Origin: Actinomycetota bacterium | GTDB taxonomy: Bacteria > Actinomycetota > Humimicrobiia > Humimicrobiales > Humimicrobiaceae | Direction: 5' to 3' | DNA length: 41,899 nucleotides | Assembly: GCA_028698215.1 (NCBI GenBank) | Contig: JAQVDY010000013.1 | Location: forward strand, 1 to 41,899 | Part shown: positions 1 through 41,899 of the stretch, one piece after another | Numbering within the stretch: the stretch's first letter is position 1 | Layout of the letters: every line of letters begins with the position of its first letter | Made by a program: the position numbers and the translations under genes | Notes under the pieces: generated by a model | Databases searched by the model: none | What the model was told of the DNA's origin: nothing | What the model saw: the letters and a program-made list of their open reading frames with translations, nothing else

Positions 1-90
1 TACGGGCTGAGGTTCGAAGACGGGATACTGGTTACTGCTACCGGAGTAAAGGAGCTTACCACCCTAAAGAGGGAGGTAATAGAGCTGTGA
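1..90 (+). CDS. M24 family metallopeptidase (Xaa-Pro peptidase type), C-terminal fragment
   Basis: Only the last 29 codons are inside the window. The reading YGLRFEDGILVTATGVKELT is the typical C-terminal strand of creatinase-fold (M24) aminopeptidases and Xaa-Pro dipeptidases, where a conserved R-x-E-D segment carries a metal-ligand Glu and is followed by V-T-x-x-G. The stop TGA overlaps the GTG start of the next gene by four bases (GTGA), so the two are probably translationally coupled. The match is to a family fold only; substrate is unknown. Confidence 0.75.
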   Translation, partial: YGLRFEDGILVTATGVKELTTLKREVIEL

Positions 91-1376
91 GAGATATAGC
101 TGTAGAAGATATAAGGGGGATGGTGGAGGACCGGAAAAATGAGATTATTGAATGGACTAAGAAGGTTATAGCTTTCCCCAGTGAAAATAGGCCTCCTATC
201 GGTTATGAAGCAGACATGCAGGCATTTATTTTAAACCAATGCCGTGATCTGGGAATGAAGGTAGACTCTTTTTCCCCTACCAGCGTAAAGGGAGCCCAAA
301 AACATCCCTGGTGGCTAAAGGGAAGAGAATACAGCCAGGGCAGGAATAATGTAGCAGCGGTGTGGAAAGGGACAAACCAAAAGAAGTCTTTGCTGTTTAG
401 CGGACATGCAGACGTAGCCCCTTTTGAGCCCGGGGAGTGGAAAATTACAGAACCCTTTACCCCAAAAATAATAGAGGGGAAACTTTATGGCCGGGGTTCA
501 GCTGATCTTAAAGGAGGAATGGCTGCTGCCTTTTGGGCCATTAAAATACTTAAGGAAATGGGTTTTAAACCTGGCGGCGACATTATTTTTGAGAGTGTAG
601 TAGATGAAGAGTTTGCTGGGGGTAATGGCACTTTAGCTTCCAGGATTAAAGGCTATAATACTGATCTGGCAATCCTGGTAGAACCTACCAGGATGGAGGT
701 TTGTACCGCCTGCCAAGGTGCATTTTTAGGCGATATAACACTTAAAGGGAGGGCTGGAATGCCCTATATGGGATTGGAGATAGCTAATCCCATTTACGGA
801 GCCTCATCACTAATAGATACTTTCAGGCAATGGGGAGATCAATGGATTGCCCGGCATCAACATCCTTTGTTTGGGGAGAAGGGTAAAGAGCTGAAAATAC
901 TATTATGGGACATAAACTCCAAAAGTGAAGATGAATTTACCCAGATGGGCACTCCCCTGGTGGCCAACCTCTCCTGGATTGTCTGGTGTTATCCTGGAAC
1001 TGATGAACAAAAGTTTAAGCAAGATTTTATTGCTTTCTGGCAAAAACAGGCAGAGCAAAATCCTGACCTCAAGCCCTTCAAGCTGGAACATAAATTTACC
1101 TACCATTATGTAAGGCCCTGGGAAATAAGTGCTGACCATGATGCCGTAAAAGAAGTGCTTAATTCCTATCAGCAGTATTCAGGCAAAGCGGCTTCCATAG
1201 GAGGAGCTGCATTTTCCTGTGATATGGCTATATATGGAGAGGTAGGAAATATGCCTACCGTTATCCTGGGCCCCCGAGGGGACAATCTTCATGCGCCTGA
1301 TGAGTGGGTATTGGTAGAAGATATAATTTCCCTGACCGGCATCTTTGCCAATTTGGCCTGCAATTGGACTGCCTAG
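87..1376 (+). CDS. M20 family peptidase/deacylase (ArgE/DapE type)
   Basis: A 429-residue zinc-dependent amidohydrolase of the M20 family, which hydrolyses peptides or N-acyl amino acids in the cytoplasm. Visible metal-site motifs in order are S-G-H-A-D (H107, D109), G-R-G-S-A-D (bridging D140), V-V-D-E-E (E174 catalytic, E175), V-E-P (E199) and N-L-H-A-P-D-E (H402). Length is normal for the family. The dimerisation (lid) domain reads L-K-G-R-A-G-M-P where most relatives have a histidine (G-x-A-A-H), so the trans-acting lid His seems replaced. The GTG start overlaps the preceding stop, with GGGAGG about ten bases upstream. The gene lies between an M24 peptidase and a cyclase-family hydrolase, suggesting an operon for breakdown of small peptides or amides. 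Substrate cannot be told from sequence. Confidence 0.85.
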   Translation: MRDIAVEDIRGMVEDRKNEIIEWTKKVIAFPSENRPPIGYEADMQAFILNQCRDLGMKVDSFSPTSVKGAQKHPWWLKGREYSQGRNNVAAVWKGTNQKKSLLFSGHADVAPFEPGEWKITEPFTPKIIEGKLYGRGSADLKGGMAAAFWAIKILKEMGFKPGGDIIFESVVDEEFAGGNGTLASRIKGYNTDLAILVEPTRMEVCTACQGAFLGDITLKGRAGMPYMGLEIANPIYGASSLIDTFRQWGDQWIARHQHPLFGEKGKELKILLWDINSKSEDEFTQMGTPLVANLSWIVWCYPGTDEQKFKQDFIAFWQKQAEQNPDLKPFKLEHKFTYHYVRPWEISADHDAVKEVLNSYQQYSGKAASIGGAAFSCDMAIYGEVGNMPTVILGPRGDNLHAPDEWVLVEDIISLTGIFANLACNWTA

Positions 1377-1395
1377 ATACTATACAGGAGGAAAA

Positions 1396-2088
1396 ATGAA
1401 ACTTATTGACGCTTCAGGACCACTTTATGAAGGAATGTGGTCTTATGGAACCCCTTACCCTGACTACAGATTAAAACAATTGGAAAACCCGGGCTGGGTG
1501 GATTTTAAGGCCAGTTCCCAGGAATTTATAGGCCTTTCTACAGCTACTGGAACCTATATTGATGGTCCTAGCCATGCCCTGGGCCTAAAAAACGCTGATC
1601 CAATGCATAAAATACCATTAGACAAACTATTTGATGTAGATGCATATGTCCTAAAATTTGACCTTGACCGGCTGGATAAACAAGATGGCAAACCCTATAT
1701 TTCTCTTGACGATATAAAGCAGACAGAAAAAGAAGACATTGCAGAAAATTCAAATATAATTTTTGCAACTGGCTGGGGACAACACTGGGATAAGCCTGAT
1801 TTTCTTACCAGCTGCTGGTTTTTCAAAAAAGATGCTATGGAATACATAGTAAGCAAGAAGCCTTTCATGCTGGGCATTGATACTCCTTCTATTGATAATG
1901 TTAAACACAAGCAAGGTTTATGGCCCCTTATCTTCAATAATAATATTTACCTGTTAGCACCCCTGGTAAACATTGAAAATATTGAAAAATCCAAAGTCAA
2001 GCTCTATGTTTGCCCCCTTAAAGCGTTAAATACTACTGGCCTACCCTGCAGGGTGATCATCAAGGAAGAGGATCAAATAGCCAGTTAG
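1396..2088 (+). CDS. Cyclase family protein (kynurenine-formamidase-like fold) with altered metal motif
   Basis: A 230-residue member of the cyclase/KynB family, metal-dependent hydrolases acting on formamides, isatin and similar compounds. The family signature H-x-G-T-H-x-D-x-P-x-H appears here as A-T-G-T-Y-I-D-G-P-S-H, so the Asp and last His remain while the first two His are Ala and Tyr. Later family landmarks are present (L-G-I-D-T-P-S-I-D; N-T-T-G-L-P-C-R at the C-terminus). The start is the ATG preceded by a strong AGGAGG five bases away; an earlier in-frame ATG at 1345 lies inside the upstream gene and has no such site. It starts 19 bases after the M20 gene and is probably co-transcribed. 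Activity may be changed or lost; the fold assignment is firm, the function is not. Confidence 0.75.
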   Translation: MKLIDASGPLYEGMWSYGTPYPDYRLKQLENPGWVDFKASSQEFIGLSTATGTYIDGPSHALGLKNADPMHKIPLDKLFDVDAYVLKFDLDRLDKQDGKPYISLDDIKQTEKEDIAENSNIIFATGWGQHWDKPDFLTSCWFFKKDAMEYIVSKKPFMLGIDTPSIDNVKHKQGLWPLIFNNNIYLLAPLVNIENIEKSKVKLYVCPLKALNTTGLPCRVIIKEEDQIAS

Positions 2089-2098
2089 TTTATTTATA

Positions 2099-2121
2099 AA
2101 AATGCCATTTTATGGTATTTT
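2099..2121 (+). terminator. Possible rho-independent terminator after the peptidase/cyclase operon
   Basis: AAAATGCCAT and ATGGTATTTT pair over ten positions (one G-U) around a three-base loop and end in a T run, eleven bases after the cyclase stop. The stem is AT-rich, so termination may be weak. It separates the operon from the tRNA gene. Confidence 0.5.
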
Positions 2122-2139
2122 AAACCTGGTTTTTGATAA

Positions 2140-2216
2140 GGGCGGTTAGCTCAGCTGGTTAGAGTGCTGCGTCGACATCGCAGAGGTCATTGGTTCAAAT
2201 CCAATACCGCCCACCA
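2140..2216 (+). tRNA. tRNA-Val (anticodon GAC), CCA encoded
   Basis: A complete cloverleaf can be drawn: acceptor GGGCGGT (2140-2146) with ACCGCCC (2206-2212), D stem GCTC/GAGT, anticodon stem CTGCG/CGCAG, T stem ATTGG/CCAAT with TTCAAAT loop, discriminator A and an encoded CCA. The seven-base anticodon loop TCGACAT (2172-2178) places GAC at 2174-2176, reading valine GUC/GUU codons; A35, C36 and A73 fit valine identity. Position 33 is C instead of the almost universal U, which is unusual. No second tRNA is adjacent. Confidence 0.93.
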
Positions 2217-2283
2217 AAAACAGCTTTTCTATTTTTGGTCTTTGCCTCTGGCTACCAGGCTGCAGGAGAGTGATTCTATTGCC

Positions 2284-3102
2284 ATGAACCTAAAAAATAC
2301 ACTGGAAACCGGATACCTAAAAACTGGCCTACCTTATGCCAAGCTTGGAAACCAGCCTGGCATTATTTTAAATATTGAAGCCTTGTCTATGAACCATAAG
2401 CCCCCTTCAGGTATAAGTTTAAGACAATTTGTTAACCAGCATCAATTGCTGGCCAAGTACTATTCGGTTTATCTTGTAGGAAGAAAACCTAATATGCCCG
2501 ACCATTATTATATGGCAGACATGGCTAAGGATTATGCCCTGGCCATTCACAGGCAATGGTCAAAACCTGTTCATGTTATGGGCATATCCACCGGGGGCCA
2601 AATAGGCCAATATTTAGCGGCAGGCTATCCGCAACTGGTCCATAAACTGGTTATAATATCTTCTGCATTCAGATTAAGCCAGAAAGGAAAAGAAATTGAG
2701 GGCAGGGCAGCCTCCTATTTTAAGCAGGAAAAATATGGTAAAGCTATGTCTGCATTAATGGAGCTGGTACTTACACCAGGGTTGAAAACCAAATTAATCC
2801 AGCCCATGGTCCAAATTATGGGAAACATTGCCTGTAAGAATCTACCCTTCCCCCAGGATTTTCTGTTGGAGGTTAGGGCAGATAGGGAAATGGATTTTAG
2901 CCAAGGCCTAAAGGATATTAAGGCCCCCACCCTGGTTCTGGGCGGTGATAAAGATATTGCCTATTCCCTGCCGGATATTAAAACCACTGCTGAAAACATT
3001 GCTAATTCCAAGCTGATCATCTATAAAGGACATGGGCACGGTTTGCCTATGGCTAATTCTGTCCAGATACAAAAAGACATATATGAATTCCTAAAAGACT
3101 AA
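2284..3102 (+). CDS. Alpha/beta hydrolase
   Basis: A 272-residue alpha/beta-hydrolase-fold protein with nucleophile elbow G-I-S-T-G-G (Ser102), candidate acid Asp in L-G-G-D-K-D (222-224) and catalytic His in G-H-G-H-G (about H252). No signal peptide is seen, so it is probably cytoplasmic. The fold covers esterases, haloperoxidase-like enzymes and C-C hydrolases; nothing in the sequence narrows this. I start at ATG 2284; the open frame extends back to 2164 but that part lies inside the tRNA. AGGAG at 2264-2268 is 15 bases from this ATG, somewhat far. The gene converges on the lipoprotein gene, with 11 bases between stops. Confidence 0.8.
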   Translation: MNLKNTLETGYLKTGLPYAKLGNQPGIILNIEALSMNHKPPSGISLRQFVNQHQLLAKYYSVYLVGRKPNMPDHYYMADMAKDYALAIHRQWSKPVHVMGISTGGQIGQYLAAGYPQLVHKLVIISSAFRLSQKGKEIEGRAASYFKQEKYGKAMSALMELVLTPGLKTKLIQPMVQIMGNIACKNLPFPQDFLLEVRADREMDFSQGLKDIKAPTLVLGGDKDIAYSLPDIKTTAENIANSKLIIYKGHGHGLPMANSVQIQKDIYEFLKD

Positions 3103-3113
3103 GAAAATTGCTC

Positions 3114-5516
3114 TTATTCCGAAATTCTGTAAATTAATGCCTGTTCAACCTCCGGAATATCATCTCCTTCCCAAGAATATATAAAGCCATCAAAATAATA
3201 GCTGGTCCAGTCCATAGTAGTGCTGCGGTGTAAAAAGCCTGAACCTCTTTCGGTAGCCAGGTTCATATTATAATCAGTAGACATAAAGAAATCCTCAATA
3301 GTTATATCTATAGGAACCCAACCGTATTGGGGAAATTTTACCTCCACCCAGGCATGTCCTACTTCCAGATAGCCTCCTTCCAGTATTGCGGTATATAACG
3401 GTATACCGCTGGCTACCCTGCACGGTATACCGGAAGCCCTAAGCAGGGCTGCATATAGAACTGCATAATCAGCGCAAACTCCTTTACCTGTTTGCAGAAT
3501 CTCGGAGGCATACATAAGCGGATACTGAGGGTCATCAGCTCTTTTAAAATCATAATCCATTAAGTCTGTTACATAATAATAAAGCTTCTCCATTATCACC
3601 ACCGGCCTCTGCTCACTGCCTATAACCTTTTGGGCTGCTTCCTTTATGATTTTATGATCAGAATCTATATACAAGTCTGCCATAGTATAAAAAGAAAGGT
3701 CGGGATCATCCTGGCCGTAACTCAGATTTTTATAGTCTAGGTCTAAAAATTTAAAGTTTATCATATCTAAATTAGCAGTCACCGTGGCTTTTAATTCTTC
3801 TCCGGGCCCAACTTCCAGATTCTGGTAATCAATATGCAGTATCTGATTGAAACTATGGTCATAAACTTCCTGGAAGTCATCAGAGCTTACTGAAATTTCA
3901 TTCACCCTTTGGAAAGGCAAATAGGTCTGGGGAACTGATGCATAACAATGAATATCCTTTATAGTAGTAGAACTTAAGTTCTTTAGCTGATATTCTATTT
4001 CAACCTCTATATTTCTTTCTTTTGCCGGAGCTATACAAATAGGTGCTTCCTCAATTTCTATACTTTTTACAGTTTCTGAATCCAAAACTCCATCGCTTAC
4101 TTTCAAGACAATATCATAGCTGCCTTCAGCATCAAATATTTGGGAAACTTTTTCCTGTTCATACCTATTTCCATTAATTTCCCAGCTAAAATTTAGATCA
4201 TCAGCATTAATATCATAAGAAGATGCTGCTGAAAAATATACCGGTACACCCACCGGAAATACGTCTTTTTTTATGCTGTCCCCCCCTATTTCAAACTGTG
4301 CTACAGGAGCTGTATTTTCCCCTGTAAATATACTTTCTTCAGTTGGACCTTCACCTGATAGGGAAATTACTGATATTCCCGAGAAACCGTCCGCAATATA
4401 GCCATAATTTCCTTCCACCGTAATATCATAAGAAGTTCCGGGGGTATAATAAATGTCTGCCACCGTTGGATGATCTTTATCTTCAATATTTATAGCATGT
4501 ACCCCACCTTCCAGGTCCGATACCAAAATATAGTTGGCTACCATATCCAATTCCCAACCCTGGCCTGCGATGATGCATTTGCCCCTGGCTTTAGGATTTT
4601 CTTTATCAGACACATCTACAATTTGAAGATTGCTTTTAACTTCTGTATCCTCAAAATCCAGCGTGTTGTTGGAAAGGAAAACAAAATCTTTTTGAACATA
4701 AATTCCAGCAGTGCCCTCCATTACTTTAAAGCTGGAAACTTGTTGTGGCATTTGGGGATTTTGTACATCTATTATCAATAACTGGCTCTGTTGTCCCAAA
4801 GGATACTCCTGTCCATATAAAGTGGTGTTAAGGTAAGCATAACCTCCACTTACATGTATACCCCAGGGCATACCTTCTACCTTTAGCTCTGATATTTTTG
4901 CAGGGTTCCCTTTATCTGAAATATCAATAATTTCTAACTGGCTCTGCTGATCGTCTCCTACCAGTTGAGTGCTGTTTAAATAGGCAAAATCATTATCGAT
5001 AAATATCCCCTGTACAGACTTCTCGGTTTCACTTCCGCTAATATAGTCTCCAATGAGTTCCGGGTTTTCAGGATTGCTTATGTCCACAATTTTTAGCCCG
5101 CATTGAGTATAATAATTTTGCTGGTCTCCCTGCCAGCTGGTATAGGAAATATAGGCATAATTACCTTCTATTATCACTATGTTGGCAGAGTCTATACCTC
5201 TCACCTTGCCTATGGTCTCTGGGTTAGCTAAATCTGCAAAATCAATAACATACAGTTGTCCTAAGTCATCGGTAAGATATGCATAACAGTCTTTAACATC
5301 CACATCTATAGCTTGGCCGGGTAAATTTACCTTGCTAACCAGGGAAAAACTAATGTTATTTTCAAACTGCCCCGGTTCAGCTTTACGGCTAAGCTTAGCT
5401 TCCTCTAATCCCTGACTTTGTATTTCTGTGCTTGATGGCTTACTGCAGGCAGCAGTTAATATCATTAAACAGATCGCCATTATAATTAATAATTTTTTAA
5501 ATATTTTAATAATCAT
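3114..5516 (-). CDS. Large lipoprotein: LVIVD repeats, PKD-like domain and transglutaminase-like domain
   Basis: An 800-residue secreted protein starting with a lysine-rich hydrophobic signal and a lipobox L-T-A-A-C (Cys24), so probably membrane-anchored outside the cell. Residues about 45-390 hold at least five LVIVD-type propeller repeats such as L-K-I-V-D-I-S-N-P-E-N-P. A PKD/Ig-like domain follows (S-S-Y-D-I-N-A-D, then G-S-Y-D-I-V-L-K-V-S-D-G). The C-terminal third has a transglutaminase-like core with the Cys-His-Asp triad in G-K-G-V-C-A-D-Y-A, H-A-W-V-E-V and V-P-I-D-I-T. Such cores act as proteases or amidases as often as cross-linkers. I choose ATG 5516 because it opens directly into the signal peptide; a TTG at 5549 adds eleven polar residues and has no ribosome site. 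It appears monocistronic. Confidence 0.85.
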   Translation of the reverse strand: MIIKIFKKLLIIMAICLMILTAACSKPSSTEIQSQGLEEAKLSRKAEPGQFENNISFSLVSKVNLPGQAIDVDVKDCYAYLTDDLGQLYVIDFADLANPETIGKVRGIDSANIVIIEGNYAYISYTSWQGDQQNYYTQCGLKIVDISNPENPELIGDYISGSETEKSVQGIFIDNDFAYLNSTQLVGDDQQSQLEIIDISDKGNPAKISELKVEGMPWGIHVSGGYAYLNTTLYGQEYPLGQQSQLLIIDVQNPQMPQQVSSFKVMEGTAGIYVQKDFVFLSNNTLDFEDTEVKSNLQIVDVSDKENPKARGKCIIAGQGWELDMVANYILVSDLEGGVHAINIEDKDHPTVADIYYTPGTSYDITVEGNYGYIADGFSGISVISLSGEGPTEESIFTGENTAPVAQFEIGGDSIKKDVFPVGVPVYFSAASSYDINADDLNFSWEINGNRYEQEKVSQIFDAEGSYDIVLKVSDGVLDSETVKSIEIEEAPICIAPAKERNIEVEIEYQLKNLSSTTIKDIHCYASVPQTYLPFQRVNEISVSSDDFQEVYDHSFNQILHIDYQNLEVGPGEELKATVTANLDMINFKFLDLDYKNLSYGQDDPDLSFYTMADLYIDSDHKIIKEAAQKVIGSEQRPVVIMEKLYYYVTDLMDYDFKRADDPQYPLMYASEILQTGKGVCADYAVLYAALLRASGIPCRVASGIPLYTAILEGGYLEVGHAWVEVKFPQYGWVPIDITIEDFFMSTDYNMNLATERGSGFLHRSTTMDWTSYYFDGFIYSWEGDDIPEVEQALIYRISE

Positions 5517-5687
5517 ATTGCTATATTGCCTATATTTTATATCTGGCAAAACATCAATTCTGTAAATTTAGTAATTTTCCAGAAGAAATTCTCCCCATGT
5601 ATTATTATATCATTAACCCAATACATCATTTGATAATTATAGTGATAGGAAAAAATTAATTCTAAAGATTATTAATTAATAGTATTT

Positions 5688-6626
5688 TTATCTAAGGTTC
5701 ATTGCCAGCTTAATAGCTCCCCAGACCGGCTTTTGGGTTAGCGGCATAAATTTAATATTCCTAAACTTTTTTTTTAAATTTTCCTGTAACACTGAGGTAA
5801 AATACTGCTTGCAGTTAAACACACTGCCCACAAAAACCAGGTCAAAAACATTATCATCAAAACCTAGTTTTTTGGCCACTGTGGCTATAGAGAGTTCAGC
5901 TTCCCCGGCTTCTTGGACTAAAATATCCCTGCATACATAATCATCTTTTTCTGCAGCAGAGCATACCACTTTAGCCAGGGAAGCTATCCTGCCTGTATCT
6001 AGGGGCTGGGCATAAACCCATTCAATTAAACCAAAAATATCTTCTAACTTTAGTTGTTTTAGTACCATATCCAGCAATATGGTAGAAGGACCCCTGCCAT
6101 CATAAAACTTCATTATTGCCTGCAGGGCCTTGGATGCTATGGAAAATCCGCTACCCTGGTCTCCCAAAATAAAATCCCAGCCATTAGCCCTGGCTTCCTG
6201 CCCTTGTCTGTTCAGGCCATAGCAATTGGATCCCGTACCGCATATAATCATTATGGCATCCGGACGGTCTGTTCCTGCATACAGTCCGATCTTGGAATCA
6301 TTACATATTATGGTTTTATCCTTGTTAAGATATTCCTGCAAAGGGGATTTAAAAATTATCTGTTCATAAACCGTTTGGTCTTTAGGGGTATCCAGGCCAG
6401 ACAATCCAAAACAAGCCCGGCTGAACCGTGAGCCTTTTTCTAGCCCAGCCAAGCCAGCTGCTTTATCTACAGCCTCATATATATTTTTAGCTGCCTTATC
6501 TATACCTACGCTTTTATAGTTTCCGGAGCCGCACCAAGATTCAGCCAAAACATGCCCTAAACTATCAGCCACCATAACTGCAGTTTTGGTGCCTCCTCCA
6601 TCCACTCCTAAAATAAATTCTTCCAT
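5688..6626 (-). CDS. BadF/BadG-type ATPase, N-acetylglucosamine-kinase-like
   Basis: A 312-residue ASKHA-fold kinase. The phosphate-1 loop is D-G-G-G-T-K-T (Asp9-Thr15), phosphate-2 is I-I-C-G-T-G-S-N, and G-D-Q-G-S-G-F-S follows as in eukaryotic-type N-acetylglucosamine kinases and bacterial MurNAc/GlcNAc kinases of the BadF family. No Fe-S cysteine cluster typical of the benzoyl-CoA reductase activase members is seen. It is the last gene of the minus-strand operon, six bases after the UroD-like gene. With a PIG-L deacetylase and a NagB-like deaminase upstream, phosphorylation of an amino sugar is the most natural role (inference). The family assignment is solid; the exact sugar is unknown. 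Confidence 0.82.
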   Translation of the reverse strand: MEEFILGVDGGGTKTAVMVADSLGHVLAESWCGSGNYKSVGIDKAAKNIYEAVDKAAGLAGLEKGSRFSRACFGLSGLDTPKDQTVYEQIIFKSPLQEYLNKDKTIICNDSKIGLYAGTDRPDAIMIICGTGSNCYGLNRQGQEARANGWDFILGDQGSGFSIASKALQAIMKFYDGRGPSTILLDMVLKQLKLEDIFGLIEWVYAQPLDTGRIASLAKVVCSAAEKDDYVCRDILVQEAGEAELSIATVAKKLGFDDNVFDLVFVGSVFNCKQYFTSVLQENLKKKFRNIKFMPLTQKPVWGAIKLAMNLR

Positions 6627-6632
6627 GCCTTT

Positions 6633-7766
6633 TTACTTATACATAGCCAATATATTTTCAGTAGGAGTATCAGGGGTTATATAATGGGAAGGCCCTAATA
6701 TAAGTCCCCCCTGACCCTCAAACAGCTCTTTTATCCTTTTTACCCTTTCGGTTACCTGCCGGGGTTTAGCGCTGGGAAGAAAACCCTGTATGTCCAGCCC
6801 GCCATGAAAACATAAGTCCTTTCCGAAATTTTTCCTTAATTCCGCCAGGTCCATATTTCTAGCAGAAGTTTGTACCGGATCCAGGATATCTACTCCCATC
6901 TCCACCAGGTCCGGCAGCACTTCAGTACAATTTCCACAGATATGGAAACATACTAAAAGCCCATGGCTTTTAGCTGTCTCTATTATTTTTTTATCCCATG
7001 GCTTATAGAATTTACGCCACAGCTGGGGTGAAAGCATCAGGCCCTCCTGGGAAGCAAAGTCATCCCATATGCCGTAAAGGTCAATCTTGGAGCCTATGCT
7101 GGCCAGGTTCTTCTGGCAAAATTCCCACATAAACTGGCCAATGTTTCCAATAAGTATTTCAGCATACCTCTGGTTGGCTACCAGATCCATAAGCATATGG
7201 TCCATGCCCCTCATAAAGATAGAGGTCATAAATATACTGTTTAGGCAGCTGGTATTTAAGAAATACTCATCAGAAGGCTTCAATTGGGATAATTTCAATT
7301 CCGGCTGCTGCTGTTCACTATGGTAATAAACCTGTTCTGAATTATTCCTGTAAACCTCAAAGTCAAACCAATCCAGCTGGGGATAAGGATAATTCCTTAC
7401 ATCGTCCAACTCGTCTTTTCCTGCCAAGGGAGGGTTTTTGGAAAAGACTATATCCCTGCTCCCCCCAGCCTGGATATCCACCGGTTTAATGCCCCAAATG
7501 TTAAACCGGTTAATCTCAAAAATAGTATCAAAATCAGGGCCTGCATATTTAGGAAAATAAGTGGTAAACCCACCCAGGGTCTCACCGTCCGAATAATTAT
7601 CAGCTCCCAGGCACTTTATAAGGTCAGGCCAGTTTTTTTCAATACCGCCCAAGCCGAAATAGTCCATAAGCCTGTCGTTTACCTCCGGCTCTCCCCGGTA
7701 CATAGTGGGCACCCGGCAGGCTTTATGGCCAATAGCATCCAGCAAAAGTTTTTTCATTGCTTTCAT
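6633..7766 (-). CDS. Uroporphyrinogen decarboxylase-like (UroD/MtaA superfamily) protein
   Basis: A 377-residue UroD-superfamily TIM barrel. The superfamily includes haem-pathway decarboxylases and zinc-dependent corrinoid or thiol methyltransferases. Late motifs are clear: V-C-F-H-I-C-G-N-C (H275, C277), G-V-D-I-L-D-P-V-Q, then L-C-F-H-G-G-L-D (C319) and L-G-P-S-H-Y-I-T-P-D-T-P. An H-x-C plus a later Cys resembles the zinc site of the methyltransferase branch rather than haem enzymes. Its ATG overlaps the preceding stop by one base (TAATG). Similar UroD-like genes of unknown function are often found in sugar operons of anaerobes; here it lies between a NagB-like deaminase and a kinase. A second in-frame ATG lies three codons in. 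Function unassigned. Confidence 0.8.
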   Translation of the reverse strand: MKAMKKLLLDAIGHKACRVPTMYRGEPEVNDRLMDYFGLGGIEKNWPDLIKCLGADNYSDGETLGGFTTYFPKYAGPDFDTIFEINRFNIWGIKPVDIQAGGSRDIVFSKNPPLAGKDELDDVRNYPYPQLDWFDFEVYRNNSEQVYYHSEQQQPELKLSQLKPSDEYFLNTSCLNSIFMTSIFMRGMDHMLMDLVANQRYAEILIGNIGQFMWEFCQKNLASIGSKIDLYGIWDDFASQEGLMLSPQLWRKFYKPWDKKIIETAKSHGLLVCFHICGNCTEVLPDLVEMGVDILDPVQTSARNMDLAELRKNFGKDLCFHGGLDIQGFLPSAKPRQVTERVKRIKELFEGQGGLILGPSHYITPDTPTENILAMYK

Positions 7767-8680
7767 TATTTAGGCGCTACCTTTATAGGGCTGGCTGTCA
7801 CTTCGTCTGCAGTAAACAAAACACTTTCCCTAGGATTGGGATGCAGCTGAAGCAAAGTAGCCGGCCTTTCCAGTGTAGGCGGATGCATGCAGGCTATCCT
7901 AAAAGAAGCCAGCTGCCAGTTCAAATCCCCGCCGTCACAATAAATTTCAATCCTCTTAGCCTCTATAATAGGCTTCATCCCTATGGTTACCGCTTTAGGA
8001 GGAAGACCGTAAGAATTTCCCCCCAGCCCGCATATGGAATTTATCACAAAAGTATCAGAATTAAGTTCTATAACCCTGGTTTTGGAATTAAGAAACTGCT
8101 CTATGGTCATTCTGCGGTAATAGGTATCATAAGGCTCATTGAAAGCTATATGCCCATGATAGCCAAGGCCTCCATAACAGACATCGATACCGCCCAGCTT
8201 CTCAATCATATCTAAATTATAATCAAGGTTTACTGGATCCGGCCATACAATTTGCCCTTCATTTAATCCCAGCTTTTTATCCAGCCTGTTGAATAAAGCT
8301 CCTTTCATATAGCCCCTGAAGCTCATAGGATGATCGGGTGCAATCAGCCTTCCTTCCCAATCCATATACTCATCCATAAAGAATATCCACCACTGGCTCA
8401 AATCCACCTGCTCTGCATTTAGTATATCGGCCAGCATAGGATACTGTGGGGTAGGCCCTACGGGAAGAATCATTTTGGTAGGGCTGCCCTTTTGGTTATT
8501 GTTAATAATATTATCGGCCATGGAACGGGCCATATTCTTATAAATTGAATGCTGGTCCTTTACTATATTTACCCCCACTCTAGCCCATTCCGCTATATCC
8601 TGGGGGGGCATAGCCATCATCTTTTCAAAATCAGCATCCCCGACCGTTTGATGGGTTACTATTCCCTGGAACTCACCCAT
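7766..8680 (-). CDS. Glucosamine-6-phosphate deaminase-like (NagB/6PGL fold) protein with altered active site
   Basis: A 304-residue NagB-family protein. Family landmarks are L-P-V-G-P-T-P, F-F-M-D-E-Y (D103, equivalent to E. coli D72), D-H-P-M-S-F, and G-L-G-Y-H-G-H-I-A-F-N-E-P, where H177 and E182 match the catalytic His143 and Glu148. The residue equivalent to catalytic Asp141 is His175, since the usual motif is G-x-G-x-D-G-H. The start is set by AAGGAGGG nine bases before ATG 8680; the open frame extends to 8701 without a good site. It is the fourth gene of the operon, 22 bases after the Gfo/Idh gene. NagB converts glucosamine-6-P to fructose-6-P plus ammonia; this protein may isomerise or deaminate a related sugar. 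Confidence 0.82.
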   Translation of the reverse strand: MGEFQGIVTHQTVGDADFEKMMAMPPQDIAEWARVGVNIVKDQHSIYKNMARSMADNIINNNQKGSPTKMILPVGPTPQYPMLADILNAEQVDLSQWWIFFMDEYMDWEGRLIAPDHPMSFRGYMKGALFNRLDKKLGLNEGQIVWPDPVNLDYNLDMIEKLGGIDVCYGGLGYHGHIAFNEPYDTYYRRMTIEQFLNSKTRVIELNSDTFVINSICGLGGNSYGLPPKAVTIGMKPIIEAKRIEIYCDGGDLNWQLASFRIACMHPPTLERPATLLQLHPNPRESVLFTADEVTASPIKVAPK

Positions 8681-8702
8681 AATTATCCCTCCTTGCATCA
8701 CC

Positions 8703-9722
8703 TTATAATTTTATTGCCTGCTTTTGCTTAACAGAATCTACTGCTGCCAGGGCCAGCTGCAATGCCGCTTTACCGTCCTGGAAGGTAGCTTCTTCTATAG
8801 GTTTGCCCTTATGAGTGCGGTCTACAAAATATTGGCATTCCAGCAGGTAGGCATCAGTACTGTCTACATCCAGCTCTTCTATGGACCCATCCGGTCTATA
8901 TACGGTTACTTTAGATGCCTGGTCCCTTTTTTCTATGTTCTTGCCGGCTCTAAGTATCCATTCAATTGTGCCCTCGGTGCATAATATCCTGAATATCATG
9001 GTGAAAGGGAAAGCGCCCTTAAAAGCCCAGCCCCCTTCAGCCAAAGCAGCTACCCCATTGGCAAACTGGATATTGGTAGCTATATGCACCATGCCCCCCT
9101 GCTTGATATTGTCCGGGTTATAGACTCCCTGGGCCATAACCACTTCCGGTTTTCCCAACAGCCAGATTAAAAAATCAAGGTCATGGATATGCAGGTCCAC
9201 TGCTGCTCCTCCGCTGTACTTTTCGTTAAGGCCCCAATCGCCTTGGTGCCAGTCCGGAAGTACGGCCAGCCTTTCGCAATAAGCATGCAGGGGCTGTCCC
9301 AGGTTTCCGCTTTGCACCAGTTGCCTGGCTTTTATATATTCAGGCCAAAACCTAAGTACATGCCCGATCATTCCCTGCACCTTGTTTTTTTCTATTACCT
9401 CTATCATCTGGTCAGCTTCATCCAGGGAAAGAGCCATGGGTTTTTCACAAAAAACATTCTTACCATTTTCAGCTGCCAAAGCAGTTAGCGGCTGGTGCAA
9501 GAAAGTTGGTGCACAGATATCAACATTATCAATTTCTTTAACCTCCTGCAGGCACTGATCCAGGTTTTCATAATATTCTGCGCCATGCTCCCTAGCCATC
9601 TGTAGCCCTTTTTCTCTTACATTATCCACCACCGCCACTAACTTGGCATTCTGTAACTGCCGGTAGGCATCAGCATGAACCTTACCTATAAACCCTGCGC
9701 CTACTATTGCAATGTTAACCAT
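8703..9722 (-). CDS. Gfo/Idh/MocA family NAD(P)-dependent oxidoreductase
   Basis: A 339-residue sugar or cyclitol dehydrogenase. The N-terminal Rossmann fold begins V-G-A-G-F-I-G-K-V-H; the family's catalytic-lysine motif C-E-K-P-M-A-L follows at about residue 92, and L-H-I-H-D-L-D-F-L-I-W-L fits the later dimer/active-site segment. Members oxidise hydroxyls of inositol, glucose, glucosides or amino sugars. ATG start preceded by AGGAAAGGA; the stop of the upstream isomerase is 18 bases away. In the operon it follows a PIG-L deacetylase and a TIM-barrel isomerase, so oxidation of a free or deacetylated amino sugar is plausible (inference). Substrate cannot be read from sequence. Confidence 0.88.
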   Translation of the reverse strand: MVNIAIVGAGFIGKVHADAYRQLQNAKLVAVVDNVREKGLQMAREHGAEYYENLDQCLQEVKEIDNVDICAPTFLHQPLTALAAENGKNVFCEKPMALSLDEADQMIEVIEKNKVQGMIGHVLRFWPEYIKARQLVQSGNLGQPLHAYCERLAVLPDWHQGDWGLNEKYSGGAAVDLHIHDLDFLIWLLGKPEVVMAQGVYNPDNIKQGGMVHIATNIQFANGVAALAEGGWAFKGAFPFTMIFRILCTEGTIEWILRAGKNIEKRDQASKVTVYRPDGSIEELDVDSTDAYLLECQYFVDRTHKGKPIEEATFQDGKAALQLALAAVDSVKQKQAIKL

Positions 9723-9740
9723 AATCTAGTTCATCCTTTC

Positions 9741-10529
9741 CTACACATACCCATAACTTTTTAAAAACTGGTATGACTGGGCAACAGCCTCATTAATCTC
9801 ATCTAAGGTTCGCTCCTTGCCGTCAAATTCTATCTCTACATCTATAGGCCCCTGGTAATCAGCTATTTTTTCAAAAATAATTTCAAAATCCACTAATCCC
9901 TGGCCCAAAGGAGGAAAGTTCCAGTCGCCTTTCTTGCCGCTTCCGTCATCTTTTAAGTGCAAATAAGCCATATAGGGCAGAGCCGCATCTATATCAGTTT
10001 CAGGCCTTACTCCGCCATACATTATAACATTGGAAGTATCGTAGTTGAGCCTGACATTGGGGTGATTTACCTTCTGTATTACTTCTGCCCCCTTGGTGCC
10101 ATTGTTAAGCCAGGGTCCATGCATCTCCAGGCAGATGGTAATACCTTTGTCTTTAGCATAGTCAGCTAACTGGCTGATATCCTCATAAAACTTCTTTTCA
10201 TCCTCTCCGGCATCAGTTACCAGATAAGAAACTCCAGCTTTATGGGTAAAGTCCATTACTTTCTTTAACCTCTGTACCCCGTTTTCGGTTCCCATACGGG
10301 TATGTCCTGATACGGCAATCATTTCCAGGTTATAGCTGGCTACCTTATCCAGCACTTTCTTATAGTCATCCGGACCCATATCTTCAGGCTTGGGCAGGAT
10401 ATGCTCAAAATAACCGGGGCAAGTAGCCATATCTACATATTTAAACCCGGCAGCAGAAATGCCGGCCAGGGCTTCATCCGGCCCGAAATTAGGATAGGTG
10501 GAAGTAACTACTGCTATTTTATTATTCAT
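9741..10529 (-). CDS. Sugar phosphate isomerase/epimerase (AP-endonuclease-2 TIM barrel)
   Basis: A 262-residue xylose-isomerase-like TIM barrel. The metal-binding set expected of the family is present: Glu in I-C-L-E-M-H-G, Asp in L-N-Y-D-T-S-N, His in Y-L-H-L-K-D-D-G and Glu in V-E-I-E-F-D-G. Enzymes of this fold are ketose epimerases, inosose dehydratases (IolE), inosose isomerases (IolI) or 3-keto-glycoside lyases. ATG start with AGAGGAG ten bases upstream. It lies between the PIG-L and Gfo/Idh genes, so it probably rearranges or dehydrates a sugar after oxidation. It is one of five such barrels in the window; this copy belongs to the ROK-linked operon. Confidence 0.85.
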   Translation of the reverse strand: MNNKIAVVTSTYPNFGPDEALAGISAAGFKYVDMATCPGYFEHILPKPEDMGPDDYKKVLDKVASYNLEMIAVSGHTRMGTENGVQRLKKVMDFTHKAGVSYLVTDAGEDEKKFYEDISQLADYAKDKGITICLEMHGPWLNNGTKGAEVIQKVNHPNVRLNYDTSNVIMYGGVRPETDIDAALPYMAYLHLKDDGSGKKGDWNFPPLGQGLVDFEIIFEKIADYQGPIDVEIEFDGKERTLDEINEAVAQSYQFLKSYGYV

Positions 10530-10553
10530 TTGTTTGCTCCTCTCAGCTATGGT

Positions 10554-11255
10554 TTAGGGAAGTACCCTTTTAGTTAATCCTTGTGGATACATTTTTTGCT
10601 GCATAAAAGCCTCAGCATAGGGAACAGCAGCTTGGAATCCCCTGAATTTGGCTACCGACCTTATAAATTCAGGGGCATCACTATCATGCATATCTTTTAG
10701 CCATCCCAGCTGGGTCTCCATCTTTAGCATCATTTCTATTTTAGTTTCTATGGTATCGGTTATATCCACATATTCCTGTGGCTCAAAATTAATTCCAGCC
10801 AAGGTGTCCATGTAATATAGGTAGGGAAGCTTGGTTGAGGCATCATAATCAGACTTCCACAAAACCAGGTTGGCCAGATAAGTTGCCTCAAATACAAGCT
10901 TGCTGGTATTTACATGGTCTGAATGGTAATCGCCGGGCGAGTGGGTAATAACCAGATCTGGATCAGCCTTCCTGATGACATCAATAACTTTTGCCCTACC
11001 ATCCAGGTCCAGCACTACTTCCCCGTCTGATAATCCGCCCCATATGGAAGTTGCACCTATAACCTTTGCTGAATTAATAGCTTCCTGGCGCCTCAGCTTG
11101 GCAATCTGTTCAGAGGTATGGGTAGAACTACCCTTATTTCCGTCACATAAGTGACAAATAAAAACCTCATGCCCTTCTTTGGCAAACCGGGCTAATGTTC
11201 CGGCACAAAGAAGCTCTACATCATCCGGATGCGCTCCAATGGCAAGTACCTTCAT
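10554..11255 (-). CDS. PIG-L/LmbE family deacetylase
   Basis: A 233-residue zinc-dependent N-deacetylase. The hallmark A-H-P-D-D-V-E is at residues 8-14 (H9, D12) and the second zinc motif D-Y-H-S-D-H (H111, H114) is present. Family members deacetylate GlcNAc-containing compounds such as GlcNAc-PI, GlcNAc-inositol (MshB), GlcNAc-malate (BshB) and diacetylchitobiose. I start at ATG 11255, with AAGGAGA ten bases upstream; a TTG two codons earlier sits too close to that site. It is the first gene of the operon, downstream of the ROK regulator. With a NagB-like deaminase and a NAGK-like kinase below it, it may take the place of NagA (inference). Confidence 0.88.
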   Translation of the reverse strand: MKVLAIGAHPDDVELLCAGTLARFAKEGHEVFICHLCDGNKGSSTHTSEQIAKLRRQEAINSAKVIGATSIWGGLSDGEVVLDLDGRAKVIDVIRKADPDLVITHSPGDYHSDHVNTSKLVFEATYLANLVLWKSDYDASTKLPYLYYMDTLAGINFEPQEYVDITDTIETKIEMMLKMETQLGWLKDMHDSDAPEFIRSVAKFRGFQAAVPYAEAFMQQKMYPQGLTKRVLP

Positions 11256-11412
11256 GTTCAATCATCTCCTTAATAAGCTTAAACTCTTTTCATCTTATAT
11301 ACACTCACTTTTTGTTATATCTAGCACCTCCTTATGCTTTTTTTCCAATTTTTTTCCCTTATTCCTCCTCTCATCCTGTTTATAATTATATCCACATCCC
11401 CAATTAAGGGAA

Positions 11413-12663
11413 TTAAGATAAAACTTCCTGGGCAATCTTATAAGGGAATTCTCCCACCAGCAGGGACTCCACCGCCATAAAAGCCGAACCGGTAACTCCT
11501 GCATCTTCTCCCAAAGAAGATAGCTTCAGGAAAGGCGTTTTAAAGGGCAGTGACCCCTTAACAAAATTTATAACTGGCTTTAAGAACCAGCTTTTTACCC
11601 CGGGCAGGCCGCATATATCGCCGCCGACCACTACAATTTGGGGATTAAGCAGTATAATGGTGTTTACCAGTACTACTGATATCAGCTCTACTGTCTCCTG
11701 TATGATTTTAGCGGCCAGCTTATCCCCCTTAAGGGCAGCATTGCAGACCATGGAAGGGGTAATGCCGTTTATATCTTTTTTTACTAAATCCCCCATTATA
11801 CTGCTGGCTCCAGCCTTTATGGCCTCTACCGATTTTTTAGTAAGGCTGGTAACCGAAGCATTTTTTTCCAAGAACCCCTTGTTTATGATCTTAAACTTTA
11901 AATTTTTTTCGCCCACTATACTGAACCCCACCTCTCCGGAAGATCCGTCTGCACCCCTGAACAGGTGGTTGTCTATTATGATTCCGCCGCCAATACCATT
12001 GCCTATTTCCATAAAAAAGATATTGCTAAACGGCTGGCCATGGCCATAATTCTTTTCCGCCAGTGCGGCCAGGTTAACATTGTTTTCTATAAATACCGGC
12101 ACCCCAAATTTCTTGCTTATGTGTTTACCTATATCCAGGTTTTTCCAACTCCCATACAGGGGAGCGCTTACTATCCTTCCGCTTCTGGCATCCACTACAG
12201 CCGGGATGCCGATGCATATGGTTTTAATTAAAGACCTGTAATTGTTGTTTTTTAAGATAGTGTTGATATCTTCATATAATTTATCAATAATATCTGGACT
12301 GTCCGTAATGGCTGAGCCCCATTGTTTTTTTATGGCTTCCCCGCTGAAATTGGACAACAGGCTCCTAATTTTTCCCCTTCCCAAATCTATGCCCAAAGCA
12401 AAGCCCTTCTGATCGTTTATCTTAACCAGAATAGGCCTTTTGCCGGTCCTGGTTTTTACTTTTTCCGTTTCTACCACATACTCTTCCTCCAGCAGTCTCT
12501 CTACCACCCTGGACACGGCAGGAGCGCTGATGTTAAGGTTACGGGACAGGCTTGCCCTGGAAATAGGGCCGTGCTGGCGAATATAGTTAAAAATTATGGA
12601 CGTGTTTATACGGTATTGTAATTTAGCGCTGGCTGTTTTTGAAAACTTTAATGACTTATACAT
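11413..12663 (-). CDS. ROK family transcriptional regulator (NagC/XylR type)
   Basis: A 416-residue repressor-type protein. Residues about 20-65 form a winged helix-turn-helix (I-S-R-A-S-L-S-R-N-L-N-I-S, then S-R-V-V-E-R-L). A ROK sugar-kinase-like domain follows, with G-I-D-L-G-R-G-K, E-N-N-V-N-L-A-A-L-A-E and I-G-N-G-I-G-G-G, and F-R-G-A-D-G-S-S-G-E-V-G as the ligand loop. The Cys-rich zinc motif (C-x-C-G-x-x-G-C) that normally follows is absent. The gene lies just upstream of the amino-sugar operon on the same strand, which is its likely target. Its 5' leader has no ribosome site but is filled with AGTTA repeats that look like its own operator, so autoregulation is likely. Confidence 0.88.
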   Translation of the reverse strand: MYKSLKFSKTASAKLQYRINTSIIFNYIRQHGPISRASLSRNLNISAPAVSRVVERLLEEEYVVETEKVKTRTGKRPILVKINDQKGFALGIDLGRGKIRSLLSNFSGEAIKKQWGSAITDSPDIIDKLYEDINTILKNNNYRSLIKTICIGIPAVVDARSGRIVSAPLYGSWKNLDIGKHISKKFGVPVFIENNVNLAALAEKNYGHGQPFSNIFFMEIGNGIGGGIIIDNHLFRGADGSSGEVGFSIVGEKNLKFKIINKGFLEKNASVTSLTKKSVEAIKAGASSIMGDLVKKDINGITPSMVCNAALKGDKLAAKIIQETVELISVVLVNTIILLNPQIVVVGGDICGLPGVKSWFLKPVINFVKGSLPFKTPFLKLSSLGEDAGVTGSAFMAVESLLVGEFPYKIAQEVLS

Positions 12664-12692
12664 AACTAAATAGTTAGTTACTTACAGTTACT
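12663..12692 (-). promoter_or_regulatory. Candidate ROK operator: palindrome plus phased AGTTACT repeats
   Basis: TAACTA-AA-TAGTTA (12663-12676) is a perfect dyad overlapping the start codon. AGTTACT then occurs at 12676-12682 and 12686-12692, exactly ten bases apart, one helical turn. The cluster lies just downstream of the predicted promoter at 12703-12732, where a repressor would block transcription. The half-site TTAGTT/AACTAA recalls XylR-type ROK operators. The repeats are seen directly; the operator role is inferred. Confidence 0.5.
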
Positions 12693-12702
12693 AAGCAACA
12701 AT

Positions 12703-12732
12703 AAGATAACATAATCCAGGGGGAGGTGTCAA
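12703..12732 (-). promoter_or_regulatory. Sigma-70-type promoter of the ROK regulator
   Basis: On the minus strand a perfect -35 TTGACA (12732-12727) is followed after 18 bases by TATCTT (12708-12703), or after 17 by TTATCT. Transcription would begin near 12696, giving a leader of about 33 bases that holds the AGTTA repeats and no Shine-Dalgarno sequence. Confidence 0.6.
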
Positions 12733-12792
12733 TAGAATTTATGTATTTATGCAGCTTAAAAGAGCCTATTTCTTAAATTATGGCCAAAAGGC

Positions 12793-13356
12793 TTACCGTT
12801 TATTTCTTCTGAAAATATAAGTGGCTAAATAAACCACATAACCGGTTTTTAATACAATAAACTTACAGTTCCTGATAGCAATATTTTTGCCCAAAGCCTT
12901 GCCCCCCACTGTTAAGGAAGCAATAAAGCCGGTTATCACTACACTTAATAGCGTTTTTTCCAAAGTAGGGTTATCAATCATTAACCTGAACACTATAACC
13001 GCTCCCACCGAGCCGCTCACAATACCGGTAATATCCCCGATTACGTCATTGCAAAAATTAGCTACCCGGTCTGCATTCTTTATCAGCTCTACCGCTTCCC
13101 TGGCCCCCTTTATTTTCTTGGCAGACATGGAATTAAGGGGAACTTCAGTGGCTGCAGTTACTGCCACCCCTACAATATCAAACAATACCCCTATGGCGAT
13201 AATGATTACCAAAATGATTAATGCCGGGATCAGGGCTACATTAGTAATAAGGGTCTCAGATATTAAACTGAGTAGAATAGCTAACAGAAAGGTCCAGGCA
13301 GTTATGGCTATAATCCAGCTTCTTATATGCTTGCTGGACTTTTTATATTTAACCAA
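12793..13356 (-). CDS. oapA: OapA-type integral membrane protein (DUF21/CorB-like N-terminal family), OLE RNA partner
   Basis: A 187-residue, very hydrophobic protein with about four membrane segments (near residues 13-33, 41-66, 108-125 and 135-152) and basic ends. The segment A-N-F-C-N-D-V-I-G-D-I-T-G-I-V-S-G and the earlier G-V-L-F-D-I-V-G-V-A-V-T-A-A match what I know of the small membrane proteins often annotated as CorB/Mg-Co transporters, including OapA. There is no CBS domain, unlike true CorB. OapA binds OLE RNA and brings it to the membrane in Bacillota. The TTG start is supported by GGAGG seven bases upstream, and the gene follows directly on a large structured RNA on the same strand, which is the known OLE-oapA order. 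Identification is from memory of the family and the context. Confidence 0.78.
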   Translation of the reverse strand: MVKYKKSSKHIRSWIIAITAWTFLLAILLSLISETLITNVALIPALIILVIIIAIGVLFDIVGVAVTAATEVPLNSMSAKKIKGAREAVELIKNADRVANFCNDVIGDITGIVSGSVGAVIVFRLMIDNPTLEKTLLSVVITGFIASLTVGGKALGKNIAIRNCKFIVLKTGYVVYLATYIFRRNKR

Positions 13357-13372
13357 AAATTTTCCTCCAGTA

Positions 13373-13955
13373 AAAAGATGGTAGTACAGCGAGTAAACTT
13401 TGCGGTTTAGGTCCAGTAGGATTTCCCAGATGGATACTTATGCGTTGCCACATAAGCGGTTTCCCTTTAAATCCATCTCTATAGCGTCACCTAACTATAG
13501 GACTGGATTACCACTAAAACCACACTGTAATCCCCGCCGTACTTCTCTTTCGAGAACAGTCTAGGAGCTTTCCTCGACAGTTTCACCAACCACTAGCCTC
13601 TTTAGCAAAGAAGGTTTCAGCCGGGTAGCACTTAAAGCTGCTGAGCTCCTAGCAGCTTTACCACTCAACAGCGGCATCCCCCTACTCCACGCAAGGCAGG
13701 CTACACTGCAGGGCCTATTAAGCCACTGCAGGTTACCTCTAGATGCATTGGTTGCCTTATACATCTAAAGTCTCCACGGAAGCTGGGTCTACGCCCACAT
13801 GCCGTTGTGGATCGCCCAACTTCCTTAACCCCCAGGTCCAGCCCCCAACTGGGCGTCAGCAGCCAGACCCACGGACTTCACCTGTACGCCCTTAACGGAT
13901 TTTTAGCCCCGCCTTCATGATTGGGAGTACTGACTAGAATACTGCACCATCTTTT
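13373..13955 (-). ncRNA. ole: Probable OLE RNA (ornate large extremophilic RNA)
   Basis: About 583 nt without convincing coding sequence but with many perfect hairpins. The ends close with a 10-bp helix, AAAAGATGGT (13955-13946) with ACCATCTTTT (13382-13373). Inside are AGATGTAT/ATGCATCT (13741-13766, one G-U), AAAGCTGCT/AGCAGCTTT (13634-13659), CTGCAG/CTGCAG (13706-13731), GGATTAC/GTAATCC (13505-13533), TTCTC-GAAA-GAGAA with a GNRA loop (13543-13556), CTATAG/CTATAG (13479-13500), and AGATGGAT/ATCCATCT (13428-13478) enclosing CTTATG/CATAAG (13437-13456). Size, a promoter just upstream and an OapA-type gene beginning 17 bases downstream match the OLE locus known from anaerobic and extremophilic Bacillota. 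I could not run a covariance model, so the class name rests on size, structure density and context. Confidence 0.75.
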
Positions 13956-13992
13956 CATTTATCAAAATAACAACTTTGGTTTGGTATAAATA

Positions 13993-14021
13993 CTTATATC
14001 ACACTCATTGGTTTTTCTCAA
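13993..14021 (-). promoter_or_regulatory. Promoter of the OLE RNA-oapA unit
   Basis: On the minus strand TTGAGA (14021-14016) and TATAAG (13998-13993), each one mismatch from consensus, are separated by exactly 17 bases. Transcription would start near 13986, about 30 bases before the terminal helix of the structured RNA. Confidence 0.6.
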
Positions 14022-14055
14022 TATCCAGGCATTCTGATTAGTATTGGCTAAAAAA

Positions 14056-15696
14056 TTAAGAAGACATATAGAAGGCAAAATCTTTTTTGCCGGAGTTTTT
14101 TACCCGGTAAAGGGCAATATCGGCTTTTTTTATAAGTTCTTCCGCCGTATTTCCGTCCTCAGGGTATAAGGCTATACCCATGCTTATGCTGGCTGAAACC
14201 ATACGGCTATCTATATTTATAGGCTGGTCCAGCACCCTTATGATTTTATCTGCCACCCTGGCTACATTATCCCTGTTGACCAGGTTGGTAAACAAACATA
14301 TAAATTCATCCCCTCCCAGCCTGGCTACTGTATCTGATTTTCTTACTGCACTTTCTATCCTTTTTGCTACCTTAATCAAGAATTCATCACCTGCTGTATG
14401 GCCCAGAGTGTCATTTATGTCTTTAAAATCATCTAAATCCAGCATAGCTACCGCTACCTGGTTTTTATTTCTCTGGGCATTAGCCAGGGCCATTTCTATG
14501 CGGTCACCAAACATCCTACGGTTAGGCAAACCGGTAAGAGGATCGTAATAGACCAGGCGGTTAATCTGCTCCTGGTTCTTTTTTCTTTCAGTTATATCCC
14601 GGGCAACGGTTAGGATAGCTTTTCGGCCCTGGTAATTAATAACCTGGCTGTTTAACTCCACCGGAATTATGTCTCCTTTTTTAGTAATGTGGGCACTCTC
14701 CATGAACGCCTGTCCTTCTTCCATAATCTTTTCCACCCGCCCGGTAACTTTAGCGCTAAATTCTGGTGAATCAATATCTGCAACTGATAATTTAAGCAAT
14801 TCTTCCTTGCTGTATCCTAACCGGCGGCAAGCCTGGTCATTTACTTCCAAAAAATGGCCTTCTAAATCATGGATGAATATAGCATCGTCGATTAAATTAA
14901 ATAGATCCAAGAATTTCTGTGCTGTTTGCATCAATCTTTTTTCGGTATTGCGCTCTAAAGCTTCCAGCTCAATATTTTCTAAAGCTAGGGCTATATCTGC
15001 TGCCACCTCTGCAAACAATGCCTTTTCCTCAGCATCATTTACAAATTCCTGGGATATGGATACTACCATATACCCATAGGTTTTTTTCCTTTTCAGGGGT
15101 GCGCTTAAAGCTCCCCTGTTATTGTAATTACGGCACAGGATACAGTCTTGACAATCATGTCCGGTATTATCAGTAGACCAGAACTCATCTTGTTTTAAAT
15201 TATTCAAGCAATTAAGATAACCACCCTGCTTAAGATGCCTGCCCAGGTTTTCTTCCTCCCCTTCCAGGCCCGAGCTATATAGCTTTTCTACTTTTCCCTT
15301 ACTGTCTACCAAGACTATCCAGCAATTTAAATACCCCCTGTCCCTGACCATAATATGGCAGACCTGTTCTAACAGCTGATGGGGATTATGCTCCCTTAAT
15401 ATCAGTTGATTAACATCTCCAATAGCACTAAGTATGCGGTTTAAGTGCTCTATTCTTTGGGCATCAGTTAGGGATTCTTTAGCCCTGTTTCTTATTACCA
15501 GCCCTATAATCACAATAACTATCGCCACTATAGCCCGCATATAAAATTCATGGATGTCGCCTATAGGCCACAAATTTTCTGTCAGGCTTCCGTTATCAAA
15601 TAAAAAGTAGCTGGCCAGGGATTCAGCCAGCCAGTAGAATAAGGCTCCGCCGATAGAAATAAGTAATATTTTGTTGTACCATCCGTATTTAGACAT
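14056..15696 (-). CDS. Membrane-anchored GAF-PAS-GGDEF diguanylate cyclase
   Basis: A 546-residue c-di-GMP synthase candidate. Two membrane helices (about residues 10-33 and 50-70) frame a short outside loop. A GAF-like domain (about 85-260) follows and contains D-C-Q-D-C-I-L-C, a cysteine-rich insertion that could bind metal or sense redox. Next come a PAS domain (about 265-375) and a GGDEF domain with intact G-G-D-E-F (about residue 460). R-K-S-D lies exactly five residues before it, so the inhibitory I-site is intact. No EAL domain. The ATG at 15696 opens into the first helix but has a weak site; TTG 15753 with AGGA five bases upstream would add 19 residues. It stands alone upstream of the OLE locus. 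Confidence 0.85.
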   Translation of the reverse strand: MSKYGWYNKILLISIGGALFYWLAESLASYFLFDNGSLTENLWPIGDIHEFYMRAIVAIVIVIIGLVIRNRAKESLTDAQRIEHLNRILSAIGDVNQLILREHNPHQLLEQVCHIMVRDRGYLNCWIVLVDSKGKVEKLYSSGLEGEEENLGRHLKQGGYLNCLNNLKQDEFWSTDNTGHDCQDCILCRNYNNRGALSAPLKRKKTYGYMVVSISQEFVNDAEEKALFAEVAADIALALENIELEALERNTEKRLMQTAQKFLDLFNLIDDAIFIHDLEGHFLEVNDQACRRLGYSKEELLKLSVADIDSPEFSAKVTGRVEKIMEEGQAFMESAHITKKGDIIPVELNSQVINYQGRKAILTVARDITERKKNQEQINRLVYYDPLTGLPNRRMFGDRIEMALANAQRNKNQVAVAMLDLDDFKDINDTLGHTAGDEFLIKVAKRIESAVRKSDTVARLGGDEFICLFTNLVNRDNVARVADKIIRVLDQPINIDSRMVSASISMGIALYPEDGNTAEELIKKADIALYRVKNSGKKDFAFYMSS

Positions 15697-15935
15697 AGCC
15701 CCAATATATATGTTGGATAATTTAAATAAATTTAACCCTAAAAGCCAAAGCAAACAATCCTGGCCAAACTATAATGACAGTAACCCCGCTTTGGCGGCAG
15801 CATAAAGAAGTATCTGCTGCCCTGTTTAAAAAAGATATTATTATACTTATAATACTATCAATACAAGATTGCAACTATAAATATTAAATACTTTATTTAT
15901 TTTCTTAATTAATAAAGGGGATAAATAAGGATATC

Positions 15936-17963
15936 CTAATGTAGGCCGATTCGCCTCAGCCTTAGTGAATTGCTGACTACGGAAATGCTGCTGAAAGCCA
16001 TGGCAGCAGCAGCAAAAATAGGGCTGATAAGTATGCCCAGCAAAGGGTACAGGGCACCTGCTGCTACCGGAATTAGCACTGAATTGTAAAAGAAAGCCCA
16101 AAACAGGTTCTGCTTGATTACCCTGATGGTATTCTGGGAAAGCCTTATGGCTTTTATCACACCAGTTAACCTGCCTTTAATTAAAGTGATGGAAGCTGAT
16201 TCCATGGCTATATCGGTGCCCCCGCCTATAGCAATACCTATATCTGCCTGGGCAAGGGCAGGAGCATCATTGATTCCGTCTCCTACCATAGCCACAGTAT
16301 GCTTCCCTTGCTGCAGCTTTTCTACCTGCTGGGCTTTATCCTGGGGCAGAACCTCGGATAGGACGGTCCCTATATTAAGCTGCCTGCCTATTGCTTCTGC
16401 CGTCTTTTTATTATCCCCGGTAATCATAACCGTATTAATTCCCATGTCGGCCAGCTCCCCTATGACCTGGACAGCATCCTCCTTTAAGGTATCCGCAAAA
16501 GCAAATACGGCACAGGCTTTGCCGTCAACTGCCATATAAACGGGAGTTTTACCTTCATAGGCCAATTCTTCCCCTTTTCCTTTAAGCAGACCCAAATCCA
16601 CGCCATTTTCCTCCAAGAATTTATAGCTTCCCTTAAGAACTTCATATGCGCCTACTTTGGCCCTTATTCCCTTGCCCGCTACCGCTTCGAAACCTGTAGG
16701 CTCAACCAGCTCCATATTTTTTTGCTGGGCTTTTTTTACCAGCGCCCTTCCCAGGGGATGTTCTGAAAAAATTTCTGAACTGGCCGCTATAGCCAGTATA
16801 TCGCCAGCAACACAGTGGTCAGCCGGCACTATGTCTGTAACCTGAAGCTGGCCATAGGTCAGGGTACCGGTTTTATCAAATACTACCGTATCCAGTTTGT
16901 GGGCAACCTCCAAGCTATGGGCATCTTTTATCAGGATTCCCTTCTCTGCTCCCAGGCCGGTCCCCACCATAATAGCAGTAGGGGTAGCCAATCCCAGGGC
17001 GCAGGGGCAGGCAATAATTAAAACCGATACAAAGCTCACCAGGGCATAGGTTATGGAAGGGGCAGGGCCAAAAATAAGCCAGGCAGCAAAGGTTATGACT
17101 GCTATACCCATTACTGTGGGCACGAAATAACTGGCTACCGTATCCGCCATTCTCTGGATAGGAGCCTTGGAAGCCTGCGCCTGCTCCACCATCTGTATGA
17201 TCTGGTTAAGCAGGGTATCAGTCCCTACTTTGGTAGCCTTGAATTTAAAGGAGCCGGAAGCATTAATAGTGCCCCCTATAACCTGATCTTCTTCCTTTTT
17301 TTCAACCGGTATTGATTCCCCGGTAACCATAGACTCATCTATGGCGCTGCCACCTGACACTATAATACCGTCTACCGGTATCTTTTCGCCCGGCCTGACT
17401 ATTATAATATCATTTACCTTAACCGACTCTATCTCCACCTCAATTTCCTGTCCGTCTTTTACTACCCTGGCCGTCTTGGCCCCCAGCTGCATCAGCTTCT
17501 TAATAGCAGAAGATGCCCTTCTTTTAGCCCGGGCTTCAAAATAGCGGCCCAGAAGTATAAGGGTTATGATCATAGCTGCCGTATCAAAGTAAATATGGGG
17601 CTCTATGCCGGCATTGGTAAAAAGGAAAGGGAAAAAAGCAGCTACGCTGCTGTAAATAAAAGCGGAAAGGGTGGCCACTGAAACCAAGGTATTCATATCA
17701 GCAGTCCGGTACTTAAAAACTATGACCAGGCCCCGGTAAAAGCCGGAGCCTACCCAGAACTGCACCGGAACGGTAAGGAAAAATACCACTATATGCCTAA
17801 TCTGGTCCGGCAGCCTGTCCAGACCTGGAATCCAGTTCATGGAGCCCAGGAAAATTAAAACAGAAAGGGCTGCACCCACCAGCAGTTTAATTAACAGGGC
17901 TTTCTGTTTCTTTTTTTCTATTAATTCCCTTTTTTGTTCCAAACTTAATTTTTGGTCGCCCAT
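15936..17963 (-). CDS. Cu+-type P1B ATPase lacking the N-terminal metal-binding domain
   Basis: A 675-residue copper-transporting ATPase of the CopA type, exporting Cu+ across the membrane. Motifs in order are T-G-E-S (214-217), the channel motif C-P-C (319-321), D-K-T-G-T (phosphorylated D363), the nucleotide-binding H-P-L-G, T-G-D-N, and [10 protein letters not shown]. Helix motifs F-Y-N-S in TM7 and M-A-F-S-S in TM8 are the P1B-1 signature for Cu+. The protein begins with a charged helix and no G-M-x-C-x-x-C domain, so the usual N-terminal HMA domains are absent. ATG start without a strong ribosome site. The promoter region carries a perfect palindrome between -35 and -10, suggesting metal-responsive repression. 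No chaperone or regulator gene is adjacent. Confidence 0.92.
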
Positions 17964-17994
17964 AATTACTACATATTCTATAATATTAGTAGTG

Positions 17995-18023
17995 ATATTA
18001 TTTTAAAAATAATATATTGTCAA
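17995..18023 (-). promoter_or_regulatory. Promoter with palindromic operator for the copper ATPase
   Basis: Minus-strand -35 TTGACA (18023-18018) is followed after 17 bases by TAATAT (18000-17995). The spacer and -10 are covered by a perfect dyad, ATATTATTTT-A-AAAATAATAT (17995-18015). A second dyad ACTAC/GTAGT (17968-17972 and 17989-17993) lies between it and the ATG. The layout is that of a repressor-controlled promoter; the repressor is not in the window. Confidence 0.5.
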
Positions 18024-18042
18024 CCAGCCTGTTTGTACCCCA

Positions 18043-18096
18043 CAAAACAAAAAGAACCCCTGTCCTGTCCCTAATTTGCCGGGCAGGCCAGGGGTT
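18043..18096 (-). terminator. Rho-independent terminator of the sugar operon
   Basis: Read on the minus strand, AACCCCTGGCCTGCCC pairs with GGGACAGGACAGGGGTT with one small mismatch and a nine-base loop, followed by CTTTTTGTTTT. It lies 46 bases after the xylose-isomerase-like gene and insulates the copper ATPase promoter from the long upstream sugar operon. Confidence 0.85.
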
Positions 18097-18141
18097 AGTA
18101 TTATCCACTAGGATTCTTCTTATTTTATTCCTTATTAAGTC

Positions 18142-19263
18142 TTACTTAACCATGCTCTGGGCCATTATCATTTCAATTTCGCCCCGGTTATTTTCAGGAT
18201 CATAATAAGCACCAATCAGCCTTTCGTAAGGCAGGGCATTAATCCTGTCATTCATGGCATTAAGTGCCAGTGAATTAATTTCTATGGCTTTATGTACCGG
18301 CATCCTTTCCGGATTAATATCAATACCGAAGTATTCTTTAAAACCAGCCATCTTCAATACCAGCATCATGGCTTCAGCCTGCTGCCATTCCACTACGCCT
18401 ACATTTAGGTCCTGGTCATAGTTTCCCATAGGCTGGCTGTTCCAGTGAGTATTAAACAGCCTGCCTTCCCTTAAGCACCTGGCAATGGCATAAGGGGTGT
18501 CCTCGCCGCCCATCCTGATATGGCCTATTTCCGGCTGCATCCCCATCAGGGCGATCCCCTGGGAAAGCAGGTCGCGGTTAATTTTATTCTTCATTCTGCC
18601 TTCAATATCCTTGCAGGCAATTAGGCCGTCAGCGGTAGTACGGTAAATATTGTTGGGTATAGGCTCATAAGGCTTGGGCTCTATGGCACAAATAATACCG
18701 GGCACTTCATCCATGGCTTCTGCTACCGCACCTTCAAAACGGTCCCACATATCAAAATAATCGGTCCCCAGCGAATAGGTATATCCGTCTATGCCTGGCC
18801 ATATACCTGCGTGGTGAAGGTTCTTATCCTTTACAAACTTAAAACAGTCCACCAGGGTTTGTATGGCCTGGTCACGATACTTGTCTATGGGATTGGACAA
18901 TGAACCAAATTCATATTGTTTGGGGAAGAAAATAGCAGGATATGCAGATTGGAGCACGATACCGGTTTCCTCTTCCAGCTGCTGGTAAAGGTGCCAGTTC
19001 CCTTCATTGACTTCCGTAGGGTAATGGGCCTCTATGGCTTTAACCCCATATTTAGCCATCTCAGCAGCCATTTCTATCCTGCTGGGTATATCCTTATTTT
19101 CTATATAGGAATCGTGGAATCTGCCTCCTACTGGGGTAAAGTACCATATGCCCACAGAAAGTTTTAAGTCCAGCTGAAAAGAGTTCAAATGATCCAATAA
19201 CTCTTGGCTGTTCCTTCTTTTCTTCTGGTAGCTTACATCTACCACTTTGTAATCGCTACACAT
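18142..19263 (-). CDS. Xylose-isomerase-like TIM-barrel sugar isomerase
   Basis: A 373-residue member of the XylA-like branch, longer than the other barrels in the window. The metal-site segments are I-E-P-K-P-Y-E-P (as E-P-K-P-N-E-P in XylA), M-Q-P-E-I-G-H-I-R-M-G-G-E-D, F-N-T-H-W-N-S-Q-P and D-Q-D-L-N-V-G, which align by order with XylA's glutamate, histidine and aspartate ligands. It probably interconverts an aldose and ketose, but the sequence is too divergent to name the sugar. ATG start with AGGAG seven bases upstream. It is the last gene of the operon, set 157 bases after the zinc dehydrogenase by a stretch with a long inverted repeat, and is followed by a strong terminator. Confidence 0.8.
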   Translation of the reverse strand: MCSDYKVVDVSYQKKRRNSQELLDHLNSFQLDLKLSVGIWYFTPVGGRFHDSYIENKDIPSRIEMAAEMAKYGVKAIEAHYPTEVNEGNWHLYQQLEEETGIVLQSAYPAIFFPKQYEFGSLSNPIDKYRDQAIQTLVDCFKFVKDKNLHHAGIWPGIDGYTYSLGTDYFDMWDRFEGAVAEAMDEVPGIICAIEPKPYEPIPNNIYRTTADGLIACKDIEGRMKNKINRDLLSQGIALMGMQPEIGHIRMGGEDTPYAIARCLREGRLFNTHWNSQPMGNYDQDLNVGVVEWQQAEAMMLVLKMAGFKEYFGIDINPERMPVHKAIEINSLALNAMNDRINALPYERLIGAYYDPENNRGEIEMIMAQSMVK

Positions 19264-19331
19264 TTTGTAACTCCTGTCTTTGATAACCTTTTACATTATT
19301 TTTCAACTTACAGCATAAACCTCTTCTTTTG

Positions 19332-19395
19332 AAAACAAGGCCCCGGACTTTTGCCTAACCTTACTGCCAGCCAATTCTCTTTAGGGCCTTGTTTT
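19332..19395 (-). repeat. Inverted repeat between operon genes (possible attenuator or processing site)
   Basis: AAAACAAGGCCC (19332-19343) and GGGCCTTGTTTT (19384-19395) are perfectly complementary over twelve bases around a 40-base loop. Read on the minus strand the second arm ends in TTTT, so it could be a weak terminator of the dehydrogenase transcript or an mRNA-end stabiliser. Confidence 0.45.
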
Positions 19396-19420
19396 CCATT
19401 ATCTAATCCTGTAGTTAGTT

Positions 19421-20500
19421 TTAGCTAACCTTTATCTGCACTTTCATAGGATTATCCACCCTGTTCTTCAGGTTAATTATAGCTTTCTCTGTATCCTCCA
19501 GGGAATAAGTATGTGAAACCAGGGGTTTTACATCTACCAGGCCGTTCTTTAGAATTCTTAAGGTGGTAGGCCACACCATTGGTGACAGCCAGGCAGAACG
19601 GATCTCCTTATCCATGGTATGGAAACTTAATGCTGGTACGTGGATTACATCGTCTGCATTGGGAAGTCCAAAATGGATGAGTATTCCACAATTGCCCACC
19701 AAATCTATAGCCTCTTCAAAAGCAGCATTGGAGCTGGTAGGGACAAATGCCCTGTCTGCCAGCTTACCTTCAGTCAAATCAGCTATTTCCTTTTTAAGGT
19801 CTGCAGCATAATACTTGGAATTCTTATCCCTTACATTAAACACATAATCGGCACCATGTGCTTTTCCCAGTTCCAGCATGTAATCCCTAGTACCAGTAAG
19901 TACTACTTTGCCAGCTCCCATGGATTTTGCCAGCTGCACCATCATCTGCCCCATGGGCCCGGGGCCGGCCACTATTACAAATGAGCCTGGCTCCATATCT
20001 GCTTTTTTGAAAGCATTGACCACACAGGCCAGGGGTTCAGTAAAAGCGCCTTCTGAAAAACTTACATCATCAGGCAGCTTAAACAGGCCGGTATAGTTAG
20101 CCAGGGCATACTCCGCAAACGCCCCGTCATAGCTTACCCCGGATACATTCATATTTTCACAGAAATGGGTTTTACCTTCAGCGCAGGAATAACAGGCATT
20201 ACAGAATTGTACCGGATTAACCACTACCCTGTCCCCTTCTTTAAACAGGCCCAGGGCTTGGGGGACTTTCCCTACCTTATCTACCACGCCTGTAAATTCA
20301 TGCCCTAGCACTATGGGCCCTTTGCCAGTAGGTGTATCTACCGGGCTTAAGCCATAATAATAGGATATATCTGAACCGCATATGCCTACAGATTTAACCT
20401 TTACCAGTACATCGGTATCCCCTACTTCTGGTATAGGCACATCTTCAAGTTTCATATTCTCAGCATCATAAAAGACCTGAGCTTTCATCGTATTAGCCAA
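19421..20500 (-). CDS. Zinc-dependent medium-chain dehydrogenase (sorbitol/threonine dehydrogenase type)
   Basis: A 359-residue MDR-family enzyme oxidising a polyol or sugar alcohol with NAD(P). Catalytic zinc ligands are C41 (G-I-C-G-S-D) and H67-E68 (L-G-H-E-F); structural zinc cysteines are C100, C103, C106 and C114. The nucleotide-binding loop is G-P-G-P-M-G. The TTG start has GGGAGG five bases upstream; the first ATG, four codons in, is too far from it. The start is eleven bases after the preceding isomerase gene. In the operon it would feed a ketose to the isomerases or reduce one (inference). Polyol versus threonine specificity cannot be decided from sequence, but context favours a polyol. 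Confidence 0.88.
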   Translation of the reverse strand: MANTMKAQVFYDAENMKLEDVPIPEVGDTDVLVKVKSVGICGSDISYYYGLSPVDTPTGKGPIVLGHEFTGVVDKVGKVPQALGLFKEGDRVVVNPVQFCNACYSCAEGKTHFCENMNVSGVSYDGAFAEYALANYTGLFKLPDDVSFSEGAFTEPLACVVNAFKKADMEPGSFVIVAGPGPMGQMMVQLAKSMGAGKVVLTGTRDYMLELGKAHGADYVFNVRDKNSKYYAADLKKEIADLTEGKLADRAFVPTSSNAAFEEAIDLVGNCGILIHFGLPNADDVIHVPALSFHTMDKEIRSAWLSPMVWPTTLRILKNGLVDVKPLVSHTYSLEDTEKAIINLKNRVDNPMKVQIKVS

Positions 20501-20511
20501 TTTTACCTCCC

Positions 20512-21396
20512 TTATCCGTATTTCTTAATTAACATATCCAGATATTCTTTGTTTTCCTTGGTTACGTCCATAGCATTTGGCCAGAAACATAAGTCAATAG
20601 CCCACCACTCATCATCATAACCGGCTTCCAGTATGGCTGGTATGATTTTATCAAAGTCCAGTACCCCTGTTCCTAAAGGAGCGTGGGTGGAAGTATCATC
20701 ATCATGCAAAGTTTCGTCAGAATCTATTAAATGTATATGCCCTATTTTTCCAGTAAGCATATGGGCAAACTGAACCACTCCACCGGGAAGTGTTTCTTTT
20801 GGGCCCAGCTGCCTGGCCCCAACTACCGCGCACATATGGGCATGGCAGGAATCAAACATTATGCTGAAATTAGGGTGGTCCACCTTGTATACCATCCTGA
20901 CCACCTCGCTGGGCTTGTTAAACAGAAAGCCTGGCTCAAATTCCCAAACCAGCTTAACGCCCTGGTCCTGGCAAATTTGAGCTGAATCTCTCCATACATC
21001 CGCTACTTTCGCAAAACAGGCCTCGTAATCCATGCCTCCCGGAATCTCAGTAGGAGGATCTACAGTATCCACTCTCAGTTTAGGTATATCCAGGTCTTTA
21101 CATATCTCCAGATTGGACTTAACTGCCTCCAGGTATTCCTCCTTGGTAGAAGTGGCTGGTGAAGGATAGGGAGCTGCCAGCCCGGAAACTCCTAAACCAT
21201 ATTTATCCAGCAATGCTTTTACCTCTGCTCTTTTCTCCTTGGTATTGGACTCCAAATGAGGCGGGAAAGCAGCCATCTCGATACCGTCAAAATTTAGTTC
21301 CTTTAATCTTTTTAAAACCTCTTCAAAGGGTACAGGATCTTCTTTATAGCCTCCCCATATATATGCCCATCCCCCTATTGATGTTTTTTTTGCCAT
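20512..21396 (-). CDS. Sugar phosphate isomerase/epimerase (AP-endonuclease-2 TIM barrel)
   Basis: A 294-residue xylose-isomerase-like barrel. Metal ligands expected by position are Glu in L-V-W-E-F-E-P-G, Asp in I-M-F-D-S-C-H and His in H-I-H-L-I-D-S-D. The fourth ligand segment reads W-W-A-I-D-L-C-F-W, with Asp where relatives usually have Glu. ATG start with AGGAG eight bases upstream. It sits between the cupin gene and the zinc dehydrogenase. Closest functional classes by fold are inosose dehydratase/isomerase and ketose 3-epimerase; the D-H-D-D-D-T-S-T-H insertion after the His ligand is not something I recognise in characterised members. Confidence 0.85.
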   Translation of the reverse strand: MAKKTSIGGWAYIWGGYKEDPVPFEEVLKRLKELNFDGIEMAAFPPHLESNTKEKRAEVKALLDKYGLGVSGLAAPYPSPATSTKEEYLEAVKSNLEICKDLDIPKLRVDTVDPPTEIPGGMDYEACFAKVADVWRDSAQICQDQGVKLVWEFEPGFLFNKPSEVVRMVYKVDHPNFSIMFDSCHAHMCAVVGARQLGPKETLPGGVVQFAHMLTGKIGHIHLIDSDETLHDDDTSTHAPLGTGVLDFDKIIPAILEAGYDDEWWAIDLCFWPNAMDVTKENKEYLDMLIKKYG

Positions 21397-21443
21397 GTCT
21401 ATGCTCCTTTCTAAATATTTACTTTCTTGAACCTGAAAATTAA

Positions 21444-22637
21444 CTAGCTTTTATATTTCTTGAGCTGGGGCGCATCTGTATTGATGTCCGGCCCAAAGAA
21501 CTTGATAATTTTTAGATCCGTTTTTCCCGTATTTTTAACCGTAATGGGCTTAACCGCCCTATCGCCGGATATCAGCAGTTCATCATACTCAAAATTTTCA
21601 CCTTCCACTTTATGGCCATCAAAGGTGCCTTCGCCCCTCCATACCAGTATGCTGAACACTCCTTTTTCCGTAAAGGTAAAGCTCTGGCCCGGTTCAATCA
21701 CCATTTTCTTTCCTGAAAACTTGCTGGTGCCATAATAAATCCAGTATTCCCTGCCGCCTGGCTGCTTGGACTGTTCTACCTCTATATTGGCCAAGTGATG
21801 GTTTTCATAGAAATAGGGGTCCCCATTGGCAGGCCAGTCAATCAGTTCCAGGGCTGCCCTTTCTTCCTTTTCCCTTTTATTCTTTTCGCTAATGTCTTTG
21901 TAAAGAAGGTCCTTGGATATAATTTTACCTGCATTTAAAGCCTGCAGCATGGCCATTACATCAGAGTCCTCCTGCAGTTCGAGGGTTAATGCAGTTCCAG
22001 GGGCATGAAGTATTCCAGAAGGGAGGAAAAAGCCTTCCCCCGCAACATTAAGATAAGCCCTGGAATGCTGCAGGATAAGATCATCTTTCCATTCTTCCAG
22101 GTAAGGAAGCAGGATGTCGTATTTCTTCTGTTCATGAATATAAGGGTGCACCCCAAAGAAAGTCTCCGGATGGGGTCCCATGTCTACATCTTCTAGAAAA
22201 TAATAGGCTTCATCCTTGGAATTTCTGCCCACCAGGCTGGCATGTTGAGTCATGGGGTGTATGTGATAATGAATCCTGGTCCCAAAATCATAAATTTTGG
22301 CCAACCTGTCCAAACCTTTATGGGTTTTAGCGTAATCCTTTCCCATGATAAGGTCACCTGCCTGGTCAACCGCATCTTTAAGGGTGATATCCAGGCCTTC
22401 AATCTTTAAATAGCTTAACCCCTCATCCTCGGGGCCTACTGCATTATCAGCATGGGTAACTGAAGCCAGCCACCTTTCACAGATAAAGCCTCTTTCTCCT
22501 ACATCATACTCTTCTTCCTTTAAACCAAGCCTCTTCCCAGGAGGCAAAAAATCCCTGGCTACCCATGCCGGGTTTAGTTTTAACACTCCTGAATTTTTTT
22601 CAAGTTCCTTTTCTACTATATTCCTTATATCCGTCAC
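21444..22637 (-). CDS. Cupin-type phosphomannose-isomerase-like protein
   Basis: A 397-residue protein with the layout of class I mannose-6-phosphate isomerases: a helical N-terminal part, a first cupin with R-I-H-Y-H-I-H-P (zinc histidines) and H-P-E-T-F-F-G-V-H-P-Y, then F-F-L-P-S-G-I-L-H-A-P-G-T-A (matching the I-P-A-G-x-x-H-A segment of ManA), and a second, smaller cupin after residue 290. GTG start with GGAGG five bases upstream. It is 41 bases after the ketose-epimerase gene. It may isomerise a sugar or sugar phosphate. Divergence is too great to assert mannose-6-phosphate; zinc-site residues nevertheless look intact. Confidence 0.75.
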   Translation of the reverse strand: MTDIRNIVEKELEKNSGVLKLNPAWVARDFLPPGKRLGLKEEEYDVGERGFICERWLASVTHADNAVGPEDEGLSYLKIEGLDITLKDAVDQAGDLIMGKDYAKTHKGLDRLAKIYDFGTRIHYHIHPMTQHASLVGRNSKDEAYYFLEDVDMGPHPETFFGVHPYIHEQKKYDILLPYLEEWKDDLILQHSRAYLNVAGEGFFLPSGILHAPGTALTLELQEDSDVMAMLQALNAGKIISKDLLYKDISEKNKREKEERAALELIDWPANGDPYFYENHHLANIEVEQSKQPGGREYWIYYGTSKFSGKKMVIEPGQSFTFTEKGVFSILVWRGEGTFDGHKVEGENFEYDELLISGDRAVKPITVKNTGKTDLKIIKFFGPDINTDAPQLKKYKS

Positions 22638-22678
22638 CTATACCTCCAATAAACTAATTATTCAACATTTGGTGAATG

Positions 22679-23533
22679 CTAACCAAGTAAGCCTTTCAAA
22701 AATCTAAGACCTTTTTGAGCCAGCACAATATCGCTTTCCTCAGTCTGCCTCCAAATGGAAGCAGCCTTAGCTATTACCTTGTTCTCCGGGGTAAATGATT
22801 CTATAACTACCCATTTGTCATAGCTTATCCTTCTTAAAGCATCAGCAATAGATTTCCAGTGGACCTGCCCTGTCCCTGGAGCACCCCGGTCATTTTCACT
22901 GGCATGGAACATGTACAGCAAATCTTTGCCGGCATCCAATACTGCCATAGCCGAATTCTTTTCTTCTACAGACATATGGAAAGAATCCAGGTGTATCTTT
23001 AACCGGTCGCTGCCAACATCCTTACACATCCTAACTGCATCTTTGCAGATATTTATAAAGTCGGTCTCAAACCGGTTCAAGGGTTCAATAGCTATATACA
23101 CTCCATATTCTTCTGCCCACTGGCATGCTTTGCCTAAGTTTTCCACAACTGTCGCCCACTGGACTTTCCTTTCTTCTTCCGGCACCATTGACGCTCTTCC
23201 TACAGCTGAATAAACCGGCCCCACCAAGGTTTCCCCACCTAATTCAGCACAAGCTTCCAGGCAATCCCTTATATAGCTTAAGCCGTTCTCAATATGTTCC
23301 TTATTAGGGCCTCTTATGTCCCTGTCTTCCCCAAACAATCCACAGATAGAAGAACAAACCAGGCCATTATCTTCAAGCACTTTTCTGGTTTTGGCATAAT
23401 CCAAATCGCCTTTCTTTTCCAGGGCGATCTCCACCCCGTCAAATCCTATTTCCTTGAATGTAGGCGCGAGTTTTTTTATGTGCTCATCTTCAACTGTTCC
23501 CGTGTAGAGCAGGGTATTAATTCCAAATTTCAT
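22679..23533 (-). CDS. Ketose 3-epimerase (D-tagatose/D-psicose 3-epimerase family)
   Basis: A 284-residue TIM barrel of the DTE/DPE family, enzymes that invert C3 of free ketoses. The active-site set is well kept: E150 in I-E-P-L-N-R-F-E-T-D, D183 in I-H-L-D-S-F-H-M, H210 and R216 in F-H-A-S-E-N-D-R-G-A-P-G-T-G, and E245 in V-I-E-S-F-T. The pair E150/E245 serves as acid-base residues in known epimerases. This is the most confidently assigned of the barrels in the window. ATG start with GGGGAGG seven bases upstream, 27 bases after the Gfo/Idh gene. The family acts on fructose, tagatose, sorbose, psicose and L-ribulose; the actual sugar is unknown. Confidence 0.88.
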   Translation of the reverse strand: MKFGINTLLYTGTVEDEHIKKLAPTFKEIGFDGVEIALEKKGDLDYAKTRKVLEDNGLVCSSICGLFGEDRDIRGPNKEHIENGLSYIRDCLEACAELGGETLVGPVYSAVGRASMVPEEERKVQWATVVENLGKACQWAEEYGVYIAIEPLNRFETDFINICKDAVRMCKDVGSDRLKIHLDSFHMSVEEKNSAMAVLDAGKDLLYMFHASENDRGAPGTGQVHWKSIADALRRISYDKWVVIESFTPENKVIAKAASIWRQTEESDIVLAQKGLRFLKGLLG

Positions 23534-23560
23534 TTATACCTCCCCATTTGTATTGGACCT

Positions 23561-24760
23561 TTAATAGTTTATTTTCTCTTTCTTGCCAGTCTTGGCTGAC
23601 TTTAGCATGGCATCGCAAATAACGGCATTCCTGTAACCATCCTCAAAATTAGCAACATGGGGATCCATGCCGCCTTTGCCCATTACGGCCTTAACCATAT
23701 TATAGGCAATATGCACAAAGGTGTTCTCCCAGCCAATGATATGACCGTGCGGCCACCATTTATCATAATAAGGATGATAGGATTCAGTCACATTAATGCA
23801 GTGGAAGCCCCTGGTATCCTCCGGCTGCTCGTCTTTCCAGTAAACCCAAAGATTGTTCATATTCTCCAGATCCCACCAAATGCTCCCGTTTTCACCATTT
23901 ACTTCAATAACATTATAATTTTTTCTTCCATGGCAGAACCTGGAAGCTTCTATGGTCCCGATAGCTCCGTTTTCAAACTCTACCACTGAAGCAATAGCAT
24001 CATCCACATCCACTTTGGTCATCTTGCAGGTAGCCTCATCTTTTCTTTCGGAAATAAAGGTTTTGCTGGAAGCCATTACGGAAGCAAACTCACCGCAAAG
24101 GAAACGGCCCAAGTCTATAATATGGGAACCAAGGTCGCCTAAAGCCCCGCTGCCGCAAACATCCTTGCTCAGGCGCCAAACCATGGGAAATTCAGTATCG
24201 GCAATCCACTCCTGCAGGTATTTAGCCCTGAAATGATAGATCTTTCCCAGTTTTCCATCTTCTATTAGTTTCTTGGCCAGAAGTATGGCCGGCACCATCC
24301 TGTAATTATAGCAGCAGATGTTCTCCACCTTATACTGGTTAACCGCATCCAGCATTCTTTTGGCTTCCTGGGCATTTACAGCCAAAGGTTTCTCGCAAAT
24401 AACATGCTTGCCTGCTTTAGCCGCTTCAATACAAGGCTCTGGGTGCATATAGTTGGGGGTTAGGTTTTCTACTATCTGGATTCTGTCATCATTAATTACA
24501 TCCCTCCAGTCAGTACTGTAATCAGCATAACCGTATCTTCTGGCAGATTCTTTTAAGCTTTCCTCATTTCGGCCACAAATCTTTACCAGTTTAGGTATGG
24601 CATCAGGAGGCCAAAAAATATAAGGCATCTGTTTCCAGCCATTGGTATGGGCTTTGCCCATAAAAGCGTGGCCTATCACCCCTATACCTACCTCTGGAAT
24701 ATCATCCATACCTTTCTCGGAAGACATTGAAACAAAACCTACTTTTTTTTCTTCAGCCAT
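23561..24760 (-). CDS. Gfo/Idh/MocA family oxidoreductase, first gene of the sugar operon
   Basis: A 399-residue NAD(P)-dependent dehydrogenase, longer than usual because of an N-terminal extension of about 20 residues before the Rossmann motif G-V-I-G-H-A-F-M-G-K-A-H. The catalytic-lysine motif C-E-K-P-L-A-V is at about residue 143, and G-D-L-G-S-H-I-I-D-L-G-R-F-L matches the conserved active-site helix with Asp-His. ATG start with AAGGGGT. As first gene of the operon it follows a candidate LacI-type operator. It probably oxidises a ring hydroxyl of a sugar or cyclitol before the epimerase/isomerase steps (inference). Confidence 0.88.
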   Translation of the reverse strand: MAEEKKVGFVSMSSEKGMDDIPEVGIGVIGHAFMGKAHTNGWKQMPYIFWPPDAIPKLVKICGRNEESLKESARRYGYADYSTDWRDVINDDRIQIVENLTPNYMHPEPCIEAAKAGKHVICEKPLAVNAQEAKRMLDAVNQYKVENICCYNYRMVPAILLAKKLIEDGKLGKIYHFRAKYLQEWIADTEFPMVWRLSKDVCGSGALGDLGSHIIDLGRFLCGEFASVMASSKTFISERKDEATCKMTKVDVDDAIASVVEFENGAIGTIEASRFCHGRKNYNVIEVNGENGSIWWDLENMNNLWVYWKDEQPEDTRGFHCINVTESYHPYYDKWWPHGHIIGWENTFVHIAYNMVKAVMGKGGMDPHVANFEDGYRNAVICDAMLKSAKTGKKEKINY

Positions 24761-24786
24761 AAAGCACCCCTTTTAAATAATTTAAT

Positions 24787-24812
24787 TTAATCGTTTAAGT
24801 CATATTACTATA
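24787..24812 (-). promoter_or_regulatory. Candidate -10 box and LacI-type operator of the sugar operon
   Basis: On the minus strand TATAGT (24812-24807) fits a -10 box; no good -35 is seen. Directly downstream, TTAAACGATTAA (24798-24787) is a near-palindrome with the central CG pair common in LacI-family operators. A repressor here would sit on the transcription start. A LacI regulator is encoded at 28058-29113. Binding is inferred only. Confidence 0.4.
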
Positions 24813-24959
24813 AGACAAAATGCTTTAAAAACTTGTATTTGCCTCTTTTTTTGATATATCTTTTTTAGCAAAAAGATTTAAAACTAATTAAATAATACCA
24901 AATATATAAATTAATTATAATAATAAAAACACTACAGGTAAAGAAAAGTGATATTTGAA

Positions 24960-24981
24960 TAAATTAACCGCAATTAATTTA
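24960..24981. repeat. Perfect AT-rich inverted repeat in the intergenic region
   Basis: TAAATTAA and TTAATTTA pair perfectly around CCGCAA. It lies 39 bases after the stop of the neighbouring isomerase gene and about 200 bases upstream of the operon's first gene. It lacks the G+C and T tract of a terminator; a protein-binding site is possible. Confidence 0.35.
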
Positions 24982-25019
24982 CCCGTAATATTTTTTTGAC
25001 TGCAATTTCCAGGCGTTTT

Positions 25020-25862
25020 CTATATTCCGCAGGACCTTAGGAATTCCACACTTTTCTTAAGCATGACTTCATCTCCTACTATTTCCAGGGTTGAGTTTTC
25101 GATATCCTGGTCCTTTAGTTCCTGGCAAACCCCTTTTATGTCTATTACTCCATCCCCCATGGCTATAGTGGAAAAACCGGCACCAAACTGCTTACCCCTT
25201 CTGGGTATCCAATCTTCTCCCAAATCCTTCCAATGTATATGGTGAATTTTATCCTTAAATTTTTTAGCCACATCAACCGGGTTAGTTCCACCCAGCCAGG
25301 TATTGCCGGTATCCAGGTTAAGGCCCAGGGCGGGAGCATCGTCTAGCAGCTCAAAAATCTTGGCCAGGCCCTCAATAGTATCGGTTACCGGACCATGGTT
25401 TTCCACCAATATCCTTACTCCATAATCTTCAGCCATCCTTACCGGCTCATAGAGTTTTTCTGCTATTATGAAAGTCCTCTGCTCAAAACTTAATTTTTCA
25501 GCCCATTGGGTATGGGGCTCATTTTCGGTAGTGATTACATCTTTGACTCCCAGAGCAGCCGCAATTTTTATGGCTTTCATAATTTCTGCCGTACTATAAC
25601 GGCTGGGCTTGGAAGGATCAAGGAGATTAGCATGGGCACAAACCGTAGATATTTTTATTCCATATTTATCAAACATCCTTTTTATATCGAAAGGATTGTC
25701 ATCCAGGCTTACCGTGGGGCTAAAGCCTGCTGTTCCCAGCATGCTTCCCCCTGCATTAGTATCAGTAATATCAGCGCAAGTAAAGCCCATCTCTTTGGCT
25801 GCCTTTAGTTGGTCTTCCACACTGGCAAAGGGTTTGATTAACAAAAATAGTCCGATATTCAT
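25020..25862 (-). CDS. Sugar phosphate isomerase/epimerase (IolE/IolI-like TIM barrel)
   Basis: A 280-residue xylose-isomerase-like barrel with a regular ligand set: Glu in I-L-V-E-N-H-G-P, Asp in L-N-L-D-T-G-N-T, His in I-H-H-I-H-W-K-D and Glu in L-E-I-V-G-D-E. D-T-G-N and the H-W-K-D pair are common in inosose dehydratase/isomerase-like members. ATG start with AGAGAGG about five bases upstream. It is separated from the six-gene operon by 259 bases with a candidate promoter for that operon, so it is likely its own unit. Upstream, CTTTCATGAAAG (25936-25947) is a perfect 12-base palindrome that may be an operator. Confidence 0.84.
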   Translation of the reverse strand: MNIGLFLLIKPFASVEDQLKAAKEMGFTCADITDTNAGGSMLGTAGFSPTVSLDDNPFDIKRMFDKYGIKISTVCAHANLLDPSKPSRYSTAEIMKAIKIAAALGVKDVITTENEPHTQWAEKLSFEQRTFIIAEKLYEPVRMAEDYGVRILVENHGPVTDTIEGLAKIFELLDDAPALGLNLDTGNTWLGGTNPVDVAKKFKDKIHHIHWKDLGEDWIPRRGKQFGAGFSTIAMGDGVIDIKGVCQELKDQDIENSTLEIVGDEVMLKKSVEFLRSCGI

Positions 25863-26332
25863 AATACCTCTCTTCCTTATAGATAATAGTTTAGCAATGA
25901 TTGGTGGTTTAATTTTTTAAAAGGTGCTTGCCTCACTTTCATGAAAGATAGATAAAGCGGGTAACCAGGTTTTGTCTTTTTGAATTTTTACTGATGCTGT
26001 TACGCTTTTCATTGGTTTTTAAGGCTTCATATAATTTTGCTTATACGCTTAAACCACTTAATAAGGATTATGGCATATTATAATCAGATTACAATACCAA
26101 ATAGATTTAGCATCAATTTGCCAAGCTGAAATAGCTTAAACCGGTTATGGGTAATATTTACATGAAACCACAGCTAAAATTATGGAAAATAGTTATTCTA
26201 TATAGACAAAGCATGCAAGTTGGAATTACAATACTATTAAATCTTTTATCGGCTGTACTTCACTATTGACATAGGGTTTGCTAATCATTGGATATATTAA
26301 GCATATTTGAGTATCGGGGGGAATGGCTTATT
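25863..26332. other. Intergenic region, divergent promoters; no gene seen
   Basis: Four hundred seventy bases between divergent genes with no coding frame I would support. Visible elements are the palindrome CTTTCATGAAAG at 25936-25947 and a plus-strand TTGACA at 26266-26271. The latter lacks a -10 box at normal spacing (TATATT at 26293-26298 is 21 bases away). The rest is AT-rich and unstructured to my eye. Confidence 0.6.
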
Positions 26333-26779
26333 ATGAAAGAAAACCTCATTGCACCCTGCGGTATGAACTGCAGCTTGTGCATTGCTTATATTTTTATGCA
26401 AAAGGACCTAAACCAACATGGATTTCATCGGCAATATTGTCCCGGCTGCATTCCCCGTAAAAAGAACTGTACCTATATGGGACATAAATGTGAATCACTA
26501 AAAAAAGGAAGTATCAGGTTTTGCTTTGAATGTGAAGATTTTCCCTGCAAGAGCTTAAAAGCATTAGATAAGCGCTACCGTACCAAATACCACATGAGCA
26601 TGATCGAAAATCTTCAATCAATTAATGAACACGGCCTGCAAAGTTTTTTAAAAAAGGAAGCAAAAAAATGGCAGTGCCCGGAGTGCGGGGGAGTAATATG
26701 CTGCCATAACGGATTGTGTTTAAATTGTGACCTGGATAAATTGCTTCAGAATAAGAAGTACCGATGGAATGAGGGTTAG
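26333..26779 (+). CDS. DUF3795 family cysteine-rich protein
   Basis: A 148-residue small protein with a DUF3795 layout: A-P-C-G-M-N-C-S-L-C near the start, Y-C-P-G-C, then F-C-F-E-C-E-D-F-P-C, and a C-terminal C-P-E-C-G-G with C-C-H-N-G-L-C-L-N-C. More than a dozen cysteines suggest zinc or Fe-S binding. Function of the family is unknown. Start at ATG 26333, preceded by a G-rich GGGGGGA site; the open frame extends to a TTG at 26288 without support. The 3' end overlaps the ATG of the DUF7000 gene by eleven bases, so the two were built as an operon. Confidence 0.78.
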   Translation: MKENLIAPCGMNCSLCIAYIFMQKDLNQHGFHRQYCPGCIPRKKNCTYMGHKCESLKKGSIRFCFECEDFPCKSLKALDKRYRTKYHMSMIENLQSINEHGLQSFLKKEAKKWQCPECGGVICCHNGLCLNCDLDKLLQNKKYRWNEG

Positions 26780-27271
26780 ACTCTTGGAATCACTAAACAC
26801 TTATATAAAGGAATATAGGATACAGCTAAAAAAGGGAACATCCAGAAAGCTTATAAGGGCATTATGGCATTCATGTCAGGACTAAAAAACTACATGGAAA
26901 AGAAGTACTCGGAATATGCTTCAAGCGCACTTTATTATGGATATATGGATATGACCTATTTTGCATTTACCCCTTTAGAATTAAAGAAGAAAAATCTAAA
27001 AATTGCTGTCGTTTATTTACATGAACAGAACAGGTTTGAAGTCTGGCTGGGAGGCAGCAACAGAAAGGTTCAGGCTGAGTATATTGAGAAACTGAGACAT
27101 ATAGATACCGGAGACTATAAACTATCACGAATTAACCCGGGTGTTGATTCGATTATTGAATTGCAGATTATTGAACAGCCTAATTTCGACCGGGTAGAAG
27201 ATTTGATGCAAAAAATTGAAAGTAAGACAATTGAATTTGCAAAAAATATCCTTTCAATTTTAAACGAATGA
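26769..27271 (+). pseudogene. DUF7000-like gene split by a -1 frame change at A AAA AAG
   Basis: Frame one starts at ATG 26769 (overlapping the upstream stop) and reads S-L-N-T-Y-I-K-E-Y-R-I-Q-L-K-K before going off-family and stopping at 26885. If the ribosome slips back one base at AAAAAAG (26828-26834), it continues G-N-I-Q-K-A-Y-K-G-I-M-A-F-M-S and joins the frame that runs to 27271 with Y-G-Y-M-D-M-T-Y-F, V-V-Y-L-H-E-Q and F-E-V-W-L-G-G, typical of DUF7000 as I recall it. So the break lies at the A tract. Explanations are a lost A (mutation or sequencing error) or programmed -1 frameshifting at a classic slippery heptamer. Translation might also begin at ATG 26864, giving a 135-residue protein. 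Confidence 0.65.
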
Positions 27272-28057
27272 TGGGTGAGCTATTCCATGGAAATAAGACA
27301 GTATATGAAAAACAAAATGAAGACAAGTTGCTGAAACTGATTAAGAATGAAGGTTTGAATTGGAAACGACATCAATATTAACCGCTCAACTGTATGGCTA
27401 AAATCCATGCTGAGAACAAAACACTGCCTTTGTGGGAAAGGCTAAAAAGTGTGTGTTTTTGAGGCTTTAAGAGAGTTTGTAAAACTAAATTTTGACATCA
27501 ATTCTGGTATCTGTATTTAGCCTAAATATCAAATGTTGAGACAGTGATATTGATAACGAAGAAAGGCTGATATGGGCTTTTTGCTTGGATTGTGGCAGCT
27601 CGGTTTGTACTAAAATCCCCATTGCAGAAAATGTCGATAAAGGATTGTGGTAAGAGATAAATTTGAATTCGAGGTGGTGTAAATAATGATTGCAAAGGTA
27701 AATCTTAAAGAACAAGCACATAGTTCAAATAATCTATTTGAATATAAGGGGGTCGGTTCATTTAATAATCATATGATGAATGTCTTGCAAGTAGAGAATA
27801 GAACTTGGGAGTTTAATTTAAATCTGATAAATGCAAAGATATGATTATCCCTATGATAAATATACCTTGCTTTGAGCGTGAGGCCTAAAAAATTACTTCA
27901 TTATCAAGACCAAAATTACCGGCTATTAAACCAGCAAAGTATTTACCCTGCTGGCCTGACAGACCAATATTAGAGATACCAGGGCTATTTCCTAATAGAG
28001 CCTAATATTATTATAGGGGATACCGATAACCTGGACCGGTCGGTAAGTATGACTTGC
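27272..28057. other. Gene-poor, apparently decayed region
   Basis: No full gene is visible. Short coding-like pieces occur: a 37-codon frame on the plus strand from ATG 27268 overlapping the previous stop by four bases; a plus-strand stretch near 27570-27655 reading L-D-C-G-S-S-V-C-T-K-I; a 52-codon frame at 27686-27844; and a minus-strand stretch near 27890-28005 reading N-I-G-L-S-G-Q-Q-G-K-Y-F-A-G-L-I. The last precedes no start codon and ends in a stop. The mix of short frames on both strands fits degraded genes. No transposase or terminal repeats were found. Confidence 0.5.
27686..27844 (+). pseudogene. Short ORF, possible truncated cupin-like remnant
   Basis: A 52-codon frame with a GAGGTGGTG-type site upstream. 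It reads M-I-A-K-V-N-L-K-E, then Q-V-E-N-R-T-W-E-F, which recalls the N-terminal strand of small cupin proteins just before their H-x-H motif, but the frame ends without metal ligands. It may be a remnant or simply chance; I hold this weakly. Confidence 0.25.
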
Positions 28058-29113
28058 CTACATATTGTCTATACTGGCAGGAGCAGAATCCCTGATTACC
28101 AGATCGGGTTCCAGCAGCAATTTTTTCTCAATATCTGTTTCCTGCTTTATGGTTTTCAGCAGGGTTTTAACCCCCTGAATACTCATGGTCCTAATGGGTT
28201 GATTGATGGTGGTCAAGCTAGGGCTTAATACACTGGAGAAAGTAATATTATCATAACCTATAACTGCTATATCCTGGGGTATCCTAATTCCCATTTCATT
28301 CAACCTTTTAATGATTCCAAAGGCTATTTGGTCATTGGAAGCAAAAATACCTTTTGGTTTGGCTTTGGATAATATCTGTTTGGTGGCCCTATAGCCCAAT
28401 TCAATTTTTTCATAAGCATTTTTCTCATCAGCTATATAAACCATATCTGGATTGACATTAAGCCCGAACCCCATCATGGCGGTGAGAAACCCCTGATACC
28501 TTTCCCTTAGGGAATAGCAGTATAGCGGTTCACTGCAATAGGCAATATCTTTAATACCCAGGGAAACAAAATGCTTTATGGCTAAAAAGCTCCCCTTTAT
28601 ATTATTTACCAGTATGCTGGGAGCACCCCGGTCGACCTCAGTTACCTCATCGTCTATAGCTACAAATTGGATATTGTAATTTTGAAGTTTCTTATAGCAG
28701 TCCCGGTTGGTAAGGCCGTAGCACACTATTACCCCTGCTACTTTCTGCTGTATAAGGGAAATTGTATACCAATCCTCGATGTTGGGATCATGCATGGTAT
28801 AGCCGATAAAAATAAAGTAGCCCCGTTCCCTGGTTAATTTTTCAGCATATTTAATAATCTCATTGTAATAATTATTCATAACGTCAGGAACCAATATGCC
28901 TATTATATTGGTTTTCCTTTTCTTGAGATTACGGGCTACCATATTAGGAATGTATCCCAAGTCATCCGCGGCTTCCAGGACTTTCTTCCTAACTGCTTCA
29001 GAAATACCCTCGGTATTGTTTATGACATAGGAAACGGTAGCCTGCGATACTCCCGCAATACGAGCTATTTCTTTCATGGTAGGAGCACTACCGTTGCCGC
29101 TTTTAATAGTCAA
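28058..29113 (-). CDS. LacI family transcriptional regulator
   Basis: A 351-residue sugar-responsive regulator. The N-terminal LacI headpiece is at about residues 13-60 (M-K-E-I-A-R-I-A-G-V-S-Q-A-T-V-S, then V-A-R-N-L-K hinge helix). The periplasmic-binding-protein-like effector domain follows (N-I-I-G-I-L-V-P-D, then I-F-A-S-N-D-Q-I-A-F-G, and I-A-V-I-G-Y-D-N-I). TTG start with AAGG nine bases upstream gives a 12-residue tail before the headpiece; the first ATG (29077) would begin right at the headpiece but lacks a ribosome site. It lies inside the sugar island and probably controls neighbouring isomerase genes through CG-centred operators such as the one at 24787-24798. Confidence 0.92.
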   Translation of the reverse strand: MTIKSGNGSAPTMKEIARIAGVSQATVSYVINNTEGISEAVRKKVLEAADDLGYIPNMVARNLKKRKTNIIGILVPDVMNNYYNEIIKYAEKLTRERGYFIFIGYTMHDPNIEDWYTISLIQQKVAGVIVCYGLTNRDCYKKLQNYNIQFVAIDDEVTEVDRGAPSILVNNIKGSFLAIKHFVSLGIKDIAYCSEPLYCYSLRERYQGFLTAMMGFGLNVNPDMVYIADEKNAYEKIELGYRATKQILSKAKPKGIFASNDQIAFGIIKRLNEMGIRIPQDIAVIGYDNITFSSVLSPSLTTINQPIRTMSIQGVKTLLKTIKQETDIEKKLLLEPDLVIRDSAPASIDNM

Positions 29114-29160
29114 TGCTTTATACCTTCTTTAATGGATTGGCATCTGCCTGTCTAAATCCA

Positions 29161-29188
29161 AACATATGCTTGTTTTCTAAGACTGCAA
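29161..29188 (-). promoter_or_regulatory. Weak candidate promoter of the LacI gene
   Basis: Minus-strand TTGCAG (29188-29183), 16 bases, then TATGTT (29166-29161). Each box has two mismatches, so this is a tentative call. It would give a leader of about 40 bases. Confidence 0.3.
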
Positions 29189-29333
29189 AACATCCTAATA
29201 AGTTTCAGCAGCCATGCCCAACAACGCAATAGCAGAATAATAAGCTATTGTAAAGCTTAATGTCTTAAATGGCAAAATAAGATAAGACCTGGCAGAAACT
29301 TTATAATTTATGTAACAGCCAGTTTTTATACCC

Positions 29334-30320
29334 TTATTTTTTCAAAGCATCATCAAATGCGCCAGAAGCAGGATTTATATCTATATCTTTGACAAACTGG
29401 TAAGCTTCTGAAGCTCCCCTTATCCTGTCCATGCCTGAGTCTTCCCATTCCACAGACAGAGGGCCGTCATAACCTATGTCATTTAATTCCCTGATGATAG
29501 ATCCAAAGTCCACATCCCCCCTGCCGGGTGAACGGAAGTTCCAGCCCCTGGTAGGCTTGCCAAACTCAATGTGGGAACCCAGTATGCCGGTAAGACCATC
29601 CAGGGTTACCGAAGCATCCTTGATATGGACATGGTATACCCTGTCCGGAAGTTCCCTGATCATGAGGTGGGGAGTGATACCCTGCCACAATAGATGGCTG
29701 GGGTCAAAGTTCATCCCTAATGTTTTTCTGTAATCAAAGGCTTCCAGAAGCTTAACAAAGCTGTAGTAATCATAGGCTATCTCAGTAGGATGGACTTCCA
29801 GGGCAAATACTATTCCTTTTTGGTCCATCTTATCAAATAAGGGTGTCCATCTTTCTACTATGGTCCTATAGCCTTCATCTACCATCTCCTGGCTGGTCTG
29901 AGGAAAGGAATACCAGTAATTCCAGATGGGGGAACCTGTAAATCCAGATATGATTTTAATGCCAAGATTTTCTGCTGCCTGTATTACGTAACCAACTTCT
30001 TCTATGGCCCATTTTCTCATAGCTTCTGGATTATCAGCTACAGAAGCGGGGGCAAAACCGTTATGCCTTTTATCAAATACATCCCCTACCAGCTGGCCGC
30101 AAAGGTGGGCGCTTATAGCCCAGGCACCCAGATTATATTTTTTCAGGGTATCTTTTATCATATTTACATAATCCTGGTCTTCAGCTGCTTTTCGGGGATC
30201 TACATGGTTGCCCCAAGTAGCCAGCTCCAATCCTTCATATCCCATCTCCGCTGCAGTTTTACACATTTCTTCAAAGGGCAAGTCTGCCCATTGTCCGGTA
30301 AAAATTGTTACTGGTCTCAC
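29334..30320 (-). CDS. Sugar phosphate isomerase/epimerase (AP-endonuclease-2 TIM barrel)
   Basis: A 328-residue xylose-isomerase-like barrel. Ligand segments are F-A-L-E-V-H-P-T-E, M-N-F-D-P-S-H-L-L-W-Q-G, V-Y-H-V-H-I-K-D and L-S-V-E-W-E-D. The D-P-S-H-L-x-W-Q-G motif is one I associate with a frequent subgroup found beside Gfo/Idh dehydrogenases in sugar clusters. GTG start with AAGGGGT seven bases upstream. It has its own promoter (30354-30381) and is 220 bases upstream of the LacI gene on the same strand. Substrate unknown; an oxidised sugar or inosose is the natural guess. Confidence 0.86.
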   Translation of the reverse strand: MRPVTIFTGQWADLPFEEMCKTAAEMGYEGLELATWGNHVDPRKAAEDQDYVNMIKDTLKKYNLGAWAISAHLCGQLVGDVFDKRHNGFAPASVADNPEAMRKWAIEEVGYVIQAAENLGIKIISGFTGSPIWNYWYSFPQTSQEMVDEGYRTIVERWTPLFDKMDQKGIVFALEVHPTEIAYDYYSFVKLLEAFDYRKTLGMNFDPSHLLWQGITPHLMIRELPDRVYHVHIKDASVTLDGLTGILGSHIEFGKPTRGWNFRSPGRGDVDFGSIIRELNDIGYDGPLSVEWEDSGMDRIRGASEAYQFVKDIDINPASGAFDDALKK

Positions 30321-30353
30321 TTTGTACCCCTTTATTTAGATTATAATTTTTTA

Positions 30354-30381
30354 CTTATACCTATAAATAGACAGCTATCAA
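30354..30381 (-). promoter_or_regulatory. Promoter of the isomerase gene at 29334-30320
   Basis: Minus-strand TTGATA (30381-30376) and TATAAG (30359-30354) with a 16-base spacer. Start of transcription would be near 30347, giving a leader of about 27 bases that includes the AAGGGGT ribosome site. Confidence 0.5.
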
Positions 30382-30482
30382 TAAACAGGCTTACGGTTAA
30401 ATGATTTTTTAATAGCTGCTAATTAAATATTAATATTGTTTTTTTTTATTTGCAAGCTATAAGCATTTGGCCACTGGCATAC

Positions 30483-30926
30483 TTAAAATTTCAGCTGGTA
30501 AACTTCCTGGAAATGGGTGACCAGGTAATAGGTAACTACGGTTACCTTTATTAATACTGTAGAAGCCTGGGCCATAAAGTCCCTTAACTGGGGATGCCTG
30601 GCTTCCAGCAGCCGGTAATTAAAACTATCCTTTTTATCCAGGGTTCCAGCCTCGCCCATAGCGGTAACTGCTGAAGCCAAATAAAAATCATCTGCATAGT
30701 TTTGCCGGTCATCTATAAGCAGGGATACTATTTTATTCTCAGAAAGATACTCATATTTCCGGGAATCTGAACCCACCGCAAATACCAGGTAGCTTAAATC
30801 TGGAGCAGCAGCAAAAGCCACCAGGCTGGTATAGGGATAGTCCCTGGTATGGGTGGCCAATACTGCCAGGCCCTGTCCCCTGAGCAGTTCCTTTATTTTA
30901 GCTTTCACTTGTTTTTGATTGAGCAT
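30483..30926 (-). CDS. Pyridoxamine-5'-phosphate-oxidase-like FMN-binding protein
   Basis: A 147-residue split-barrel protein of the PNPOx-like family. The pattern G-L-A-V-L-A-T-H-T-R-D-Y-P-Y-T-S-L-V-A-F, then Y-L-V-F-A-V-G-S-D-S-R-K-Y-E-Y-L, then N-K-I-V-S-L-L-I-D-D-R, is the flavin-binding half of such proteins, which serve as flavin reductases, F420 enzymes or general stress proteins. Not a true PdxH, since the C-terminal R-x-x-R-L-P is missing. There is no ribosome site; a TATAAT lies only eight bases before the ATG, so the transcript may be leaderless. It is divergent from the zinc-ribbon gene. Confidence 0.78.
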   Translation of the reverse strand: MLNQKQVKAKIKELLRGQGLAVLATHTRDYPYTSLVAFAAAPDLSYLVFAVGSDSRKYEYLSENKIVSLLIDDRQNYADDFYLASAVTAMGEAGTLDKKDSFNYRLLEARHPQLRDFMAQASTVLIKVTVVTYYLVTHFQEVYQLKF

Positions 30927-30934
30927 GATTTATT

Positions 30935-30940
30935 ATTATA
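30935..30940 (-). promoter_or_regulatory. Perfect -10 box eight bases before a start codon (leaderless mRNA candidate)
   Basis: Minus-strand TATAAT is followed by AATAAATC and then ATG at 30926. With usual -10 to +1 spacing, transcription would start at or one to two bases before the ATG. No Shine-Dalgarno is present. No clear -35 is visible, though the upstream sequence is very AT-rich. Confidence 0.45.
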
Positions 30941-31021
30941 GGATAAAATGGTTAAAAATATATATATTTTAAGCTTAAATGTTATAATTATTACTATAAG
31001 CAATTTGAAAGGTGATAAGCT

Positions 31022-31171
31022 ATGGCTAAAGAAGTAAAAAGTGATGAAATGTTTTGCCCTGAATGTGGCGCTGCTATAAAAAAAGGGTTTATGACCTGTT
31101 CCAATTGTAAGCTAAAGGTAAGACTAACCGAAGAGATAAATAAAAAGCAGGAAGAACAGGGAGAAAAATAA
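31022..31171 (+). CDS. Small zinc-ribbon protein, 49 residues
   Basis: A short gene with F-C-P-E-C-G (Cys12, Cys15) and M-T-C-S-N-C (Cys26, Cys29), a four-cysteine zinc ribbon, followed by a highly charged tail rich in Glu and Lys. AAAGGTGAT gives a good ribosome site eight bases before the ATG, and an AT-rich divergent promoter region lies upstream (TATAAT at 30983-30988, TATAAG at 30995-31000). Such tiny ribbons often assist RNA polymerase, ribosomes or larger complexes; nothing here shows the partner. Likely genuine, given the codon pattern and ribosome site. Confidence 0.7.
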   Translation: MAKEVKSDEMFCPECGAAIKKGFMTCSNCKLKVRLTEEINKKQEEQGEK

Positions 31172-31241
31172 GGCGCTGATACCGGTTAACTTTCTACAAA
31201 GCCATTAATTAAACCCCAGCTTGTTCCTGGCCGTCTTTGGC

Positions 31242-32087
31242 CTATTTTCCTAATTTATTAGCTTTACAATTTTCAATTAGGCCTATAAATTTTTCTATAC
31301 TTTTGCGGTAACGTTCTGCTGAGATTAGATACCCATTGCTATGGGTTCCGGCTATGGTAACCAGCTCTTTTTCTGATTCTATGGCCTGGTAAAGCTTTAG
31401 GGCATGATGGTAGGGTATATAACCGTCCTGTTTGCTATGCATCAATAACACCGGACATTTCACTTTGGCCACAGATTTTAAGGTGTTATAGTCAAATTGT
31501 AAAAACCTTCTAACCGGTAGGCTGGGATAAAGATGTTTTCCCATATCTTTCATAGAGGTAAAGGTGGAATCCAGCACCAAGCCGCCAGGCGTAAATACAG
31601 CAGCCAATTCCGCTGCTATGGGACCTCCCAATGACCGGCCGAATATAATGATTTTATCCAGACCTAAACCCCGGTCCCCAGTCAAATAGCTTAAGGCGGC
31701 CATGCCGTCTCTGTAAGTGCCTTTTTCACTGGGCAGGCCCTGGCTTCTGCCATACCCCCGGTAATCAATTATAAATACATTAAGCCCTACCTGGTTAAAA
31801 ATTTTAATAAGCTCCAGCCTGTGGGATATATTTCCCCCATTCCCATGGAAAACTAATATAGTCTTATCTCCCGGTCCTGGTATCCACCACCCATTAAGCC
31901 TTATTTTAGGCTCAGAATAGAAATATATATCTTCATATTTGAGCCCGGCGCTGGCCGGGGTACCTATGATATCAGCAGAAGGATGATAGATGTGGCTGGC
32001 CTGGGTTAGGAATTTAGAAATAGCATAAGCTGCATAAGCTATGGCGGCCAAAGCAGCTATTATAATTAAAACTTTTAAGGTGGTCAT
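31242..32087 (-). CDS. Membrane-anchored alpha/beta hydrolase (BEM46-like)
   Basis: A 281-residue protein with an N-terminal hydrophobic helix (residues 4-26), so probably anchored with the catalytic domain outside. Features: oxyanion region F-H-G-N-G-G-N, D-Y-R-G-Y-G-R-S, nucleophile elbow G-R-S-L-G-G, acid in H-S-K-Q-D-G-Y-I-P, and His in A-G-T-H-S-N-G. This is the BEM46/DUF-type serine hydrolase pattern, likely an esterase or lipase of unknown substrate. Its ATG overlaps the stop of the PLP enzyme by four bases (ATGA), placing it last in a three-gene operon with an ion channel first. Confidence 0.85.
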   Translation of the reverse strand: MTTLKVLIIIAALAAIAYAAYAISKFLTQASHIYHPSADIIGTPASAGLKYEDIYFYSEPKIRLNGWWIPGPGDKTILVFHGNGGNISHRLELIKIFNQVGLNVFIIDYRGYGRSQGLPSEKGTYRDGMAALSYLTGDRGLGLDKIIIFGRSLGGPIAAELAAVFTPGGLVLDSTFTSMKDMGKHLYPSLPVRRFLQFDYNTLKSVAKVKCPVLLMHSKQDGYIPYHHALKLYQAIESEKELVTIAGTHSNGYLISAERYRKSIEKFIGLIENCKANKLGK

Positions 32088-33115
32088 TTTGTAAAATAAT
32101 CATGATAAGCAAACAAGGCAGGAAAGCCCCCGCTATGTAAAAATACTATATTGCTTTTAGCCCTAAATTTCTTTTTTTCAGCCAGGTCCAGCAGCCCCGC
32201 CATAGCCTTGGATGTATATACCGGATCTAAAAAAATCCCCTGCTTTTGGGCCAGTAGCTTAATAGCTTTCAAGGCCGCCTGGTTAGGCTTGCCGTAACCC
32301 GGCTGCCAGTAATCATCTATAATATTTACATCGCTGCTTGCTATGTCTATGTCCTGGCCTATCAAGGCAGCAGTCTGCCTGGCCCTATCCGCTATTTCAG
32401 ATGATGCCTGGGATTGATTGCCGGTAACACTTATACCTATTACCCTAATTTTAGTTTTCATGTCCCTGTTAATCAATGCAGCCCCTGCCAATAAGCCGCA
32501 GTAAGTACCGGTGGTACCCACCGCAGTAACCACATAATCAAGCCGAATGCTCCTATTTTGGCATTGTTCAAATAATTCCAGAAACCCCAGCACATAACCC
32601 AGTGAGCCCAGGGGGGTGTAGCCCCCGACAGGTATAATATAGGTTTTCTCCCCTAACAGCCCGGCTGGAATGCTGGCTATCAATACATCCGACAACTGTT
32701 TAATATTCTGGGGTCCGCCGGGAGTAAAGGGGGCTGGTTTTACTGGATCTACATATATCATCCTTGCTCCCAATATATGGTTAAGCAGTGAATTACCCTG
32801 GATTTGTCCCTTTTGGGAGGAAGAAACAATTATTACCGGCTCCAACCCCAGGCTCCGGCAGGCTATGGCTGTTTCCCGGCTATGATTAGACTGCTCAGCC
32901 CCAAAGGTTATCACCCTCTGGGCAGAATTAGCCATAGCTTCAGCCATAAAAAACTCCAATTTCCTGACCTTGTTGCCACCCAGCATATCATCCCTTTTTA
33001 TCCATAGTTTATAGTTTTGGGGGCCAGGGCCCAGCCGGGATAACTCTTGCAGCAAAGTAGGATAGCTGCCCAGGGGGACACGGGGTATATTTTTTATGTT
33101 TTGTTGATAATCCAT
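32084..33115 (-). CDS. PLP-dependent D-cysteine desulfhydrase/ACC deaminase family enzyme
   Basis: A 343-residue fold-type II PLP enzyme. I-K-R-D-D-M-L-G-G-N-K-V-R-K-L-E holds the Schiff-base lysine (first Lys of N-K-V-R-K), and F-G-A-E-Q-S-N-H-S-R follows, where Ser-Asn-His is the ACC-deaminase/DcyD signature. A glycine loop G-T-T-G-T-Y-C-G binds the PLP phosphate. The family splits into ACC deaminase, D-cysteine desulfhydrase and L-cysteate sulfo-lyase; the sequence alone does not decide. ATG 33115 overlaps the channel's stop by one base (TGATG); an in-frame TTG just upstream is less likely. Its downstream neighbour overlaps by four bases. Confidence 0.86.
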   Translation of the reverse strand: MDYQQNIKNIPRVPLGSYPTLLQELSRLGPGPQNYKLWIKRDDMLGGNKVRKLEFFMAEAMANSAQRVITFGAEQSNHSRETAIACRSLGLEPVIIVSSSQKGQIQGNSLLNHILGARMIYVDPVKPAPFTPGGPQNIKQLSDVLIASIPAGLLGEKTYIIPVGGYTPLGSLGYVLGFLELFEQCQNRSIRLDYVVTAVGTTGTYCGLLAGAALINRDMKTKIRVIGISVTGNQSQASSEIADRARQTAALIGQDIDIASSDVNIIDDYWQPGYGKPNQAALKAIKLLAQKQGIFLDPVYTSKAMAGLLDLAEKKKFRAKSNIVFLHSGGFPALFAYHDYFTK

Positions 33116-33933
33116 CAATCTTCCTGTTTAAATTGCTGGCCGCAATGGGGGCACTTTATGGGCCCCTTTTTCTTTTCATTAACAATCTCTACCAAACCTG
33201 AGCTTAATATGCCTGCAGGAATTGCAAAAAGCCCTACCCCTAAAAATGCTACTGTGGCACTAAGCAGCTTACCCCAGATTGTAACCGGTTTTAATCCAAA
33301 ATCAATAGGCGTTACTGCCGAGATGCCCCACCACATGGCCTGGGGTATACTGCCAAAATTATCCGGCTGGGCCCTGCTCTCTATCTGGTACATCAAGCTG
33401 GAGACTATTATTAATAATAGGAATATAATGAACATGGCCATGGCTAGCTCCGCTCTTTTCCTTTTAAATACCTTCCCCAAGATATTGATAGATTCAAAGT
33501 AACGGCTGAATTTAAAAATCCTAAACAGCCTTATAAGCCTCATTATCCTCAAGAACCTAAGGTCTACATGGATCACGAAGGGCAGGTAGAAAGGCAAGAC
33601 TGCTAACAGGTCTATCACCGCCAGGGGAGTAAATATAAATTTTATTCTGCCTCTTACCTTACCCTTAAAAGCGGGGTTAATATTAGATACCCATAACCTT
33701 AGCAGGTATTCCATGGTAAATATTGTTACCGAAAAAATCTCAAAATACCTAAAAACCTGATAATAACTGCTGGCTATGCTGATTACCGAATTAAGCACAA
33801 TAGCGATAAGGTTTAAAGTTATAATGGCTATCAGAAATATATCAAATGCCATTCCCAGCTTATCTGTAGGCTCGGCTTTTTCCAGAATTTGATATAGCCT
33901 CTGTTTTATATTCTTGTATCTTTCCGAACCCAT
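33115..33933 (-). CDS. Voltage-gated-type ion channel with rewritten selectivity filter and C-terminal zinc knuckle
   Basis: A 272-residue six-helix channel subunit of the Kv/KvAP type. S1-S3 lie at about 30-52, 58-82 and 99-121; S4 at 124-145 has regularly spaced arginines (R-F-L-R-I-M-R-L-I-R-L-F-R). S5 is about 162-183 and S6 about 222-248. The pore helix starts P-Q-A-M-W-W-G-I-S-A, as in K+ channels, but the filter T-T-V-G-Y-G-D is T-P-I-D-F-G (208-213) and one residue short. Without G-Y-G it should not select K+ in the standard way. The tail ends with C-P-H-C, a half zinc knuckle. First gene of an operon with a PLP enzyme and a hydrolase. Confidence 0.82.
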   Translation of the reverse strand: MGSERYKNIKQRLYQILEKAEPTDKLGMAFDIFLIAIITLNLIAIVLNSVISIASSYYQVFRYFEIFSVTIFTMEYLLRLWVSNINPAFKGKVRGRIKFIFTPLAVIDLLAVLPFYLPFVIHVDLRFLRIMRLIRLFRIFKFSRYFESINILGKVFKRKRAELAMAMFIIFLLLIIVSSLMYQIESRAQPDNFGSIPQAMWWGISAVTPIDFGLKPVTIWGKLLSATVAFLGVGLFAIPAGILSSGLVEIVNEKKKGPIKCPHCGQQFKQED

Positions 33934-33965
33934 TTAATTTTTATCTTTTATTGGCTATTTCTCTA

Positions 33966-34706
33966 TTACCAGGGCCTGGTATCAGCATCCTCAGCTTTTT
34001 TAGGCCTCATCATTATTATAAATATGATACTGGCCAAAGCAAACACAAATACTACTGCTTCAGCTATTAATGTAGAAAACTTATAATTGGCATAAACTGC
34101 CAAAAAATCTAACAGCAGGTGAACTACAAAAGCCACAGCTATATAATAATATCTTTTTTGAATAAAGGCCTGCACGATTAGAATGGAAAGAAAAATTTGA
34201 ACCGTTATTGCAAAAATCCTTTCCAAGGCTCCCACCAGGGGCATATACCAGGCAATGCCTGCATACATTTGCTCTATACCCGGCACCAGCTGGGGCAAAA
34301 ACCTATATACCACATAATTAGCCAGGCTGCTAAACCCCACCAGGATCATGGCTTCTCCTCCTCCGCCATGGCCAATCCCATACATCAAGCCTTTATGGTA
34401 AGTCCTATTCTTTATGATTAAACCCAGTCCTATAACCCTTACCCCTTCCTCAAATAAGGCCGCCGTAAAAGAGGCAAACAGGCCGGAAAGAACTATAAAG
34501 GTTTCCATGGTGAATCTTTGATTAAGCCATAGAGATACCCAGCTATTCAGTGGTATGCGTATCAGGGATAATAAAAATAAGCCAATTCCTAAAAAGAATA
34601 TGGCCCAGGATACCCTGTATTTTTTCCAGATCCATATTGCTAATGCTATAGGGAGGCCAATCTCTATTAATATTGCCACTATGGAAGCAAGGTCAAACCA
34701 ATCCAT
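33966..34706 (-). CDS. YhfC-type putative intramembrane metallopeptidase
   Basis: A 246-residue membrane protein with about seven helices. The conserved family spots are F-E-E-G-V-R on one helix and Y-G-I-G-H-G-G-G-G-E on the next, plus a late H-L-L-L-D-F. E-E and H-x-x-x-x-E resemble the metal/active-site pattern of CPBP and PrsW-like membrane proteases, to which YhfC (DUF2324) is thought to belong. Substrate unknown. ATG start with GGAAAGGA about nine bases upstream. It is 32 bases upstream of the channel gene and probably belongs to the same transcript. Confidence 0.78.
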   Translation of the reverse strand: MDWFDLASIVAILIEIGLPIALAIWIWKKYRVSWAIFFLGIGLFLLSLIRIPLNSWVSLWLNQRFTMETFIVLSGLFASFTAALFEEGVRVIGLGLIIKNRTYHKGLMYGIGHGGGGEAMILVGFSSLANYVVYRFLPQLVPGIEQMYAGIAWYMPLVGALERIFAITVQIFLSILIVQAFIQKRYYYIAVAFVVHLLLDFLAVYANYKFSTLIAEAVVFVFALASIIFIIMMRPKKAEDADTRPW

Positions 34707-34850
34707 TTTTCTTCCTTTCCTTTAAAAAATTACTAAAATTATAATGCTGTCTATACTGCCTTTACAAGCATAAAAGTCTATTTACATTAATATTAAATTT
34801 GTCTAATTGGCTAAAAGCCATTAAAATCATTTTCAGTAAGTTAAGGCATG

Positions 34851-34913
34851 CTATGGGGGCAAGGCCGCTAGACCTTGCGGTATCAGTTTGGTTAACGGTG
34901 AAGCCCGCTATAG
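34851..34913 (+). ncRNA. Possible structured leader RNA upstream of the SDR gene (unclassified)
   Basis: CTATGGGGGC (34851-34860) can pair with GCCCGCTATAG (34903-34913) over ten positions with one G-U and one bulged G. Within it, AAGG/CCTT (34861-34864 with 34873-34876) or CCGC/GCGG (34865-34868 with 34877-34880) form alternative inner stems. The following TAGAATTA/TAATTTCTA hairpin (34911-34928) shares the closing bases, so the two folds compete, followed by AGGAAGG and the SDR start. This looks like a riboswitch-type layout, but I recognise no known aptamer core. Confidence 0.35.
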
Positions 34914-34952
34914 AATTAAATAATTTCTAGACAGGAAGGTAAACCAATCAAT

Positions 34953-35948
34953 ATGGATTTGGTAACCGGTGCCACCGGCCACTTGGGAAACGTCCTAGTA
35001 AGGGAACTCCTGGCTGCTGGGAAAAAAGTGAGGGTGCTGTTGAGGCCAGAATCAAAACATCAGTGCCTGGATAACCTGGAACTGGAAAAATTCTACGGAG
35101 ACATAACCAGCCTGGATTCAGTCATATCTGCCTGCCGTAATGTGGAAAATGTATACCATACTGCAGCGGAGATATCCATTATGCCTGGCCGCAGCCAACG
35201 CCTTTCTATGGTAAACTTGCAGGGAACTAAAAACATTATTGAAGCTTGCCGTATTAACCAGGTAAAGAGGCTTCTTTATACCAGCTCCATCCATGCCCTG
35301 GCAGAAACAACTGCAGGTATAGTTATTGATGAAAATACTTGTTTTGACCCCCATAATCCCAGAGGTGCTTATGACCGGACTAAAGCAGCTGCCAGCCTGG
35401 AAGTTTTAAAGGCTTCCGGCAATGGCCTTGAGGCCATGGTGCTATGCCCCACTGCATTTATTGGACCTTATGATTACAAGATCTCTTTTTTGGGCCAATT
35501 CTTTTTAGATTATGCTAAAGGAAACTATAGGTTTATGCTTAATGGAGCTTATGATTGTGTCGACGTAAGGGATGTGGCCAGGGGCCACATTTCAGCGGCT
35601 GCCCTTGGCAGGCCGGGACAGGTATACCTGTTGTCAGGGCACTGGGTAGATATGAAGCAGATGACCCAGATGTTGGAAACAATTACCGGAATAAAGCCTC
35701 CCCGGTTTTGGCTGGGCAAGGGGCTGGCTGGCATTATTTCCTACCTGAGCACTTTATATCATTTTTTATCCCGCTCCAAACCCCAATTTACCCGATATTC
35801 ATGGTGTACCATAAACAGCAATTTTCAGATTTCCAACCAGAAAGCCAGGAAAGAGTTGAATTATTATCCCCGGCCCTTGGCTGATTCCTTAAAAGATACA
35901 GTCAGCTGGTACTTAAGCCTTACTGGTCCTTATCCTGAAGCTCCATGA
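34953..35948 (+). CDS. Extended SDR, NAD(P)-dependent epimerase/reductase (dihydroflavonol-reductase-like)
   Basis: A 331-residue extended short-chain dehydrogenase. The nucleotide motif is T-G-A-T-G-H-L-G (5-12); catalytic residues are Ser in Y-T-S-S-I-H (111 or 112), Tyr140 and Lys144 in Y-D-R-T-K. The C-terminal half contains V-D-V-R-D-V-A-R-G-H, typical of the DFR/hopanoid-associated epimerase group. It may reduce or epimerise a sugar nucleotide or other carbonyl compound. AGGAAGG is thirteen bases from the ATG, longer than ideal, and a possible structured leader lies upstream. It converges on the 2TM gene with a 29-base overlap of coding ends. Confidence 0.85.
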   Translation: MDLVTGATGHLGNVLVRELLAAGKKVRVLLRPESKHQCLDNLELEKFYGDITSLDSVISACRNVENVYHTAAEISIMPGRSQRLSMVNLQGTKNIIEACRINQVKRLLYTSSIHALAETTAGIVIDENTCFDPHNPRGAYDRTKAAASLEVLKASGNGLEAMVLCPTAFIGPYDYKISFLGQFFLDYAKGNYRFMLNGAYDCVDVRDVARGHISAAALGRPGQVYLLSGHWVDMKQMTQMLETITGIKPPRFWLGKGLAGIISYLSTLYHFLSRSKPQFTRYSWCTINSNFQISNQKARKELNYYPRPLADSLKDTVSWYLSLTGPYPEAP

Positions 35949-36198
35949 GTTCCTTAATCTTTTTCTGCTCCCATTCCTGGCCGGGAAATCGGGAAAAAAC
36001 AAACACTCCCATGGCATGCCAGAATATTCCTATTCCCCAGAACAGGGTTACCCAGTAAAACCATAAGTCACGGGGGCTGGTTACTAGATTTATTATTAGC
36101 AAAGTAAGGTTAACCCCCAAATAAGCAAACAGGTGCCCGTAGAACCCCTTTATTTCTTCCACTCTTTTCTTAGCTTGCTTATATTTTTCCTCGTCCAT
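35920..36198 (-). CDS. 2TM domain protein
   Basis: A 92-residue protein with a charged N-terminal helix (K-Q-A-K-K-R-V-E-E-I-K-G-F-Y-x-H), then two membrane helices (about 22-40 and 47-69) and a charged tail. K-R-V-E-x-I-K-G-F-Y-x-H-L-x-x-Y and the second helix are typical of the 2TM domain family, which is also found on some sensor kinases. Function unknown. AAGGAGG seven bases before the ATG. Its 3' end overlaps the SDR coding end on the other strand. It follows the GGDEF/HD-GYP gene by eleven bases, so the two are co-transcribed. Confidence 0.82.
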   Translation of the reverse strand: MDEEKYKQAKKRVEEIKGFYGHLFAYLGVNLTLLIINLVTSPRDLWFYWVTLFWGIGIFWHAMGVFVFSRFPGQEWEQKKIKELMELQDKDQ

Positions 36199-36209
36199 TT
36201 CTATCCTCC

Positions 36210-37985
36210 TTAATTACTGGATATTATATTTATAAACTTTTCTACCAAATTAGGATCAAACTGTATTCCTGAATATTTTCGTAACTGCCCCAAGGCCTGT
36301 TTATGGCTGAGTGCTTTGCGGTAGGGCCGTCCTTTTACCATGGCATCATAGGCATCAATTATTGCTATGGCCCTGGCCATAAGGGGTATTTCTTCCCCCT
36401 TTAACCTTTGAGGGGAACCGCTTCCATCCCACCATTCATGATGGGACAATATGGCATCAGCTAGATTTAACAGCTGCGGGGTGGGTTCGGAAATTCGGTA
36501 TCCTGTTTCGGGATGTTTTTTTATTACCTCCCATTCTGAACTGCTTAGTTTATCCCTTTTATTTAATATGCTTACCGGTACAGTTATCTTGCCTATATCA
36601 TAGATGCCCGCCAGCATTTTTAGGTCTTTGACCTTGTGTTCCGGTAAATCCATGCTCCGCCCGAATTCTGCAGCCAGGTTTTCTAAAAACCTAATATGCT
36701 GTACCGATTGCCTACTCTTCTGCCTCAATTTATCCAGTAAAGAATCCAGTATGCCGCCATAGACACTTTTTCTTTCCATCACTTTTTGGGCATACATATT
36801 GCTTTCAGCTTTTTTTAATGTGGCAGCGATGCTTTCCTTGGGGATTGATTTAGTAGCAGCGCCTATAGATATGCTTAAGCTTATCTCTCCGCTTTCCATG
36901 TTTTTGCATGCCTTCTGGACCCTATTCATCAGCCGCTCTGCTGCTGCCGGGCTAAAGCGGGGAAGCAGTATAGCAAATTCGTCTCCGCCCCACCTGGCAA
37001 TTATGTCCTCTTTGCGGCAGCTGGTTAATAGGACTTCTGCCGCCTGCTGCAATAGCCGGTCCCCTGCCTTATGGCCAAAAGCATCATTGGTTAGCTTTAA
37101 GCCATTTAAGTCTGCTATGATTATGGTAAGGGGGAGCTGCCTTGATGTGTTCAGCCTTTTTAGCTCTTCTTCAAAATATTGGCGGTTATAGAGCCCGGTA
37201 AGCATATCCTTAAATCCATAACTGCTTTCTTCCAGGTGTTTGTGGTTTACCTCTACTGCGGTGATTATTATATGTTTCTGGTTATCGGAAATATGCAGCC
37301 TGCATTTGGCTTCAATATTTATAAGGTGCCCATCCCTGGCTGTAGTGAGCAGGCCCAAACTGACGGTTTTCCCCCTTGGCAGCCACCGAACCAGGTCTGC
37401 ACAGGACTGGGGCATATGTGGGAAAAGAATCCTGCTGAAATCAAGGCCTTTCATTTGGTATTTGGTGTACCCGTAAGCATCACAGGCAGCCTGATTGGCT
37501 TCTATTATTTTTGTATTTCCCGTTTCTAGAAGACCTAATACCCAAACATAAACAGGTATTTGGTCCAATAGGGCAGTATATCTTTTTTTTAACTGATTTA
37601 ATTGCCGGCGGTCTGTAATATCGGTTATAGCCAATAGTAACACATCTTGGCTTAATTTTTGGATAATGGGGTTTACCTTCAAATACAGCTGCTGGTTTTC
37701 TTTACCTGAACCCCTATTAAGAGTTAAAGCCACTGCCTTCTGGCTTTCTAAGGCTTTGGTTATTAATTTTTCCAGCTGCCTCAATTGGCTTTTAGAAAAC
37801 AGGTTCAATTGGGCTATAGATTTGCCCTTTACCCCAGACAGTGTATAACCGCACTGCCTGGCAAATTCTTTATTGCCTTCAATAATATTTCCTTTACTGT
37901 CAATTATTGCAGCCGGAGTTAAGCTTTTTTTAAACAGGGTTTGGTAATCTATTTCATATTTATGGCCAGATTTTAGTATGCTCAT
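36210..37985 (-). CDS. PAS-PAS-GGDEF-HD-GYP-like c-di-GMP signalling protein
   Basis: A 591-residue soluble protein. PAS domains lie at about 14-125 and 135-245. The GGDEF domain keeps G-G-D-E-F (333-337) and the I-site R-K-E-D (324-327), five residues before it. A C-terminal HD-GYP-type domain (about 425-588) has I-Y-D-I-G-K where the family has H-D-I-G-K (Tyr462 replaces the metal His), keeps H-H-E-W-W-D-G (515-521), and has G-S-P instead of G-Y-P (523-525). So the synthase half looks active while the hydrolase half has lost a metal ligand. No membrane segment. ATG start without a clear ribosome site; TATAAT lies 14 bases upstream, giving a very short leader. It precedes the 2TM gene. Confidence 0.85.
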   Translation of the reverse strand: MSILKSGHKYEIDYQTLFKKSLTPAAIIDSKGNIIEGNKEFARQCGYTLSGVKGKSIAQLNLFSKSQLRQLEKLITKALESQKAVALTLNRGSGKENQQLYLKVNPIIQKLSQDVLLLAITDITDRRQLNQLKKRYTALLDQIPVYVWVLGLLETGNTKIIEANQAACDAYGYTKYQMKGLDFSRILFPHMPQSCADLVRWLPRGKTVSLGLLTTARDGHLINIEAKCRLHISDNQKHIIITAVEVNHKHLEESSYGFKDMLTGLYNRQYFEEELKRLNTSRQLPLTIIIADLNGLKLTNDAFGHKAGDRLLQQAAEVLLTSCRKEDIIARWGGDEFAILLPRFSPAAAERLMNRVQKACKNMESGEISLSISIGAATKSIPKESIAATLKKAESNMYAQKVMERKSVYGGILDSLLDKLRQKSRQSVQHIRFLENLAAEFGRSMDLPEHKVKDLKMLAGIYDIGKITVPVSILNKRDKLSSSEWEVIKKHPETGYRISEPTPQLLNLADAILSHHEWWDGSGSPQRLKGEEIPLMARAIAIIDAYDAMVKGRPYRKALSHKQALGQLRKYSGIQFDPNLVEKFINIISSN

Positions 37986-38073
37986 CTATTTCTTGAAGTA
38001 TTATATTTATATAATGATTTAATTATATTACTAATAAGGGTAAAAAATAAGGGGGTTCTAACCTATGGATAAA

Positions 38074-39075
38074 TTAATGCAGGGGCCCTGTTATGTCTAC
38101 CTGGGGAGGGTTTTTTAATATTTCCTGCTCCGCTTCCTTAAAACTTAACAGCTTCCTTTTAGCTCCCTTATACTTTAATACCGATTGAGAATTAGCCAGT
38201 GCAATCTTTAGGCTTTTTTCCACGTTGCATCCATGGATAATACCGGCCAAAAAGGAGCTGGCAAAACTGTCCCCGGCTCCAGTTACTTCCACTATCCTTA
38301 TATCCTGGGGGTAGATTACATAATAGATATTGTGTTCATCCAAGCAATGGGCCGGTTTTGGGCCATCAGTAATTATTACTGTCCGGGGTCCGGTTTTTCT
38401 TAATTTTTTTAGCTTATCCAGTGGTTTGCCCTGGCCTACCAGATAAGTTGCTTCTTCCTGGTTAAGCACCAGTATATGGGTATTATCCATAACAGGTGCC
38501 AGGTATTCAATGCCTTTTTCGGCCAGGTAGCTGCTGGGGTTAAACACCACCTTGATTTGGTTATCACGGGCATAAAGGGCCAAGCGCTTTAAGGCTTCAA
38601 ATGACTTGCCCATCATAGTGCATATGTAAAACCATTTGGCTTTTAGGCAGCCGATATCCAGCTGGTCAAAGTCCAGGTTATCATTAACCCCTTTATAAGC
38701 CAGTACCGTTCTTTTGCGTTCAATACTGTCCAATATTATGGAGTAGCCGGTTTTTTCATGCTCCAGCTCAGATCTTGAACCCAAAAAATCCACTCCCTCC
38801 CGGTTAAGCTCCTCTATTATCTTATGGGCATTATCATCGGCTCCCAGCTTACCTACATAACCTACCGACAATCCCATCCTGGCCAGAGCTACGGCGGTGT
38901 TAATGCCTCCTCCCCCTGTATCAAAATCCAGCTCATTTATAAGCAGCTTGGAACCAGAAGGGTAAGAAATATAGCACTCTTCTCCCTCCAGGGTTTTTAT
39001 GCATATGGATTCAGAACGGTCGGTGTAGGCAAATACATCCAGGGTGTTGGAACCTATGGTTATAACATCATACAT
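38074..39075 (-). CDS. PfkB family carbohydrate/nucleoside kinase
   Basis: A 333-residue ribokinase-fold kinase. The first signature G-G-G-G-I-N-T-A-V-A-L-A-R-M-G (about 52-66) and the second, V-T-G-A-G-D-S-F with catalytic Asp in G-A-G-D, are both intact. The family phosphorylates ribose, fructose, adenosine, 2-keto-3-deoxygluconate and others; this one cannot be narrowed. The N-terminus M-Y-D-V-I-T-I-G-S-N-T-L-D fits the lid-strand start. It begins two bases after the thioredoxin-reductase stop and has no good ribosome site of its own, so it is probably translated by coupling. Confidence 0.88.
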   Translation of the reverse strand: MYDVITIGSNTLDVFAYTDRSESICIKTLEGEECYISYPSGSKLLINELDFDTGGGGINTAVALARMGLSVGYVGKLGADDNAHKIIEELNREGVDFLGSRSELEHEKTGYSIILDSIERKRTVLAYKGVNDNLDFDQLDIGCLKAKWFYICTMMGKSFEALKRLALYARDNQIKVVFNPSSYLAEKGIEYLAPVMDNTHILVLNQEEATYLVGQGKPLDKLKKLRKTGPRTVIITDGPKPAHCLDEHNIYYVIYPQDIRIVEVTGAGDSFASSFLAGIIHGCNVEKSLKIALANSQSVLKYKGAKRKLLSFKEAEQEILKNPPQVDITGPLH

Positions 39076-39077
39076 AT

Positions 39078-39977
39078 TTAAAGATTATTCAAGTACTCAT
39101 AAGCACTGAGTACTGCGCTGGCTCCCTGCCCAGCAGCGGTTATAATTTGTTTGTAGGGGTAATTGGTACAGTCGCCAGCAGCAAAGATGCCTTCCCTGCT
39201 GGTCCTGTTTTTGATGTCCACTATTATTTCCCCTTTGGCGTTAAGCTCCACCATATTTTGGACAAATCCGGTTTGGGGCTGGTAGCCTATATTGATAAAT
39301 ACTCCTTCCACTTCTATATTTTGGACTTTATCTGCTTGTTTATATACCAATCCGTTTACCAGCTCCTTCCCCTTTATTTCCAATATTTGGGCCTTAGTTA
39401 CAATATCAACCTTGGGACTTTTTTTTATTTTATCTATTAATTTTTGGCTTCCTGTCAATTTTTCTTCCCCGGTTAATACATATACTTGGGAGCATATGCC
39501 TTCCAGCTGGATAGCAGCATACAAAGCATGGTTTCCTCCCCCGATTACCGCTACCTTTTTGCCTGAGAACAAAGGAGCGTCGCAAGTAGCGCAATAGCTT
39601 ATGCCCCTGTTTTTATATTCCTGCTCCCCTTTTGCCCCCAGCTGTTTGGGACTGGCCCCCGTGCTTATAACCACGGCCCGGGAAGAATATTCCTCCTTGC
39701 TGGTTTTTACCTTAACCCCTTTGCGGTTAACCGTCAAAGACATTGCTTTTTCTTCCAGGAAGTCAAAATTAAAATGGTTTAGATGCTGGTTAAATTTCTG
39801 TACCAGTTCTGCCCCTGATATTTCCTGGAAACCAGTATAATTTTCCACAGAAAGATTATAAATAACCTGGCCTCCCAGGTATTCTGAAAGAACAAGCAGT
39901 TTGACGTTCTTCCTGGCCGCATATATGGCTGCGGTTATTCCTGCCGGTCCTGCTCCGATTACTGTTAAATCATACAT
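39078..39977 (-). CDS. Thioredoxin reductase-like FAD/NAD(P) disulfide oxidoreductase
   Basis: A 299-residue TrxB-type flavoprotein. FAD motif G-A-G-P-A-G (8-13), redox pair C129-A-T-C132, and A-A-G-D-C at the C-terminal FAD motif. The usual C-A-T-C-D-G reads C-A-T-C-D-A, and the NADPH loop G-G-G-D-S-A is G-G-G-N-H-A (146-151). The basic residues that set NADPH preference are not obvious, so a preference for NADH or a ferredoxin-linked partner is possible. ATG start with AAGGAT eight bases upstream. It leads a two-gene unit with a PfkB kinase. No thioredoxin gene is adjacent. Confidence 0.88.
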   Translation of the reverse strand: MYDLTVIGAGPAGITAAIYAARKNVKLLVLSEYLGGQVIYNLSVENYTGFQEISGAELVQKFNQHLNHFNFDFLEEKAMSLTVNRKGVKVKTSKEEYSSRAVVISTGASPKQLGAKGEQEYKNRGISYCATCDAPLFSGKKVAVIGGGNHALYAAIQLEGICSQVYVLTGEEKLTGSQKLIDKIKKSPKVDIVTKAQILEIKGKELVNGLVYKQADKVQNIEVEGVFINIGYQPQTGFVQNMVELNAKGEIIVDIKNRTSREGIFAAGDCTNYPYKQIITAAGQGASAVLSAYEYLNNL

Positions 39978-40091
39978 AACAAATTATCCTTTTTTACCAA
40001 ACCCCCTAGGTGCATTCAGGGAGTTTACATATCTTTACTACTAGGTTTTAAACTATTAGAATTAAATAAAGGTGTCAACACCACCAGAATT

Positions 40092-40445
40092 ATGAGTAAA
40101 ACATATTATTATTACCAAAAAGGGAAAAACTGCCTCCAGCAAAAAGACCTGGTTAGGGCAATAATATATCTGGAAAAAGCCATGAAAGCTGAACCGGAAA
40201 AAGCTTCCATCAGGGAAGCTTTGGCTATAGCTAGTTACAATCTGGGTTTTTATCCAATGGCCAGGGACCATTTCCGGAAAGCCTTAGAAATAGATGCTGC
40301 CAATCATTTTGCCTACTACGGATTGGGGTTATCCCTGGCTAAATTAGGTAAAATAGAGGCAGCCCGGGGACAAATAAGGATAGCAGCTGTAATGGATCCT
40401 GACTGCCAGGATTACCATAATGCCTTACAAAAGCTAACCCCCTAG
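40092..40445 (+). CDS. TPR-repeat protein
   Basis: A 117-residue protein made of about three tetratricopeptide repeats: Y-Y-Y-Q-K-G-K-N-C-L-Q-Q-K-D-L-V-R-A, then A-I-A-S-Y-N-L-G-F-Y-P-M-A-R-D-H-F, then Y-G-L-G-L-S-L-A-K-L-G-K-I. It has the alanine and tyrosine spacing of TPRs and would act as a protein-binding scaffold. No signal peptide. No clear ribosome site before ATG 40092; a GGTGT/ACACC dyad (40071-40082) lies ten bases upstream. Its 3' end overlaps the converging gene by four bases. Confidence 0.8.
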   Translation: MSKTYYYYQKGKNCLQQKDLVRAIIYLEKAMKAEPEKASIREALAIASYNLGFYPMARDHFRKALEIDAANHFAYYGLGLSLAKLGKIEAARGQIRIAAVMDPDCQDYHNALQKLTP

Positions 40446-41122
40446 TTTTCCAAATACTGCAGCAGCCTGTATTCCTGCTGGATAGAGCTGACTGCTTTAA
40501 GGGTCAGTTTTTCTACATCTTCCAATATGCTATGGCCGGCATCTATATTTAGGGTAAGCCTTATACCCGGAAGTTTGTCCTGTTCCAGTACCGCTAATAT
40601 GTACTCTGCCATCTCCATGTTAACCAGGCCTAAATTAAAGCTGCATATGTCTTCCCAGATTTCATGGTCAGGCTTAATCTGGGTGCCGCGGGAAGGCAGC
40701 CTTTTAAATATATGCAGTTCATAGCTGCCCCCATACGAAGACAGCAGGTCTAAAAACTGGTCTGTTTCATTAGAAATTTTCTGATATAGCCTACCTACCG
40801 GTTTGCTGTCCATATAAGAGCCGCCCCTGATGATAGCGTTAAAAGAAAGATGTGTCAGGTCCAGGCTGATTCCCAGGCCGCAGAGCTGAAAATTGGTTCT
40901 ATCCTCATAGGCCTTTCCCATGCTGTAAAAGGAGCGGGGAACTTCTTCTTTTATGCTAAGGGCTTCATTGCGTTTAAAGGAGAGCCTAATCTGTTCGGGA
41001 AGCTGATTGTATACCAGGCCGCCAAACATGGTCATCTTTTGTTTTACCACTCTGCGGTAATCAGAAGACCACTCCAAAAAGAAAATAAAATCCTGCGGGG
41101 TAAAACCCTCAAATTTTTCCAA
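40442..41122 (-). CDS. Hypothetical protein, 226 residues
   Basis: I do not recognise a family with confidence. The N-terminus E-K-F-E-G-F-T-P-Q-D-F resembles the opening of DUF2461 proteins, but the following sequence does not continue that pattern clearly. It is soluble, mixed alpha/beta by eye, with a C-terminal helix. TTG start with AGGA nine bases upstream; the next ATG is about 30 residues in and would cut the conserved-looking start. Coding character is good (long frame, ribosome site, compact spacing to the TPR gene on the other strand). Possibly transcribed alone. Confidence 0.65.
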   Translation of the reverse strand: MEKFEGFTPQDFIFFLEWSSDYRRVVKQKMTMFGGLVYNQLPEQIRLSFKRNEALSIKEEVPRSFYSMGKAYEDRTNFQLCGLGISLDLTHLSFNAIIRGGSYMDSKPVGRLYQKISNETDQFLDLLSSYGGSYELHIFKRLPSRGTQIKPDHEIWEDICSFNLGLVNMEMAEYILAVLEQDKLPGIRLTLNIDAGHSILEDVEKLTLKAVSSIQQEYRLLQYLEN

Positions 41123-41188
41123 AGTAAAATTCCTGAAAATATTTTAAATTAATATTACCATAGTGGTGTTTATTGATAAATATGAGGT

Positions 41189-41560
41189 CTATTTAGAATC
41201 AGTAATTCTACAGACGTTCCCGTCAAATTTACCGCCCCGGTTAATGATAAGGGAATCAGTTTTGATATTGCCATTTACAACACCGGTTTCCTTTATCTCT
41301 ACCGTTCCGGTAGCTTCCATGCTTCCCTCATATCTGCCCAAAATTACAGCGTCCGCTGTCTTTACATCAGCGCTTACGAAGCCTTTTTCCGAAATCAGCA
41401 GCTGGCCATCCACTTCCAGCTCCCCTAAAACCTCGCAATCAATTTCTATTGATTGTGATATTTTAAGTTTGCCGTCTATTTTGGCTGTATCTCCTTGAAT
41501 AATTAATAGAGTCCTGTCTTGAGAATCACTTAAATATCCATCACTTGAAAAATCCTGCAT
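41189..41560 (-). CDS. Bactofilin (polymer-forming cytoskeletal protein)
   Basis: A 123-residue protein with a right-handed beta-helix core of repeating short strands: K-I-D-G-K-L-K-I-S, C-E-V-L-G-E-L-E-V-D-G-Q-L, V-S-A-D-V-K-T-A-D-A-V-I-L-G, and G-V-V-N-G-N-I-K-T. This G-x-V/I-x-G-x-I pattern is diagnostic of bactofilins, which polymerise without nucleotide into filaments that shape cells or position other proteins. Short flanking tails are as usual. ATG start with GGAAGGA about six bases upstream. No neighbouring M23 peptidase gene, which is often paired with bactofilins, is in the window. Confidence 0.9.
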   Translation of the reverse strand: MQDFSSDGYLSDSQDRTLLIIQGDTAKIDGKLKISQSIEIDCEVLGELEVDGQLLISEKGFVSADVKTADAVILGRYEGSMEATGTVEIKETGVVNGNIKTDSLIINRGGKFDGNVCRITDSK

Positions 41561-41743
41561 TTTTTCCTTCCTGCATAACTGAAATAACTTATAATAATAT
41601 TATGATATTTTTTTAAAATATAAAATATAATTTTTTTTAGTTATAATTAATTAAGAATATAGGATACTGGTTAGGTATTTTAGCAAATATAAATTATTCA
41701 TACTAATTTTCGGCCAGGTTTATTGTTTCTAATTTCAGCCAGG

Positions 41744-41773
41744 TTGCCAGCAAGGCCAGTTTTGTATTATAAA
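41744..41773 (+). promoter_or_regulatory. Promoter of the DUF2007 gene with very short leader
   Basis: TTGCCA (41744-41749) and TATAAA (41768-41773), each one mismatch from consensus, with an 18-base spacer. Transcription would begin near 41780, only a few bases before the ATG at 41783; no ribosome site fits between, so the mRNA may be leaderless. Confidence 0.5.
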
Positions 41774-41782
41774 GTAGTTAAT

Positions 41783-41899
41783 ATGAAAGAAACCATTAAA
41801 ATTTTCAGTTCCCGCATAGAGGCTGAGGTAGCTAAAAGCTTTTTAAAAAGTAATGGCATTGAAAGCTATGTATCCTCTGACGACGCCGGCCAGATGTAT
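41783..41899 (+). CDS. DUF2007 family protein, N-terminal part (runs off the window)
   Basis: Thirty-nine codons are visible. I-F-S-S-R-I-E-A-E-V-A-K-S-F-L-K and then N-G-I-E-S-Y-V-S-S-D-D-A-G are typical of DUF2007, a small ferredoxin-like domain sometimes called a putative signal transducing protein. It usually runs to about 70-150 residues, often followed by a zinc ribbon. Cut by the window end, so C-terminal domains are unknown. Confidence 0.8.
   Translation, partial: MKETIKIFSSRIEAEVAKSFLKSNGIESYVSSDDAGQMY

Follow-up and report, generated by a model that had tools for sequence, protein, structure and literature searches.

The window, by which we mean the whole stretch of DNA analysed here (41,899 nucleotides), contains a genuine OLE RNA gene together with the gene for its membrane-protein partner, OapA. 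OLE ranks among the largest conserved RNAs of bacteria for which no biochemical function is known. Comparison with related genomes indicated that a full-length OLE RNA and OapA were in all probability acquired once by an uncultured family of Actinomycetota, in which an RNA-OapA particle is apparently working without the proteins OapB, OapC and bS21. The literature treats OLE RNAs as a class of Bacillota. In a survey of 2024, 2,822 OLE hits fell in Bacillota and 24 elsewhere; the latter were left out because they might reflect transfer or assembly errors (PMC11332333). What is new here is an OLE-OapA locus outside Bacillota, found without OapB, OapC and bS21, in which the base of the OapC kink turn has been lost.

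Identity and structure of the OLE RNA

A sequence-only reading of the window had proposed an OLE RNA at this locus, and the covariance-model search bore this out. The Rfam OLE model RF01071 was matched over its complete length (model positions 1–616) with 496.4 bits, compared with a gathering score of 50, and an E-value of 8e-143. The 583-nt RNA closed by a perfect 10-bp helix, as described in that reading, was found to be delimited by P1, in which the 5' strand AAAAGATGGT (13955–13946) pairs with the 3' strand ACCATCTTTT (13382–13373), and the GAAA-capped hairpin it had mentioned was present within the RNA (TTCTCGAAAGAGAA). The predicted structure was more stable than 20/20 shuffled sequences (minimum free energy z = -5.7). 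Among 14 family members, compensatory changes were observed in 68 of the 183 consensus pairs, including four pairs of P1, whose columns 12–21 with 598–607 showed A-U/G-C/U-A/C-G compensations within the family. The structure is thus maintained by selection.

Conservation was assessed at 201 positions that were at least 93% conserved among 27 Bacillota OLE RNAs, 187 of which were retained in the OLE RNAs of the host family. L4 (CUAAAAAU, bridge B1) was also retained. In the dimer loop L9.3, the GGCC common in Bacillota was replaced by the palindrome GAGCTC in nine of the 17 family RNAs, including that of the window, and the palindrome was weaker or absent in the others. Palindrome switching in L9.3 was reported in a cryo-EM study as support for the dimer bridge B3 (PMC12286853). 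The OLE RNA of G007 (L101) had no P9.3 arm, which bears the dimer kissing loop; the arm is also missing from OLE RNAs of several Syntrophomonadaceae and of other Bacillota. As a separate observation, the 5' part of the OLE sequence of L005 (5234–5400; an Anaerosolibacter metagenome genome) could not be aligned with that of its close relative L031, and the remainder aligned; the L005 sequence is possibly a chimeric assembly.

OapA and the layout of the locus

The coordinates of the locus are collected in Table 1. The promoter, the TTG-initiated membrane-protein gene 17 nt past the end of P1, and the ROK regulator and GGDEF protein on the flanks were all recovered as the sequence-only reading had placed them, and its assignment of the membrane protein to OapA was strengthened by several observations. 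The closest OapA relatives were 70–73% identical and came from three records with Actinomycetota titles, followed by Bacillota OapAs at about 50% and below. A full OLE RNA was found just upstream in 8/8 of the first relative loci scanned, and likewise at 24 further Bacillota OapA loci. OapA is a four-helix membrane protein, and its signature residues FDxxG, NFCNDVIGD and GGKxxGK were retained in the protein of the window. Searching the PDB by sequence gave no match, and the Pfam CNNM match was sub-threshold (26.1 bits versus a cut-off of 28.4). The predicted structure (pLDDT 85) found the membrane domains of CNNM/CorB transporters as its best fold match (E-value 0.013, probability 1.00, modest TM). 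The predicted fold of OapA is thus closest to the membrane domain of the MpfA/CorC/CNNM Mg2+ transporters, from which OapA differs in being without CBS and CorC domains.

Table 1. Features of the OLE-OapA locus in the window
Feature	Position	Strand	Basis
ROK-family regulator, downstream of oapA	11413–12663	-	Pfam ROK, 153.5 bits
oapA, TTG start at 13356; 187-aa membrane protein akin to the membrane domain of CNNM/CorC	12793–13356	-	Sequence, Pfam, predicted fold
OLE RNA, full Rfam model 1–616	13362–13966	-	RF01071 match; covariation
Ribosome-binding site GGAGG of oapA	13364–13368	-	Sequence
583-nt RNA closed by P1	13373–13955	-	Sequence; family compensations in P1
Inferred C85 partner G196 in J6/7 kink turn, here still G	13772	-	Alignment; pair assignment inferred
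A at the position of H. halodurans C85 (k-turn C-helix)	13883	-	Alignment
Sigma-70-type promoter TTGAGA-17-TATAAG, upstream of OLE	13993–14021	-	Sequence; recurs in relatives
-35 TTGAGA, 17-nt spacer, -10 TATAAG	14021–14016 (-35), 13998–13993 (-10)	-	Sequence
GAF-PAS-GGDEF protein, flanking OLE locus	14056–15753

The oapA gene adjoins the OLE RNA, and this order was common to the family loci examined. An uninterrupted frame was seen in 15 of 16 complete family genes. The oapA of L170 (G070) was broken by an in-frame stop codon near residue 43 beside an intact OLE RNA, which reflects either recent decay or an assembly error. The TTG start at first seemed special, but TTG was also found in part of the Bacillota sample. 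In G001, G003, G007, G021, G064 and G067, a TTGAGA/TTGTGA-17-TATAAG/A promoter pair was observed, 36–73 nt ahead of the GCAGTAT core. A ROK gene was also present near oapA in G001 and directly after oapA in G007; the OLE-OapA-ROK synteny was retained in these two genomes and was different elsewhere.

Beyond the ROK regulator, a minus-strand gene block (5688–11261) resembled a sugar or amino-sugar catabolic cluster, with a PIG-L deacetylase, a sugar-isomerase-like TIM barrel, a GFO/IDH/MocA oxidoreductase, a glucosamine-isomerase-like protein, a URO-D-like protein and a BadF/BadG-type ATPase. The first four genes of this block also adjoin OLE-OapA-ROK in G007. The window further contains a tRNA gene on the plus strand (2140–2213; Rfam, 65 bits).

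Host and distribution

A Bacillota host had been implied by the sequence-only reading, but the genome groups with Actinomycetota; the phylum name rests on record titles and on a ribosomal-protein tree. Comparison of RpoB with solved structures gave no separation of Actinomycetota from Bacillota, and the ribosomal-protein tree was therefore used instead. In this tree of four ribosomal proteins, the host family and its phylum-mates stood apart from 14 Bacillota OLE hosts (100). Of the 35 genomes of the host family, 17 carried a full-length OLE RNA; it was found in 0/5 other members of the host class and was likewise missing from all of the other Actinomycetota genomes sampled, about 357 in number. 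Because 18/35 family genomes were without it, OLE is dispensable in the family. In a soda-lake metatranscriptome, OLE RNA accounted for about 1% of the ncRNA reads, the hosts of which were left unassigned there (PMC6704655), and Bacillota hosts also inhabit this environment; the titles of L002 and L003 bear the labels T3-Sed10 and CS-Sed11 of the soda-lake data sets of that study.

In a tree of 46 OLE RNAs, the 17 family RNAs formed one clade (100/100), and the 17 family OapAs clustered together, apart from one long-branched Christensenella sequence. Distances between the RNAs correlated with those between the OapAs (r = 0.95). The single clade and the match of RNA and OapA distances support the view that the pair entered the family once, was inherited together and was moved or lost within the family; taken with the covarying helices, they speak against a misassembly and in favour of one old acquisition. 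The initial idea of strict vertical inheritance was abandoned, because the correlation with ribosomal distances was weak for both OLE (r = 0.28) and OapA (r = 0.36). A second OLE/OapA lineage was noticed within the family, comprising L092, L165, L166 and L167 (genus g7) and L095 (G020), in which NFCNDVIGD of OapA reads NFCLDVIGD (NICQDVIGD in G020). The OLE and OapA trees both united G020 with g7 and the ribosomal proteins did not, which suggests transfer inside the family.

Search for the protein partners

Three proteins, OapA, OapB and OapC, are essential in H. halodurans, where bS21 is also important under cold and ethanol stress (PMC12054373). Most of the genomes are incomplete metagenome assemblies, and distant homologues of these partners may have escaped the following searches. 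OapC is assigned to the L7Ae family. An L7Ae-family protein was found in 28/28 Bacillota OLE genomes searched. In the host family, 23 genomes were searched, among them every one of the 17 that carry OLE, and none had such a protein above the cut-off. Both counts take in the paralogue YlxQ besides OapC. For bS21, present in 6/6 Bacillota genomes searched, nothing exceeded the cut-off in the family (0/17 OLE-bearing genomes), and there was no match in the genome of the window.

The Pfam KOW model returned only L24- and NusG-type positions and missed OapB even in H. halodurans. In that species OapB was therefore identified as the gene lying between map and infA, a comparison with PDB 7k9b confirmed it, and an alignment was then used for the search. 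Comparing the alignment of five OapBs with 40 class genomes yielded nothing credible, and 0/35 family genomes gave a match of meaningful strength. The map-infA slot, the usual site of OapB, was closed in the genome of the window, and an OapB elsewhere in the genome, as envisaged by the sequence-only reading, was not detected by this search. Among OLE species, OapB is present in about 60% and OapC in about 45% (PMC11332333), so that the presence of either does not define the OLE RNP.

In Bacillota, MpfA anticorrelates with OLE (PMC11332333). None of the 30 class members searched had the CorC domain of MpfA, irrespective of whether they carried OLE, and 11/11 other phylum members had it. Since the domain was missing across the class regardless of OLE, OLE is not a simple one-for-one replacement of MpfA.

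Loss of C85 in the OapC kink turn

Among the 201 Bacillota-conserved positions, C85 was the sole one lost in 17/17 family RNAs. The equivalent base was A in 15 and G in two of them, versus C in 28/29 Bacillota OLE RNAs. No indel was present between the anchors GGC and GAAG around this position, which shows that the loss is no alignment artefact. In H. halodurans, the C85A mutation abolished OapC binding in vitro and rendered OLE inactive in cells (PMC9723947). The partner of C85 was G144 in the first model; by cryo-EM, the kink turn forms with J6/7 (PMC12286853), from which we infer that the partner is G196. When position 85 is A or G, neither G144 nor G196 can form a standard pair with it, and the C85-G pair of the OapC kink turn was accordingly missing in 17/17 family RNAs. 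Departures from the Bacillota consensus were enriched at the kink-turn positions (5/17 versus 14/201 overall, P = 0.003). The OapC kink turn with its C85-G pair is specific to this partner and does not define OLE RNA. The association between C85 loss and OapC absence comes from one clade and thus represents one event. In 14 of the 17 family RNAs, a pair between bases 84 and 196 would be possible, with a 4-nt bulge left over, so that some kink turn may survive. RNAalifold paired these kink-turn bases into P4a.

Discussion

The locus resembles the OLE RNP of H. halodurans (Halalkalibacterium) in its full-length RNA, most conserved positions, P1 closure, the position of OapA directly downstream and the predicted CNNM-like fold of OapA. 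It differs in its Actinomycetota host, in that OapB, OapC and bS21 were not found, and in that C85 of the OapC kink turn is A or G. OLE variants 1 and 2, of the TANB77 and RF39 clades, likewise occur in lineages largely without OapB and OapC (PMC11332333). However, these variants are shortened, with P7–P9 or P7 and P8 missing, whereas the RNA described here is of full length and mostly retains the conserved bases of the OapB region in P12.2–P13.

It could be argued that the contig is Bacillota DNA that came to be placed in an Actinomycetota genome by faulty binning or assembly; the 2024 survey voiced this suspicion about its 24 hits outside Bacillota. The genomes concerned are indeed metagenome assemblies, and the non-Bacillota hits of that survey typically had Bacillota-like flanks (PMC11332333). 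But the RNA clade is absent from the sampled Bacillota and recurs in 17 genomes of different assemblies, both G001 and G007 contain the OLE-OapA-ROK block and more genes of the window, and the window itself spans one contig of 41.9 kb, four other genes of which are shared with L094. We consider such an artefact extremely improbable. Nor is it at all likely, though somewhat less far-fetched, that the locus is the decaying relic of a transferred OLE that became non-functional once OapB, OapC and bS21 were missing. The patchy presence in the family (17/35), the missing partners, the lost C85 and the loss of P9.3 in G007 would fit such a decay, but it agrees poorly with the 187/201 conserved positions retained, the compensatory changes in 68 pairs, the open oapA in 15/16 family members with a complete gene and the recurrence of a promoter of like kind in the family. 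Acquisition of the pair followed by continued use in the family remains the preferred reading, and a likely one.

How the loss of C85 should be interpreted is less certain. We tentatively suggest, at somewhat short of even chances, that the OLE particle was reduced to RNA and OapA, that the absence of OapC preceded or caused the dismantling of the kink turn, and that the particle may replace MpfA-type Mg2+ export. A serious competitor, itself clearly below an even chance, is that the change at C85 was neutral drift, or a switch to a kink turn built on the 84-196 pair with its 4-nt bulge or to an extended P4a, and not a consequence of OapC loss. The pairing potential of base 84 in 14/17 RNAs, the placement of these bases in P4a by RNAalifold and the protein-free kink turn seen in this region by cryo-EM (PMC12286853) all fit that explanation, whereas the conservation of C85 in 28/29 Bacillota and the concentration of departures at kink-turn positions (5/17 versus 14/201, P = 0.003) speak against it.

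The family gained the OLE-OapA pair once and has since kept, moved or lost it. By analogy with experimental work on OLE in H. halodurans, the following course might be proposed. The OLE RNA would be transcribed from its own promoter and would probably dimerise, and OapA, a putative small relative of the membrane domain of the Mg2+ transporters CNNM and MpfA, may anchor it to the membrane. The OLE-OapA particle could then help the cell to tolerate metal-ion (Mg2+) and other stresses. It seems that OapB, OapC and bS21 are not needed for the particle to function in the host lineage.

At least some of the OLE hits outside Bacillota are real, so that their published exclusion merits revisiting, and the relationship between OLE and MpfA is extended to a new lineage. 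The occurrence of a full-length RNA with OapA in a second phylum, minus three partners and C85, helps to split the core of the OLE machine from its accessory parts, and the lineage offers a natural test of which parts matter. If the reading of an RNA-OapA particle is true, OapB, OapC and bS21 would be accessories, and the core function would reside in the pair of OLE RNA and OapA.
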